From Paracoccaceae bacterium (GTDB lineage Bacteria > Pseudomonadota > Alphaproteobacteria > Rhodobacterales > Rhodobacteraceae), in NCBI GenBank assembly GCA_011389685.1, contig JAABTV010000002.1, positions 1 through 64,000 on the forward strand: a stretch of 64,000 nt of DNA. Direction: 5' to 3'. The notes beneath the pieces were generated by a model. It saw only the letters and a program-made list of their open reading frames with translations, searched no databases and had not been told where the DNA came from. Of the stretch, positions 1 to 64,000 are shown one piece after another. The position numbers and the translations under genes are program-made. The first letter of the stretch is position 1. Each line of letters begins with the position of its first letter.

Positions 1-2
1 TC

Positions 3-896
3 GACGCGCTTCTTGCCCGACACGTCCCCGGCGCCGGGGTCGATCAGGCCCTGCGCCTCGTGCCCGGCAAACGCGCCGTGTTCCAGGGCCGCATCGACGG
101 GCGCGACGTGGTGTTCCGCCTGCCGCTCGACGATGCCAACCGCAAAGGTTTTGCCGAGGAATGGGCCGAACTCACCCGCGCATGGGGCCACATGGCGCAG
201 GGCGCGAACCGCGTGGCCGAGCCGCTCCATTTCGACCCTGACTCGGGGCTTACCATCATTGCGCATGTCCCCGGCACGCCACTCCTCACCCATCTGTGGG
301 CACTCGATACCGCCCAGCGTCCGCCGCTCATCGCCCGCGCTGCCGACTGGCTTCACGCCTACATGGCGCCCACGATCACCCGCCGTGGCATCAACCGCCG
401 CCCCTGGCGCAGATGGGCCGAAACCGCCGCCGCGAAACAGCCCCATCCCGAACTGACCGACATCGAATCGCGCATCCTGCAAAAACTGCACAAGCTTTCG
501 CGCCAACTGGAGGACCCGGACTGGCGCGTCGCCATTCCGCACGGCGATTTCCACCTCAACAACCTGATCCTCGACGGCGACACGCTCACCGGAATCGACA
601 CCGGCGGCTCGAACCACGCGCCGATCTACAAGGACATGGCCCGCGCCCTCACCCACATGGCCCGGCGCGGCATGCTGCCCTCGGAACACCGCCGCTTCGG
701 GGTCGATGCGGGCGCGCTCGACGCCTTCGCGTCGGCCTTTTCCCTCTCCGAGCGCGAATCCAACGCCTTCCTGCCCTACATGATCGCCTACGAGACCCTG
801 ATCCGCGTCGAACACCCGCAAATGTCATCCGACCGCATCGCCCATGCCCGCGCCATGTCCGAGGCCCTGTTCGAGGATCTGCGCCAGATCACCTGA
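3..896 (+). CDS. Aminoglycoside/choline-kinase-like phosphotransferase (probably 5' truncated by window edge)
   Basis: Frame stays open to the window start; HGDFHLNNLILDG...GIDTGG kinase-like catalytic motif. Confidence 0.75.
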   Translation, partial: DALLARHVPGAGVDQALRLVPGKRAVFQGRIDGRDVVFRLPLDDANRKGFAEEWAELTRAWGHMAQGANRVAEPLHFDPDSGLTIIAHVPGTPLLTHLWALDTAQRPPLIARAADWLHAYMAPTITRRGINRRPWRRWAETAAAKQPHPELTDIESRILQKLHKLSRQLEDPDWRVAIPHGDFHLNNLILDGDTLTGIDTGGSNHAPIYKDMARALTHMARRGMLPSEHRRFGVDAGALDAFASAFSLSERESNAFLPYMIAYETLIRVEHPQMSSDRIAHARAMSEALFEDLRQIT

Positions 897-900
897 GCCG

Positions 901-1809
901 TCACGCCACGCTCAACGCCTGCACATGCGCCGCCACGCTGCGCCCCAGCGCATCGAGGTCATACCCGCCTTCCAGCACCGACACCACGCGCCCGCTGCAA
1001 TGCAGATCGGCCATTGCGCAGATCTTTTCGGTCAGCCAGACGAAATCCTCCTCGACCCAAGCCAGGTTGGCCAGTGGATCGTCGGCATGGGCATCGAACC
1101 CCGCCGAGACGAGAATCAACTCGGGCCGAAACGCATCGAGCCGGGGGAAAACCTTCTCCTCGTATTCCGCCCGCATGACCGCCCCGTCACTCCCCGGCGC
1201 CAACGGCACGTTGAGCACGTTGTCATGCGCGCCCCGCTCACTCGGATCACCGGTGCCCGGCCAAAGCGGCATCTGCTGGGACGTCGCGAGCAGGGCGCGC
1301 GGCTCGTCCCACAACAGATCCTGCGTGCCATTGCCGTGATGCACATCGAAATCCACCACCGCCACCCGCGCCAGATCATGGAAATCCAGCGCGTGTTTGG
1401 CCGCAATAGAGACGTTTCCGAACAGGCAGAACCCCATCGGCCGCGCCGTCTCGGCATGGTGGCCGGGCGGGCGGGTGGCGACAAAGGCATTCCTGGTCTC
1501 GCCCGACAGAACCGCATCCACCGCCGTCACCGCACCGCCCACGCCACGCCGCGCGGCCTGCATGCTGCCTTCGGACATATGCGTATCGGCATCGAGCGGC
1601 CCCGCCCCATGCGACGCGATCCTGTCGAGATACTTGCGCGGATGGCAACGCAGGATGTCCTCATCGCGACCCAGCGGCGCCTCGCGCCGATCCAGCGTGT
1701 CGAAATGCGCCAGCGCCGCCTCGACCGAGTGCATCCGCGCCACCTGCTCCGGGTGCCCCCGGGGCGTGACGTGGTTCAAACAGTCGCGATGGGTAAACAA
1801 TGCCGTCAT
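901..1809 (-). CDS. Histone deacetylase / acetoin utilization family deacetylase
   Basis: ORF with [31 protein letters not shown] motifs. Confidence 0.93.
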
Positions 1810-4439
1810 GTCTTCAATGCCTCTTTCAGTTCGTATAGCGCCTGCAACGCCTCGCGCGGCGTCATTTCATCGGGATGAATCGTCTCTAACATGGCCTCGA
1901 TGGCGCTTTCTTTCGCCACCGGCGCGGGCGCCTGAACCGGCATGGCCGCGAACAGCGGCAGATCGTCGATCAACGCCTTCTTGGCATTGCCGCCCTCGCG
2001 CTCGCCCTTTTCCAGCGCCTCCAGCACCACCTTGGCCCGCGCCACCACCGCCGGGGGCAGCCCCGCCAGCTTGGCCACCTGCACCCCGTAGGACCGATCC
2101 GCCGCCCCCTTCCGGACCTCGTGCAGGAAGATCACGTCGCCCTCCCATTCCTTGACCGCAACGGTGGCGTTCTCGACCCGCTCCAACTTGGCCGAAAGCC
2201 CGGTCATCTCGTGGTAATGCGTCGCGAACAACGCCCGGCAACCGTTCACGTCATGCAGATGCTCCAGCGTCGCCCAGGCGATCGACAACCCGTCATAGGT
2301 CGCCGTGCCCCGCCCGATCTCGTCCAGGATCACCAGCGCATGATCATCCGCCTGATTGAGGATTGCCGCCGTCTCGACCATCTCGACCATGAAGGTCGAG
2401 CGGCCGCGCGCCAGATCATCCGAGGCCCCGACCCGGCTGAACAACTGGCTCACCATCCCCACATGCGCCGCGCTTGCCGGCACGAAGGATCCCATCTGCG
2501 CCAGCACCGCAATCAGCGCGTTCTGCCGCAGGAAGGTCGATTTGCCCGCCATGTTCGGCCCGGTCAACAGCCAGATATCTTCTGCCGTCCCAAGGCTGCA
2601 ATCATTGGCAATGAACGGCTCACCCTCGGACCGTAGCGCCTGTTCCACCACCGGATGCCGCCCGCCCTCGATCACCAGCGCCCGGCTGTCATCGACCTTG
2701 GGCCGGCACCAGTTCTCGCCCCGCGCCAGATCGGCCAACGCCACCGACAAGTCCAACTCGGCCAAGGCCCGCGCCGCGGTGAACAACCGGTCCGAAACGT
2801 CAAGAATCGCCCCGCTCAGGCTGGAATAGAGCCGCTTTTCGATCTCGATCGCCCGCCCCCCGGCGTTGAGAATCCTGGTCTCCATCTCCGACAGCGGAAC
2901 GGTGGTGAACCGCACCTGGTTGGCCGTGGTCTGGCGATGCTTGAACGCCTCGTTCCCGTGCATCTTCTCGGCATGGGTCGCTGTCACCTCGACGAAATAG
3001 CCCAGCACGTTGTTGTGCTTGATCTTCAGGCTCTGAATACCCGTCTCGCGCTGATAATCCGCCTGCATTCCGGCGATGACCCCGCGCCCCTCGTCCCGCA
3101 ACCGGCGGCATTCGTCCAGTTCCGCGTCGAACCCTTCCGCGATGAACCCGCCATCACGCGCCAGAAGCGGCGGTTCGGCCACCAGTGCCCGATCGAGCAG
3201 GTCGAGCAATGCGCCATGCCCTTGCAACTCCCCCACCGCCTCGGCCAGCAACGTGGGCAACTCCACCCCTGCCAGCGACGCGGCAATCGCCTCGGCCTGG
3301 GTCAGCGCATTGCGCACCGCAGCCAGGTCACGCGGCCCGCCCCTCTCCAGCCCCAGCCGCGACAGCGCCCGGTCAAGATCCGGCACACGCCGCAGCGCCT
3401 CGCGCAGATTGCCCGCGATTCGACCCTGTTCCAGCGCAAACTCCACCGCATCGAGCCTGTCGCGCACCACGTCAATCACCCGCGAGGGCGACGACAACCG
3501 CCGCTCCAGCAACCGCGCACCCCCCGCCGTCACCGTCCGGTCGATCGCCGCCAGGAGCGATCCCTGCCGCCGTCCCGAAAGCGACCGCGTCAACTCAAGA
3601 TTGGCCCGCGTCGCGGCATCGATCTGCATCACCCGCGCCGCACCTTCGCGCACCGGCACCCGCAGGATCGGTAACTTGCCCTTCTGCGTGATCTCGAGCC
3701 ATTCGACAATCGCCCCCATGGCCGACAATTCCGCCCGTCCGAACGCCCCGAACGCATCGAGCGCGCCGACATCGAACAACGCCTTGAGCCGCTTTTCCGC
3801 CGACCCGGAATCAAATGCCGACCGGGCCAATGGCGTCAGCGATGCCCCCGTTTCAGTCACTATTCCGGCCAGATCACCCTCCTTCGCCTCCGACACCACC
3901 ACTTCCGACGGCATCAGCCGCGCCAGTTCCGGCCCCAGCCGCACCGGCGCAAGCGGCATGACGTGAAACGCCCCCGTCGAGATATCCACCCAGGCCAGCG
4001 CCGCCTCGTCCCTGACCTCGGCATAGGCCGCTAGGTAATTGTGCCGCCGCGCTTCCAGCAGCGACTCCTCGGTCAGCGTCCCGGGTGTCACCAGCCGCAC
4101 CACCTCGCGCCGCACCACCGATTTCGAACCGCGCTTCTTCGCCTCGGCCGGGTCTTCCATCTGCTCGCAGACCGCCACCCGAAACCCCTTGCGGATCAGC
4201 GTGAGCAGATACCCCTCGGCCGAATGCACCGGCACCCCACACATGGCGATATCCTGATCGAGATGCTTGCCCCGCTTGGTCAGCGCGATATCCAGCGCCT
4301 CGCTCGCCGCCACCGCATCGTCAAAGAACAGCTCGTAGAAATCGCCCATCCGATAGAACAGGAGCGCCCCCGGATACTGCCCCTTGATCTCCAGATATTG
4401 CGCCATCATCGGTGTGACTGCGGATTTTGCGGATGTCAC
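1806..4439 (-). CDS. mutS: DNA mismatch repair protein MutS
   Basis: 877 aa; [14 protein letters not shown] Walker [22 protein letters not shown]-terminal [32 protein letters not shown]; 4-nt overlap with downstream deacetylase. Confidence 0.99.
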
Positions 4440-4508
4440 GAAAGCCCCCCGGTTTTCCTTTCACCGACCTTACAAACCCCGCCCCCCGCGCGAAAGAGCT
4501 TGTTTCTG

Positions 4509-4537
4509 TTGAGACGTGCCCCCACCCCGTGTAAGAG
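4509..4537 (+). promoter_or_regulatory. Candidate sigma70 promoter for maeB (TTGAGA-N17-TAAGAG)
   Basis: Motif by eye in the mutS/maeB divergent intergenic region. Confidence 0.35.
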
Positions 4538-4564
4538 GCTCTGACCCGACGCAAGGCGAAACCG

Positions 4565-6820
4565 ATGTCCAACACCAAATACACCCGCGAAGATGCGCTG
4601 CAATTCCACCTCGAACCCACCCCGGGCAAGTGGGAGGTGCAGGCCACCGTTCCCATGACGACACAGCGCGATCTGTCGCTTGCCTATTCCCCCGGCGTGG
4701 CCGTGCCGTGCGAGGATATCGCCGCCAATCCCGAACTGGCCTACGACTATACCAACAAGGGCAACCTCGTGGCGGTGATCTCGAACGGCACCGCCGTGCT
4801 GGGCCTGGGCAATCTCGGCGCGCTGGGCAGCAAACCGGTGATGGAGGGCAAGGCCGTGCTCTTCAAGCGCTTCGCCGATGTGAACTCGATCGACATCGAG
4901 CTCGACACCGAAGACCCGCAGAAATTCATCGACGCGGTCAAGCTGATGGGCCCCACATTCGGCGGTATCAACCTCGAAGACATCAGGGCCCCGGAATGCT
5001 TCATCATCGAGCAGACGCTCAAGGAAGCGATGGACATCCCCGTCTTCCACGACGATCAGCACGGCACCGCGGTGATCTGTGCCGCCGGCCTCATCAACGC
5101 GCTGCACCTCTCGGGCAAGAAGATCGAGGATTGCCGCATCGTCCTCAACGGCGCCGGCGCGGCGGGCATCGCCTGTATCGAGCTTTTGAAACGCATGGGC
5201 GCGCGGCACGAGAACTGCATCGCCTGCGACACCAAGGGCGTGATCTGGCAGGGCCGGACCGACGGCATGAACCAGTGGAAATCCGCCCATGCCATCAAGA
5301 CCGACCTGCGCACCCTCGAAGAGGCGATGAAAGGTGCCGACGTGTTCCTCGGCGTGTCGGTCAAGGGCGCTGTCACGCCCGCGATGGTCGCCTCGATGAA
5401 CGACAACCCGGTCATCTTCGCCATGGCCAACCCCGATCCCGAGATCACCCCCGAAGAGGCCCACGAGGTCCGCGAAGACGCCATTGTCGCCACCGGTCGC
5501 AGCGATTATCCCAACCAGGTCAACAACGTGCTGGGCTTTCCCTATCTCTTTCGGGGCGCGCTCGACATCCACGCCCGCGCCATCAATGACGAGATGAAGA
5601 TCGCCTGCGCCGAGGCGCTGGCCAAACTCGCCCGCGAGGACGTGCCCGACGAGGTCGGCATGGCCTATGGCCGCAAACTCAGCTTCGGGCGGGATTACAT
5701 CATCCCCACCCCCTTCGATCCGCGCCTCATTCACACCATTCCCCCGGCCGTGGCCCGCGCGGGCATGCAGACCGGCGCGGCCCGCCGACCGATCATCGAC
5801 ATGGAGGCCTACGAGCTCACCCTCAAGAGCCGGATGGACCCCACCGCCTCGATCCTGCGCAGCCTCAACGCACGCGCCCGCGCCGCACAGGCCAGAATGA
5901 TCTTTGCCGAGGGCGACGACCCCCGCGTGCTGCGCGCCGCCGTGCAGTATCAACGCTCCGGCCTGGGCCATGCGCTCGTTGTCGGGCGTGACTCCGATGT
6001 CAGGGCCAAGCTCACCGAAGAGGGGCTGGCCGACGCGGTCAGCGAACTCGAGATCGTCAACGCCGCCAACACCCCGCATCTTGATGAATACAAGGATTTC
6101 CTCTACCAGCGGCTTCAGCGCAAGGGCTTTGACCGGCACGACATCCACCGCCTGGCCGCGCGTGATCGGCACGTGTTCTCGGCGCTGATGCTGGCCCACG
6201 GCCATGGCGACGCGCTGGTGACGGGTGCGACCCGCAAATCGGCCCATGTCCTCGATCTGGTCAACCATGTCTTCGACACCGACGCCGCCCATGGCGCCGT
6301 GGGCGTGACCGCGGTGCTGCACAAGGGCCGGATCGTGCTCATCGCCGACACGCTGGTGCATGAATGGCCCGACGAAGAGGATCTCGCCACCATCGCCATG
6401 CGCGCCGCCGACGTCGCCCGCCATCTCGGGCTTGAACCCCGCGTCGCCTTCGCCAGCTTCTCGACCTTCGGCTATCCCCGCTCGGAACGGGCCGAAAAGA
6501 TGCACCAGGCCCCCGCGGTCCTCGACCGGCGCGGCGTCGATTTCGAATACGAGGGCGAAATGACGGTCGATGTGGCCCTCAACGCCCAGGCGCAACAGAA
6601 CTACCCGTTCTCGCGCCTCACCGGCCCCGCGAATATCCTCGTCGTGCCGGCGCGCCATTCGGCCTCGATCTCGGTCAAGCTGATGCAGGAAATGGCCGGC
6701 GCCACCGTGATCGGCCCGATTCTCGCAGGCGTGGACAAGTCGATCCAGATCTGTTCCTCGAACTCCACCGTGAACGACATTCTCAACATGGCGGTGCTGG
6801 CGGCCTGCAAGGTCGGCTGA
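4565..6820 (+). CDS. maeB: NADP-dependent malic enzyme with C-terminal phosphotransacetylase-like domain
   Basis: 751 aa; malic N-terminus (SLAYSPGVAVPCEDI), FHDDQHGTA, C-terminal PTA-like half (MIFAEGDDPRVLRAA). Confidence 0.96.
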   Translation: MSNTKYTREDALQFHLEPTPGKWEVQATVPMTTQRDLSLAYSPGVAVPCEDIAANPELAYDYTNKGNLVAVISNGTAVLGLGNLGALGSKPVMEGKAVLFKRFADVNSIDIELDTEDPQKFIDAVKLMGPTFGGINLEDIRAPECFIIEQTLKEAMDIPVFHDDQHGTAVICAAGLINALHLSGKKIEDCRIVLNGAGAAGIACIELLKRMGARHENCIACDTKGVIWQGRTDGMNQWKSAHAIKTDLRTLEEAMKGADVFLGVSVKGAVTPAMVASMNDNPVIFAMANPDPEITPEEAHEVREDAIVATGRSDYPNQVNNVLGFPYLFRGALDIHARAINDEMKIACAEALAKLAREDVPDEVGMAYGRKLSFGRDYIIPTPFDPRLIHTIPPAVARAGMQTGAARRPIIDMEAYELTLKSRMDPTASILRSLNARARAAQARMIFAEGDDPRVLRAAVQYQRSGLGHALVVGRDSDVRAKLTEEGLADAVSELEIVNAANTPHLDEYKDFLYQRLQRKGFDRHDIHRLAARDRHVFSALMLAHGHGDALVTGATRKSAHVLDLVNHVFDTDAAHGAVGVTAVLHKGRIVLIADTLVHEWPDEEDLATIAMRAADVARHLGLEPRVAFASFSTFGYPRSERAEKMHQAPAVLDRRGVDFEYEGEMTVDVALNAQAQQNYPFSRLTGPANILVVPARHSASISVKLMQEMAGATVIGPILAGVDKSIQICSSNSTVNDILNMAVLAACKVG

Positions 6821-6845
6821 GCCGCCCGTCCGGGGAGGGGCGGCC

Positions 6846-7727
6846 ATGACAATCTACAATCTCGGCTCCATCAATATCGACCATTTCTATTCCGTCCCGC
6901 ACCTGCCCGCACCCGGGGAGACCCTGGCCGCCACGGCCTACAGCACCGGGCTCGGCGGCAAGGGCGCGAACCAGTCGGTTGCCGCCGCGCTGGCCGGGTC
7001 GGATGTCATCCATATCGGCGCGGTCGGGCGCGATGGCGCGCCCATGGTGGCCCGCCTGCGCGATTTCGGCGTCGATTGCGCCCATGTCATCGCCACAGAC
7101 ACGCCCACCGCCCATGCCGTCATCAATATCGACCCCAAGGGCGAAAACGCCATCATCATCTTTCCCGGCGCCAACCGGACTCAGTCCCTGTCACAGCTTG
7201 AATCGGCAATTTCGGCCGCCAGCCGGGGCGACATCCTGCTCTTGCAGAACGAAACCGATCTTCAGGTCGAGGCCGCACGGATCGCCCGCGCCCACGGGTT
7301 GCGGGTGATCTATTCCGCCGCGCCCTTCGACGCGCATGCCGCTCAGGCGATGATGCCGCATGTCGATCTCATGGTCATGAACGCGGTCGAGGCCGATCAG
7401 CTCACCCGCGCGCTGAAAACCCCGCTTGCCGAATTGCCGGTTGCGCACCTGCTCATCACAAGCGGGGCACAGGGTGCCACCTGGCGCGATCAATCCACCG
7501 GCGCGGAAACCAACGCCCCAGCCTTCACCGTCACACCGGTCGACACCACCGGCGCAGGCGATTGTTTCATCGGCTATGCCGCCGCCGCGATGGATCAGGG
7601 GCTGGAACCACACGCCGCCATGCGCCTCGCCGCCGCCGCGTCCGCGCTTCAGGTCACTCGCCCCGGCACGGCCAACGCCATCCCCACATGGTCCGAGGTC
7701 GACACCTTCCTCGCCGCTCAGGACTGA
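6846..7727 (+). CDS. PfkB family carbohydrate kinase (ribokinase-like)
   Basis: NLGSINIDHFYSVPHLPAPGETL...GGKGANQSVAAA; DTTGAGDCFIGYAA. Confidence 0.92.
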   Translation: MTIYNLGSINIDHFYSVPHLPAPGETLAATAYSTGLGGKGANQSVAAALAGSDVIHIGAVGRDGAPMVARLRDFGVDCAHVIATDTPTAHAVINIDPKGENAIIIFPGANRTQSLSQLESAISAASRGDILLLQNETDLQVEAARIARAHGLRVIYSAAPFDAHAAQAMMPHVDLMVMNAVEADQLTRALKTPLAELPVAHLLITSGAQGATWRDQSTGAETNAPAFTVTPVDTTGAGDCFIGYAAAAMDQGLEPHAAMRLAAAASALQVTRPGTANAIPTWSEVDTFLAAQD

Positions 7728-7763
7728 CCCGGGTCTTCATCTGACTGAAAATACCTCGGGGGG

Positions 7764-7812
7764 AAGGCGACAAAACCCTTGGCGTTTTGCGCCTTAGGGG
7801 CAGCGCCCCCTA
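7764..7812. repeat. Tandem hairpins (AAGGCGaCAAAAC/GTTTTGcGCCTT and TAGGGG/CCCCTA)
   Basis: Inverted repeats between convergent pfkB-family kinase and msrA. Confidence 0.6.
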
Positions 7813-8472
7813 CCCAGTAAAGGGCGCCGCACTGCCCCAGAGCTCGCGCACCCTCTGGTCACGCCCACAGCCCCGGCGATAGAACTTGTAGGCCGATGCC
7901 TTGCTCTTTGGACCGGCCCGGGTCAGGACCAGATCCTTGCTCTTGTAATAGTCCTGGTGGTAATCCTCCGCCTTCCAGAACGTCTTGGCCTCCAGCACCG
8001 GCGTCACGATCTCCTGGCCCAGCGCCGCCTGCGCCTCGGCCTTCACCTCTTGGGCAAGCGCCTTTTCCGCCGTGTCAGAGACGAAAATCGCCGTACGATA
8101 GCTCTCGCCCCGATCACAGAACTGCCCGCCCGCATCCGTCGGATCGACCGAGCGAAAGAACATCTCCAGAAGCTGCTTGCGGCTCACCTGGCCGGAATCA
8201 AAGATGATCTTCGCCGCCTCGTAATGCCCGGTTCCCCCGCGCACCACCTGCTTGTAGCTGGGGTTCTCGACCGTCCCGCCAGTATAGCCCGACTCGACCT
8301 CGATCACGCCCTGCACACGCTCGAAATCGGCCTCGACGCACCAGAAACAGCCGCCCGCGACCACCAACGTCTCGCGCGGCCCCGCCTCGGCCCGCGCACA
8401 TTGCAGCAGAACCGCAACCCCGATCAGCAGGCTGAGCGCAAAGGGCTTCATGTCCTTCATCGACAACATCAC
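7810..8472 (-). CDS. msrA: Peptide-methionine (S)-S-oxide reductase MsrA
   Basis: VAGGCFWCVEADFERVQGVIEVESGYTGG. Confidence 0.97.
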   Translation of the reverse strand: MMLSMKDMKPFALSLLIGVAVLLQCARAEAGPRETLVVAGGCFWCVEADFERVQGVIEVESGYTGGTVENPSYKQVVRGGTGHYEAAKIIFDSGQVSRKQLLEMFFRSVDPTDAGGQFCDRGESYRTAIFVSDTAEKALAQEVKAEAQAALGQEIVTPVLEAKTFWKAEDYHQDYYKSKDLVLTRAGPKSKASAYKFYRRGCGRDQRVRELWGSAAPFTG

Positions 8473-8611
8473 AGATACCTCCTGTCGCCAGCATGCCGCG
8501 CCCGAATGGCCCCGCCAATCCCCAGAAACCCGATATCACGCACAGGTGAAACCCCGTGACCCCCTTGGCACCGGCCCGAAAAACGCTAGCGTCCAATCAA
8601 AGGAGACCGCG

Positions 8612-9508
8612 ATGCAAGACCACGTCACACCCCACCAGGCCCAGGAGGACGCCCGCAACGAAGACATCCTCATCTGGCTCAACGGCCGCCTCGTCCCCAA
8701 GGCACAGGCCATGGTCAGCGTCTACGATTCCGGCTTCATGCTCGGCGACGGCGTGTGGGAGGGGCTGCGCCTCTACAACGGCACATGGGCCTTTCTCGAT
8801 GAACATATGGACCGCCTGTTCGAGGCCGCCAAGGCCATCGACCTCGACATCGGCATGACCCGCGACGAGGTCATTTCCGCCGTGTCAGAGACACAATCAG
8901 CCAACGACATGCACAGCGACGCCCATGCCCGTCTGATGGTCACGCGCGGGGTGAAAACCCGGCCCTTCCAGCACCCCTCGCTCTCGCAACAGGGGCCGAC
9001 CGTCACCATCATCATGGAGCATTCGCGCCCCTCGATCCCCCGCCCCATCCGCCTTGCCACCGTGCCCCATATCCGCGGCCTGCCGATGACGCAGGACCCG
9101 AAACTCAACTCCCATTCCAAACTCAACTGCATCCTCGCCTGCATCGCCGCCGAAAAGGCCGGTGCCGACGAGGCGCTGATGCTCGATATCCACGGCTTCG
9201 TGAACACCACCAACGCCTGCAACTTTTTCATCGTCCGCAAGGGCGCGGTCTGGACCAGCACGGGCGATTACTGCATGAACGGCATCACCCGCCAGAAGGT
9301 CATCGACCTCTGCCGCGAAAACGCCATCCCCGTCCATGAACGCAACTTCTCCCTCGTCGATACCTATGGCGCCGACGAGGCATTCCTCACCGGTACCTTC
9401 GGCGCCCAGACCCCGGTCGGCGAGATCGACGGCCGCCAGATCGGCACCGGCGAAATGGGCCCCGTCACCAAACGCCTGCGCTCGCTTTACAAGGCGCTCG
9501 TATCGTAG
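8612..9508 (+). CDS. Class IV (branched-chain/D-amino-acid-like) aminotransferase
   Basis: Start MQDHVTPHQAQ preceded by AGGAGA; PLP fold-type IV signatures (LNSHSKLNCILA..A..AGADEALMLD). Confidence 0.9.
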   Translation: MQDHVTPHQAQEDARNEDILIWLNGRLVPKAQAMVSVYDSGFMLGDGVWEGLRLYNGTWAFLDEHMDRLFEAAKAIDLDIGMTRDEVISAVSETQSANDMHSDAHARLMVTRGVKTRPFQHPSLSQQGPTVTIIMEHSRPSIPRPIRLATVPHIRGLPMTQDPKLNSHSKLNCILACIAAEKAGADEALMLDIHGFVNTTNACNFFIVRKGAVWTSTGDYCMNGITRQKVIDLCRENAIPVHERNFSLVDTYGADEAFLTGTFGAQTPVGEIDGRQIGTGEMGPVTKRLRSLYKALVS

Positions 9509-9529
9509 GGTGGGTTGTCCCAACCCACC
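9505..9529 (+). repeat. REP-like hairpin GTAG-GGTGGGTTG-TCC-CAACCCACC
   Basis: GTAG head plus perfect 9-bp stem; two related copies at 42694 and 46551. Confidence 0.75.
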
Positions 9530-9559
9530 GCCCGCTGCAAGAAACGAAAGACCCCCAAT

Positions 9560-10273
9560 ATGCGTATCGCCATGTGGTCCGGCCCCCGCAATCTCTCGAC
9601 CGCGATGATGTATTCATTCGGCGCGCGCCCCGATTGCGCGGTGATCGACGAACCCTTCTATGCCGTCTATCTCGCGCAGACCGGCCTCGCCCATCCGATG
9701 CGCGACAAAATCCTCGCCGCCCAGCCACAGGATCCCGCGCGGGTCATTGACGATTTGTCAGGCCCTGTTCCGGGCGGAAAGCCGCATTTCTACCAGAAAC
9801 ACATGACCCAGCACATGCTCCCCGCGATCCCGCGCGACTGGATGTCCGAAACCGTCAATATCTTCCTCATCCGCCACCCCGCCCGCGTGGTCGCCAGTTT
9901 CGGCGCGAAATACGACAACCCCACACTCGACGATATCGGCTTTGCCCAGCAGGCCGCGCTTTACGATCACACCCGCGCCCTGGGCCAGACCCCCATCGTG
10001 ATCGACAGCGCCGACATCCGCCGCGCCCCCGAAACGATGCTGCGCAAACTCTGCGACGCGATCGGCCTGCCCTTCGATCCGGCGATGCTCTCCTGGCCAG
10101 CCGGCGGCCACAAGGATGATGGCGTCTGGGCGCCGCATTGGTATGGCTCGGTTCACGCCTCGACCGGCTTCGCCCCGGCCGAGGGCCCGCTCCCCGATCT
10201 GCCGCCAGAGCGCGCCGCGCTGGCCCGGGATGCGCTCCCGTTTTACGAAAAATTAGCCGAAGTTAAGATTTGA
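9560..10273 (+). CDS. Sulfotransferase family protein
   Basis: MWSGPRNLSTAMMYSF P-loop-like start, FLIRHPARVVASF. Confidence 0.75.
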   Translation: MRIAMWSGPRNLSTAMMYSFGARPDCAVIDEPFYAVYLAQTGLAHPMRDKILAAQPQDPARVIDDLSGPVPGGKPHFYQKHMTQHMLPAIPRDWMSETVNIFLIRHPARVVASFGAKYDNPTLDDIGFAQQAALYDHTRALGQTPIVIDSADIRRAPETMLRKLCDAIGLPFDPAMLSWPAGGHKDDGVWAPHWYGSVHASTGFAPAEGPLPDLPPERAALARDALPFYEKLAEVKI

Positions 10274-10340
10274 TTGCCAAAATCGACCGCGCGCCCGGTT
10301 AACCCCGGAATTCCGCTTTTTCGGCATACGGAAAACAGCC

Positions 10341-10370
10341 GGGGGGTGCATGCAAATCACCCCCCTTTTT
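10341..10370 (+). terminator. Rho-independent terminator
   Basis: GGGGGGTG-catgcaaat-CACCCCCC followed by TTTTT, 3' of the sulfotransferase gene. Confidence 0.85.
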
Positions 10371-10402
10371 GCCCGGATCGATTCGCGGTTAACCACCGGC
10401 GA

Positions 10403-11632
10403 TTATTCGCCGCCGACCCGGTTCCTGCGCATCGCCAAAAGCCGCAACCGCAGCGCGTTGAGCTTGATGAACCCGGCCGCGTCCTTCTGATCGTATGCGC
10501 CCGCGTCATCCTCGAATGTCACATGCTCTTCCGAATAGAGCGAATATTCCGACCAGCGCCCCACTGTTCGGGCCAAGCCCTTGTAAAGCTTCAACCTTAC
10601 CGTGCCGCTCACATAGTCCTGGCTCTTGTCGATCAGCGCCTGAAGCATCTCGCGCTCGGGGCTGAACCAGAACCCGTTATAGATCAGTTCGGCATATTGC
10701 GGCATGATCTGGTCCTTGAGATGCATCGCGCCGCGATCCATCGTGATGCTCTCGATCCCGCGATGCGCCTCAAGCAGGATCGTGCCCCCGGGCGTCTCAT
10801 AGATGCCGCGCGATTTCATCCCCACGAACCGCCCCTCGACCAGGTCAAGCCTCCCGACACCATGCTTTCGCCCGTATTCATTCAATACCGTCAGTATGTT
10901 GGCAGGACTCATCGACACGCCGTTGATGCTCACCGCATCGCCTTTTTCAAAGCCGATCTCGATGAATTCCGGCTGATCCGGCGCATCCTCTGGATGCACC
11001 GTGCGCTGGTACACGTAATCCGGCGCATCTACCGCCGGGTCTTCCAGCACCTTGCCCTCGGACGAGGTATGCAACAGGTTCGCATCGACCGAGAACGGCG
11101 CCTCGCCAAGCTTGTCCTTTGCGATCGGAATCTGGTTTTTCTCCGCGAAATCAAGAAGCCTGGTGCGACTTGTCAGATCCCATTCCCGCCACGGCGCGAT
11201 CACCTTGATATCGGGGTTGAGCGCATAGGCCGCCAGTTCGAACCGCACCTGGTCGTTGCCCTTGCCGGTCGCCCCATGCGCCACCGCATCGGCGCCGGTC
11301 TCCGCCGCGATCTCGATCAACCGCTTGGAAATAAGGGGCCGCGCAATCGACGTGCCCAGCAGGTATAGCCCCTCATAGACCGCGTTCGCCCGGAACATCG
11401 GGAACACGAAATCCCGCACGAATTCCTCGCGCACATCCTCGATATAGATGTTTTCGGGCCGGATTCCCAACATCTCGGCCTTTTCCCGCGCCGGGTCCAA
11501 CTCCTCGCCCTGGCCCAGATCGGCGGTAAAGGTCACGACCTCGCAGCCATATTCCGTCTGAAGCCATTTCAGGATGATCGACGTATCAAGGCCGCCGGAA
11601 TAGGCCAGCACAACTTTCTTCGGCGCGGACAT
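10403..11632 (-). CDS. argG: Argininosuccinate synthase
   Basis: Start [28 protein letters not shown] track extension upstream looks spurious. Confidence 0.98.
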
Positions 11633-11733
11633 CGCTGTTCCCCTCGTTTGTTTGACCGCGCGATAAAGGGTTTTCCATGGCAGGGCAAGGCGCGGGGCTT
11701 GCCAGCCATCGCGCGCTGGGCCACACAGAACGC

Positions 11734-12981
11734 ATGAGCTTTCAACAGGATTTCCATACCCGGGCCCGTGCGGCCGAGCGCGCCATGCGACAGGTGTTTC
11801 CCGAAACACCGCTGCAACGTAACGTTCACCTTTCCGAAAGATTCGGCTGCGATCTTTACCTCAAGCGCGAAGATCTTTCGCCGGTGCGGTCCTACAAGTT
11901 GCGCGGTGCGTTCAACGCGATGCGCAAGGTTCTGGATGCGGCACCCGCGTCGCGGCTTTTTGTTTGTGCCTCTGCGGGCAACCACGCGCAGGGGGTGGCC
12001 TTCATGTGCCAGCATTTCGGCGTGCAGGGCGTGATCTTCATGCCGGTGACGACACCGCAGCAGAAGATCCAGAAAACCCGGATCTTCGGTGGCGATACGA
12101 TCGAGATTCGCCTGACCGGCGACTATTTCGACGACACGCTGGCCGAGGCGCAACGCTTCTGCACGGCCGAGGGCGGGCATTTCCTCGCCCCCTTCGACGA
12201 CGATGACGTGATCGAGGGGCAGGCCTCGGTCGCCGTTGAAATCGCCGACCAGATCGGCGGCGCCCCGGATCACATCATCCTGCCCGTCGGCGGCGGCGGG
12301 CTTTCGGCCGGCGTGTGCCAGTATTTCGGCGATGCGACGCATTACAGCTTTGTCGAGCCCGAGGGCGGCACAAGCCTCGCCGCCGCAATCCGCGCAGGGG
12401 CGCCGGTCACGCTCGACAGGATCGACAGTTTCGTCGATGGCGCCGCCGTCGCAAGAATTGGAGAGGCGCCTTTCAAGACGCTGAAAAAATTCGATATATC
12501 AGATATCTACGCCGCGCCCGAAGATCGCATCTGCACCACGATTCTCGAAATGCTGAATGTCGAGGGGATCGTCCTCGAACCCGCCGGCGCGCTGGCGGTC
12601 GACGTTCTTGTAGATGTGGCCGACCAGATCGAGGGCAAGCGGGTTGTCTGCATCACCTCAGGCGGGAACTTCGATTTCGAACGCCTACCCGAGGTCAAGG
12701 AACGCGCGCAGCGGTTTTCGGGGGTCAAGAAATACTTCATCCTGCGCCTGCCCCAACGCCCCGGCGCGCTCAAGGAATTCCTCAATATTCTCGGCCCCGA
12801 GGATGACATCGCGCGATTTGAATACCTCAAGAAATCAGCACGAAACTTCGGGTCGGTCCTGCTCGGCATAGAAACCTCAAAACGCGAGAATTTCGATACT
12901 CTCCTGACCCGGCTGGACGCGGCCGGATTCACCTACAGGGACATCACCAACGACAATATCCTGGCCGAGTTCCTGATCTGA
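11734..12981 (+). CDS. ilvA: Threonine ammonia-lyase
   Basis: [31 protein letters not shown]-terminal ACT-like region. Confidence 0.93.
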
Positions 12982-13007
12982 CAGGATCGCCCCCGGCGCG
13001 GCGCGCC

Positions 13008-13340
13008 TCAGACCACACTACGGTTCTCCAGCGTCTTGAGGAAAGCAACCTTGGACGCCTCATAGGTCTGGACGATTTCGCAAAGGTCAATCGACGCGTG
13101 ATCGCCGCCGGCAGCAGCGCTCTCACCCTTGGCGCAAAGCTCTGAAAAGCTTGAGAACCCGAGGTTCAACGCGCTGCCCTTGAGGAAGTGCAGGCAGCAT
13201 TCGATCTTGTCCCCGGGCAATCCCGCCCGCAACTCTTCCATCGCCTCCTCGACCTCTTCAAGAAACAGATCGACGACTTCACCAAAATCGTCTTCACCGA
13301 TGTCGTTTCGAAGTTCATCCACCTTGTCCCAGTCAATCAT
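13008..13340 (-). CDS. HPt (histidine phosphotransfer) domain protein
   Basis: 110 aa helical protein with CLHFLKGSALNLGF H-box. Confidence 0.85.
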   Translation of the reverse strand: MIDWDKVDELRNDIGEDDFGEVVDLFLEEVEEAMEELRAGLPGDKIECCLHFLKGSALNLGFSSFSELCAKGESAAAGGDHASIDLCEIVQTYEASKVAFLKTLENRSVV

Positions 13341-13461
13341 CGCCCCGTCTCACATGAGGTTTCGTATGAGCGAACCATGCAGCAACAAAATTAAGCGAGT
13401 CTTTCGATCCGGTCAGATTACCGGTCAAGAAGTTCGCGTTTTAACATTCATGCGTCGTTAA

Positions 13462-14805
13462 ATGTCTGGGAGCTATATACGTCCGAATGATCCCGAGGGA
13501 CTTGTCGCAACAGGCTGGCAAATGACATGTAAGCCACGAATGAATGCCCGGCCCAAAGGCGGACCGGCCCCGGTGCGGGACCGGATGCCCATCGTTCTTG
13601 TGGTCGATGACAGCCGGCTGCAACGCCATATCCTCAAGGCATCTCTCAACCGCTGGGGTTACCATGTGCTCGAGGCCGAATCCGGTCAGAGGGCACTGGA
13701 ACTCTGTCGTGAAACCGAACCGGACATGGTGATCAGCGACTGGATGATGCCGGGCATGAACGGGCTCGAATTCTGCAAGGCATTCCGCGCGATGGAACGC
13801 GAAAGCTATGGTTATTTCATCCTTCTCACCTCGAAAAGCGAAAAGAACGAAGTGGCCCTCGGGCTTGACAATGGTGCTGACGATTTCCTGACCAAACCCG
13901 TGAACGCCGCCGAACTTCGCGCGCGGCTCAATGCCGGGGAACGCATCCTGAACATGGAACGGGAACTGACCGAAAAGAACCGCCTTATCAACAGTGCCCT
14001 TGAGGAAATTCAATCTCTTTACTACTCGATCGACAGCGACCTTGTCGAAGCGAAGAAGCTCCAGCAATCTCTCATACGCGAGAGGTTTCGAGATTTCGGC
14101 GCAGCACAGATTTCACTCATGCTCCATTCGAGTGGCCATGTCGGGGGTGATCTCGTGGGTTTCTTCCCGGTCAACGAAACCCGTATCGGCTTCTTTTCCA
14201 TAGATGTTTCGGGGCACGGGATCAGCTCGGCCCTGATGACGGCGCGGCTGGCGGGCTATCTCTCGTCCACCGCGCCGGAACAGAATATCGCGATCGAAGC
14301 CATCCCCGGTTTCGACAAGAGTCCGATAAGCCCGGCCAAGGTGATCGAGCACCTGAATCAACTCGTTCTGAATGAAATGGACACCGAACACTACTTTACC
14401 CTGCTCCTCGCCGATGTCGATCTCGCAAGCGGGCGCGTGCGCATGGCACAGGCCGGGCATCCCCACCCGCTGGTCCAACGTGCCGATGGCACCATTGAAC
14501 AGGATGGGCCGGGGGGGCTACCCGTCGGATTGATTCCCGGCGCTTCTTACGAGGAGTTTTCCGTTATCCTTGAGCCCGGTGACCGGCTGATGATTTTCTC
14601 GGACGGCATCACCGAATGTCCGGACCCCGATGGCGGCTTGCTCAACGAGGAGGGTCTTGAAAACATCCTGCGCGGGCTTTCGGGTGCGAAAAGCACCGCT
14701 CTGCTCGAATCCGTGATCTGGAAGCTTTCGGAATTCGCCGGTGACGGTGACTTTCCCGACGATGTTTCGGCTGTTCTTCTGGAGTATCAGGGTCTTGCAA
14801 GATAG
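13462..14805 (+). CDS. Response regulator fused to PP2C/SpoIIE-type phosphatase (start uncertain)
   Basis: Receiver: VLVVDDSRLQRHILKASL...MVISDWMMPGMNG...LLTSK; phosphatase: GGDLVGFFPVNETRIGFFSIDVSGHGISSAL. Confidence 0.93.
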   Translation: MSGSYIRPNDPEGLVATGWQMTCKPRMNARPKGGPAPVRDRMPIVLVVDDSRLQRHILKASLNRWGYHVLEAESGQRALELCRETEPDMVISDWMMPGMNGLEFCKAFRAMERESYGYFILLTSKSEKNEVALGLDNGADDFLTKPVNAAELRARLNAGERILNMERELTEKNRLINSALEEIQSLYYSIDSDLVEAKKLQQSLIRERFRDFGAAQISLMLHSSGHVGGDLVGFFPVNETRIGFFSIDVSGHGISSALMTARLAGYLSSTAPEQNIAIEAIPGFDKSPISPAKVIEHLNQLVLNEMDTEHYFTLLLADVDLASGRVRMAQAGHPHPLVQRADGTIEQDGPGGLPVGLIPGASYEEFSVILEPGDRLMIFSDGITECPDPDGGLLNEEGLENILRGLSGAKSTALLESVIWKLSEFAGDGDFPDDVSAVLLEYQGLAR

Positions 14806-15230
14806 CGCGCCACAAACATCCTGTCCCCGGCATTGCCAAGTTCCCGAACAGCGAGGTCCGCGCCCATCCATACCGGGGTATGATATTCTTCAGGCGCTTC
14901 GGCAAGGCATCGCACCGGTCGCGCCACGAAAACCTCGCACAGCTTTTCGGCCCAGATTTCGTATTCCGGCATAAAGGTGAACCGGCGAAACGCCCCGAGC
15001 CGGCGTGGAGACGCAATCTTCCAACCGGTCTCCTCGAACACTTCACGATGCAACGCATGGAGCGGCGGCTCCCCGGCCTCGACGCCACCGCCGGGCAATT
15101 GCAATTCATCGAATGGCGCCGTCTGGAACGTCAGGAGAAGGTTCTTGCCAAGCGGCAAGACCGCGTAAACGCCTCGACGCAAGACATAGCGCCGTGATCT
15201 TGTGGGCGGCGCTCCGATCCTTGGTATCAT
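14787..15230 (-). CDS. NUDIX hydrolase
   Basis: GGGVEAGEPPLHALHREVFEETGW Nudix box. Confidence 0.9.
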   Translation of the reverse strand: MIPRIGAPPTRSRRYVLRRGVYAVLPLGKNLLLTFQTAPFDELQLPGGGVEAGEPPLHALHREVFEETGWKIASPRRLGAFRRFTFMPEYEIWAEKLCEVFVARPVRCLAEAPEEYHTPVWMGADLAVRELGNAGDRMFVARYLARP

Positions 15231-15306
15231 CGGCTTTCTCTTGGACCTTCCATTGCCGCACCTATATTCACGCGGTATGCCAAAGCTCGGCCAACAAGGA
15301 AACCCC

Positions 15307-16305
15307 ATGACCTTCGGAACTCAAATCGCCTGGGACGACTCGGTATTGCCGTTCCAACTCGACCATTCGGATATCCGCGGACGCGTCGCAAGACTCGACC
15401 GAACCCTTGGGGGTGTTCTTGCCCAGCATGATTATCCCCAGCCTGTCGAGGCGATGGTCGCGGAAATGGCGCTGTTGACCGCCCTCATCGGACAGACCAT
15501 CAAACTGCGCTGGAAACTGTCGCTCCAGGTTCAATCAAAGGGCCCTGTGCGCATGATCGCCACCGACTATTTCAGCCCTTCAAAAGAAGGCGAACCTGCG
15601 CAACTCCGGGCCTATGCAAGCTTTGACCGCGAGAAACTGGGCAAAGGCAATCCATTTGACCAGATCGGCGAAGGCTATTTCGCGATCCTGATTGACCAAG
15701 GCAAAGGGATGACTCCCTATCAAGGCATCACGCCGCTAACCGGTGATTCCATCGCCGCCTGTGCCGAAGCCTACTTTGCGCAGTCCGAGCAGCTTCCAAC
15801 CCGGTTTTCGCTGAGTTTCGGGAAATCGATCGAATCAGGCGGCGCGGAACGCTGGCGCGCGGGCGGCGTCATGCTTCAGCACATGCCAAAGGCTTCACCG
15901 CTGGCCAAGGGGCAAGGAGGATCGGGCGACAGCGGACTTCTTCAGGCGGGTGACCTGCTTGAAGGCGAGGATGGAGAAAACTGGAACCGCGCCAATCTTC
16001 TTCTCGACATGGTGGACGATCTTGAACTCATTGGCCCATCCATCACGCCCACCGATTTGCTGGTGCGCCTGTTCCATGAAGACGTTCCCCGCGTCTTTGA
16101 CGCCCAGCCCGTGCGTTTCGGCTGTACCTGCTCTGAGGAACGCGTGAGGCAGAGCCTCTCGATTTATTCAGCCAAGGATATTGAGACAATGACAACCAGG
16201 GATGGCCGTGTCACCGCGGATTGCCAGTTCTGCGGACGCCATTATGATCTCGACCCCAAATCGCTCGGCTTCGAGGCGCAGGAGCAGCCGGATGGCAAGT
16301 CGTGA
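15307..16305 (+). CDS. hslO: Hsp33-family redox chaperone HslO
   Basis: C-terminal FGCTCSEERV...CQFCGRHYDLD zinc cysteines. Confidence 0.95.
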   Translation: MTFGTQIAWDDSVLPFQLDHSDIRGRVARLDRTLGGVLAQHDYPQPVEAMVAEMALLTALIGQTIKLRWKLSLQVQSKGPVRMIATDYFSPSKEGEPAQLRAYASFDREKLGKGNPFDQIGEGYFAILIDQGKGMTPYQGITPLTGDSIAACAEAYFAQSEQLPTRFSLSFGKSIESGGAERWRAGGVMLQHMPKASPLAKGQGGSGDSGLLQAGDLLEGEDGENWNRANLLLDMVDDLELIGPSITPTDLLVRLFHEDVPRVFDAQPVRFGCTCSEERVRQSLSIYSAKDIETMTTRDGRVTADCQFCGRHYDLDPKSLGFEAQEQPDGKS

Positions 16306-16894
16306 CCCTTTCGGCCCGGTGCATGCTGCCCTGAACCGGCAGGGGTGCCCATCGTCCGATTTCGATCTGAACCCCGACAAAGTTCTGCCCGCAGGGCGCC
16401 AATTGCGGCCGGCCGGCGTTCTGGTCCCGCTTTCCGAAGAGCGCGGAATTCTGCATGTGATCCTGACCAAACGGTCTTCGGCGCTCAAGCACCACCCCGG
16501 GCAAATCGCTTTCCCGGGGGGCAAGGTCGACCCCGGCGATGCCGACGAAACGGCCGCTGCCTTGCGCGAAGCACATGAAGAAATCGGACTTCACGCATCG
16601 AATATAGAAGTTCTGGGCACTCTGCCAACGCATGAAACCGTCACCGGCTTCATCGTCACTCCAATCGTCGGTCGGGTCATTGAACCCTTTGACACCCGGC
16701 CTGAACCCGGAGAAGTCGACGAGATATTCTCGGTTCCATTGTCGCATCTCGCCGATGTTTCCCGGTTCTCGGTTCAGTCTCGCCGGTGGCTCGGGCAGAG
16801 ACGATACTATTACACCGTGCCCTTCGGACCTTACTATGTCTGGGGGGCCACGGCGCGCATACTGCGTGGGTTGGCCGAACGGATGGCGGGCTGA
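16292..16894 (+). CDS. NUDIX hydrolase (CoA pyrophosphatase-like)
   Basis: LTKRSSALKHHPGQIAFPGGKVDPGDADETAAALREAHEEIGL; overlaps hslO end. Confidence 0.9.
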   Translation: MASRDPFGPVHAALNRQGCPSSDFDLNPDKVLPAGRQLRPAGVLVPLSEERGILHVILTKRSSALKHHPGQIAFPGGKVDPGDADETAAALREAHEEIGLHASNIEVLGTLPTHETVTGFIVTPIVGRVIEPFDTRPEPGEVDEIFSVPLSHLADVSRFSVQSRRWLGQRRYYYTVPFGPYYVWGATARILRGLAERMAG

Positions 16895-18057
16895 TGCGGA
16901 TCACCGGAAACTGGTTCAAAAACGCGCATACGCAGGCGGTGTGCCGCACCCTGACCGAATCCGGTTATCAGGCGCTCTTTGTCGGAGGCTGTGTCCGCAA
17001 TGCCCTTCTGGGCAAGCCGGTGAGCGACATCGACATCGCGACCGATGCCACCCCCGAAACGGTTTGTGCGCTTGAAGAACGGGCCGGGTGCAAGGTGGTT
17101 CCAACGGGAATCGACCATGGCACCGTGACTGTGGTGTCCGGCGGTATTCCCCATGAAATCACGACCTTCCGTCGCGATGTCGAAACAGACGGGCGACGCG
17201 CGGTGATCGCCTATGCCGACAATGTCACCGACGATGCGCGGCGACGCGATTTCACGATGAACGCGCTCTATGCCGATCCCGATGGTGAGATCATTGATCC
17301 GCTTGGCGGGCTTGCCGACCTGCGGGCACGGCGCGTGCGGTTCATCGAAGACCCAGCTGACCGCATCCGCGAGGATTACCTGCGTGTGCTGCGCTTTTTC
17401 CGGTTTCATGCCTGGTATGGTGACGCTCAGGCCGGGATAGATCCCGAGGGCCTCGCTGCGGTCGCCGACCATCTCGAGGGTCTCGGTGCGTTGTCACGCG
17501 AGAGGGTTGGCGCCGAGATGAAGAAGCTCCTGGCTGCGCCCGATCCGGCGCCGTCTGTCGCCGCGATGCGCGCAACCGGTGTTCTGGGCATCATTCTTCC
17601 CGGGGCCAACGACCATGCGCTTGCCGTCCTCATTCACGCCGAGGACGATCTGGGCATCGAGCCTGATGCAATCCGGCGGCTCGCGTGCCTTGGCGGGGAA
17701 GACGTGCCCGACCGTTTGCGCCTTTCCCGGAAAGAGACCGCCCACCTGACCGCCTTGCAATCGGCGCCTTGCGCGACGGAAGATCCTGCTGTCCTGGGTT
17801 ATCGGCATTCTTATGCCATCGCTCAGGATATTATCCTTTTGCGTGCAGCCCTGTCGGAACAAGTGCCAAGCCCTGATGACCTTGCGTCGGCCCGAATGGG
17901 CGCAGGGGCACGTTTCCCGATAAGGGCGCGGGATCTGATGCCGGGCTATCAGGGTCCAGCCCTTGGACGGCGCTTGAAAGACCTGGAAAAGGCGTGGATC
18001 GCCTCGGGGTTTCAGCTGTCGCGTGAGGCACTTCTCGCGCTGCCCGATGAGGACTGA
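16894..18057 (+). CDS. cca: CCA tRNA nucleotidyltransferase / poly(A) polymerase family
   Basis: ALFVGGCVRNALLGKPVSDIDIATDATPE; TGATG junction with the upstream gene. Confidence 0.93.
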   Translation: MRITGNWFKNAHTQAVCRTLTESGYQALFVGGCVRNALLGKPVSDIDIATDATPETVCALEERAGCKVVPTGIDHGTVTVVSGGIPHEITTFRRDVETDGRRAVIAYADNVTDDARRRDFTMNALYADPDGEIIDPLGGLADLRARRVRFIEDPADRIREDYLRVLRFFRFHAWYGDAQAGIDPEGLAAVADHLEGLGALSRERVGAEMKKLLAAPDPAPSVAAMRATGVLGIILPGANDHALAVLIHAEDDLGIEPDAIRRLACLGGEDVPDRLRLSRKETAHLTALQSAPCATEDPAVLGYRHSYAIAQDIILLRAALSEQVPSPDDLASARMGAGARFPIRARDLMPGYQGPALGRRLKDLEKAWIASGFQLSREALLALPDED

Positions 18058-18060
18058 GAC

Positions 18061-19284
18061 ATGCAGCGGTTCAAGATTGAGCGGCTTGGCCAGCAGGGTG
18101 ACGGAATCGCCCCGGGACCGGTCTTTGCACCATTGGCGTTACCGGGCGAAGAGGTGAGCGGATCGCTTGACGGTGATCGGCTGAGCGACATGCGCATTCT
18201 GATCCCGTCGCCGGAGCGTGTTTCGCCGCCTTGCCGACATTTCAAATTTTGCGGTGGGTGTCAGTTGCAGCACGCATCCGACCCTTTGGTCGCCGAGTGG
18301 AAAGTCGAAGTGGTGAAGCACGCGCTGCACGCGCATGGTCTGTCGGCTTCATTCCGGCCGATTATCACTTCGCCTTCGCAATCGCGCCGCCGTGCCGTAT
18401 TTTCGGCACGGCGTACCAAGAAATCCGCGCTTGCCGGGTTCCACGCCCGGGCGTCGAATCAGATCATCGCTACGCTTGACTGCAAACTGGTCGATCCCGC
18501 CCTGCTTGCCGGTCTTGCCGTAGCTGAACAACTTGCTGTGATCGGTGCCAGTAGAAGGAGTGAGTTGAATGTCACGATCACCGTGTCGAATAACGGGCTG
18601 GATGTTGCGGCTTTGGGCGGAGCCGATGCCAATGGTCCAATGCTGGTTGATCTGGCGCGTGTGGCCGAAGCGTCGGACCTTGCCCGACTGACATGGAATG
18701 GCGAGGTCATCGTCACGCGCCACCCGCCGGTTCAATCATTTGAATCGATTGAGGTCATCCCGCCCCCGGGCGCCTTCTTGCAGGCGACAAGAGAAGGCGA
18801 AACCGGCTTGCGCAGCGCGATCCAGGAGATCGTTTCAGGCGCGAATTCCGTTGTCGATCTGTTCGCTGGATGTGGCACATTCGCACTTCCCCTGGCAGCG
18901 CAAGCCCGGGTCCATGCGGTCGAGGGCAATCATGCCATGGTGCAGGCACTCGAAAAGGGATGGCGAAAAGCGAACGGCTTGAAGCACGTGACAAGCGAGA
19001 CCCGCGATCTCTTTCGCAATCCGCTCCGCGCCGAAGAGTTCCTAGATTTTGATGCTTGCGTCATCGATCCACCCCGCGCCGGTGCCGATGCCCAGATCCG
19101 GGAACTTGGCCGCGCAAAACCCGGAAATCTCGCCTATGTCTCCTGTAACCCCCGCAGTTTTGCCCGCGACGCCGCGACCCTGGTTGCAGCAGGATACACG
19201 CTTGACTGGGTCCAGGTGGTCGATCAATTCCGCTGGTCAACGCATATCGAACTGGCCGCCGCCTTCTCTCTCACATCGGCGTGA
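18061..19284 (+). CDS. Class I SAM-dependent 23S rRNA/tRNA (uracil-C5)-methyltransferase family
   Basis: CRHFKFCGGCQLQH Fe-S motif; DLFAGCGTFALPLA; DPPRAGADAQI; YVSCNPRSFARD. Confidence 0.93.
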   Translation: MQRFKIERLGQQGDGIAPGPVFAPLALPGEEVSGSLDGDRLSDMRILIPSPERVSPPCRHFKFCGGCQLQHASDPLVAEWKVEVVKHALHAHGLSASFRPIITSPSQSRRRAVFSARRTKKSALAGFHARASNQIIATLDCKLVDPALLAGLAVAEQLAVIGASRRSELNVTITVSNNGLDVAALGGADANGPMLVDLARVAEASDLARLTWNGEVIVTRHPPVQSFESIEVIPPPGAFLQATREGETGLRSAIQEIVSGANSVVDLFAGCGTFALPLAAQARVHAVEGNHAMVQALEKGWRKANGLKHVTSETRDLFRNPLRAEEFLDFDACVIDPPRAGADAQIRELGRAKPGNLAYVSCNPRSFARDAATLVAAGYTLDWVQVVDQFRWSTHIELAAAFSLTSA

Positions 19285-19355
19285 GCCAAAAGAAAATGAT
19301 AACGGCGCAAGCGATAACATAGTAAACAGACCCAAAACGGTTTTGGGGCGGCAGG

Positions 19356-19850
19356 ATGCGGATACTAAGGTTCCTGGCAATTACGCTGATTCTGGTCAGC
19401 GTGGCGGGATGTTCGTCAAAGTTCAGGACCTATAACGGACCCGAGGTCACGCATGTTGTGGTCAACAAGGGCGATCGGGCAATGTATCTCCTCCATCACG
19501 AGCAGGTCTTGAAATCTTATCGCATCGGTCTTGGATTCGCACCCTTCGGGCACAAACGCTTTGAGGGCGACGGAAGGACGCCGGAGGGCACTTATGTCAT
19601 TGACCGACGCAACCCAAACAGCGAATTCCATCTGTCCATCGGTGTGTCCTATCCAAATGCCGCCGACCACGCCTATGCCAGTTCAAAAGGACGCAGCCCC
19701 GGCGGTGATATATTCATCCACGGCCGCCCTTCGAAAAACCGGAATGGCGGTCAGGACTGGACAGCCGGTTGTATCGCCGTCACCAACAGGGAAATTGAAG
19801 AAGTTTACGCGATGGTTCGAAACGGCACACCGATCACGATCAACCCCTGA
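19356..19850 (+). CDS. L,D-transpeptidase (YkuD) lipoprotein
   Basis: Lipobox VSVAGCSS; FIHGRPSKNRNGGQDWTAGCIAVTN. Confidence 0.9.
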   Translation: MRILRFLAITLILVSVAGCSSKFRTYNGPEVTHVVVNKGDRAMYLLHHEQVLKSYRIGLGFAPFGHKRFEGDGRTPEGTYVIDRRNPNSEFHLSIGVSYPNAADHAYASSKGRSPGGDIFIHGRPSKNRNGGQDWTAGCIAVTNREIEEVYAMVRNGTPITINP

Positions 19851-19859
19851 ACGTTGACG

Positions 19860-20372
19860 TCATGACCCCAGGATCATTGTCCACCATATCTTGCCGTTTT
19901 GTTCCTGAAACCACGCGAAACCAAGATTCCGCGCGCGCTTGTCGAGGATGATCCGCCGCGTATCTTCTTGTTCCATCCACGCGCCCAGTGTTTCCAACTC
20001 GGTTTCGTAGGTCTCGGATATCAATTCGCCCAGCATCGTTCCTTCGTATCCAACACGGCGAACGCGGTCGACCGGAGAAGAGCCATCGGACCCGAAATGC
20101 CAGGGACGGTTCTGGATCGACATGTCACGCGAATGCGTTGCCGCCGCCGCATTCAACTGCGCATCAAGTTCAACGGAAGGAGCCCCGGCAGCCTGTCGCA
20201 GGGCATTCACCGAATCAAGAACGCGGAACTGGATCTTCGCCGTTGATCCGGCCGATATCCGATACAATCTTGGAATCGGCTTTCCATCCGCACCAAGCTG
20301 TGGCGCCGTCGTCGCCGTACAAGCTTGCAGCAAGACAAGGCACGCAAGCAAAAAACCGAAGAGTCGAGTCAT
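19860..20372 (-). CDS. CAP-domain (SCP/PR1-like) lipoprotein
   Basis: Start MTRLFGFLLACLVLLQAC; ALRQAAGAPSVELDAQLNAAAATHSRDMS...HFGSDGSSPVDRV. Confidence 0.85.
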   Translation of the reverse strand: MTRLFGFLLACLVLLQACTATTAPQLGADGKPIPRLYRISAGSTAKIQFRVLDSVNALRQAAGAPSVELDAQLNAAAATHSRDMSIQNRPWHFGSDGSSPVDRVRRVGYEGTMLGELISETYETELETLGAWMEQEDTRRIILDKRARNLGFAWFQEQNGKIWWTMILGS

Positions 20373-20531
20373 GATACCATCCAAATTTTGTTCCCTACGC
20401 CATAGCTTGACCATGATGCCTTTCAAACCCACATCGGCATGTGTCAGCGCAATGACGCTTGTTTGAATTGCGACTGGGTCATTCACGCAATATGATACCA
20501 TTCTATCTACCGTTGTCGTGAAGAGGGCGCA

Positions 20532-21134
20532 ATGAACCGTAACCTGATGACTAACATGAATCGCCGCATCTTTGTTGCCGGCGGCGCGGCGAGTCTGGCC
20601 ACTCCTGCCATCGCACAGAACATTGATGGAGCAGATACGGTCGAGGTCGAACGTGATGTCGGTGAGGTGGTGCGCCGCAATATCTCAAGCTTCCGTTCTC
20701 TCGACTGGCGGCCCTATTTCTCCGATCTGAAACAGGGTGCTGTCCTGATTGATATTTCATCGCGCGCTTTGCATTTCTGGTCTGAGGATGAGTCCATCTA
20801 CAAGCTCTACCCCACCAGTGTTCCCCTCACCGAAGACCTGACTCGTCTGGGCCGCACCAAGGTCGTGCGCAAGGTCATTGGCCCAAGTTGGCGCCCGACA
20901 CCCGCCATGAAAGAGCGCAATCCCGAATGGCCTGACTTTGTGGGACCGGGGCCGGATAACCCGCTGGGAACACACGCACTCTATCTCAGTTGGACCTATT
21001 ACCGTATCCATGGCACGCACGATACACGCAAGATTGGCCGTCGATCATCCAACGGCTGCATCGGTCTTTACAACGAGCATATTGCAGAGCTCTTCGAACT
21101 GACCGAAGTTGGCACCCAAGTGTTGCTTATTTGA
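20532..21134 (+). CDS. L,D-transpeptidase family protein (Tat-like signal)
   Basis: NRRIFVAGGAASLATPAIAQ; YYRIHGTHDTRKIGRRSSNGCIGLYNEHI. Confidence 0.93.
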   Translation: MNRNLMTNMNRRIFVAGGAASLATPAIAQNIDGADTVEVERDVGEVVRRNISSFRSLDWRPYFSDLKQGAVLIDISSRALHFWSEDESIYKLYPTSVPLTEDLTRLGRTKVVRKVIGPSWRPTPAMKERNPEWPDFVGPGPDNPLGTHALYLSWTYYRIHGTHDTRKIGRRSSNGCIGLYNEHIAELFELTEVGTQVLLI

Positions 21135-21280
21135 CGACATTTTGACCCCCACAGGTAGCTCCGCAACAAGATGGGTTTGCAATCGTTCGGGTTTGCTGAT
21201 TAGTGAGTGCTACGAGGTAAGTCTTGAGTGCTTGCCATCTGTCATGACGCCTGATGGTGGGCAAATATCTGGAGGATAAT

Positions 21281-21463
21281 ATGAAGAAACTTGTTCTGGC
21301 TGCTGCTCTGACTGCTGCTGCTTCGACCGCTTATGCCGGCTCGATGGCCGATCCCGTGATCGAAGCTCCGGTCATCGTGGAAGAAACTGCAAGCTCGTCG
21401 GCTGGCGGAATCATCATTCCGCTGCTCGTTCTGGCTGCAATCATTGCTGTTGCCGTAGACTGA
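21281..21463 (+). CDS. Small (60 aa) signal-peptide plus C-terminal hydrophobic segment protein, unknown function
   Basis: Strong RBS (GGAGGATAAT) then MKKLVLAAALTAAASTAYA...GGIIIPLLVLAAIIAVAVD; own terminator. Confidence 0.85.
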   Translation: MKKLVLAAALTAAASTAYAGSMADPVIEAPVIVEETASSSAGGIIIPLLVLAAIIAVAVD

Positions 21464-21487
21464 TTTCGGCAAGACCCGAATTCGAGA

Positions 21488-21517
21488 AAGGGCGGTGAAT
21501 CTCCACCGCCCTTTTTC
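21488..21517 (+). terminator. Rho-independent terminator after the small membrane protein
   Basis: AAAGGGCGGTG-aatct-CCACCGCCCTTTTT. Confidence 0.9.
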
Positions 21518-21529
21518 AAACAGGCAGAC

Positions 21530-22594
21530 CTACCCGGTCCAGCCCTTCAGATTGTCGGTGATGATTTCCGATAGAACCTTGATGTGGGCAGGTTGATCAT
21601 TGAGGCACGGGATATAGAGAAAACTCTCGCCTCCCGCCTCGACAAAACTCTCCTGAATTTCCTCATTGATCTCTTCCAGCGTCTCGATGCAGTCGGCGGA
21701 AAAGGCTGGCGCAATGACCGCGATGTTCTTCTTGCCCTCCTCGCGGGCAAGTCGTGCAACCTCTTCAACCGTGTAGGGCTTCAGCCATTCTTCGGGACCG
21801 AAAACCGACTGAAACGTGGTTGTGATCTTGTCATCCGCCCAACCCAGACGCTCTTTCAAGAGCCGTGTCGTCTTCTGGCACTGGCAATGGTATGGATCTC
21901 CTTCCATCAGATACCGTTTCGGCATCCCATGGTAAGAGACAACCAGAAGATCGGGCGTCGTCTCTGCCACGGAATACGCGGTCTCGACGGATTGCGCGAG
22001 TGCGTCGATATATTGCGGGTTGTCAAAATAGGCCGGCACGGTGCGCGCGGCGGGTTGCCATTTCTCCTTCATGAGCGCGCGGAAGAACTCATCATTCGCC
22101 GTGGCGCTCGTGGCGCCCGCATATTGCGGATAGAGCGGGAAAAAGAGAAGCTTTGTGCAGCCTTTTGCAACCATCTCGCGAACCTTGGATTCGGTCGATG
22201 GATTGCCATAGCGCATGCAGAAATCGACCTCGACCTCATCACCAAAACGCTTGGCGATTTCTGTAGCAATCGCAGCGGTTTGATCTTTGGTGATGCTCAT
22301 CAAGGGGCTTTCGCCCCTGCCTACGTTCCAGATCGACTTGTAGGCCGCTCCACTGGAAAATGGCCGCTTGGTAAGGATGATAAGCTGCAAGAGCGGCTGC
22401 CATTTCCAGGACGGATAGTCGATCACACGTTTATCTGACAAGAACTCATTCAGATAGCGCCGCATCGACCAGTAATCATAACCATCCGGGGTTCCCAGGT
22501 TGGCGATGAGAACACCGATTTTTTGCTGTGGTATCTTGGGATGATCCGTTGCCGCATGCTCGGGAACCTGAAGGTTCGGATTGTCGTCTTTCAT
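21530..22594 (-). CDS. hemH: Ferrochelatase
   Basis: VLIANLGTPDGYDYWSMRRYLNEFLSD...SYHGMPKRYLMEGDPYHCQC. Confidence 0.97.
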   Translation of the reverse strand: MKDDNPNLQVPEHAATDHPKIPQQKIGVLIANLGTPDGYDYWSMRRYLNEFLSDKRVIDYPSWKWQPLLQLIILTKRPFSSGAAYKSIWNVGRGESPLMSITKDQTAAIATEIAKRFGDEVEVDFCMRYGNPSTESKVREMVAKGCTKLLFFPLYPQYAGATSATANDEFFRALMKEKWQPAARTVPAYFDNPQYIDALAQSVETAYSVAETTPDLLVVSYHGMPKRYLMEGDPYHCQCQKTTRLLKERLGWADDKITTTFQSVFGPEEWLKPYTVEEVARLAREEGKKNIAVIAPAFSADCIETLEEINEEIQESFVEAGGESFLYIPCLNDQPAHIKVLSEIITDNLKGWTG

Positions 22595-22648
22595 CGCCTG
22601 CCCCTGACATGGTTGTTCCATGGACAGATATAGTTTTGACGATACAGA

Positions 22649-23470
22649 TCAATCTTTGAGCGGGAATTCTTTCGCGTTCAGCGCCTCAGCCAATCGTGCC
22701 TGTGCAGAGCCCGGGCGCAAGGGCTTTGGTTGATCCGGATCAGGCGCCCATCCGAGCAGGAAAATCAGTTCGAAAGTTGCTATCAGGCGCCCGTCATCTC
22801 CGGCATAGGCGTCGGTGTAGATTTCTGCGGCGCGTTCAAGAATCCTGCGCCGTGATGGGCGTTTGAGGCGATCCTTCAGCGCATTTGTCTCGCCCATACC
22901 ACGCAAATCACGGATCAGCGCCGTCAGCGAATCATAGCTTGCCCGTATGGTCACGCTATCGGCCACTGGCAGGTTGAACCCCGCCCGCTGCAACAAACCG
23001 CCGAGATCCCGTATCTCGGCCATTGGGGCGATGCGTGGAGACAGGCCACCAACCACTTCGGCCTCGGCCTGCGCGATCGATGCGCGCAACTCCGAAAGAG
23101 TCTGCCCGCCAAGAAGAACCCCCAGAAAAAGGCCGTCGGGACTGAGTGCCCGGCGACTCTGGATCATCTGACCCACAAGGTCGTTCGCCCAATGCAGAGC
23201 CATTGCATGTATGACCAGATCATGCGCGCCAGCTTCGAGCGACAGCGTGTCCTCATCCGCAATCAAGGGCGCATCGGGAATCAGGCCATGCCAGAAGTCG
23301 CCTTGCCCCGACACGATTATTGGTGCGTTAAACTCTTTGTTAACCATACCGAGGCGATCCTTGAGTTCATCGAACGCGATCTCATGGAGAAAGCGCACCG
23401 GCGCATGTGTTGCACGGCGTCGATTGCGCAGGAGGGCTGCGCGGTCAATCAGGGTCGGAGGACGGTTCAT
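22649..23470 (-). CDS. SAM-dependent methyltransferase-like protein (BioC/NDUFAF5-like)
   Basis: Start MNRPPTLIDRAALLRNRRRA; LVIHAMALHWANDLVGQMIQSRRALSPDGLFLGVLLGGQTLSELR. Confidence 0.8.
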   Translation of the reverse strand: MNRPPTLIDRAALLRNRRRATHAPVRFLHEIAFDELKDRLGMVNKEFNAPIIVSGQGDFWHGLIPDAPLIADEDTLSLEAGAHDLVIHAMALHWANDLVGQMIQSRRALSPDGLFLGVLLGGQTLSELRASIAQAEAEVVGGLSPRIAPMAEIRDLGGLLQRAGFNLPVADSVTIRASYDSLTALIRDLRGMGETNALKDRLKRPSRRRILERAAEIYTDAYAGDDGRLIATFELIFLLGWAPDPDQPKPLRPGSAQARLAEALNAKEFPLKD

Positions 23471-23509
23471 TGTGCAAAGAATAGGAGCGTCCATGTGAAG
23501 ATTCAAACC

Positions 23510-24214
23510 ATGTTGCAGGTTCTTTACCCCCCACGCTGCATCAGTTGCGGAGACATGGTTGAAAGTGATTTCGGGCTTTGTGGCAAATGCTGGCGCGACA
23601 CACCGTTTATCGACGGGTTGTGCTGCGATCTTTGTGGCGCGCCGCTCGCGGGCCATTCCAGCGAAGCCGAATACTGTGACGACTGCCTGACCACACCACG
23701 CCCATGGGCCCAGGGCCGGGCCGCATTTCGGTATGGCGAGATCGGGCGCAAACTCGTCCTCGCCCTGAAACACGGGGACCGCCAGGAAATTGCACGACCT
23801 GCCGGTTTGTGGCTTGCACGGGCTGCACGACCGATCCTGCATGACAAGATGCTCATCGCGCCGATACCGCTTCACTGGACCCGCATGATCAGGCGCAGGT
23901 TCAATCAATCCGCCCTTCTCGCACAGGAACTGGCCAAGGTTACCGGACTTCCCTATTGCCCTGATCTTCTTTTACGCCATATCCGGACAAGAAGCCTTGA
24001 AGGACAAGGACATGAGGCCCGATTCGAAACGGTCACCGGCTCCATCAGCCCCCACCCGAAACGCTGCCACCGCATGATGGGTCGCGCGGTTCTCCTGGTC
24101 GATGACGTCATGACGTCTGGCGCAACCATGGCCGCGGCAACCGAAGCTTGCCTTGCGGCCGGAGCAAGCGATGTTTCCTCGCTGGTACTGGCGCGAGTTG
24201 CAAAGCATGATTAA
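23510..24214 (+). CDS. comF: ComF family phosphoribosyltransferase
   Basis: YPPRCISCGDMVES...CGKCW zinc motif; VLLVDDVMTSGATMAAA PRPP motif. Confidence 0.92.
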   Translation: MLQVLYPPRCISCGDMVESDFGLCGKCWRDTPFIDGLCCDLCGAPLAGHSSEAEYCDDCLTTPRPWAQGRAAFRYGEIGRKLVLALKHGDRQEIARPAGLWLARAARPILHDKMLIAPIPLHWTRMIRRRFNQSALLAQELAKVTGLPYCPDLLLRHIRTRSLEGQGHEARFETVTGSISPHPKRCHRMMGRAVLLVDDVMTSGATMAAATEACLAAGASDVSSLVLARVAKHD

Positions 24215-24252
24215 ATCCACGACAAACATGGAAATATGTCGAGGACACCATC

Positions 24253-24510
24253 ATGAAACCCGTCGAAATCTATACTTCACCAATGTGCGGCTTTTGTCAT
24301 GCGGCCAAAAGGCTTCTGACCCACAAAGGTGTTCAGTTCTCGGAGGTAGACATTTGGGCAGAGCCGGGTCGGAAAGCAGAAATGATGCAGCGGGCGGGCG
24401 GACGTCATACGGTGCCACAGATCTTCGTCGGAAAGACCCATGTCGGCGGCTGCGACGAGCTTTATGGGCTGGAGCGCACCGGGAAACTCGACCCGTTGCT
24501 GAAAGAGTGA
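24253..24510 (+). CDS. grxC: Glutaredoxin 3
   Basis: IYTSPMCGFCHAAKRLLTHKGVQFSEVD...GGRHTVPQIFVGKTHVGGCDEL. Confidence 0.96.
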   Translation: MKPVEIYTSPMCGFCHAAKRLLTHKGVQFSEVDIWAEPGRKAEMMQRAGGRHTVPQIFVGKTHVGGCDELYGLERTGKLDPLLKE

Positions 24511-24516
24511 CAAGGG

Positions 24517-25353
24517 ATGCGCGCCGCACTGATCCAGATCACGTCCGGTGAAGACCCAAGCGCCAATCTTGACGTGGTTCGCGCTCGGCTGCGCGAGGCC
24601 AAGGCGGGAGGTGCCGAATTTGCCCTGACACCCGAGGTAACGAACTGCATCGCAGGGAGCCGCGACCATCTGGCCAAGGCTCTGCCGTTTCAGGAGGACG
24701 ATGCGACCCTCGCGGCGATCCGCGAAGACGCGCAGGCGTTGGGGGTCTGGGTCTTGATCGGATCACTGGGGGTCAAGACACATGACGCCGACGGGCGGTT
24801 CGCCAATCGGTCGTTTCTCATTTCCCCGCAGGGAGCGATTGCTGGCCAATACGACAAGATCCATATGTTTGACGTGGATGTTTCCGAAACGGAAACCTAC
24901 CGCGAATCAGCCCACTATCGCCCCGGAAACAAGGCCGTCGTGGCTGATACCGGCTTTGGCAAAGTCGGGATGAGCATCTGTTACGATTTGCGTTTTGCAT
25001 ATCTTTACAGGGCCTTGGCGCAGGCTGGTGCAACGATCCTGACCGTTCCTGCAGCATTTTCCCCGGTCACCGGGGCGGCCCATTGGGAACCATTGTTGCG
25101 CGCGCGGGCGATTGAGACAGGATCATTCGTTCTCGCCCCTGCGCAGACCGGGCTGCATTTTGTCAAGGATGGCAGGGAACGTCGAACATACGGGCACTCC
25201 ATGGCGATCTCGCCCTGGGGTGAAGTTCTGGCCGATGCGGGAACCGGATGCGGCATCAGTTTCGTTGACCTTGACATGGCGCAGGTGGCACAGGCGCGAC
25301 AACGCATTGCCGCACTGACCCATGACCGGAGCTTCGACGGACCGTCGCCATGA
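24517..25353 (+). CDS. Carbon-nitrogen hydrolase (nitrilase superfamily)
   Basis: Catalytic motifs YDKIHMFDVD and GKVGMSICYDLRF. Confidence 0.93.
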   Translation: MRAALIQITSGEDPSANLDVVRARLREAKAGGAEFALTPEVTNCIAGSRDHLAKALPFQEDDATLAAIREDAQALGVWVLIGSLGVKTHDADGRFANRSFLISPQGAIAGQYDKIHMFDVDVSETETYRESAHYRPGNKAVVADTGFGKVGMSICYDLRFAYLYRALAQAGATILTVPAAFSPVTGAAHWEPLLRARAIETGSFVLAPAQTGLHFVKDGRERRTYGHSMAISPWGEVLADAGTGCGISFVDLDMAQVAQARQRIAALTHDRSFDGPSP

Positions 25354-25793
25354 GTGACCCCAGCAACGCCCTTGCCGTCGCCCTTTTCAGCGAGATCCTG
25401 ACTGCGGATCAACTGATCCGGAACCGCTTGTCCCGGGTCTTGCCCAAGGGCATGGAAATCTCGCATTTCTCCGTGCTCAACCACCTTGCCCATAGTGGGG
25501 ACGAGCGCACACCGGCGCAGTTGGCCAAGAGCTTTCATGTGACCAGAGGGGCAATGACGAATACGCTGGGGAAGCTTGAATGGGCAGGTTATGTCCATAT
25601 CCGCCCCGATTGGGACGACGCGCGGCGCAAACGCGTTGCAATCAGTCCGGCTGGACGACGCGCGCGGGATGCCGCGATTGCGGCCATCGAACCCATGATC
25701 GCCGAAATGATTGGCGAGATCGGTGACGGCAAGGTCCGGGCGGTTCTGCCGATCCTCCGCGAATTGCGGCTGAAACTGGAAGCAGACGTTTAG
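25350..25793 (+). CDS. MarR family transcriptional regulator
   Basis: [44 protein letters not shown] wHTH. Confidence 0.9.
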
Positions 25794-26548
25794 GACGGCT
25801 TCACGCTGGCGGTCACGTAATTCACGCTCAGATCACGATCCGAGATCGACCATTTCCAACTTAGCGGTTTGAAAACAAATCCTTTCTTGTCGACCGGGCG
25901 CAGACCAGCCCGCTCGATCAGGTCGAAAAGCTCATCTGGAGTGATGAACTTGTTCCATTCATGCGTGCCCTTGGGCAACCAGCGCATGACATACTCGGCG
26001 CCGACAATCGCCATGGCAAAACTCTTGGGGTTCCGGTTGATGGTAGAACAGACGTGCAGCCCGCCAGGTTTCAGAAGCTGGCGGCAGGCTGTGAGATAGG
26101 CCAGCGGGTCGGCCACATGTTCGACCACTTCCATGTTCAGGACGACATCGAACTGTTCGCCCGCCGCAGCCATGGCTTCGGCGGTGGTATGGCGATAGTC
26201 GATTTCAAGCCCGGATTGTTCGGCATGGATTTGGGCAACGGGAATGTTGCGCGGTGCCGCGTCCGCGCCGACGACTGTGGCACCAAGGCGCGCCATCGGT
26301 TCGGACAAGAGGCCGCCGCCGCAGCCGATATCGAGAAGACGCAGTCCGGCAAAGGGCTTGGGCGCATCAAGATCGCGGTCGAACTCGCCCGCGATCTGGC
26401 GGGTGATGTAATCGAGACGGCACGGATTCATCAGGTGCAGCGGCTTGAACTTGCCGGTCGGATCCCACCATTCGGCGGCCATGGCCTCGAACTTGGCGAC
26501 TTCGTCCGGATCGACTGTGTTCGCTGCGGCTTGCATTCTGCTCTCCAT
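25790..26548 (-). CDS. ubiG: Ubiquinone biosynthesis O-methyltransferase UbiG
   Basis: [49 protein letters not shown]. Confidence 0.96.
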
Positions 26549-26585
26549 ATGCTCAACTTGACGCGCCCTATCATATAGGACCGTC

Positions 26586-27554
26586 ATGGACAAATTCGGA
26601 GCCCACAAACCCGCGACAGATTATCTCTATCCTCAAATCGAGTCATTCGATCAACGAATGCTTGAGGTGGGCGATGGTCACAGGGTGTATGTCGAACAAT
26701 CGGGCAACCCGGAAGGACAGCCCGTTGTCGTGTTTCACGGCGGGCCGGGCGGCGGGTGCAGCCCGGCGATGCGGAGGTATTTCGACCCCGCGCATTACCG
26801 CGTGATCCTGTTCGATCAGCGCGGTTGCGGTCGTTCGACGCCGTTTGCGAGTGTCGAGGCGAACACGACATGGCATCTGATCCGCGATATCGAACTTATC
26901 CGCGAAACCCTAACGATTGATCAATGGATCGTGTTCGGCGGGTCCTGGGGCGCGACGCTGGCCCTGATCTATGCGCAAACCCATCCCGAACGCGTGCAAT
27001 ACATGGCGTTGCGCGGTGTTTTCATGGCGACGCAGAAAGAGCTGGACTGGTTTTATGGCGGGGGAGCGGGGCAGTTCTGGCCGGATGTTTGGGATCGGTT
27101 TCGCGGGATCATCCCCGAAAGCGAGCATCACGACCTGGTTTCAGCCTATCACAGGCGTCTTTTTTCCGGTGACAAATCCGAGGAGCTGCGCTTTGCTCGG
27201 GCCTGGTCGGCTTGGGAAAATGCTTTGGCATCAGTGCGTTCCACGGGGGCGGTGGGTCAGGGTGGGGGGGAGTATGCGCATGCGTTTGCGCGGCTGGAGA
27301 ACCACTATTTCATGAATGCGGCATTTCTGGACTATGACGGCCAACTGCTGGATCAGGTTGACAGGATGGCCGACATTCCCGGCGTGATCGTGCAGGGGCG
27401 GTTCGACATGATCTGCCCGCCGGTCACAGCCTATGCCCTTGCAAAGAAATGGAAAAAATCAGATCTGCGGCTGATCCCGGTGGCCGGTCATGCCCTGTCG
27501 GAGCCCGGAATCAGCGCCGAACTGGTGCGGGTCATGGACACGCAGCGGCGCTGA
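26586..27554 (+). CDS. pip: Proline iminopeptidase
   Basis: [40 protein letters not shown]. Confidence 0.95.
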
Positions 27555-27561
27555 GCGCGGT

Positions 27562-27695
27562 CGGTTAACCTTTGGCCGAAATCGTCGAAATAGGGGGGTG
27601 ATATGCGTATGACTCCCGGCTGCCGCCCGGCTGCCGCCGAATTCGCCGGGCCGCATTAACCAGATCCGGGCCAATCGCGCAACGCGCGCGCATGT
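27562..27695 (+). repeat. Intergenic element (copy 1): GGTTAACC...CCGAAA...GGGGGGTG...2x CGGCTGCC (11-bp phase)...CCGGGCcAATCG
   Basis: By-eye alignment with 42552-42680. Confidence 0.6.
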
Positions 27696-27711
27696 AAGGG
27701 CATGTCAGGGG

Positions 27712-27740
27712 TTGCAGACTCACCGGACGAAGCGTATATC
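27712..27740 (+). promoter_or_regulatory. Candidate sigma70 promoter for the rimP operon (TTGCAG-N17-TATATC)
   Basis: Motif and spacing read directly. Confidence 0.55.
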
Positions 27741-27746
27741 CCCCTC

Positions 27747-27818
27747 AACAGCGGCGCGTGAGGGTCCAAACCTGACGCTCCACCGGGAAATACCGACGGG
27801 CCGCGCGCCCGTTTTTTT
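27747..27818 (+). ncRNA. Candidate attenuator leader / short RNA upstream of rimP
   Basis: Lies between the candidate promoter and an intrinsic terminator 16 nt before the rimP ATG. Confidence 0.4.
27796..27818 (+). terminator. Intrinsic terminator in the rimP leader
   Basis: ACGGGC-cgcgc-GCCCGT followed by T-tract. Confidence 0.8.
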
Positions 27819-27833
27819 GTATCTGGACACATC

Positions 27834-28415
27834 ATGAGCGACCTTATCGCCAAATCCGCGATCGACCGGCGCCTCGCCGGGATCATCACCCCCGTCATCG
27901 AGGACATGGGGTTCGAGTTGGTGCGCGTGCGGCTTATGGGCGGGCAGACCAAGACGCTTCAGATCATGGCCGAGCGTCCCGACGGCGGAATCGAGGTGGA
28001 TGAATGCGCCGATATCTCCGGCGCGGTGAGTGCGACCCTCGATGTCGAAGACCCGATCAGCGAAACCTATACGCTTGAAGTCTCGTCCCCCGGGATCGAC
28101 CGGCCGCTGACGCGGCTCAAGGATTTCGAGACATTCGAGGGCTACGATGCCAAGCTGGAAACATCCGAATTGATCGACGGGCGCAAACGGTTCCGCGGCA
28201 TTCTGGCTGGGGTCGAGGGCGATGAGGTCCTGATCAACATCGAACAGGACGGCGAGCCGGTGACGGTTGGCCTTGAGTTCGACTGGCTCTCAGATGCCAA
28301 GCTGGTGCTGACCGACGATCTGATCAAGGCGATGTTGAAGGCGCGCAAGGCGGCCGGGCATCTGGACGAAAGCCAATACGACGAGATTCATACCGATACC
28401 GGTTCCGAGGAGTGA
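27834..28415 (+). CDS. rimP: Ribosome maturation factor RimP
   Basis: [53 protein letters not shown]. Confidence 0.97.
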
Positions 28416-28421
28416 CGAGAC

Positions 28422-30029
28422 ATGGCAATCACATCTGCTAACCAGCTTGAATTGCTGCAAACCGCCGAGGCGGTGGCCCGCGAAAAGATGATCGACCCGG
28501 GGCTTGTGGTCGATGCGATGGAGGAGAGCCTCGCCCGCGCCGCCAAGAGCCGCTATGGCGCCGAGATGGACATTCGTGTGTCGATCGACCGAAAGACCGG
28601 CAAGGCGACCTTTACCCGGGTGCGCACCGTGGTCGAGGATGAGGAGCTTGAGAATTATCAGGCCGAGTTCACTGTCGAGCAGGCGAAGGAATACCTCGAA
28701 GACCCCAAGGTGGGCGACCAGTATGTTGAGGAAATCCCGCCCGTCGAAATGGGCCGGATCGCGGCGCAAAGCGCCAAGCAGGTGATCCTGCAAAAGGTGC
28801 GCGAAGCCGAGCGCGACCGCCAGTACGAGGAATTCAAGGATCGCGCGGGCACCATCATCAACGGTGTCGTCAAGCGCGAGGAATACGGCAATGTCATCGT
28901 GGATGTGGGCCGGGGCGAGGCGATCCTGCGCCGCAACGAGAAGATCGGGCGCGAAGCCTATCGCCCGAATGACCGCATCCGCTGCTATATCAAGGATGTG
29001 CGTCGCGAAGCGCGCGGGCCGCAGATCTTCCTGTCGCGGACGGCACCGGAATTCATGGCGGAACTGTTCAAGATGGAAGTGCCCGAGATCTATGACGGCA
29101 TCATCGAGATCAAGGCCATCGCCCGTGACCCGGGCAGCCGGGCCAAGATCGCGGTGATCAGCTATGATGGCGGCATCGACCCGGTCGGCGCCTGCGTCGG
29201 CATGCGCGGCAGCCGGGTTCAGGCCGTGGTGAACGAGCTTCAGGGCGAGAAGATCGACATCATCCCGTGGAACGAGGATGTGCCGACTTTCCTGGTCAAC
29301 GCGTTGCAGCCCGCCGAGGTCAGCAAGGTGGTCCTGGACGAGGAAGCCGAGCGGATCGAGGTGGTGGTGCCCGACGAGCAGCTTTCGCTGGCGATCGGGC
29401 GGCGCGGGCAGAATGTGCGTCTGGCCTCGCAACTGACCGGGCTGGATATCGACATCATGACCGAGGAAGAAGAATCGGCGCGGCGCCAGAAGGAATTCGA
29501 GGAACGCACCCAGTTGTTCATGGACACGCTCGACCTTGACGAGTTCTTTGCCCAGCTTCTGGTCGCCGAGGGCTTTACCAATCTCGAAGAGGTCGGTTAT
29601 GTCGAGCTTGACGAGCTTCTGGTGATCGACGGCGTGGACGACGACACCGCCAAGGAGCTCCAGGCGCGGGCGCGCGATTTCCTTGAGGCGAAGTCCAAGG
29701 CGGCGCTGGAACACGCGCGCGAGCTGGGGGTCGAGGATAGCCTGGTTGAATTCGAGGGACTGACACCCCAGATGATTGAGGCATTGGCCGAAGACGGCGT
29801 CAAGACGCTTGAGGATTTCGCCACCTGCGCCGACTGGGAGTTGGCCGGCGGCTGGACCACGGTGGACGGCGAGCGGGTCAAGGATGAGGGTTTGCTGGAA
29901 AAGTTCGACATGAGTCTCGAAGAGGCGCAAAACTTGGTCATGACCGCGCGGGTTCTGTTGGGCTGGGTCGATCCGACCGAGCTTGAATCCGCGAAGGAAG
30001 ACGGCGAAAACGAGGAGGTCGAGGCCTGA
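28422..30029 (+). CDS. nusA: Transcription termination/antitermination factor NusA
   Basis: S1/KH organisation, VGACVGMRGSRVQAVVNELQGEKIDIIPW. Confidence 0.98.
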   Translation: MAITSANQLELLQTAEAVAREKMIDPGLVVDAMEESLARAAKSRYGAEMDIRVSIDRKTGKATFTRVRTVVEDEELENYQAEFTVEQAKEYLEDPKVGDQYVEEIPPVEMGRIAAQSAKQVILQKVREAERDRQYEEFKDRAGTIINGVVKREEYGNVIVDVGRGEAILRRNEKIGREAYRPNDRIRCYIKDVRREARGPQIFLSRTAPEFMAELFKMEVPEIYDGIIEIKAIARDPGSRAKIAVISYDGGIDPVGACVGMRGSRVQAVVNELQGEKIDIIPWNEDVPTFLVNALQPAEVSKVVLDEEAERIEVVVPDEQLSLAIGRRGQNVRLASQLTGLDIDIMTEEEESARRQKEFEERTQLFMDTLDLDEFFAQLLVAEGFTNLEEVGYVELDELLVIDGVDDDTAKELQARARDFLEAKSKAALEHARELGVEDSLVEFEGLTPQMIEALAEDGVKTLEDFATCADWELAGGWTTVDGERVKDEGLLEKFDMSLEEAQNLVMTARVLLGWVDPTELESAKEDGENEEVEA

Positions 30030-30046
30030 TCGCAGGTCTCGGGGTC

Positions 30047-30673
30047 TTGGGAATGGGGCGCGCAAAGCGAACCGACGGTCACGACGAAGGCCAGACGCGC
30101 AAATGCATCGTCACGGGCGAGCTTTGCCCCAAGGCGCGGCTGATCCGTTTCGTTGTGGGGCCGGATGGCGCGATCGTGCCGGATGTGATGGGCAAGCTGC
30201 CCGGGCGCGGAATCTGGGTCAGTGCCGAGCGCGCGGCGCTTGAAAAGGCGGTGGCCAAGGGGCTTTTCAAGCGCGCCGCGAAACAGGCGGTCACGGTGCC
30301 GCCGGGTCTTGTCGATCAGGTCGAGGGGCTTCTGGTGCGCCGCATGGTCGATCTGATCGCGATGGCGCGCAAATCGGGCGCGGCGGTCGCCGGGTTCGAG
30401 AAGGTCAAGGACTGGCTGTCAAAGGACGCGGCCGAGATCCTGCTGCAATCGAGCGATGGATCCGGGCGCGGGAAATCGAAGCTCAGCACGCCGATGGGAG
30501 GGCATTTCGTCGGCTGGTTGACGACAGAGGAATTGGGGCGTGCATTCGGGCGACAAACTGTTGTCCATGCCGCCATAGGCGCTGGAGGTTTGGCGCCGCG
30601 TGTTGTAGAGGAAGCGGCAAGGTTGAAGGGCCTGCGCGTTTCCAGTGGCGGAACGACCCGCCCGAAAGGATGA
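30047..30673 (+). CDS. YlxR/L7Ae-type RNA-binding protein
   Basis: [29 protein letters not shown]...[12 protein letters not shown]; nusA-infB context. Confidence 0.92.
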
Positions 30674-30683
30674 AGAGAACCAT

Positions 30684-33164
30684 ATGAGCGATAGTGACGG
30701 CAAAAAGACATTGGGCCTCAAGGGCGGGCGTCCCGGTAGCGTAAAGCAGAGCTTTAGCCACGGGCGCACCAAGAATGTCGTGGTCGAAACCAAACGCAAG
30801 CGTATCGTCGCCAAGCCTGGTGCGGGCAAGCCCGTGTCGCCGACAACGAAACCGACGCCGGGCAATCCGGCCAAGCGCCCGGCAGGCATTTCCGATGCGG
30901 AGATGGAGCGCCGGATGAAGGCGCTTGCCGCGGCCAAGGCCCGGGAAGTCGAAGAGAGCGCCGAACGCGAGGCCGAGGAAAAGGCACGCGAGGAAGAGCG
31001 CCAGCGCCGCCGGGACGAGGCCGAACGCAAGGAACTTGAAGAGCGCGAGCGCGAGGAGGCCTTGAAGGCCAAGGCCGAGGAAGAGGCACGCGAGAAGCGC
31101 GAGGTCGAGGAAAGCGCCAAGCGCGCCGCGGCCGCGGCGGCCGCGCCGCCCGAGGATGCGGCGGCTGCACGATCGACCAAGCCGGCCGCCAAGCCCACCC
31201 CGGAACGCAAAACCGAACGCGACGACCGCAATCGCGGCGCCAAGGCGCGCGACGATGGTGGGCGCCGGTCCGGCAAGCTGACGCTCAACCAGGCGCTTTC
31301 GGGCGGCGAAGGTGGACGGCAGAAGTCGATGGCCGCGATGAAACGCAAGCAGGAGCGCGCCCGCCAGAAGGCGATGGGCGGCCAGGTCGAGCGCGAAAAG
31401 ATCATCCGCGAGGTCCAGATCCCCGACACGATCGTGGTGAGCGAACTGGCCAACCGGATGGCCGAACGGGTCGCCGATGTGGTGAAATCGCTCATGCAGA
31501 TGGGCATGATGGTCACGCAGAATCAGCCGATCGACGCCGAAACCGCGGAACTGATCGTCGAGGAGTTCGGCCACAAGGTGGTGCGCGTCTCGGATGCCGA
31601 TGTCGAGGATGTCATCAAGACCCGGGAGGATTCGCCCGACGACCTGAGGCCACGCCCGCCGGTGATCACGGTGATGGGCCATGTCGACCACGGCAAGACT
31701 TCGATTCTGGACGCGATTCGCCATGCCAAGGTGGTTTCGGGCGAGGCCGGCGGCATCACACAGCATATCGGCGCCTATCAGGTGACGACCGATCAGGGGG
31801 CGGTGCTGACCTTTCTCGACACGCCGGGTCACGCCGCCTTTACCTCGATGCGCTCACGCGGGGCGCATGTGACGGATATCGTGGTGCTTGTGGTGGCCGC
31901 GGATGACGCGGTGATGCCACAGACCATCGAGGCCATCGCCCACGCCAAGGCGGCGCAGGTTCCGATGATCGTGGCGATCAACAAATGTGACCTTCCGGCC
32001 GCCAACCCCGACAAGGTGCGCACCGACCTGCTTCAGCACGAGGTGGTTGTCGAGGCGATGTCGGGCGACGTGCAGGATGTCGAGGTCTCGGCCCAGACCG
32101 GCCAGGGTCTTGACGAATTGCTTGAGGCCATCGCGCTTCAATCCGAGATCCTTGAACTGAAGGCCAACCCGGATCGCGCCGCCGAAGGTGCCGTGATCGA
32201 GGCCCAGCTTGACGTTGGCCGCGGCCCGGTCGCCACGGTTCTGGTCCAGCGCGGAACGCTGCACCAGGGCGATGTGTTCGTCGTGGGCGAACAATATGGC
32301 AAGGTGCGCGCGCTGATCAACGACAAGGGCGAGCGCGTCAAGGAAGCCGGACCGTCGGTTCCGGTCGAGGTTCTGGGCTTGAACGGCACGCCCGAGGCGG
32401 GTGACGTTCTCAACGTGGTCAGCACCGAGGCGCAGGCGCGCGAGATCGCGGAATACCGCGAGGCGGCCGCCAAGGAAAAACGCGCCACAGCCGGGGCCGC
32501 GACGTCTCTGGAACAGCTCATGGCCAAGGCCAAGGAAGACGAGAGCGTCTCGGAGCTTCCCATCGTGGTCAAGGCGGACGTTCAGGGCAGCGCCGAAGCC
32601 ATCGTTCAGGCAATGGAAAAGATCGGCAACGAAGAGGTGCGCGTGCGGGTCCTGCATTCCGGCGTCGGGGCGATCACCGAAAGCGATATCGGCCTTGCAG
32701 AGGCATCGGGCGCACCGGTGATCGGGTTCAACGTGCGGGCCAATGCCCCGGCCCGCAACTCGGCCAACCAGAAAGGCGTCGAAATCCGTTACTACAGCGT
32801 GATTTACGACCTGGTTGACGACGTCAAGGCGGCGGCGAGCGGTCTTTTGTCGGCCGAGATCCGCGAGACCTTTATCGGCTATGCCGAGATCAGGGAAGTG
32901 TTCAAGGTGTCGGGTGTCGGCAAGGTGGCGGGTTGTCTTGTCACCGAAGGCATCGCCCGGCGCAGCGCCGGTGTGCGCCTCTTGCGCGACGATGTGGTGA
33001 TCCACGAAGGCACGCTCAAGACCCTCAAACGCTTCAAGGACGAGGTGTCCGAGGTCCAGTCGGGTCAGGAATGTGGCATGGCCTTCGAGAAATACGAAGA
33101 CATCCGCCCCGGCGACGTGATCGAGATCTTCGAGCGCCAGGAAGTCGAGCGCAAACTCGACTGA
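30684..33164 (+). CDS. infB: Translation initiation factor IF-2
   Basis: Charged N-terminus; [23 protein letters not shown]; operon position. Confidence 0.99.
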
Positions 33165-33190
33165 TCGAAAAAACCGGACGACAGGAAAGA

Positions 33191-33225
33191 AAACGGGGGC
33201 AGCCTTTACAGGGTGCCCCCGTTTT
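33191..33225. terminator. Probable bidirectional intrinsic terminator
   Basis: AAACGGGGGCA-12nt-TGCCCCCGTTTT, perfect 11-bp stem between infB (+) and the small ORF (-). Confidence 0.9.
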
Positions 33226-33257
33226 CATTATGCGGCAGCCGGCGGTTTGGTGGCCGG

Positions 33258-33392
33258 TCAGGCGACCTGATTGACCGGCTTGCCAGAGAATATCTGGCTT
33301 CCGACCCGGACCTGGATGCGCCCGTCAGGCAATTTTCCGACAAGGAATCCCTGCACCGAAACGCAGGATCCCATGATGATTGTATGCAGCAC
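33258..33392 (-). CDS. 44-aa small ORF (GTG start), not in the supplied track
   Basis: (M)LHTIIMGSCVSVQGFLVGKLPDGRIQVRVGSQIFSGKPVNQVA; GGGGAGG 7 nt upstream of GTG; terminator downstream. Confidence 0.65.
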   Translation of the reverse strand: MLHTIIMGSCVSVQGFLVGKLPDGRIQVRVGSQIFSGKPVNQVA

Positions 33393-33505
33393 GTCAAATC
33401 CTCCCCAATGGTTTGACACAGGGATTTAACCATAGAGAGGTTAACGAGACATCAACAATTTTCCATGAATCGGAAGTTTATTTCGCGGACCTGTCGAAAG
33501 AACGG

Positions 33506-33916
33506 CTACAGCCAATCGCGCAGAATCGGGATGAGCGGAATATCGGCGGGCGGCATGGGATAGCTGCGCAGATCAGCGGCGCGCACCCATTTCAGTGTCT
33601 GTCCTTCGCGCGCCTGCGGGATACCCTCCCATTTGCGGCAGACGAAAAGCGGCATCAGCAGGTGAAAGTCTTCATAGCTGTGCGAGGCGAAGGCGAGCGG
33701 CGCGAGGCAAGAGCCCCAGGTGTCGATGCCCAGCTCCTCCTGCAATTCGCGGATCAGCGCGTGTTCCGGGGTCTCGCCCGGTTCGAGTTTGCCACCCGGA
33801 AATTCCCAGAGGCCGGCCATGGATTTGCCCTCGGGGCGCTGCGCGAGCAGCACCCGACCGTCGATATCGACCAGCGCGACCGCAGCGACAAGCACGATGT
33901 TCACCGGCGCCATCAC
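33506..33916 (-). CDS. mutT: MutT-like 8-oxo-dGTP diphosphatase (NUDIX)
   Basis: LLAQRPEGKSMAGLWEFPGGKLEPGETPEHALIRELQEELGI. Confidence 0.93.
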   Translation of the reverse strand: MMAPVNIVLVAAVALVDIDGRVLLAQRPEGKSMAGLWEFPGGKLEPGETPEHALIRELQEELGIDTWGSCLAPLAFASHSYEDFHLLMPLFVCRKWEGIPQAREGQTLKWVRAADLRSYPMPPADIPLIPILRDWL

Positions 33917-35142
33917 GAGCGGTAGTCGGCGTTGATGTCGATATAGCCGTGGGTGAGATCGCAGGTCCAGACCGTGGCCGCACCCGCACCGAGGCCGATA
34001 TCGACGGAAATCACGATCTCGTCGCGCTTCATAAGGGCCGCGGCGTCTTCTTCGCGATAGCCCGGCGCGACCCAGCCCTTTTCGGCCACGAGAACATCAC
34101 CGAAGCGGATGCTGAGCCGGTCGCGGTCGGCAGCGGCGCCGGATTTGCCGACGGCCATGACGATGCGGCCCCAATTCGGGTCTTCGCCGGCGATGGCGGT
34201 CTTGACCAGCGGCGAGTTGGCGATGGAGAGCGCATGGGTTTTCGCATCCGACTCCGAGGCCGCGCCGGTGACGGTGATTTCAACGAATTTGGTGGCGCCT
34301 TCGCCGTCGCGCACGACCTGATGGGCGAGGTCGCGCATGACCGAGTGGAGCGCGCTGCGAAACCCTGTATCGTCGGCGTCGATTTCGATCCCGCTGGCCC
34401 CGGTAGCGGCCAGCAGCAGGGTGTCGGAGGTCGAGGTGTCACTGTCGACAGTAATCGAGTTGAAGGTCGGGCCGGTGAGATCGGTCAGCATCGCCTGAAG
34501 CGCGGGTTGGGCCACCGCCGCGTCGGTGAAGATATAGACCAGCATCGTCGCCATGTCGGGCGCGATCATGCCCGAGCCCTTGGCGATGCCGGCGATGTTC
34601 ACCGTCTTGCCGTCGCGTTTGACGCTGGCCGAGGCGCCCTTGGGAAAGGTGTCGGTGGTCATGATCGCCCGTGCGGCGGCCTCGATGCCGGCCTCATCGA
34701 GAGCGGCGGCGAGTCCGGAGAGTTTCGAGGTGATCCGCTCATCGGGCAGCACCTCGCCGATAACCCCGGTGGATGCGGAAAAGACGCGCGCCTCTGGCAG
34801 GTCGAGCGCGTCGGCCACGCCCCGGGTCACGCGGCGCGCGGCCGACGTGCCGTTGGTGCCGGTGAACGCGTTGGCATTGCCCGAATTGACGATGATCGCC
34901 GCGCCGGCGGTCGCGTCGCCGCCGATCTTGGCCTGGCAATCGAGCACCGCGGCGGACCGGGTGGCCGACCGGGTGAACACCCCGGCGATTGACGTGCCGG
35001 GGGCCAGCCGGGCCAGCATGACGTCGGGGCGCCCGGCATAGCGCACCCCGGCGGCGACGGTTGCAAACGCGACCCCGCCGATCACCGGAAGGGGCGGAAA
35101 GCCCGCAGGCGCGAGCGGCGAGCGTTTCAGCGTCTTGGCCAA
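33913..35142 (-). CDS. argJ: Bifunctional ornithine acetyltransferase / N-acetylglutamate synthase
   Basis: KGSGMIAPDMATMLVYIFTDAAV; ANPNWGRI-like EDPNWGRIVMAVG. Confidence 0.97.
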   Translation of the reverse strand: MAKTLKRSPLAPAGFPPLPVIGGVAFATVAAGVRYAGRPDVMLARLAPGTSIAGVFTRSATRSAAVLDCQAKIGGDATAGAAIIVNSGNANAFTGTNGTSAARRVTRGVADALDLPEARVFSASTGVIGEVLPDERITSKLSGLAAALDEAGIEAAARAIMTTDTFPKGASASVKRDGKTVNIAGIAKGSGMIAPDMATMLVYIFTDAAVAQPALQAMLTDLTGPTFNSITVDSDTSTSDTLLLAATGASGIEIDADDTGFRSALHSVMRDLAHQVVRDGEGATKFVEITVTGAASESDAKTHALSIANSPLVKTAIAGEDPNWGRIVMAVGKSGAAADRDRLSIRFGDVLVAEKGWVAPGYREEDAAALMKRDEIVISVDIGLGAGAATVWTCDLTHGYIDINADYRS

Positions 35143-35146
35143 GAGA

Positions 35147-36004
35147 TCAGTTCTCCAGAAGGGAGGTGTCTTTCAGGATCGCCGGATCAATACCGCTTTC
35201 GCCGGACCGGTCAATGGTGGCGTCTTCGGTCAGCTGGTTGATGCGGGCCTGGATCACCTCGGTCTGAAGCTCGGTCTCGAGGTCGGCGCGGACGTCTTCG
35301 AACGTGGGCGCGTCCTTGGCTCGGGTCTCGTTGAGCCTGATCACATGCCAGCCGAACTGGGTCTCGATCGGGGCGGAGAGCCCGCCGGTGTCGAGTGCCA
35401 GCACCGCCTCTTCGAAAGCGGGGACCATCATGCCCTCGCTGAACCAGCCCAGATCGCCGCCATTGGGGCCGGAGGGGCCGGTTGATTTCTCGCGCGCGAG
35501 TGCGGCGAAATCGGCGCCGCCTTCAAGCTCGGACAGGATCGCCCTGGCCTCGTCCTCGGTTTCGACGAGGATATGGGCGGCATTGTATTCCTTGCCCGGG
35601 GTCGCGTCGGCATATTGCTTTTCATAGGCCGCGCGCAGCACCTCGTCAGAGAGCGTGGAGTCCAGAACCGTCTGGATTGCCTCGGCGGCCATGAGCGAGC
35701 GTTCCTCGTTTTCCAGCGCGGTCTTGACCCGGTCGGGCATGGCGCCGTCGAAGGATTGCATCAGGACGGTCTGATTCACGAGTTGGTCGAGCACGCCCTG
35801 AAACAGAACCTCATCGGGAAGCTGGGAATATTGCTGCGGCAGGTTGCTGCGCACGAGGATCATGTGCCCGAGCGTGATTTCGGTGCCATTGACGGTGGCG
35901 ACCACCGTGTCGGCCGCTGGCGCGTCCTCGGCCATGAGCGGCGCGGTGCCGGTAACGGCCAGCGCGAAAAGTGGTGCGGCGAGGAAAGAGAGATGTTTCG
36001 ACAT
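35147..36004 (-). CDS. Periplasmic parvulin-type peptidyl-prolyl isomerase
   Basis: Signal peptide; [47 protein letters not shown]. Confidence 0.93.
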
Positions 36005-36042
36005 CGTGTTGTCCTTTGCTGTTATCGCGCGGGAACGCGACG

Positions 36043-36071
36043 TTGACACTGCCAGAGCCGCCCCTTACATC
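36043..36071 (+). promoter_or_regulatory. Candidate sigma70 promoter for secA (TTGACA-N17-TACATC)
   Basis: Motif and spacing in the divergent intergenic region. Confidence 0.55.
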
Positions 36072-36182
36072 GCCTTAAGTCACAGGCAAAAGCCGCTCTT
36101 TGGCGCCCGTTGTAGGGGCTGCGAAATAGAGGGGCAAGCAGTTGCCGCCCACGATAACGTCAATAGCCGGATCGGATGGAAC

Positions 36183-38885
36183 ATGCTTGGATTTGGAACG
36201 CTAACGAAAAAGGTCTTCGGAACGCCGAATGACCGGAAGATCAAGGCGACCCGTCCGATCATCGACAAGATCAACGCACTGGAACCCGAGTTCGAGGCCC
36301 TTTCGGATGAGGGGCTGAAGGACAAGACGAAAGAATTCGCCGAACGCGCGAAGGGCGGCGAGAGCCTTGACGATCTGTTGCCCGAAGCCTTTGCCAATTG
36401 TCGCGAGGCGGCGCGGCGTGCGCTTGGTCTGCGGGCCTTTGACGTGCAGTTGATGGGCGGAATCTTCCTGCATCAGGGCAATATCAGCGAGATGAAGACC
36501 GGCGAGGGCAAGACGCTGGTTGCGACCCTTCCGGCCTATCTCAATGCCCTGACCGGCAAGGGCGTGCATATCGTCACGGTCAACGACTATCTCGCCAAGC
36601 GTGACGCGGAGTGGATGGGCAAGGTTTACGGTGCGCTGGGCATGACCACCGGCGTGATCTATCCGCAGCAACCCGAGGCCGAGAAGCGCGATGCCTATGG
36701 CTGTGACGTGACCTATGCCACCAATAACGAGCTGGGTTTCGATTACCTGCGCGACAACATGAAAGCCTCGCTCGAGGAGATGGCGCAGCGCGAGCATGGA
36801 TTTGCCATCGTGGACGAGGTCGACAGCATCCTGATCGACGAGGCGCGCACGCCGCTGATCATCTCGGGGCCGTCGCAGGATCGGTCCGACCTTTACGTGT
36901 CGGTTGACCGGCTGATTCCCGATCTGCAGGAAGAGCATTTCACGATCGACGAAAAGACCCGGAACGTGACCTTTACCGACGAAGGCAACGAGTGGCTGGA
37001 ACAGCAACTCAGGGCGCGCGGGCTTCTTCCCGAGGATCAGAGCCTTTACGACCCGGAAAGCACGACCATCGTGCATCACGTCAATCAGGGCCTGCGTGCG
37101 CACAAGCTTTTCACCAAGGACAAGGACTACATCGTCCGCGATGGCGACGTGGTGCTGATCGACGAGTTCACCGGGCGGATGATGCCGGGGCGGCGGTTGT
37201 CGGACGGGCTTCACCAGGCGATCGAGGCCAAGGAGGGCTGTAACATCCAGCCCGAGAACATCACCCTCGCCTCGGTGACGTTCCAGAACTATTTCCGGCT
37301 TTACGAGAAACTGTCGGGCATGACCGGCACGGCGGTTACGGAAGCCGCGGAATTCGCCGAGATCTATGGCCTGGGCGTGGTCGAGGTGCCGACCAACCAG
37401 CCGATCGCCCGGGTCGACGAGGACGATGCGGTCTATCGCACCACGGGCGAGAAATACGACGCCGTTGTCGAGACCATCCGGGAGGCCAACGCCAAGGGCC
37501 AGCCGCTTCTGGTCGGCACGACGAGTATCGAGAAATCCGAGCTTCTGTCGGAGATGCTGACCAAGGCCGAGATCAAGCACAACGTGCTGAACGCGCGCCA
37601 GCACGAGAAAGAGGCACAGATCATCGCCGATGCCGGCAAGTTCGGCGCGGTGACCATCGCCACGAACATGGCCGGGCGCGGCACCGACATCAAACTGGGC
37701 GGCAATGTCGATTTCACGATCATGGAAGCGATCGAGGCCGACCCGGAGACCAACCCGGAAGAGATCCGCGCCCGGATCGAGGCCGAGCATGCCGAGGACG
37801 AGAAAAAGGTCAAGGAGGCCGGGGGCCTGTTCGTTCTGGCCACCGAACGGCATGAGAGCCGGCGCATCGACAACCAGTTGCGCGGCCGGTCGGGCCGTCA
37901 GGGCGACCCGGGGCGCAGCGCGTTCTTCCTGAGCCTCGAGGATGACCTGATGCGCATCTTCGGGTCCGAGCGGCTTGACAAGGTGCTGTCGAAACTGGGG
38001 ATGAAAGAGGGCGAGGCCATCGTCCACCCCTGGGTCAACAAGAGCCTAGAGCGCGCGCAGGCCAAGGTCGAGGCGCGCAATTTCGACATCCGCAAGCAGC
38101 TCTTGAAATACGATGACGTGATGAACGAGCAGCGCAAGGTCGTGTTCAAGCAGCGGCTCGACATCATGAAGGCCGAAGACCTGTCGGGCATCGTGCGCGA
38201 CATGCGCAACGAGGTGATCGACGATCTGGTCGAAACCTATATCCCGCCCAAGAGCTATGCCGATCAGTGGGATGGCGAGGGGCTTTATGCCGCGGCGCTG
38301 GAGCATCTGGGCATTGACGTGCCGGTGATCGAATGGGTTGCCGAGGAAGGTGTGGACGACGACGAGATTACCGAGCGGCTTGAAAAGGCCAGCGACGAGT
38401 TCATGGCCAAGAAGGCCGCCGCGTTCGGCCCCGAGAACATGCGCTCGATCGAGAAGCAGGTTCTGCTTCAGACCATCGACACGAAATGGCGCGAACATCT
38501 GTTGACGCTCGAACATCTGCGCAGCGTCGTCGGGTTTCGCGGCTACGCCCAGCGCGACCCGCTGAACGAATACAAGACCGAGGGCTTTCAGCTGTTCCAG
38601 GGGATGCTCGACAGTCTGCGCACCGATGTGACCAAGACGCTGGCGCAGGTGCGACCGCTGAGCGAGGAAGAACAGGCCCAGATGATGGCGGAGATGCAAC
38701 AGCAGCGGCAAGCGCTGGACCAGCAGACCGAGGCGGCGACGGCCGGTGCCGCGCCGAACCCCGAAGCCGCCGCCGAAGGGTTTGACGAAAACGACCCGTC
38801 GACATGGGGCAACCCGGGACGGAACGCGCCCTGCCCCTGTGGATCGGGCAAGAAGTTCAAGCATTGCCACGGGCGGTTCCTGTAA
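36183..38885 (+). CDS. secA: Preprotein translocase subunit SecA
   Basis: [40 protein letters not shown]-terminal [14 protein letters not shown]. Confidence 0.99.
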
Positions 38886-38991
38886 GCCCGAATCTGCCAT
38901 GAAGGGGTCAAGATGACTCCTTCAACGGGCCACAACGGTGCCGTTTTTCCTGTTGATACTCACTCGGAACGAATGGGTAGTGGAGGCAGAC

Positions 38992-40140
38992 ATGCCGGAC
39001 CGGAAACGATTGATCACCATTGGCGGCACGTTGTGCGCGATTGCCGGAATCGGCTTTTTCATGCAGAATGGCCAGTCGGGTCCGAGCCAGGCCGGGCTGA
39101 ACAGGAGCGCGCCCGAACCGGCGCAGGAAATGCTCGATCTGTCCAGCGCCGAACTGACCGCGTCCGACACGATTGGCACATCCGCCGGGATTGCCCCGCC
39201 AGAACCGGACGCCGCCCCGATGGAAATTGCCGCGCTGGACGACGTGCCCAGGGCGCAGGCGCCGGCCATGACTCCGCCGGGAATGCCGGAAAACGCGCCA
39301 ATGGCCCCGGCGCCTGAGCTGGAACAACAGGCAGAGACCGACCAGACCGCGCCCGAAACCGCGGAGCAGGTCGCCGCAAGGGGCGATGCGGTGATCATGG
39401 TCGAACCCGAAACCGATCGCGCGACTGCGAGCGAGACCCCAGGGTCCGACGGCATGACCGGGTGCGATCCGTCCATGGAGCTTGAAACCATCGCGGCGGC
39501 GATGGTCAGGGTGGTCGTGGATGCGCAATGTCTCCCCAATGAGCGGGTGACACTGGAGCATTCCGGCATGAGCTTTACCGAAGCGACGGACGCCGAGGGC
39601 ATGCTCGATATCACGGTGCCCGCGCTTGCCGAAGAAGCACAGATCACCGCAACGTTCCGCGACGGTCATGCGGTATTCGCCTCGACCATGGTCAACTCTC
39701 TGGCATTTTATGACCGGGCGGTGATCCAGTCGGACAGCGAAAGCGCGATCACGCTTCACGCACTGGAATATGGCGCGGGCTATTCCGATACCGGCCACAT
39801 CTGGTCCGGGGCCGCCGGCGGCATCGAGAACGCCGCGACCGGTAAGGGTGGCTTTCTGATCACGCTGGGCGATTCGACGATGGACAAGGCCCGGATTGCC
39901 GAGGTTTACACCTTTCCCACCGGTATTGCGCGGGATGACGGCCTGGTCGAACTGAGCGTCGAGATCGAAGTGACGGAATACAATTGCGCCCGCGCGCTGA
40001 ATGCGGAGGCTTTTCAGATCGGCGCGAGTGGGGGTCTGACGGTTCAGTCGCTCGATCTGACCATGCCGGATTGCGATGCGATCGGCGACTTTCTGGTGTT
40101 GAAAAACCTCGTCAATGACCTGAAAGTGGCACGCAACTGA
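38992..40140 (+). CDS. Hypothetical exported/anchored protein with proline-acidic linker
   Basis: N-terminal hydrophobic segment, P/A/E-rich region, C-terminal domain with YGAGYSDTGHIWSG; immediately follows secA. Confidence 0.75.
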   Translation: MPDRKRLITIGGTLCAIAGIGFFMQNGQSGPSQAGLNRSAPEPAQEMLDLSSAELTASDTIGTSAGIAPPEPDAAPMEIAALDDVPRAQAPAMTPPGMPENAPMAPAPELEQQAETDQTAPETAEQVAARGDAVIMVEPETDRATASETPGSDGMTGCDPSMELETIAAAMVRVVVDAQCLPNERVTLEHSGMSFTEATDAEGMLDITVPALAEEAQITATFRDGHAVFASTMVNSLAFYDRAVIQSDSESAITLHALEYGAGYSDTGHIWSGAAGGIENAATGKGGFLITLGDSTMDKARIAEVYTFPTGIARDDGLVELSVEIEVTEYNCARALNAEAFQIGASGGLTVQSLDLTMPDCDAIGDFLVLKNLVNDLKVARN

Positions 40141-40171
40141 GTTCGCCACTTTCGCCACGATCGGGGTCATC

Positions 40172-41734
40172 TTGAAATCAACGATCTGTGCGGCGGTCTT
40201 CGCCGCACTTTTCCTTTTGGCAACGGGTCTGCCCGTGTCCGCCGACGACGTGACCCTCAGGTCGAGCGACGGGGCGATCGAGCTTTCCGGCACGTTGCTG
40301 AGTTTCGACGGCCAATTCTATCGCGTCGAAACCATCTATGGCGAGTTGACCGTGGACGGGTCGGGCGTCACATGCGACGGACCGGGCTGTCCCAACCTGA
40401 TTGATTTCGTTGCCGAATTGAGCATCTCGGGCGCAGCGACAATGGGTGATCTGCTGATGCCCGCCCTGATCGAAGCCTTTGCCCTGCGCAACGGGATGGA
40501 TGCCCGACGCGATGATGAAAGCGAGACCACGTTTGTCTACGTCCTGTCGGACCGGACCGACGGTGCGGAAAAGGGGCGGTTTCGGTTCAGGTTGACCAAT
40601 ACCGACGAAGGCTTTGCCGATCTTCTGGCCGATGAGGCCGATATTGCCATGGCCCTGCGCGAGATCCGGCCGGAAGAGGTGCGCTTTGCCCGGGATGCGG
40701 GGCTGGGCGATCTGACGGGTCGGGCGCGCAGCCGGGTGCTGGCATTGGACGCCCTGGTGGCGGTGGTGGCGCCGGGGAACCCGGTCGAGAGCATCAGTAT
40801 TGTCGAGCTTTCGCAAGCGTTTGCAGGCCAGATCGACAATTGGCAGGATCTGGGCGGGCCGGATGCACCGATCAGCCTGCATTTGCGCGATGCCGCCTCG
40901 GGGACGGGACAGGCGGTCGAGGATCGCCTTTTGCATCCGGCCGGGCTTGACCTCGCTGCGACGGCCAGGCGCCACCGGAGCGACAGCGCGCTGGCCAGTG
41001 CCGTGGCGGCGGATCCGTTTGCCCTGGGCATTGCGAGCAGATCCGCGATCGGGAACGCGCAAGCCCTTGTTCTAAAGGGACGTTGCGGGTTCTCCCTTGC
41101 GGCCACGCGGCGCACGATCAAGACCGAGGACTATCCGCTGACCGCGCCGATGTTCCTCTATCTTCCGGCGCGACGTCTGCCAAAGCTGGCGCGCGATTTC
41201 CTGTCATACACCCGCACGGCACAGGCCCAGATGGTGACCCGCAGGGCGGGTTTCATAGACCAGACTCCCGAAGAGATCGCCATCCGGGCGCAGGGCGATC
41301 GGCTGGCCAATGCGATTGCCGGGGCGGGGCCGGAAATCGGGTTGGGCGAGCTTCAGGCGATGCTTGAAAGACTGGGCGATATGAAGCGGTTATCCACATC
41401 CTTTCGGTTCGAGGCCGGGTCGGTCAAGCTCGATGCGCAATCGCGGTCGAACGTCGAATTGCTGGCCCGGGCGCTGGAGGCGGGGCGCTATGACGGGCGC
41501 GAGATCCTGTTCGTCGGGTTCAGCGACGGCGTGGGGCCGGCGGGGCCCAACCTGACGATTTCCGAACGCCGGGCCAAGGCCGTGGAGAAGGCCGTGCGCG
41601 GTACGGCGGAGACCGCGAATTTCGACCGTTTGGCAATGGGTTACACGGGATTCGGCGAGGCCATGCCAATGGCCTGTGACGATAGCGACTGGGGTCGGCA
41701 GGTGAACCGGCGGGTCGAGGTCTGGTTGCGATAG
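40172..41734 (+). CDS. PstS-like substrate-binding protein fused to OmpA C-terminal domain
   Basis: Signal peptide; substrate-binding-like core (LRDAASGTGQAVEDRLL); C-terminal FEAGSVKLDAQSRSNVELLARAL...LTISERRAKAVEKAV...NRRVEVWL. Confidence 0.85.
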   Translation: MKSTICAAVFAALFLLATGLPVSADDVTLRSSDGAIELSGTLLSFDGQFYRVETIYGELTVDGSGVTCDGPGCPNLIDFVAELSISGAATMGDLLMPALIEAFALRNGMDARRDDESETTFVYVLSDRTDGAEKGRFRFRLTNTDEGFADLLADEADIAMALREIRPEEVRFARDAGLGDLTGRARSRVLALDALVAVVAPGNPVESISIVELSQAFAGQIDNWQDLGGPDAPISLHLRDAASGTGQAVEDRLLHPAGLDLAATARRHRSDSALASAVAADPFALGIASRSAIGNAQALVLKGRCGFSLAATRRTIKTEDYPLTAPMFLYLPARRLPKLARDFLSYTRTAQAQMVTRRAGFIDQTPEEIAIRAQGDRLANAIAGAGPEIGLGELQAMLERLGDMKRLSTSFRFEAGSVKLDAQSRSNVELLARALEAGRYDGREILFVGFSDGVGPAGPNLTISERRAKAVEKAVRGTAETANFDRLAMGYTGFGEAMPMACDDSDWGRQVNRRVEVWLR

Positions 41735-41738
41735 GGGG

Positions 41739-42503
41739 TTAGAGCAGACCCTCGGCGCGGAAGCTGAGTTCGGCGGATTTTCCGATGATGAGATGGTCAT
41801 GCAAGGTCAGCCCAAGGGCCTGCGCGGCGGTTGCGACCTGGCCGGTCATGGCGATATCCTCGGAGCTGGGCGTGGGGTCGCCCGATGGATGATTATGCAC
41901 CAGAATCAAGGCACTAGCATTGAGTTCCAGGGCGCGTTTCACGACCTCGCGCGGGTAGACGGGGACGTGATCGACAGTGCCCCGGGCCTGTTCCTCGTCG
42001 GCGATGAGCGTGTTCTTGCGGTCGAGATAGAGGACGCGGAACTGTTCGGTGTCGCGATGGGCCATGGTGGTGTGGCAATAGTCGAGCAGAGCGTCCCAGG
42101 ACGACACGACATGGCGCTGCATGATGCGCGACCGGGCCAGCCGCTGCGCCGCCGCCTCGACGATCTTCAACTCGCAAATCACCGCCTCTCCCACGCCCGT
42201 GACCTGGGCCAGACGCTCGGGCGGAGCAGCAATGACACGATTGAAATCACCGAATGTTTCCAGCAACTTATGCGCCAGAGGCTTGACATCCTGACGCGGG
42301 ATCGCGCGGAACAGGACCAGTTCGAGCATCTCGTAATCCGGCAGGGCCTGCGCGCCGCCCGAGAGAAAGCGGGCACGCAGGCGTTTGCGGTGATCGGCGA
42401 TATAGGAGGGGCGCTTGCCGGAGGGCAGCGCCGGGACGATCTCGACCTCGTCATCGTCGAAAAGCGGCAACGGGCCTTCGGAAAACTGGGGCGTGGCGGT
42501 CAT
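41739..42503 (-). CDS. radC: RadC family JAB-domain protein
   Basis: LILVHNHPSGDPTPSSEDIAMTGQV. Confidence 0.96.
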   Translation of the reverse strand: MTATPQFSEGPLPLFDDDEVEIVPALPSGKRPSYIADHRKRLRARFLSGGAQALPDYEMLELVLFRAIPRQDVKPLAHKLLETFGDFNRVIAAPPERLAQVTGVGEAVICELKIVEAAAQRLARSRIMQRHVVSSWDALLDYCHTTMAHRDTEQFRVLYLDRKNTLIADEEQARGTVDHVPVYPREVVKRALELNASALILVHNHPSGDPTPSSEDIAMTGQVATAAQALGLTLHDHLIIGKSAELSFRAEGLL

Positions 42504-42551
42504 GCCCCGAGTGTGGGCCGGATGTGGTGAAGGATTGGTTAATTTCGGCAA

Positions 42552-42680
42552 GGGTTAACGATTCTTTTGGGGCCGAAAAGGGGGGGTGCCATTCGGCTGC
42601 CATCCAGCTGCCGCCCGGCTGCCGGGGGAGCGGGTCGCGTGGTTCCGGGCAATCGTGAACGCAGCGCGCGGTGTTTGTTA
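42552..42680 (+). repeat. Intergenic element (copy 2): GGTTAAC...CCGAAA...GGGGGGTG...3x (C/A)GCTGCC (11-bp phase)...CCGGGCAATCG
   Basis: By-eye alignment with 27562-27695. Confidence 0.6.
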
Positions 42681-42693
42681 ACCGAAAAGAAAA

Positions 42694-42717
42694 GGGTGGG
42701 CAGATTGCCCACCCTAC
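42694..42717 (-). repeat. REP-like hairpin GGGTGGGCA-gat-TGCCCACCC-TAC (GTAG head on minus strand)
   Basis: Perfect 9-bp stem; same family as 9505 and 46551. Confidence 0.75.
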
Positions 42718-42754
42718 GGGTGATTCGCTCGGCCGGGGATCACAAGGAATCGAA

Positions 42755-42845
42755 CGTCGAATACCGATGATGCCAAACGAGAGGGCAGCACCTGGCCGGA
42801 TGCTGCCCGGGCGGCTTTGCCGCCGTTCCGGGCGGGGGATTCAAT
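42755..42845 (+). repeat. Structured repeat family, copy A (degenerate, no clear TIRs)
   Basis: AACGAgAGGGCAGCA...TGCTGCCCGGGCGGCtttGCCGCCgttCCGGGCGGG, shared with copies B and C. Confidence 0.6.
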
Positions 42846-42879
42846 CCAGCACGACACGCACCGGGCGGCTGTCCCGGAC

Positions 42880-44034
42880 TCAGCCCTTCATCGCGTCCCA
42901 GAAGCTCTTGACCGAGGAAAAGAAGGACGAGCTTTGCGGGTTGTTCTCTTCGCTCAGATCCTCGAATTCGCGGAGCAGCTCTTTCTGCCGCGCGGTGAGG
43001 TTGACCGGGGTTTCGACCGCGAGCTCGATGAACATGTCGCCCGCCGGGCCGCCGCGCAGGGCGGGCATGCCCTTGCCGCGCAGGCGCATCTGCCGGCCGG
43101 ATTGCGAGCCGGCGGGAATCTTCACACGGCTGCGGCCGCCGTCGATCGTGGGCACCTCGATATCGCCGCCCAGCGCGGCGGCGGTCATCGAGACCGGCAC
43201 GCGGCAGAAGAGATCGTTGCCTTCGCGCTCGAAGAGGTCGTGTTTCTCGACCTCGATGAATATGAAGAGATCACCCGCGGGGCCGCCGCGCATCCCGGCC
43301 TCGCCCTCGCCCGCCAGACGGATACGGGTGCCGGTCTCGACCCCCGCGGGAATGTTCACCGATAGCGAACGGTCGCGGTGGACCCGGCCCTGGCCGTGGC
43401 AGACCTTGCAGGGGTTCTGGACGATCTGGCCCAGACCGCCACAGGTCGGGCAGGTGCGTTCGACGGTGAAGAATCCCTGTTGCGCGCGGACCTTGCCCAT
43501 GCCCGAACAGGTCGGGCAGATGGTGGGTTCGGAGCCGCTTTCGGCGCCGCTGCCGTCGCAGGATTCGCATTGCACCGAGGAGGGCACGTTGATGGTTTTC
43601 TGCAGGCCGGAAAACGCCTCTTCGAGGGTGATGCGCAGGTTGTAGCGCAGGTCGGCGCCGCGGGTGGCGCGCTGCCGCCCGCCGGGGCCGCCGCGCCCGC
43701 CCATGAAATCGCCGAACAGATCGTCGAACACGTCCGAGAAGGCCGAGGCGAAATCGCCCTGGCCGGGATGGCCACCGGGACGCGGCCCGCCGCCGCCGCC
43801 CATGCCACCCTCGAAGGCGGCATGGCCGAAGCGGTCATAGGCGGCCTTCTTCTCGGCGTCCTTCAACACCTCGTAGGCTTCGTTCGCTTCCTTGAACTGG
43901 GTCTCGGCCTGCGGATTTTCGGCGTTGCGATCCGGGTGAAGCTCCTTGGCTTTCTTGCGGTAGGCCTTCTTGATCTCGTCGGGTGATGCACTCCTCGAAA
44001 CTCCGAGCACATCGTAAAAGTCGCGTTTTGCCAT
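42880..44034 (-). CDS. dnaJ: Molecular chaperone DnaJ
   Basis: [36 protein letters not shown]; four CxxCxGxG-type repeats. Confidence 0.99.
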
Positions 44035-44062
44035 CGGGTTATCCCCTTTCAAAAGACCGGAC

Positions 44063-44092
44063 GGGGCCGGGCCGGATCAACGACCCGGCCCC
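44063..44092 (-). promoter_or_regulatory. dnaK-dnaJ intergenic hairpin
   Basis: GGGGCCGGG-12nt-CCCGGCCCC perfect 9-bp stem. Confidence 0.6.
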
Positions 44093-44109
44093 TCTTGGTC
44101 CCTGAACGC

Positions 44110-46026
<1,917 letters not shown>

Positions 46027-46140
46027 GTTTTTCGATCCCTTCTACTTCAAGGCGACTTTCGAGGGCCGGACCCATTATGGCATCCACCCCCGGTTTGGGG
46101 TGCCGCGTCCGGTTTCGCCGGTTCACGGCGCTTCGAAGCG

Positions 46141-46170
46141 TATATAGGCAGGCGATTTTGGCGCTGCAAG
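46141..46170 (-). promoter_or_regulatory. Candidate RpoH (heat-shock) promoter for dnaK (CTTG-N18-CCTATATA)
   Basis: Motif upstream of dnaK on the minus strand. Confidence 0.45.
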
Positions 46171-46249
46171 CACCGGTATCACCGACAGTTTGCAAATATC
46201 GCGTGTTTTTTGCACCAATTGCCGGAATGAGACGTAACAAGGGGTTGGG

Positions 46250-46885
46250 ATGAAGCAATCTGGGCCGATCAATCTGCGCGGCGTGGCCGTGTTCAGGGGC
46301 GCGCTGGATGCGGGCGCGCAGGCCGCGCTGCTGGACCGGGTGCGCGAAATCGCCCGGGCGGCACCCATGTTTCACCCCGAAACCCGCCGGGGCAAGCGGA
46401 TGAGCGTGCGGCTGACCAGCGCCGGTGATTTCGGCTGGGTCAGCGACCGGCGCGGATATCGCTATGAGCCGCGTCATCCGTCGGGTGTGGACTGGCCGCC
46501 GATCCCGCCGGAGGTGATCGCGATCTGGGACCGCTTCGCAGCGTCGGGCCGGGTGGGCGAATCGCCCACCCTACGGGCGCCGCAATGCTGCCTGGTGAAT
46601 TATTACGGCGAAGGCGCGCGGATGGGGTTGCATCAGGATCGCGACGAGGCGGATTTTGCGCAACCGGTGGTGTCGGTCTCGCTGGGCGATGCGGGGCTGT
46701 TCCGGGTCGGCAATATCGAGCGCGGCGGCAAGACCGAGTCGATCTGGCTGGAAAGCGGCGACGTGGTGGTGATGAGCGGCGCCGCGCGGCTGGTCCATCA
46801 CGGGGTGGACCGGATCAGGTTCGCATCGAGCAGCCTTTTGCCTGGCGGCGGGCGGATCAACCTCACGCTGCGGGTGGTGACGTGA
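46250..46885 (+). CDS. alkB: AlkB-type alpha-ketoglutarate-dependent dioxygenase
   Basis: NYYGEGARMGLHQDRDEADFAQPVVSVSLGDAGLFRVG; RLVHHGVDRI. Confidence 0.94.
   Translation: MKQSGPINLRGVAVFRGALDAGAQAALLDRVREIARAAPMFHPETRRGKRMSVRLTSAGDFGWVSDRRGYRYEPRHPSGVDWPPIPPEVIAIWDRFAASGRVGESPTLRAPQCCLVNYYGEGARMGLHQDRDEADFAQPVVSVSLGDAGLFRVGNIERGGKTESIWLESGDVVVMSGAARLVHHGVDRIRFASSSLLPGGGRINLTLRVVT
46551..46574 (-). repeat. REP-like hairpin inside alkB coding sequence
   Basis: GGGTGGGCGA-a-TCGCCCACCC-TAC, read in frame as (R)VGESPTLR. Confidence 0.75.
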
Positions 46886-47010
46886 GGCGCGGGGCGAGAC
46901 GTGCCGGTCAGGGTGTATCGGGAAACCCTGAATCGCACATACCGTGGTCGCGCTTCGCGTTCTCGCGACATTTGCGATGCATTTCCTGTCGGGTCTTTCG
47001 CGAAACGCCC

Positions 47011-47243
47011 TAAGCGTATCGCGGCAAATCGGATTCCTCTCATGTCCAACGAAAGGGCAGCACAGGGCCGCGGTCGGGTGCTCACGACATCGGCGTTGCG
47101 CAGTTTATCTTGCAGCGTCTTTCCCTGCTTGAAGCGACGCGCGACCCTTCGAAAGCACCCGGCCGGGGGGCGGCCCGGTGCTGCCCGGGCGGCTTCGCCG
47201 CCGTTCCGGGCGGGAGAAATTCGATAAAAGCTGATACGCCCTA
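47011..47243 (+). repeat. Structured repeat family, copy B, with imperfect TIRs (GCGTATC/GATACGC)
   Basis: Core ATGTCCAACGAAAGGGCAGCAC; long stem 47055-47070/47171-47186 and 47071-47082/47154-47165; hairpin 47188-47202. Confidence 0.7.
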
Positions 47244-48065
47244 GCGCCGGGCATTCCAGCTCAGCGAGGCGTGGCGGCGGGTATAGAACTCTCCGATCAG
47301 GCCGAGCATCAGCAGGGTGATGCCCAGGATCATCGGGTAGTCGAGGTTCGAATAGCGCGGGAAATAGTTCACGAAGGTGAAACCGCGGGCCTGGTCGATG
47401 GCGTGAAACAGCGGGTTCCAGTCGAACATGGCAAGCATGTAGCCCGGCAGAGTGTTGGCCACGAACATCTTGCCCGAGGCGACCATGTTGGCGCGGGTGT
47501 AGAAGGTGGAGAAGACCGACACGAATGTGGGGAACCACGGCTTGATCGCCAGCAGCACGATGCCCACGGCAAAACCGGTGAACCATGCCACGAGGAAGGC
47601 GCCGAAGGCGGCGACGGGCTGATCTATCACGAAGCGGTTGATGACGACATAATAGCCGAACAGGATCACGAACAGCGACAGCACCTGGATATAGAGCGCG
47701 CCCAGCGCCGCCGCGAGGATCGACACGATGGTGTTCATCGGCGCGTGCTGCATCATCGGAGAAGCCGGGCCTTCGGAGGCGACCACGGAGCCCATGGTCT
47801 TGACATGGGTCATGTAGAGAAAGATCCCCGACATGATGTAGAGCAGGAAATCGCCGCGAATCGCCGACCGGCGCAGACCGAGCAGCGTGAACATGACATA
47901 GAACACCACCACCATGATCCCGATCTGCAACATGTTGACCAGGAGCGCCATGACCGCGTTGCCATGGCTCTTGCGCACCGAGCGCACGATCGAGTGATAG
48001 ACAAGTTCGAAAATGATGAAGGCCGAAACCAGCCTTGATCGTTTTCGGGGCCTTCGTTCGAACAT
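47241..48065 (-). CDS. ABC-2 type polysaccharide export permease (KpsM/Wzm-like)
   Basis: Six-TM-like ABC-2 permease (FELVYHSIVRSVRKSHGNAVMALLVNMLQIGIMVVVF...LMLGLIGEFYTRRHASLSWNARR). Confidence 0.85.
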   Translation of the reverse strand: MFERRPRKRSRLVSAFIIFELVYHSIVRSVRKSHGNAVMALLVNMLQIGIMVVVFYVMFTLLGLRRSAIRGDFLLYIMSGIFLYMTHVKTMGSVVASEGPASPMMQHAPMNTIVSILAAALGALYIQVLSLFVILFGYYVVINRFVIDQPVAAFGAFLVAWFTGFAVGIVLLAIKPWFPTFVSVFSTFYTRANMVASGKMFVANTLPGYMLAMFDWNPLFHAIDQARGFTFVNYFPRYSNLDYPMILGITLLMLGLIGEFYTRRHASLSWNARR

Positions 48066-48199
48066 GGCTGCACTGCTCCGCCGGGGTGCCTGTATTCTGG
48101 AACGGATTCCTTGCCGATCCGTTAGCTGCGGATCATAAGGGGGGCGGGCGGTTTTGACAACAAAGCCGCCCGGTGCCGCACGAAAAGGGAGTCCCGGAT

Positions 48200-48997
48200 T
48201 TGGATTACGAGCAACTGAGCAAGGTGATGCGCGAACTGGCCCTCAAGGCCGGCGAGACGATCATGGAAGTCTACCGGGCCGACGATTTCGAGGTGAAGGT
48301 CAAATCCGACGCCAGCCCGGTGACCGAGGCCGACGAGGCCGCCGATGCGGTGATCAGCGCGGGGCTGCGCGCGGGTTTTCCCGATGTGATGCTGGTGACC
48401 GAGGAGCAGGCCGCGTCGCATGCCGGGACCGGAGAGACGTTCCTGATCGTCGATCCGCTGGACGGGACCAAGGAATTCATCAACCGGCGTGGCGATTTCA
48501 CCGTCAATATCGCCTATGTCGAGGACGGTGTGCCGGTGCGGGGCATCGTCTATGCCCCCGCGCAGGAGCGGATGTTCTATACCATGCCCGATGGCGGCGC
48601 GGTCGAGGAGGAGGGGCCGTTCGATCCGATCAGACCCGGCGCGACCCGTCCGATCCGGGTCGGTGAGGCGGACAATTCCGCGCTGATGGTGGTGGCGTCG
48701 AAATCGCATCTCACCGACGAGACCCGCGACTATATCGCCAAATACGCGGTGAAGGAGTTCAAGAGCGCGGGATCGTCTCTCAAGCTCTGCCTGGTGGCGA
48801 CGGGCGAGGCCGATCTTTACCCGCGCGTCGGGCCGACGATGGAATGGGACACCGCCGCCGGACATGCGGTTCTGCGCGGCGCCGGTGGGCAGGTGGTGCG
48901 GTTCGATGACCATGCGCCGCTGCGCTATGGCAAACCGGGCTATCTCAATCCCTATTTCATCGCCCATGCGCCGTCGGTCGAGTTGAAACCGGCATGA
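48200..48997 (+). CDS. cysQ: 3'(2'),5'-bisphosphate nucleotidase CysQ (TTG start)
   Basis: SDASPVTEADEAAD; FLIVDPLDGTKEFINRRGDFTVNIAY; RBS AAGGGAG. Confidence 0.94.
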   Translation: MDYEQLSKVMRELALKAGETIMEVYRADDFEVKVKSDASPVTEADEAADAVISAGLRAGFPDVMLVTEEQAASHAGTGETFLIVDPLDGTKEFINRRGDFTVNIAYVEDGVPVRGIVYAPAQERMFYTMPDGGAVEEEGPFDPIRPGATRPIRVGEADNSALMVVASKSHLTDETRDYIAKYAVKEFKSAGSSLKLCLVATGEADLYPRVGPTMEWDTAAGHAVLRGAGGQVVRFDDHAPLRYGKPGYLNPYFIAHAPSVELKPA

Positions 48998-49794
48998 GCG
49001 TTCTGATCGTCATCCCGGCGCGTCATGGCTCGACGCGCTATCCCGGCAAGCCGCTGGTTGCCCTGACCGGCGCCGGGGGTGAGGCCAGGAGCCTGATCCG
49101 GCGGTCCTGGGAGGCGGCGCAGGGCGTGAATGGCGTGGGCCGGGTGGTGGTGGCCACGGATGACGCGCGCATCCGCGACGCGGCGGAAGGGTTTGGCGCC
49201 GAGGTGGTGATGACATCCACGGAGTGCCGCAACGGCACCGAACGCTGTGCCGAGGCGCTGGCGGCGCTGGGCGGCGGGTTTGACATCGTGGTCAACCTTC
49301 AGGGCGATGCGCCGCTGACGCCGGCGTGGTTCGTCGAAAGGTTGATCGCGGGGTTGCAGGGCGATCCGGGGGCCGAGGTGGCGACGCCGGTCTTGCGCTG
49401 TGACGGGCGGGCGCTCAACGGGTTTCTGGAGGACCGCCGCGCGGGGCGCGTGGGGGGCACGACAGCGGTTTTCGACCGGCATGGCCATGCGCTCTATTTC
49501 TCGAAAGAGGTGATCCCGTTCACCGGGCAGACCTATGACGATGCGGATGAGACGCCGGTGTTTCACCATGTCGGCGTCTATGCCTATCGCCCGGATGCGC
49601 TGAAGGATTACGCAGGCTGGGAGGAGGGGCCGCTGGAGCGCCTCGAAGGGTTGGAGCAGTTGCGGTTCATGGAGCAGGGGCGGCGCGTTCTGTGTGTCGA
49701 GGTCGCGGCGCGGGGGCGGCAGTTCTGGGAGTTGAACAACCCCGAGGACGTGCCCCGGATCGAGGCGATGATGCGCGAGATGGGGATGGAATGA
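48994..49794 (+). CDS. kdsB: 3-deoxy-manno-octulosonate cytidylyltransferase
   Basis: VLIVIPARHGSTRYPGKPL; VVNLQGDAPL. Confidence 0.95.
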   Translation: MSVLIVIPARHGSTRYPGKPLVALTGAGGEARSLIRRSWEAAQGVNGVGRVVVATDDARIRDAAEGFGAEVVMTSTECRNGTERCAEALAALGGGFDIVVNLQGDAPLTPAWFVERLIAGLQGDPGAEVATPVLRCDGRALNGFLEDRRAGRVGGTTAVFDRHGHALYFSKEVIPFTGQTYDDADETPVFHHVGVYAYRPDALKDYAGWEEGPLERLEGLEQLRFMEQGRRVLCVEVAARGRQFWELNNPEDVPRIEAMMREMGME

Positions 49795-51023
49795 CCCGGC
49801 CGCCGGTCAGTGTCGTCATCGTGAGCCGCGACCGGCCCGAAAGCCTGATCTGGTGCCTGACGGGGGTGGCGGGGCTGCGATACCCGGGTTTCGAGGTGAT
49901 CGTGGTGGCCGATCCGCCGGGCGTCGCGGCGGTACGGGCGAGCCGGTTTGACGGGCGTGTGAAGCTGATCCCGTTCGACCGGGCCAATATCTCGGCGGCG
50001 CGCAATCTCGGGGTCGCGCAGGCGGCGGGGGAGATTGTCGCCTTCATCGACGATGACGCAGTGCCCGAGCCGACATGGCTCGGCTATCTGACCGCGCCGT
50101 TTGCCAACCCGGACGTGGCGGCGGTGGGCGGGTTCGTGCGGGGGCGGAACGGGATCTCGTTCCAGTGGAAGGCGCGGATGGTCGATACCTGGGGGCGGGC
50201 CGAGCCGCTGGACGTGGACGAGGCGCAGCCCACGGTGCTGCACCCGGGGCCGGGGCAGGCGATCAAGACCGAGGGCACCAACATGGCGCTGCGGCGGACG
50301 GTCCTGGACCGGCTGGGCGGGTTCGATCCGAATTTCCGGTTCTATCTCGACGAGACCGACCTCAACATGCGGCTGGCGCGGGCGGGTTTGGCGACGGCGA
50401 TTGCCCCGATGGCGCAGGTGCATCACGCCTATGCCGCAAGCCCGCGGCGCAGCGCGGATCGCGCGGTGCGCGACCTGCACGAGATCGGGGCGAGCTGGGC
50501 GGTGTTCCTGCGCAAGCATTGCCCCGAGGCCGAGCGCGCCCGGCGCTGGCAGGAAGTGCAGAACGACGAGCGCGCGCGGCTGGGCGATCAGCAGGCGCGC
50601 GGGTTGATCGACACGGCCGATGTGCCGCGCATCTTTGCCAGCCTGTCCGCGGGGTTCGAGGAGGGTCAGGGACGCGAGATCGCGCCCTTGCCCGGGGTCG
50701 GGCCGCCGCAGGTGGCGTTCATGGAGTTCCCGGGCGCCGGGGGGGCGTCGGTCGTCCTGTCGGGGCGGACCTGGCAGGCGCGCCGGTTGCGCCGCGAGGC
50801 GCGCGCGCGGGTGGCGCGGGGCGAGACGGTAAGCCTGTTCCTGTTCTCGCCCACGACACGGTTTCACAAGGTGCGGATGAGCCCCGACGGGGTGTGGGAG
50901 CAGGTCGGCGGAGTGTTCGGGCGCAGCGAACGCAACGCGCCCCTGTTCCGGCTGATCGGATTCCGGGCGCGGGTCAACCAGGAAATCCGGCGCGTGGCCG
51001 CATTGCGCGCTATAGGCGAGTAG
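49791..51023 (+). CDS. Glycosyltransferase family 2
   Basis: PPVSVVIVSRDRPESLIWCLTGVAGLRYPGFEVIVV...FIDDDAVPEPTWL. Confidence 0.93.
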   Translation: MTRPPVSVVIVSRDRPESLIWCLTGVAGLRYPGFEVIVVADPPGVAAVRASRFDGRVKLIPFDRANISAARNLGVAQAAGEIVAFIDDDAVPEPTWLGYLTAPFANPDVAAVGGFVRGRNGISFQWKARMVDTWGRAEPLDVDEAQPTVLHPGPGQAIKTEGTNMALRRTVLDRLGGFDPNFRFYLDETDLNMRLARAGLATAIAPMAQVHHAYAASPRRSADRAVRDLHEIGASWAVFLRKHCPEAERARRWQEVQNDERARLGDQQARGLIDTADVPRIFASLSAGFEEGQGREIAPLPGVGPPQVAFMEFPGAGGASVVLSGRTWQARRLRREARARVARGETVSLFLFSPTTRFHKVRMSPDGVWEQVGGVFGRSERNAPLFRLIGFRARVNQEIRRVAALRAIGE

Positions 51024-51170
51024 GGTCAGGCAAAACCGCCACACTCCATAATTTTGCCCTGATTATTCCAAAATCCTGATGGTTGGGAATGTTTCGTTAC
51101 GGAAACCATGTCATAATTCCGTCCAACCGTCATGCGTCAACGACATGATGGACAAGCGAGGTTCAGGACG

Positions 51171-52064
51171 ATGAAAAAGAAAATCACCAAGGCGATATTC
51201 CCCGTTGCAGGTCTGGGCACCCGGTTCCTGCCCGCCACGAAATCGGTTCCCAAGGAAATCATGACACTGGTCGATCGACCGCTCATTCAATACGCGATCG
51301 ACGAGGCGCGGGCGGCAGGCATCAAGGAATTCATCTTCGTGACCTCGCGCGGCAAGGGTGCGCTCGAGGATTATTTCGACCATGCGCCCGCACTCGAACA
51401 GGAGTTGCGCAAGAAGGACAAGACCGAGCTTCTGGAGATTCTCAAGAACACCAACATGGATTCGGGCGCCATTGCCTATGTTCGCCAGCACAAGGCGCTG
51501 GGGCTGGGGCATGCGGTCTGGTGTGCCAAGCGGCTGATCGGGAATGAACCCTTCGCGGTGATCCTGCCAGATGACGTGATCGCGGCGGAAAAGCCCTGTC
51601 TGCAACAGATGGTCGAAGCCTATGAGGAAAACCCCGGCTGCGTGGTCGCCGCGATGGAGGTTCCAAGGGCGCAGACATCATCCTACGGCATCCTGAACGT
51701 AGGCGAGGACATGGGCGCGCGGGTCTCGGTCAAGGGCATGGTCGAGAAGCCCGACGCCGACAAGGCGCCATCGAACCTTGCCGTGATCGGGCGCTATCTG
51801 CTGACCCCGAACGTGCTGCGCAATCTCAACCGGATCAAGGCCGGGGCGGGCGGCGAGATCCAGTTGACCGACGCGATCGCCGCCGAGGTTCAGGAGGGCC
51901 GCCCGGTCTATGGCTATCGCTTCGCGGGACAGCGGTTCGATTGCGGATCGAAGGCCGGTTTCCTGCAGGCCACCGTGTCCTTTGCCCTTGCGCGCCCGGA
52001 TCTGCGGGATGGGTTGATGGAATATCTTCAGGACCTGCTGCATGTGGACAAGGCGGCGCAGTAG
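51171..52064 (+). CDS. galU: UTP-glucose-1-phosphate uridylyltransferase
   Basis: AIFPVAGLGTRFLPATKSVPKEIMTLVDRPLIQYAIDEA. Confidence 0.97.
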   Translation: MKKKITKAIFPVAGLGTRFLPATKSVPKEIMTLVDRPLIQYAIDEARAAGIKEFIFVTSRGKGALEDYFDHAPALEQELRKKDKTELLEILKNTNMDSGAIAYVRQHKALGLGHAVWCAKRLIGNEPFAVILPDDVIAAEKPCLQQMVEAYEENPGCVVAAMEVPRAQTSSYGILNVGEDMGARVSVKGMVEKPDADKAPSNLAVIGRYLLTPNVLRNLNRIKAGAGGEIQLTDAIAAEVQEGRPVYGYRFAGQRFDCGSKAGFLQATVSFALARPDLRDGLMEYLQDLLHVDKAAQ

Positions 52065-52091
52065 GCCCGTCAAGCGGGGCGGGGGGCAATC

Positions 52092-53075
52092 GTGACGACA
52101 GTTCTGGTGACCGGCGGGGCGGGCTATATCGGCTCGCACGCGTGCAAGGCGCTGAGCCTTGCGGGGATCACGCCGGTCACGTTCGACAACCTGGTGACCG
52201 GCTGGCGCGACGCGGTCAGGTTCGGCCCGTTCGAGCAGGGCGACCTTGTGGACCGGGCGCGGCTGGACGCGGTGTTCGCCGCTCACCGGCCCGATGCGGT
52301 GATGCATTTTGCCGCGCTGAGCCAGGTGGGCGAGAGCATGTCGGAGCCGGGGAAATACTGGCGCAACAATGTCGCCGGCTCGCTCAACCTGATCGAGGCG
52401 GCGGTGGCGGCGGGGTGCATGGATTTCGTGTTCAGTTCGACCTGTGCGACCTATGGCGATCAGGACAACGTGGTTCTGGACGAAAGCTGTGCGCAACGCC
52501 CGATCAATGCCTATGGCAAGTCCAAGCGCGCGATCGAGGAGATGCTGGCGGATTTCGGGGCGGCGCATGGGCTGCGATCGGTGATCTTTCGCTATTTCAA
52601 CGTGGCGGGCGCGGATGAAGAGGCCGAGGTGGGCGAGTTTCACCAGCCCGAGACGCATCTTGTTCCGCTGATCCTCGACGCCGTTGACGGGCGGCGCGGG
52701 GCGCTGACGGTGTTCGGCACCGATTACGATACGCCCGACGGCACATGTATTCGCGATTACGTGCATGTGAGCGACTTGGTCGAGGCGCATGTGCTGGGGC
52801 TGCGCTGGCTTGAGGCGGGCAAGGGCAGCCGGGTGTTCAACCTTGGCACCGGGCACGGGTTCTCGGTGCGCGAGGTGATCGCGGCGGCCGAGGCGGTGAC
52901 GGGGCGAAAGGTGCCCTATATCGAGGGACCAAGGCGGGCCGGGGATGCGGCCCGGCTGGTTTCCGGGTCGGAGCAGGCCGGGCAGGATCTGGGCTGGACG
53001 CCGGGCCGGTCGACGCTGGAGCGGATGATTTCGGATGCGTGGCGCTGGCACAAGGTGGGCCACTATGAAGAATAG
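52092..53075 (+). CDS. galE: UDP-glucose 4-epimerase
   Basis: VTGGAGYIGSHACKAL; SSTCATYGD; NAYGKSK. Confidence 0.95.
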   Translation: MTTVLVTGGAGYIGSHACKALSLAGITPVTFDNLVTGWRDAVRFGPFEQGDLVDRARLDAVFAAHRPDAVMHFAALSQVGESMSEPGKYWRNNVAGSLNLIEAAVAAGCMDFVFSSTCATYGDQDNVVLDESCAQRPINAYGKSKRAIEEMLADFGAAHGLRSVIFRYFNVAGADEEAEVGEFHQPETHLVPLILDAVDGRRGALTVFGTDYDTPDGTCIRDYVHVSDLVEAHVLGLRWLEAGKGSRVFNLGTGHGFSVREVIAAAEAVTGRKVPYIEGPRRAGDAARLVSGSEQAGQDLGWTPGRSTLERMISDAWRWHKVGHYEE

Positions 53076-54309
53076 ACCCGGCGAGGCGCGGCTGTTGGAC
53101 CTGACCCGGCTGGTCAGCCGGGCCGGACGGCTGCCGACCGGGGTGGACCGGGTGGAACTGGCCTATCTGCAGGCGCTGGTCGCGGCGAAGACATCCGCGT
53201 TCGGCCTTGTGCGCACGTCGCTGGGTTACATTCTGCTGGACGAGGACGGCATGCGCGCGATTGCCGAGCGGGTCGAGGGCCGGGTGCCGTGGGGGCCGGC
53301 GGACCGGTTGTCGCAACTGTCGCGCAAGCTTGACCCGGCGCAGCGGCGCGGGCAGTCGGACGCGCGGCGGCTGGCGCGGGCGCGGACCGTGCGGCCGGGA
53401 TTGAGGCGGATGCTGGCGCGGCATCTGCCGCAGGGCACGCGCTATTTCAACGTTGGGCATACCGACCTGACCGAGCGGGTGACGAGGGCGGTGAAACAGG
53501 GGTTGGGTGGCACGATCAACGTGATGGTGCATGACACGATCCCGCTGGATCATCCGCTGTTCCAGCGGCCCGAGAGCATCGAGCGATTCCGGTTTATGAT
53601 GGGGCGGGTCAGCCGCGATGCCGATCTGGTGATCTATAATTCGCGCCACACCCGCCAGAGCGCCGAGCGTCACCTGGAAGAGATCGGGCGCGTGCCGCCG
53701 GGGCTGGTGGCGCGGCTGGGGGTCGAGCTTCCCGAACCGCGGCCCGGCGACCTTCCAAAGGGAGTGCCGCCCGAGGGGGTCTATTTCGTCACGGTCGGCA
53801 CGATCGAACCGCGCAAGAACCACGCGCTTCTGCTCGATATCTGGGAGCGGATGGTGAAGCAGACCATTCCGCAGGAGATGCCGCATCTGCTGATCTGCGG
53901 GCAACGGGGATGGATGAACGAGGAGTTGTTCTTTCGCCTCGACCGGTCCGCCCTTCTGGGCGAGCATATTCACGAATACGGCGATCTGAGCGACGGGGCG
54001 GTCGCGGCGCTGCTCGAAGGCGCGGCCGGCGCGCTTTACCCCAGCCTTGCCGAAGGGTTCGGTCTGCCGATGGCCGAGGCGGCGGCGATGGGGGTTCCGG
54101 TGATCTGTGCGGATTTGCCGGTTTACCGGGAAGTGCTTGGGGATATTCCCGTTTACGCAAGCCTGAAGGACAGCTATCTTTGGCAACGAAGAATAACGTC
54201 TTTGGCAGACAGTCAGAGGGCAGGCAAGGCACGGACCGGTCACGCGGCCAAGGGTTTCGAGCCACCGACCTGGGACAGGCATTTCAACGCTGTCTTAAAG
54301 ATGGCGTGA
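53065..54309 (+). CDS. Glycosyltransferase family 1
   Basis: GVYFVTVGTIEPRKNHALLLDIWERM...ALYPSLAEGFGLPMAEAAAMGVPVICAD. Confidence 0.93.
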   Translation: MKNRPGEARLLDLTRLVSRAGRLPTGVDRVELAYLQALVAAKTSAFGLVRTSLGYILLDEDGMRAIAERVEGRVPWGPADRLSQLSRKLDPAQRRGQSDARRLARARTVRPGLRRMLARHLPQGTRYFNVGHTDLTERVTRAVKQGLGGTINVMVHDTIPLDHPLFQRPESIERFRFMMGRVSRDADLVIYNSRHTRQSAERHLEEIGRVPPGLVARLGVELPEPRPGDLPKGVPPEGVYFVTVGTIEPRKNHALLLDIWERMVKQTIPQEMPHLLICGQRGWMNEELFFRLDRSALLGEHIHEYGDLSDGAVAALLEGAAGALYPSLAEGFGLPMAEAAAMGVPVICADLPVYREVLGDIPVYASLKDSYLWQRRITSLADSQRAGKARTGHAAKGFEPPTWDRHFNAVLKMA

Positions 54310-54360
54310 TAAGACCCGGGCGGTTCCGCGATCTCCTGTCATATGTAAAGAGAGGCGTCA

Positions 54361-55371
54361 TTGGGCGTTGTGCAGTCATACCGTCTGAGGCTTCAGCGCA
54401 AGCGCTGGCGTGTCCGCGCCTTTCGCAAGCGGCGTGAATTGCGGGCCATTTCGGACCGGACGGCGCAAATCAGGCCCGACGACATCCTGCTGTTCTCGAC
54501 CCAGCGCAACGAGAAGATCCGCCTGCCCTATTTCCTGCATTACTACCGCGAGATGGGGGTCAATCACTTTCTGATGGTGGACAATGACAGCGACGATGGC
54601 AGCCTTGAATACCTGATGAAGCAGCCCGATGTTTCGGTCTGGCACACGCGCCGGAGCTACAAGCGGTCGCGCTTTGGCGTGGATTGGCTCAACTGGCTGC
54701 AATGGCAGCACGGGCACGGGCATTGGACGCTGGTGGTCGATCCGGACGAATTCCTGGTCTATCCGTTCTGCGATACAAGGCCGCTGCGCGCGCTGACCGA
54801 CTGGCTTGATGCGTCGTCGATCAAGTCGTTCAGCGCGATGCTGCTCGACATGTATCCCAAGGGGCGGATCGACGCGCAGCCCTATCGGGAAGGGCAGAAC
54901 CCGCTGGAGATCACCAGCTGGTTCGACAGCGGCAACTACATGATCCAGAAGAACGGCAAGTTCGGCAACCTGTGGGTTCAGGGCGGGCCGCGGGCGCGGG
55001 TGTTCTTTCGCGACATGCCGGAAAAGGCGCCGGCCTTGAACAAGGTGCCGCTGGTCAAGTGGGACCGGCGCTATGCCTATGTCAGTTCGACCCACATGCT
55101 TTTGCCGCGGGGTTTGAACCTTGTCTATGACGAGTGGGGCGGCGAAAAGGCCAGTGGCGTGCTCTTGCACACGAAATTCCTTGACACCTTCACCGCCAAG
55201 GCGCGCGAAGAGCTTGACCGCAAGCAGCATTACGCCGCCAGCATCGAATACAGGGCCTATGCCGAGAACCTTGCCCGCAACCCCGAGCTTTGGTGCAAAT
55301 GGAGCGAGAAATACATCAACTGGCGCCAGCTTGAAATCCTCGGGCTGATGTCCAAGGGGAACTGGGCATGA
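54361..55371 (+). CDS. Glycosyltransferase family 2-like (Glyco_tranf_2_4 type; TTG start)
   Basis: LFSTQRNEKIRLPYFLHYYREMGVNHFLMVDNDSDDGSLEYL...LVVDPDEFLVYP. Confidence 0.88.
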   Translation: MGVVQSYRLRLQRKRWRVRAFRKRRELRAISDRTAQIRPDDILLFSTQRNEKIRLPYFLHYYREMGVNHFLMVDNDSDDGSLEYLMKQPDVSVWHTRRSYKRSRFGVDWLNWLQWQHGHGHWTLVVDPDEFLVYPFCDTRPLRALTDWLDASSIKSFSAMLLDMYPKGRIDAQPYREGQNPLEITSWFDSGNYMIQKNGKFGNLWVQGGPRARVFFRDMPEKAPALNKVPLVKWDRRYAYVSSTHMLLPRGLNLVYDEWGGEKASGVLLHTKFLDTFTAKAREELDRKQHYAASIEYRAYAENLARNPELWCKWSEKYINWRQLEILGLMSKGNWA

Positions 55372-57128
55372 CGCACCGACCGCCGCATTGGGGCAGTGTC
55401 GGCATCGTGATGCTGGTGCATACCGCGCTGGACCGGGCCGAGCAGGTGGCGCGGCACTGGCATGCGGCGGGGTGCCCGATGGTCATCCATTGCGACAAGT
55501 CCACGCCGCGGCACGCCTATGAGGCGTTTCGCGCGGCGCTGGCGGACCTGACGGATATCAGGTTCTCGCGGCGTCATCGCTGTGAATGGGGCACATGGGG
55601 CATTGTCGCGGCGACACAGGAAGCCAGCGAGTTGATGCTGGAGGAGTTTGAGAAGGTGCGGCATGTCTATCTGGCCAGCGGGTCATGCCTGCCGCTGCGC
55701 CCGGTGCAGGCGTTGATCGACTATCTGGCCGAGCGGCCGCGCACCGATTTCATCGAAAGCGCGACAACGGCGGATGTGCCCTGGACGGTTGGGGGATTGG
55801 ACGAGGAACGTTTTACCCTGCGGTTTCCGTTCTCGTGGAAGCGGCAGCGGCATCTGTTCGACCGTTACGTGGCGATCCAGCGGGCGATCGGGTTCAAGCG
55901 CAAGGTGCCCCATAACATCCTGCCGCATATGGGCAGCCAGTGGTGGTGCCTGACCCGGCAAACCCTGTCGGCGATCCTGCAAGACCCGGAGCGGGCGACC
56001 TATGACCGCTTTTTCCGGCGGGTCTGGATCCCCGACGAGAGTTATTTCCAGACGCTGGCGCGGCTTTATTCGACCAATATCGAGAGCCGGTCGCTGACCC
56101 TGTCGAAGTTCGATTTCCAGGGCAAGCCGCATATCTTCTATGACGATCACCTGCAATTGTTGCGGCGGTCGGATTGTTTCGTGGCGCGCAAGATCTGGGC
56201 CCATGCCGACCGTATTTACGATGCGTTCCTGACCGGTCCCGAGGGCGCAATGAGCCGGACCGAGCCGAACCCCGGCAAGATCGACCGGATTTTCGCCAAG
56301 GCGGTGGAGCGGCGCACGCGCGGGCGGCCGGGTCTTTTCATGCAAAGCCGCTTTCCCAACGAGGGCTGGGAGAACGGCAGGACCGGCGGGCCATATTCGG
56401 TGTTTCAGGGATTTGCCGAACTGTTCGAGGATTTCGAACCGTGGCTGGCCAAGGCCACCGGGGCGCGGGTGCATGGGCATCTGTTCGCGCCGGAGCGGGT
56501 GGAATATGACGGCGAGCAGCCGGTGATCAACGGCGCGCTGTCAGACAGTGCGGCGACCCGCGATTATAACCGCAAGGCGTTTCTGACCAGCCTGATCTGG
56601 AACACGCGCGGCGAACGGCAATGTTTTCAGCTTGGCCCCGCCGACATCCCCTGCCCCGGCAAGACCCCGGAAGACGAGCCCGACATGGATCTGAGCTGGA
56701 TGATCGCGGGTGACCCCAATGCCCAGGTCAGCGTGATCAGCGGGGCCTGGGCCGTGCCGCTGTTCAAATCGAACCTCAATTTCGCTGATATCCGGGCCGA
56801 GGCGGCGCGGCTTCAGAAGATCGAGAGCGAGCATCTCGACGTGCTGCGCAGCCCCTATTCCAAGGCGCGCATCCGTATCTGGACGATGGCGGATTTCATC
56901 GAAAGCCCGATGGAATCGCTTCAGACCATCATCGACGAGATCGGCAACAAGGGGCTGCGGCGGCTGGCCGAGGCACCGCGCATGACCGATCTTTCGGGGT
57001 TCGGCCAGTTCCTACAGAACCTCAAGAACCAGGGGATGCACCCCTATCTGATGGGCGATTTCCCGGTGGTGGGCGAACCGGTCGGAACGGATAACGGCAA
57101 GCCCCGCAAACCCTATCTGGTGCAATAG
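55368..57128 (+). CDS. GT14/core-2 branching-like glycosyltransferase with uncharacterised C-terminal half
   Basis: VGIVMLVHTALDRAEQVARHWHAAGCPMVIHCDKSTP...VYLASGSCLPLRPVQALIDYL; ~290-aa C-terminal extension. Confidence 0.8.
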   Translation: MTHRPPHWGSVGIVMLVHTALDRAEQVARHWHAAGCPMVIHCDKSTPRHAYEAFRAALADLTDIRFSRRHRCEWGTWGIVAATQEASELMLEEFEKVRHVYLASGSCLPLRPVQALIDYLAERPRTDFIESATTADVPWTVGGLDEERFTLRFPFSWKRQRHLFDRYVAIQRAIGFKRKVPHNILPHMGSQWWCLTRQTLSAILQDPERATYDRFFRRVWIPDESYFQTLARLYSTNIESRSLTLSKFDFQGKPHIFYDDHLQLLRRSDCFVARKIWAHADRIYDAFLTGPEGAMSRTEPNPGKIDRIFAKAVERRTRGRPGLFMQSRFPNEGWENGRTGGPYSVFQGFAELFEDFEPWLAKATGARVHGHLFAPERVEYDGEQPVINGALSDSAATRDYNRKAFLTSLIWNTRGERQCFQLGPADIPCPGKTPEDEPDMDLSWMIAGDPNAQVSVISGAWAVPLFKSNLNFADIRAEAARLQKIESEHLDVLRSPYSKARIRIWTMADFIESPMESLQTIIDEIGNKGLRRLAEAPRMTDLSGFGQFLQNLKNQGMHPYLMGDFPVVGEPVGTDNGKPRKPYLVQ

Positions 57129-58556
57129 ATGCAAAGCCCCTTTGATTACTTCGTCATTTTCGCAGAGATGCGGACCGGTTCGAATTTCCTTGAATCGAAC
57201 CTCAACGCGTTTCCCGGGATTTCCTGCCTGGGCGAGGCGTTCAATCCGCATTTCATCGGCTATCCCAACCGCGAGGAGTGCCTTGGCGTGAGCGAAGAGG
57301 CACGCAATAGCGACCCGATGACGCTCATCCATGCGGTCAGGAATGCGCAGGGCATCGCCGGATTCCGGTTCTTTCACGATCACGACCCGAGAATTCTGGA
57401 ACCCATCCTGACCGATCCGCGCTGTGCCAAGATCATCCTGACGCGCAACCCGGTCGAAAGCTATGTCAGCTGGAAGATCGCGCAGGCGACCGGGCAATGG
57501 AAGCTGACCAATGTGCGCAAGCGCAAGGAAGCCAGGGCGCGGTTCGACGCGGGCGAGTTCAAGGCGCATCTCGAAGAGTTGCAGGATTTCCAGGTGATGT
57601 TGCTCAGGGCGCTTCAGACCACGGGGCAGACCGCGTTCCATGTCGCCTATGAGGATCTGCAGGATGTCGAGGTGATGAACGGCATCGCGAAATGGCTGGG
57701 TCAGCCGGACCGGCTCGACAATCTGGAAAAGAACCTCAAGCGGCAGAACCCCGAGCCGATTTCCGAGAAGGTGGAAAATTTCGACGAGATGCGCGCAGCA
57801 CTTGCCGATCTGGACCGGTTCAACCTGAGCCGGACTCCGAATTTCGAGCCGCGCCGCGGGGCGGTGGTGCCAAGCTATGTCGCCTGCGCGCGGGCGCCGC
57901 TGATGTATCTGCCGATCCGGTCGGCGCCCGAGGCCGAAGTCCGGGCATGGATGGCCGCGCTTGACGGGGTGGACGAGGCGGCGCTGCTGAGCGATTTCAA
58001 CCAGAAGAGCCTGCGCCACTGGATGCGGAGCCATCCGGGGCATCGGTCGTTCACCGTGCTGCGGCATCCGGTGGCGCGGGCGCATCATGCCTTTGTCAGC
58101 CGCATCCTGATGACCGGTCCGGGCAGTTTCGCCGGCATCCGCAAGACCCTGCGCCGGGTTCACAAGCTGCCCATTCCCGCCGAGGCGCCCGATGCTTCAT
58201 GGGGCCCGGTCGAGCATCGCGCCGCGTTTCTGGCGTTCCTCGATTTCGTCAAGGCAAACCTTTCGGGGCAAAGCGCGGTGCGCCAGGACGGGGCCTGGGC
58301 CAGCCAGGCGGGCATCCTGCAAGGCATGGGGAGTTTCGCCCTGCCCGATTTCGTGCTGCGCGAGGAGGAGCTGGCCGCCTACCTGCCCGCGATTGCCCAG
58401 CAGGTGGGATATGGCGATGCGCCGGACCCGGGCGCGGCGCCTGCCGAGGGGCCGGTCACGCTTGCCGAGATCTATGACGGGGAGATCGAGGCCGCGGCGC
58501 AGGACGCCTATCAGCGCGATTACATGGTCTTTGGCTTCGGGGCGTGGCGGGAGTGA
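57129..58556 (+). CDS. Sulfotransferase, probable two-domain protein
   Basis: N-terminal FAEMRTGSNFLESNLNAFPG and ILTRNPVESYVSWKIA; C-terminal SFTVLRHPVARAHHAFVSRIL. Confidence 0.8.
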   Translation: MQSPFDYFVIFAEMRTGSNFLESNLNAFPGISCLGEAFNPHFIGYPNREECLGVSEEARNSDPMTLIHAVRNAQGIAGFRFFHDHDPRILEPILTDPRCAKIILTRNPVESYVSWKIAQATGQWKLTNVRKRKEARARFDAGEFKAHLEELQDFQVMLLRALQTTGQTAFHVAYEDLQDVEVMNGIAKWLGQPDRLDNLEKNLKRQNPEPISEKVENFDEMRAALADLDRFNLSRTPNFEPRRGAVVPSYVACARAPLMYLPIRSAPEAEVRAWMAALDGVDEAALLSDFNQKSLRHWMRSHPGHRSFTVLRHPVARAHHAFVSRILMTGPGSFAGIRKTLRRVHKLPIPAEAPDASWGPVEHRAAFLAFLDFVKANLSGQSAVRQDGAWASQAGILQGMGSFALPDFVLREEELAAYLPAIAQQVGYGDAPDPGAAPAEGPVTLAEIYDGEIEAAAQDAYQRDYMVFGFGAWRE

Positions 58557-58561
58557 TCCAG

Positions 58562-58693
58562 AGCGTGTTGCGTCGAATGGGATTCGGCTGACGTCTAACG
58601 AAAGGACAACGCCCGCCCTTGGAGCCGGTCGGGCACTGCCCGGGCTGCAAGCAGCCCGTGCGGGGTGCCTTCGATTGAGGGCAACACGCCCTA
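58562..58693 (+). repeat. Structured repeat family, copy C, with 9-bp perfect TIRs (GCGTGTTGC / GCAACACGC)
   Basis: Core ACGTCTAACGAAAGGACAACGC; hairpin CGGGCTGC-aa-GCAGCCCG. Confidence 0.7.
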
Positions 58694-59155
58694 TGCAGCC
58701 TGAACCGACTGGTTCTCGGTCAGGATGGTATAAAGCGTGGCCGGGTCGGAATTGGCCCGCAGCTTGGTGCAGACATCGGCGTCACGCAGGGTGCGGGACA
58801 CCCGGGCCAGTGCCTTGAGATGTTCGACGCCGGCCTCTTTCGGGGCGAAGAGCGCGAAGGCGATATCGACCGGCTGACGGTCAACCGCTTCGAATTCGAT
58901 GGGCTTTTCCAGCAACACGAAAACACCGACCACCTGATCGACATCTTCGATGCGGGCATGTGGCAGGGCGACGCCATGGCCGACCCCGGTCGGACCGAGG
59001 CTCTCGCGTTCGAGCAAGGCATCCACCGCGCGGGTGGTGTTGATGCCATAGACCGCATTCGCGATCTCGCCCATTTCATGAAGCAGGCGCTTCTTGCTCG
59101 AGGCGGTCGAGATGACCTTGACCGCCTCCACCTTGAGGATCTTGGAAAGTTCCAT
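58691..59155 (-). CDS. ptsN: PTS IIA-like nitrogen regulatory protein PtsN
   Basis: ALLERESLGPTGVGHGVALPHARIEDVDQVVGVFVLLEKPIEFEAVDRQPVDIAFALFAP. Confidence 0.95.
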   Translation of the reverse strand: MELSKILKVEAVKVISTASSKKRLLHEMGEIANAVYGINTTRAVDALLERESLGPTGVGHGVALPHARIEDVDQVVGVFVLLEKPIEFEAVDRQPVDIAFALFAPKEAGVEHLKALARVSRTLRDADVCTKLRANSDPATLYTILTENQSVQAA

Positions 59156-59205
59156 ATCTGTCTCTGTCGCTCCGACAATGCGGGACGCGGTGCGACCCGG
59201 TTGCC

Positions 59206-59775
59206 TCAGTTTTGCGGGTCGATCCAGCCGATATTGCCGTCATCGCGGCGATATACGACGTTCAGCCCGTCTTTACCCTCTTTGCGGAAGACAAGAACCG
59301 GGGCGCCCGCGAGTTCCATATGCATGACCGCCTCTCCGACGGAGAGGGATGGAATGCTGGTTTCCATCTCGGCCACGATGATGGGTTGAAGGTTCTCGGG
59401 CTCCGAATCCTCGTCTTCGTGATCTGAGGCGAGGATATACGAGGACGCCTGCATGAGTTCAACCGGTTCACCGCGGTCGCGGTGGTGATCTTTCAACCGA
59501 CGCTTGTAGCGGCGCAACTGCTTTTCCATCTTGCCCGCGCAAGCGTCGAAAGCGGAATAGATTTCATTGGCATGGGCCTTGGCCGAGGCGGTCAGCCCGG
59601 TCGAGAGATGCACGAGGGCTTCGCAGACAAACTCGTGCGCGCTTTTGGAAAAGATGATGTTCGCATCGGTGGGGCGTTCGGCATATTTGCTGATCACCGC
59701 GCCAAGTTCTTCCTGAACATGGGTTTGCAGCGCGGTGCCGATGTCGATGTGTTTTCCGCTGATCTGATAGCGCAT
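59206..59775 (-). CDS. hpf: Ribosome hibernation promoting factor (long HPF/RaiA)
   Basis: MRYQISGKHIDIGTALQTHVQEELG...C-terminal FRKEGKDGLNVVYRRDDGNIGWIDP. Confidence 0.95.
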   Translation of the reverse strand: MRYQISGKHIDIGTALQTHVQEELGAVISKYAERPTDANIIFSKSAHEFVCEALVHLSTGLTASAKAHANEIYSAFDACAGKMEKQLRRYKRRLKDHHRDRGEPVELMQASSYILASDHEDEDSEPENLQPIIVAEMETSIPSLSVGEAVMHMELAGAPVLVFRKEGKDGLNVVYRRDDGNIGWIDPQN

Positions 59776-60002
59776 CTTGTCTCCTTTGCGTGACAATTCG
59801 GGCATTTTCCGGGGCTTTGCCACGGCTGTTATTTTTCCCGAATGCTGAAACATGACTGCCGGGATTCCTGTTCGCCATTGTCCCCTGACATGCAGGTCAA
59901 AACGCGGGGCGGGTCAATATCCACGGCTGTCATGAAATTATTCTGAAGCAATCAAAGCGGGCAAGTCAATCAAATCCGGTGCGCATCGCGACAGGTTTAC
60001 CG

Positions 60003-60773
60003 TCAGGAGATTCGAAAGTTCTCACCCAGGTAGACGCGGCGCACATTCTCGTTTTCCACCACGTCGGCGGGGCTGCCTGACATCAGGACCTTGCCATCGT
60101 GCAGGATATAGGCGCGGTCGACGATTTCGAGGGTTTCGCGCACATTATGATCGGTAATCAGCACACCGATGCCGCGTTTCCTGAGATCGGCGACCAGGTG
60201 GCGGATGTCGTTCACGCTGATCGGGTCGACCCCGGCGAAGGGTTCGTCGAGCAGGAGGTAGTTGGGGTTGGCCGCAAGGCAGCGGGCGATTTCGACGCGG
60301 CGGCGCTCACCGCCCGAAAGGGCCAGCGCGGGGGCGCGGCGCAGATGTTCGATGGAAAAATCCGACAGCAGCTCTTCGAGCCGTTCGCGGCGCTTGTGGC
60401 GGTCGGATTCCGAGATTTCGAGCACCGAGAGGATGTTGTCCTCGACGCTCATGCCGCGAAAGATCGACATTTCCTGCGGCAGGTAACCGATGCCCAGTTT
60501 CGCGCGGCGATACATCGGCAGGCCGGTCACGTCGCGCCCGTCGACCAGCACCTGCCCACCCTCGGGAAAGATCAGCCCGCAGATCGCATAGAAACAGGTC
60601 GTCTTGCCCGACCCGTTGGGACCGAGCAGGCCGACCACCTCGCCGCGTTGCAGATCCATGGTGACATCGCGGATGACAACGCGTTTCTTGTAGCTTTTGC
60701 GCAGGTTTCGAATGCGCAGGCCCGAGCTTCCCTCGGTGAGCGTGAGGCCGGGTTTCGCGGATCCGTCACTCAT
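60003..60773 (-). CDS. lptB: LPS export ABC transporter ATP-binding protein
   Basis: GLLGPNGSGKTTCFYAICGLI; ALSGGERRRVEIARCLA; YLLLDEPFAGVDPISV. Confidence 0.98.
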   Translation of the reverse strand: MSDGSAKPGLTLTEGSSGLRIRNLRKSYKKRVVIRDVTMDLQRGEVVGLLGPNGSGKTTCFYAICGLIFPEGGQVLVDGRDVTGLPMYRRAKLGIGYLPQEMSIFRGMSVEDNILSVLEISESDRHKRRERLEELLSDFSIEHLRRAPALALSGGERRRVEIARCLAANPNYLLLDEPFAGVDPISVNDIRHLVADLRKRGIGVLITDHNVRETLEIVDRAYILHDGKVLMSGSPADVVENENVRRVYLGENFRIS

Positions 60774-61260
60774 TGGATTGCAGCACGGTTCTGACGCGGC
60801 CCTCCATCCGGGCGGTGCCATCGCGGGTATCGACGGTCATCCGGTCGGCGGTGATTGCCGATTGACCCTGCACCAGCAGCACGTCGCCCTGCATGAAGAT
60901 CGTGCCGCTTTCGACCGCGTAATCGGCAGTGGCGGCTTCGGCAGAATCCTCGCCCGAGACCAGCGTGACGCCACCCGACGCCTTGAGCCGCTGGATACGG
61001 CTTCCGGCCTGATCGTAGAACACCTCGACCCGGGGGGCGGAGAGGCGCATCTCGCCCTGCACGATCAACACGTCGCCGGTAAAGATCGCGGTGCCGTCAT
61101 CCTGATCGACCGAAAGCGTCTCGGCGGTGACCTCGACCGGTTGGGAGGGGTCCTGTTCGACATCGCCAAAGGCGATCTGGGCCCCCTGTGCGGCCATGGT
61201 CACAGGCAGGAGGGCGAGGCACAGGGCGACGGCGAGGGAGCGCAAGACTGGTTTTTTCAC
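60766..61260 (-). CDS. lptA: LptA/OstA-like LPS transport periplasmic protein (probable GTG start)
   Basis: Signal peptide KKPVLRSLAVALCLALLPVTMAAQG; OstA-like VTAETLSVDQDDGTAIFTGDVLIVQGEMRLSA. Confidence 0.9.
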   Translation of the reverse strand: MKKPVLRSLAVALCLALLPVTMAAQGAQIAFGDVEQDPSQPVEVTAETLSVDQDDGTAIFTGDVLIVQGEMRLSAPRVEVFYDQAGSRIQRLKASGGVTLVSGEDSAEAATADYAVESGTIFMQGDVLLVQGQSAITADRMTVDTRDGTARMEGRVRTVLQSNE

Positions 61261-61264
61261 TGGA

Positions 61265-61879
61265 TTATTCCTTGGTATCCGGGGGATCATATACCAGCTT
61301 GATGCCATCGGTGAAGAGCAGCCTTGCATTTTCGCCATTCTCATCGGTGGTCAGAACCATGCGCCCGGCGGTAAAACGCCCTGTAGGCCCGTCTCCCGCG
61401 ACCGGGCCGGGAGTTTCGGCGTGGACGCTGCGCATGCCGGAGATCAGGTGATCGGTGGTGACGGAATAGCCTGTGGAACTGGTCACCACGACATCGCCGA
61501 TCAACTCGGCCCGGTCATCGCGTTGATCGACGATCCCTTCCTGAGCGGTGAAGGTGATCACCGCGCCGCTGGCGAGGGTGATGCGGGCGGAGAGCGTATC
61601 GGCAAGACCGCGCGACGGGTTCTCGGGATCAGGCCAGGCCGAGGTCGAGCGGAACAGGATCAGGTCGCCGTTTTCCGTGGCGCCGGCGAATTCGGGCGCG
61701 GTGACCCGTTCGTCGCGGGCCCGTTCGCGCAGATCGATGGTGGTGAAAGGGATCGTGGTCGCCGGGTCGATGTTGCGCGACAGAAGGAACAGCGTGGAGA
61801 GAATGCCCAGCGCGGCAAGCGGCAGCAGGATCTTGAGCCACGCGACGAGGCGCGAATAGAAATCGCCCCGTGCCGACAT
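61265..61879 (-). CDS. lptC: LPS export protein LptC
   Basis: Single TM N-terminus; GVVDQ-like EGIVDQRDDRAELIGDVVVTSSTGYSVTTD; gene order. Confidence 0.9.
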   Translation of the reverse strand: MSARGDFYSRLVAWLKILLPLAALGILSTLFLLSRNIDPATTIPFTTIDLRERARDERVTAPEFAGATENGDLILFRSTSAWPDPENPSRGLADTLSARITLASGAVITFTAQEGIVDQRDDRAELIGDVVVTSSTGYSVTTDHLISGMRSVHAETPGPVAGDGPTGRFTAGRMVLTTDENGENARLLFTDGIKLVYDPPDTKE

Positions 61880-61880
61880 C

Positions 61881-62849
61881 TCAGCCCAGCCCGATCCGCA
61901 GGCAGTCATGGACATGGATCAGCCCGAGGGGCCGCCCGCCATTGCCTGCTTCGGTGACGAAAAGACAGGTGATCTTGGCCGCGTTCATCTGTGCGACCGC
62001 CTCTTCGGCCAGCGCCTCGGGGGCGATGGTGCGGGGGGTGGAGGTCATCACGTCACCGGCCTTGTGATCGAGAAGCCCGGCCATGTGGCGGCGCAGGTCA
62101 CCATCGGTGATGATCCCGTCGAGCATGCCGCCGGCGCCGGTGACGCCGACCACGCCAAAGCCCTTGCTGCTGATTTCGAGAAGCGCGTCGGACATCGGGG
62201 TTTCGCCCGTGACCAGCGGCAGGGCGGCGCCCGTGTGCATCAGGTCGCGCACCCGGCTGAGCCGCGCGCCGAGCTTGCCGCCGGGGTGAAACTCGCGGAA
62301 ATGCTCGGGGGTGAAGGCGCGATGCTCCATCAGCGCGATGGCCAGCGCATCGCCCAGCGCAAGGGTCATGGTGGTGGTGGCGGTGGGCACGATGCCGTTG
62401 CCGCAAGCCTCGTCCGCCGGGGGCAGGACAATCGCCACATCGGCCTGTTTCAGGAGTGTCGATTGCGCCCTTGAGGCGACGCCGATCATCGGGATCGAGA
62501 AGCGGCGGGTATAGGCGATCATGTCGGCCAGTTCCGGCGTTTCACCCGAGTTCGAGAGCATCAGCACCACGTCGCCCTGCACCATCATGCCGAGATCGCC
62601 ATGGCTGGCCTCGGCGGGGTGGACGAATTGCGCGGGCGTGCCGGTGCTGGCCAGCGTCGCCGCGATCTTGCGCGCGATATGGCCGGATTTGCCCATGCCC
62701 GAGACGATCACCCGGCCGCGGACGCCGAGCATGAGATCAATCGCGGCGGAAAACCCGTCGCCCAGCCCATCGGCCAGCATGGTCAGCGCGTCGGCCTCGG
62801 TGCGAATCACGCGCCGCGCGGTTGCGAGGAATGTTTCGTGGTCACTCAT
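61881..62849 (-). CDS. kdsD: Arabinose-5-phosphate isomerase (KdsD/KpsF family; SIS plus CBS)
   Basis: GRVIVSGMGKSGHIARKIAATLASTGTPAQFVHPAEASHGDLGM; CBS tail. Confidence 0.95.
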   Translation of the reverse strand: MSDHETFLATARRVIRTEADALTMLADGLGDGFSAAIDLMLGVRGRVIVSGMGKSGHIARKIAATLASTGTPAQFVHPAEASHGDLGMMVQGDVVLMLSNSGETPELADMIAYTRRFSIPMIGVASRAQSTLLKQADVAIVLPPADEACGNGIVPTATTTMTLALGDALAIALMEHRAFTPEHFREFHPGGKLGARLSRVRDLMHTGAALPLVTGETPMSDALLEISSKGFGVVGVTGAGGMLDGIITDGDLRRHMAGLLDHKAGDVMTSTPRTIAPEALAEEAVAQMNAAKITCLFVTEAGNGGRPLGLIHVHDCLRIGLG

Positions 62850-63460
62850 GTATGGGCAAAGATATCCGTTTCCGGCCAGCCCGCCAGATCAAGTTCGGCG
62901 CGGGTGGGCAGGAAGCGGAAACATGCCTGCGCGATCCCGGTGCGGCCTTCGCGGGCGAGCCGCTCATCGAGCTTGTCGCGCAGGGCGTGGAGATAGAGCA
63001 CATCCGAAGCGGCGTAATCGAGCTGCGCCTCGCTCAGCTCCTCGGCGCCCCAATCCGACATCTGCTGTTGCTTGGAGATGTCGACGCCGAGCAATTCCTG
63101 CAACAGGAACTTGAGCCCGTGGCGGTCGGTATAGGTGCGCACCAGTTTCGAGGCGATCTTGGTGCAATAGACCGGCGCGGTCATCACGCCGAATGTGTGC
63201 AGCAGGACGGCAATGTCGAAGCGCCCGAAATGAAACATCTTGAGCACATCCGGGTTGGCCAGCATCGCGGTCAGGTTGGGCGCCTGCGCCTGTCCCTTCA
63301 TGATCTGCACGAGATGGGCGTCGCCGTCACCGCCCGACATCTGCACCAGGCAAAGCCGGTCGCGATGGGGGTTGAGCCCCATGGTTTCGCAGTCGATCGC
63401 GACGACCGGCCCGAGATCAAGCCCGTCGGGAAGGTCGCCCTTGTAGAGATGGTTGGCCAT
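62846..63460 (-). CDS. Ribonuclease D-like 3'-5' exonuclease
   Basis: VAIDCETMGLNPHRDRLCLVQM DEDD motif; QLDYAASDVLYLHAL. Confidence 0.92.
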   Translation of the reverse strand: MANHLYKGDLPDGLDLGPVVAIDCETMGLNPHRDRLCLVQMSGGDGDAHLVQIMKGQAQAPNLTAMLANPDVLKMFHFGRFDIAVLLHTFGVMTAPVYCTKIASKLVRTYTDRHGLKFLLQELLGVDISKQQQMSDWGAEELSEAQLDYAASDVLYLHALRDKLDERLAREGRTGIAQACFRFLPTRAELDLAGWPETDIFAHT

Positions 63461-63560
63461 TTGGGGTGCGCCTCTGGCTGTGATCTGTGGCCGTATCAGG
63501 CCTTTGCGGTCTTATCAGGGCTGACCCGTGAGAGATCAAGGGGCGAGTTCGGGGCGGCGC

Positions 63561-64000
63561 TCAGCCTTTGGCGGCCTGCGACGCGAGGCTGCGAATCTCG
63601 GAAGACTGGGCAATTTCGGCGGTGTTGGCATAGGCTTGGTGGTTGGTCTCGATCCGGCTGTCGTCGTAGAGATAGTTGACCATCGCCCCCCATGAGTTTG
63701 CCATGCCACGCGGGCCGGGATCGGCGTCGGCATGGGCATGGGCGAGGATCGCGCCGTTGCCGAGGTGGAAATGCGCCACCGGGTCGAGCGCGCCACCGCT
63801 TGGCCGGCGGGCACGGGTGAGATAGAGCGCCGTCACCTCGCGCAGGGTCGTCGCATCGGGGGGCGTTTCATCGTCCTGTGCCGACAGCACCTTGCGCAGG
63901 CGTTTGGGCAGGATCCCGTCCTTGGCCTGCATCTCGTCCTCCACCCAGCGGCGCAGGCCCGGCACCGGCGACAGGGTGACAAATGTCGAGAGCTGCTCCA
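63561..64000 (-). CDS. Malonyl-CoA decarboxylase family, C-terminal part (continues past window edge)
   Basis: TLSPVPGLRRWVEDE...DPVAHFHLGNGAILAHAHADADPGPRGMANSWGAMVNYLYD; frame open to 64000. Confidence 0.85.
   Translation of the reverse strand, partial: EQLSTFVTLSPVPGLRRWVEDEMQAKDGILPKRLRKVLSAQDDETPPDATTLREVTALYLTRARRPSGGALDPVAHFHLGNGAILAHAHADADPGPRGMANSWGAMVNYLYDDSRIETNHQAYANTAEIAQSSEIRSLASQAAKG

Follow-up and report, generated by a model that had tools for sequence, protein, structure and literature searches.

A GTAG-type REP translated in frame within alkB of a Paracoccaceae bacterium and its worn counterparts in sister species

GTAG super-family REPs, short palindromes with a stem of 5 to 13 bp, a loop of 2 to 20 nt and a total length of 20 to 40 bp, have been linked to RAYTs (REP-associated tyrosine transposases) and were described as ending genes with a TAG stop codon (Di Nocera et al. 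2013; PMC3733652). Such REPs also occur inside genes, a striking number of which act in DNA synthesis and repair, and the same paper speculated that a REP in a DNA-repair gene changes repair. Intragenic CGTC repeats of Rickettsia were identified there with RPE-4 and RPE-6. Neither alkB nor the roseobacters are named in its main text, and our searches of the literature gave no paper on intragenic REPs in DNA-repair genes and none whose title and abstract dealt with RAYTs in Rhodobacteraceae.

Here we describe a palindrome inside alkB of a marine Paracoccaceae bacterium, found in a 64,000-nt stretch of DNA (the window) and followed through the whole genome and its relatives. With a GTAG tag at the palindrome end, a 9-bp stem, a 3-nt loop and a length of 23 to 24 bp, this element belongs, by head and stem, to the RAYT-linked GTAG REP super-family. 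The explanation that we hold, as a whole, to be highly probable is a single ancestral insertion of a GTAG-type REP into alkB that was tolerated by the host protein.

The palindrome, its dispersed family and a RAYT

A preliminary description of the locus had placed a palindromic tract at 46550-46576 in the alkB frame, encoding RVGESPTLR, and both the sequence and the frame are as quoted (Table 1). On the plus strand the element reads GGGTGGGCG-AAT-CGCCCACCC followed by TAC, which on the minus strand is GTAGGGTGGGCGATTCGCCCACC. The minus strand is the best reading, giving a GTAG head at 46574-46571 and a net insert of 24 bp, and the last G of GTAG is able to pair, bringing the perfect stem to 9 bp. 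The core common to the genomic copies is 23 bp and the 24th base differs between copies, so one base of the alkB insert comes from another source. The insertion junction is ambiguous by 4 bp because CGGG stands at both the left and the right end of the insert.

Table 1. Coordinates of alkB, the REP within it and the other REPs of the window
Feature	Position	Strand	Details
alkB	46250..46885	+	2OG-Fe(II) dioxygenase, 211 aa; dnaK upstream, ABC-2 permease/cysQ-like genes downstream (synteny)
REP insertion in alkB, 24 bp	46551..46574	-	GTAGGGTGGGCGATTCGCCCACC plus one base; residues 101-109 (RVGESPTLR)
GTAG head of alkB REP	46571..46574	-	
Stem left arm, 9 bp	46551..46559	+	GGGTGGGCG
Hairpin loop, 3 nt	46560..46562	+	AAT
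Stem right arm	46563..46571	+	CGCCCACCC
Second REP	42695..42717	-	Loop/stem variant GTAGGGTGGGCAATCTGCCCACC, intergenic
Third REP	9505..9529	+	GTAGGGTGGGTTGTCCCAACCCACC; its TAG forms the stop of the class IV aminotransferase gene lying upstream

Evidence of a dispersed family is apparent throughout the genome, which measures 3.2 Mb. Matches to GTAGGGTGGGC-N(2-12)-GCCCACC number nine, against none for a reversed control, and five of these nine full palindromes are identical, among them the alkB copy; the other four all lie outside the window. GTAGGGTGGG occurs at 26 sites genome-wide, 25 of them REP-like, against seven for the reversed pattern. Copies of the family were collected by a search requiring GTAG, and the palindrome follows in nearly all of them. 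Within the window, a search for GGTGGGCGAATCGCCCACC with up to three mismatches gave three matches where 0.05 are expected, two of the three being both strands of the alkB site. The preliminary description had reported the same palindrome in intergenic DNA at 9505 and 42694. Both are related REPs, but as variants (GTAGGGTGGGTTGTCCCAACCCACC and GTAGGGTGGGCAATCTGCCCACC) rather than identical copies, and only the latter is intergenic; the former, with its GTAG at 9505-9508, is not purely so, as its TAG closes the aminotransferase gene upstream. A second dispersed repeat, apparently unrelated to the REP, consists of similar GC-rich intergenic inverted tracts (gcccgggcggcttcgccgccgttccgggcggg, gcccgggcggctttgccgccgttccgggcggg) at 47160-47215 and 42785-42840.

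REPs of this family are present as singles and as inverted pairs, for example at 71558-71610 of contig C95 and after the RAYT considered below. Long open reading frames crossing other copies have Pfam domains on one side only, or none was found, and the alkB copy is the sole REP found inside a conserved gene body in this genome.

A genome search also gave a Y1_Tnp match (G000:C30:6806-7090, E=7.6e-6) in an open reading frame of 173 aa, directly downstream of which stand two inverted REP heads, at 7228 and 7319. The TAG stop of this frame is supplied by the first of them, like that of the aminotransferase gene at 9505, and frame and REP pair together (6806-7330) are arranged as expected of a RAYT and the REPs that go with it. 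This transposase is the putative mover of the alkB REP, which it would recognize and cleave. A search of strain HLUCCO07 detected neither a RAYT-like gene nor a Y1_Tnp match, and the Y1 match of Aquicoccus porphyridii (locus L069) looks IS200-like, with different flanks; RAYT activity in the ancestor of these sister species is presumed.

Insertion into a tolerant loop of a conserved enzyme

The alkB product matches Pfam 2OG-FeII_Oxy_2 (E=1.3e-52), has E. coli AlkB as its closest solved structure by sequence comparison and, by fold comparison, aligns to 6y0q with a TM-score of 0.88. Its orthologs lie in synteny beside dnaK, and a scan of viral contigs found no AlkB relatives. H128, D130, H184, R202 and R208 are invariant in the ortholog alignment; their counterparts in E. 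coli AlkB bind the metal and 2-oxoglutarate. With the loop excluded, dN/dS against two sister species is 0.28 and 0.21, so the gene has been kept under constraint, and the protein, as far as these substitution ratios indicate, stayed under purifying selection.

Comparison of orthologs shows that the tract is a small insertion, as had been suggested. Between the invariant residues W93 and P111, 41 of 46 aligned AlkB orthologs have nine residues; the exceptions are the protein studied here (17), that of Rhodalgimonas (15), those of A. porphyridii and HLUCCO07 (13 each) and one other (10). Removal of the 24 bp leaves IWDRFAASGRAPQCC, of the same length as IWDRFAPGMRAPECC in Marimonas, and so restores the nine-residue loop. 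An ortholog alignment had been proposed as the check, with a tract universal in alkB of distant relatives counting against insertion; the tract is instead absent from alkB of all but the closest relatives. Across 149 family matches, the only AlkB proteins differing in length by more than one residue are those of Rhodalgimonas and genome G160, and the latter, flagged by its length, was rejected as a long-loop case since its loop is normal and its extra residues lie elsewhere in the protein. Together with the dispersed copies, these comparisons support insertion by a mobile palindromic element that is translated in frame.

Five of the six reading phases of the REP sequence are open, so a copy whose length divides by three can readily enter in frame. 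With 24 bp divisible by three, the gene gained eight residues net, without a frameshift or a stop. In an AlphaFold model of the protein (mean pLDDT 92.9), the insert, whose placement the preliminary description had called for, falls in a coil (97-112) that links helix 87-96 to strand 113-119 and is modelled with lower confidence (block mean pLDDT 74); the model of the short-loop Marimonas AlkB has a coil at 91-98 at the corresponding place. The REP-encoded residues are thereby predicted to occupy a helix-strand loop, and the catalytic residues are intact. Earlier comparison with E. coli AlkB had pointed to a small insertion, and the loop is indeed longer here, but that of E. coli is itself fairly long, with about 13 residues by alignment count against nine in most roseobacters, so the site tolerates changes in length.

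Probable ancestry and decay of the alkB REP

In the history that we propose, a single GTAG-type REP, presumably moved as single-stranded DNA by a RAYT, would have entered alkB in the common ancestor of the Paracoccaceae bacterium, A. porphyridii and HLUCCO07. It would have landed in the loop between helix and core strand, where AlkB accommodates added length; the palindrome would then have stayed intact in the first species and decayed in the two sisters, which also lost 12 bp next to it.

The evidence for common descent comes from the sister loci. When all 4.5 Mb of the A. porphyridii genome are searched with the loop-masked REP, the same alkB site (GCAGGCTGGGCGTTGCGCCCACC, two mismatches) comes out best, and it agrees with the REP at 20 of 24 bases. 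Over the relatives' loci, 583,098 comparisons gave no other 24-mer above 17 of 24, and random codon loops reach at most 18 of 24 in 2 million draws. That the best REP match of this genome should lie at the alkB site argues that the REP entered before the species split and has been worn down there since. HLUCCO07 keeps 15 of the 24 bases, which is unconvincing taken alone; both sister species are without the 12 bp adjoining the REP, and some substitutions are common to both. Their stems are weaker, at -15.0 and -6.6 kcal/mol, with no compensatory pairs. The alkB tree joins A. porphyridii and HLUCCO07 (85%) with the Paracoccaceae bacterium beside them, which fits one insertion, with the deletion and the decay following on the branch that leads to both sisters. 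Because the three close species branch differently in the dnaK and concatenated trees, it is uncertain in which order deletion and decay took place.

In Rhodalgimonas zhirmunskyi (locus L074, 3001-3627) the alkB loop is six residues longer, and the alkB tree alone puts it next to the Aquicoccus clade, while the dnaK, ABC-2, cysQ-like and concatenated trees place it with Marimonas (Marimonas arenosa). This conflict hints at transfer of alkB or at independent loop extension, and the loop itself may derive from the same insertion in a more worn state or from an independent event.

It is improbable that the REP is instead a recent arrival in the one lineage and that the sister species lengthened their loops independently, for unrelated reasons. 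Such an origin would suit the identity of the alkB copy to four others in its genome, the absence of the full palindrome pattern from both same-genus genomes searched, and the finding of a RAYT beside REPs in this genome only. It would, however, leave the top REP-like site of an entire A. porphyridii genome at precisely this position to chance, which did not approach that agreement, and it would require loop growth in the sisters as well, since removal of the REP here yields a short loop. An unchanged copy is also unsurprising under common descent, as the branch length of 0.084 in the alkB tree implies about two changes over 24 sites, with a probability of none near 0.13. We therefore set recent insertion aside on the worn copy in A. 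porphyridii.

Retention of the hairpin for a function, with the 9-bp RNA stem tuning how alkB mRNA is translated or degraded, or the loop altering AlkB activity, is very improbable. At -19.1 kcal/mol the stem is strong: among 5000 synonymous recodings of the nonapeptide, only 71 match its stability, and the local fold has a z-score of -2.2. Altered repair through REPs in repair genes is also a published speculation (PMC3733652). Yet a stem derived from a REP is stable by origin, which is no sign of selection, the stem decays in the sister species while the gene is conserved, and an Rfam search at the site matched no family. Our analysis found no evidence that either the hairpin or the loop is kept because it serves an end, and we likewise doubt strongly that either has been put to use in changing AlkB activity or expression. 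A chance palindrome or ordinary loop variation with no mobile element, for which one could cite the variable length of this loop across AlkB proteins (about 13 residues in E. coli), has a negligible probability and was set aside, contradicted by four dispersed copies that match it exactly over 23 bp, by the excess over expectation in the window and the zero matches of control patterns, and by the GTAG head shared with other family members.

Most likely, then, the REP in alkB is a tolerated insertion, mobilized by a RAYT, in a loop that accepts changes in length. The insertion, its identity with the dispersed family and the decayed copy at the orthologous site are observed; the RAYT as mover, the age of the event and its near-neutrality we infer.

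The alkB REP among known palindromic elements

The visibility of both an unworn insert and worn orthologs means that the fate of a protein-coding REP can be followed, from in-frame entry into a loop to stem decay and adjoining deletion, with the enzyme conserved meanwhile. The gene alkB thereby joins the DNA-repair genes reported with REPs, a pattern that may reflect chance or selection. If the loop or hairpin did prove functional, it would support the published speculation that REPs in such genes alter repair capacity.

Several described systems invite comparison. Palindromic elements of Rickettsia (RPEs) are likewise repeats inserted in frame into protein-coding genes, and the likeness drawn in the preliminary description is right as an analogy. 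RPE-1, however, is longer than the alkB REP, and RPE-4 and RPE-6 are CGTC super-family members, for which no transposase is known (PMC3733652), whereas the tag here is GTAG, not CGTC, and a RAYT is present in the genome. REPINs and BIMEs are built of the same kind of REP, and inverted pairs occur in this genome, but the alkB copy is a single REP with no inverted partner and spacer.

The closest match is to the GTAG super-family REPs themselves (PMC3733652), which share the GTAG head, a 9-bp stem, a short loop, dispersed and mostly intergenic copies, a linked RAYT gene, TAG stops supplied to some genes and a few copies translated within genes, many of them for DNA repair. The REPs of this genome agree in being dispersed mostly outside genes, in occurring singly and in inverted pairs, and in flanking a RAYT. 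What differs is that here a single 24-bp unit stands beside worn sister copies, so that insertion and decay can be traced. Intragenic GTAG REPs are thus already known, and the alkB case adds a clean, traceable example of an uncommon event.
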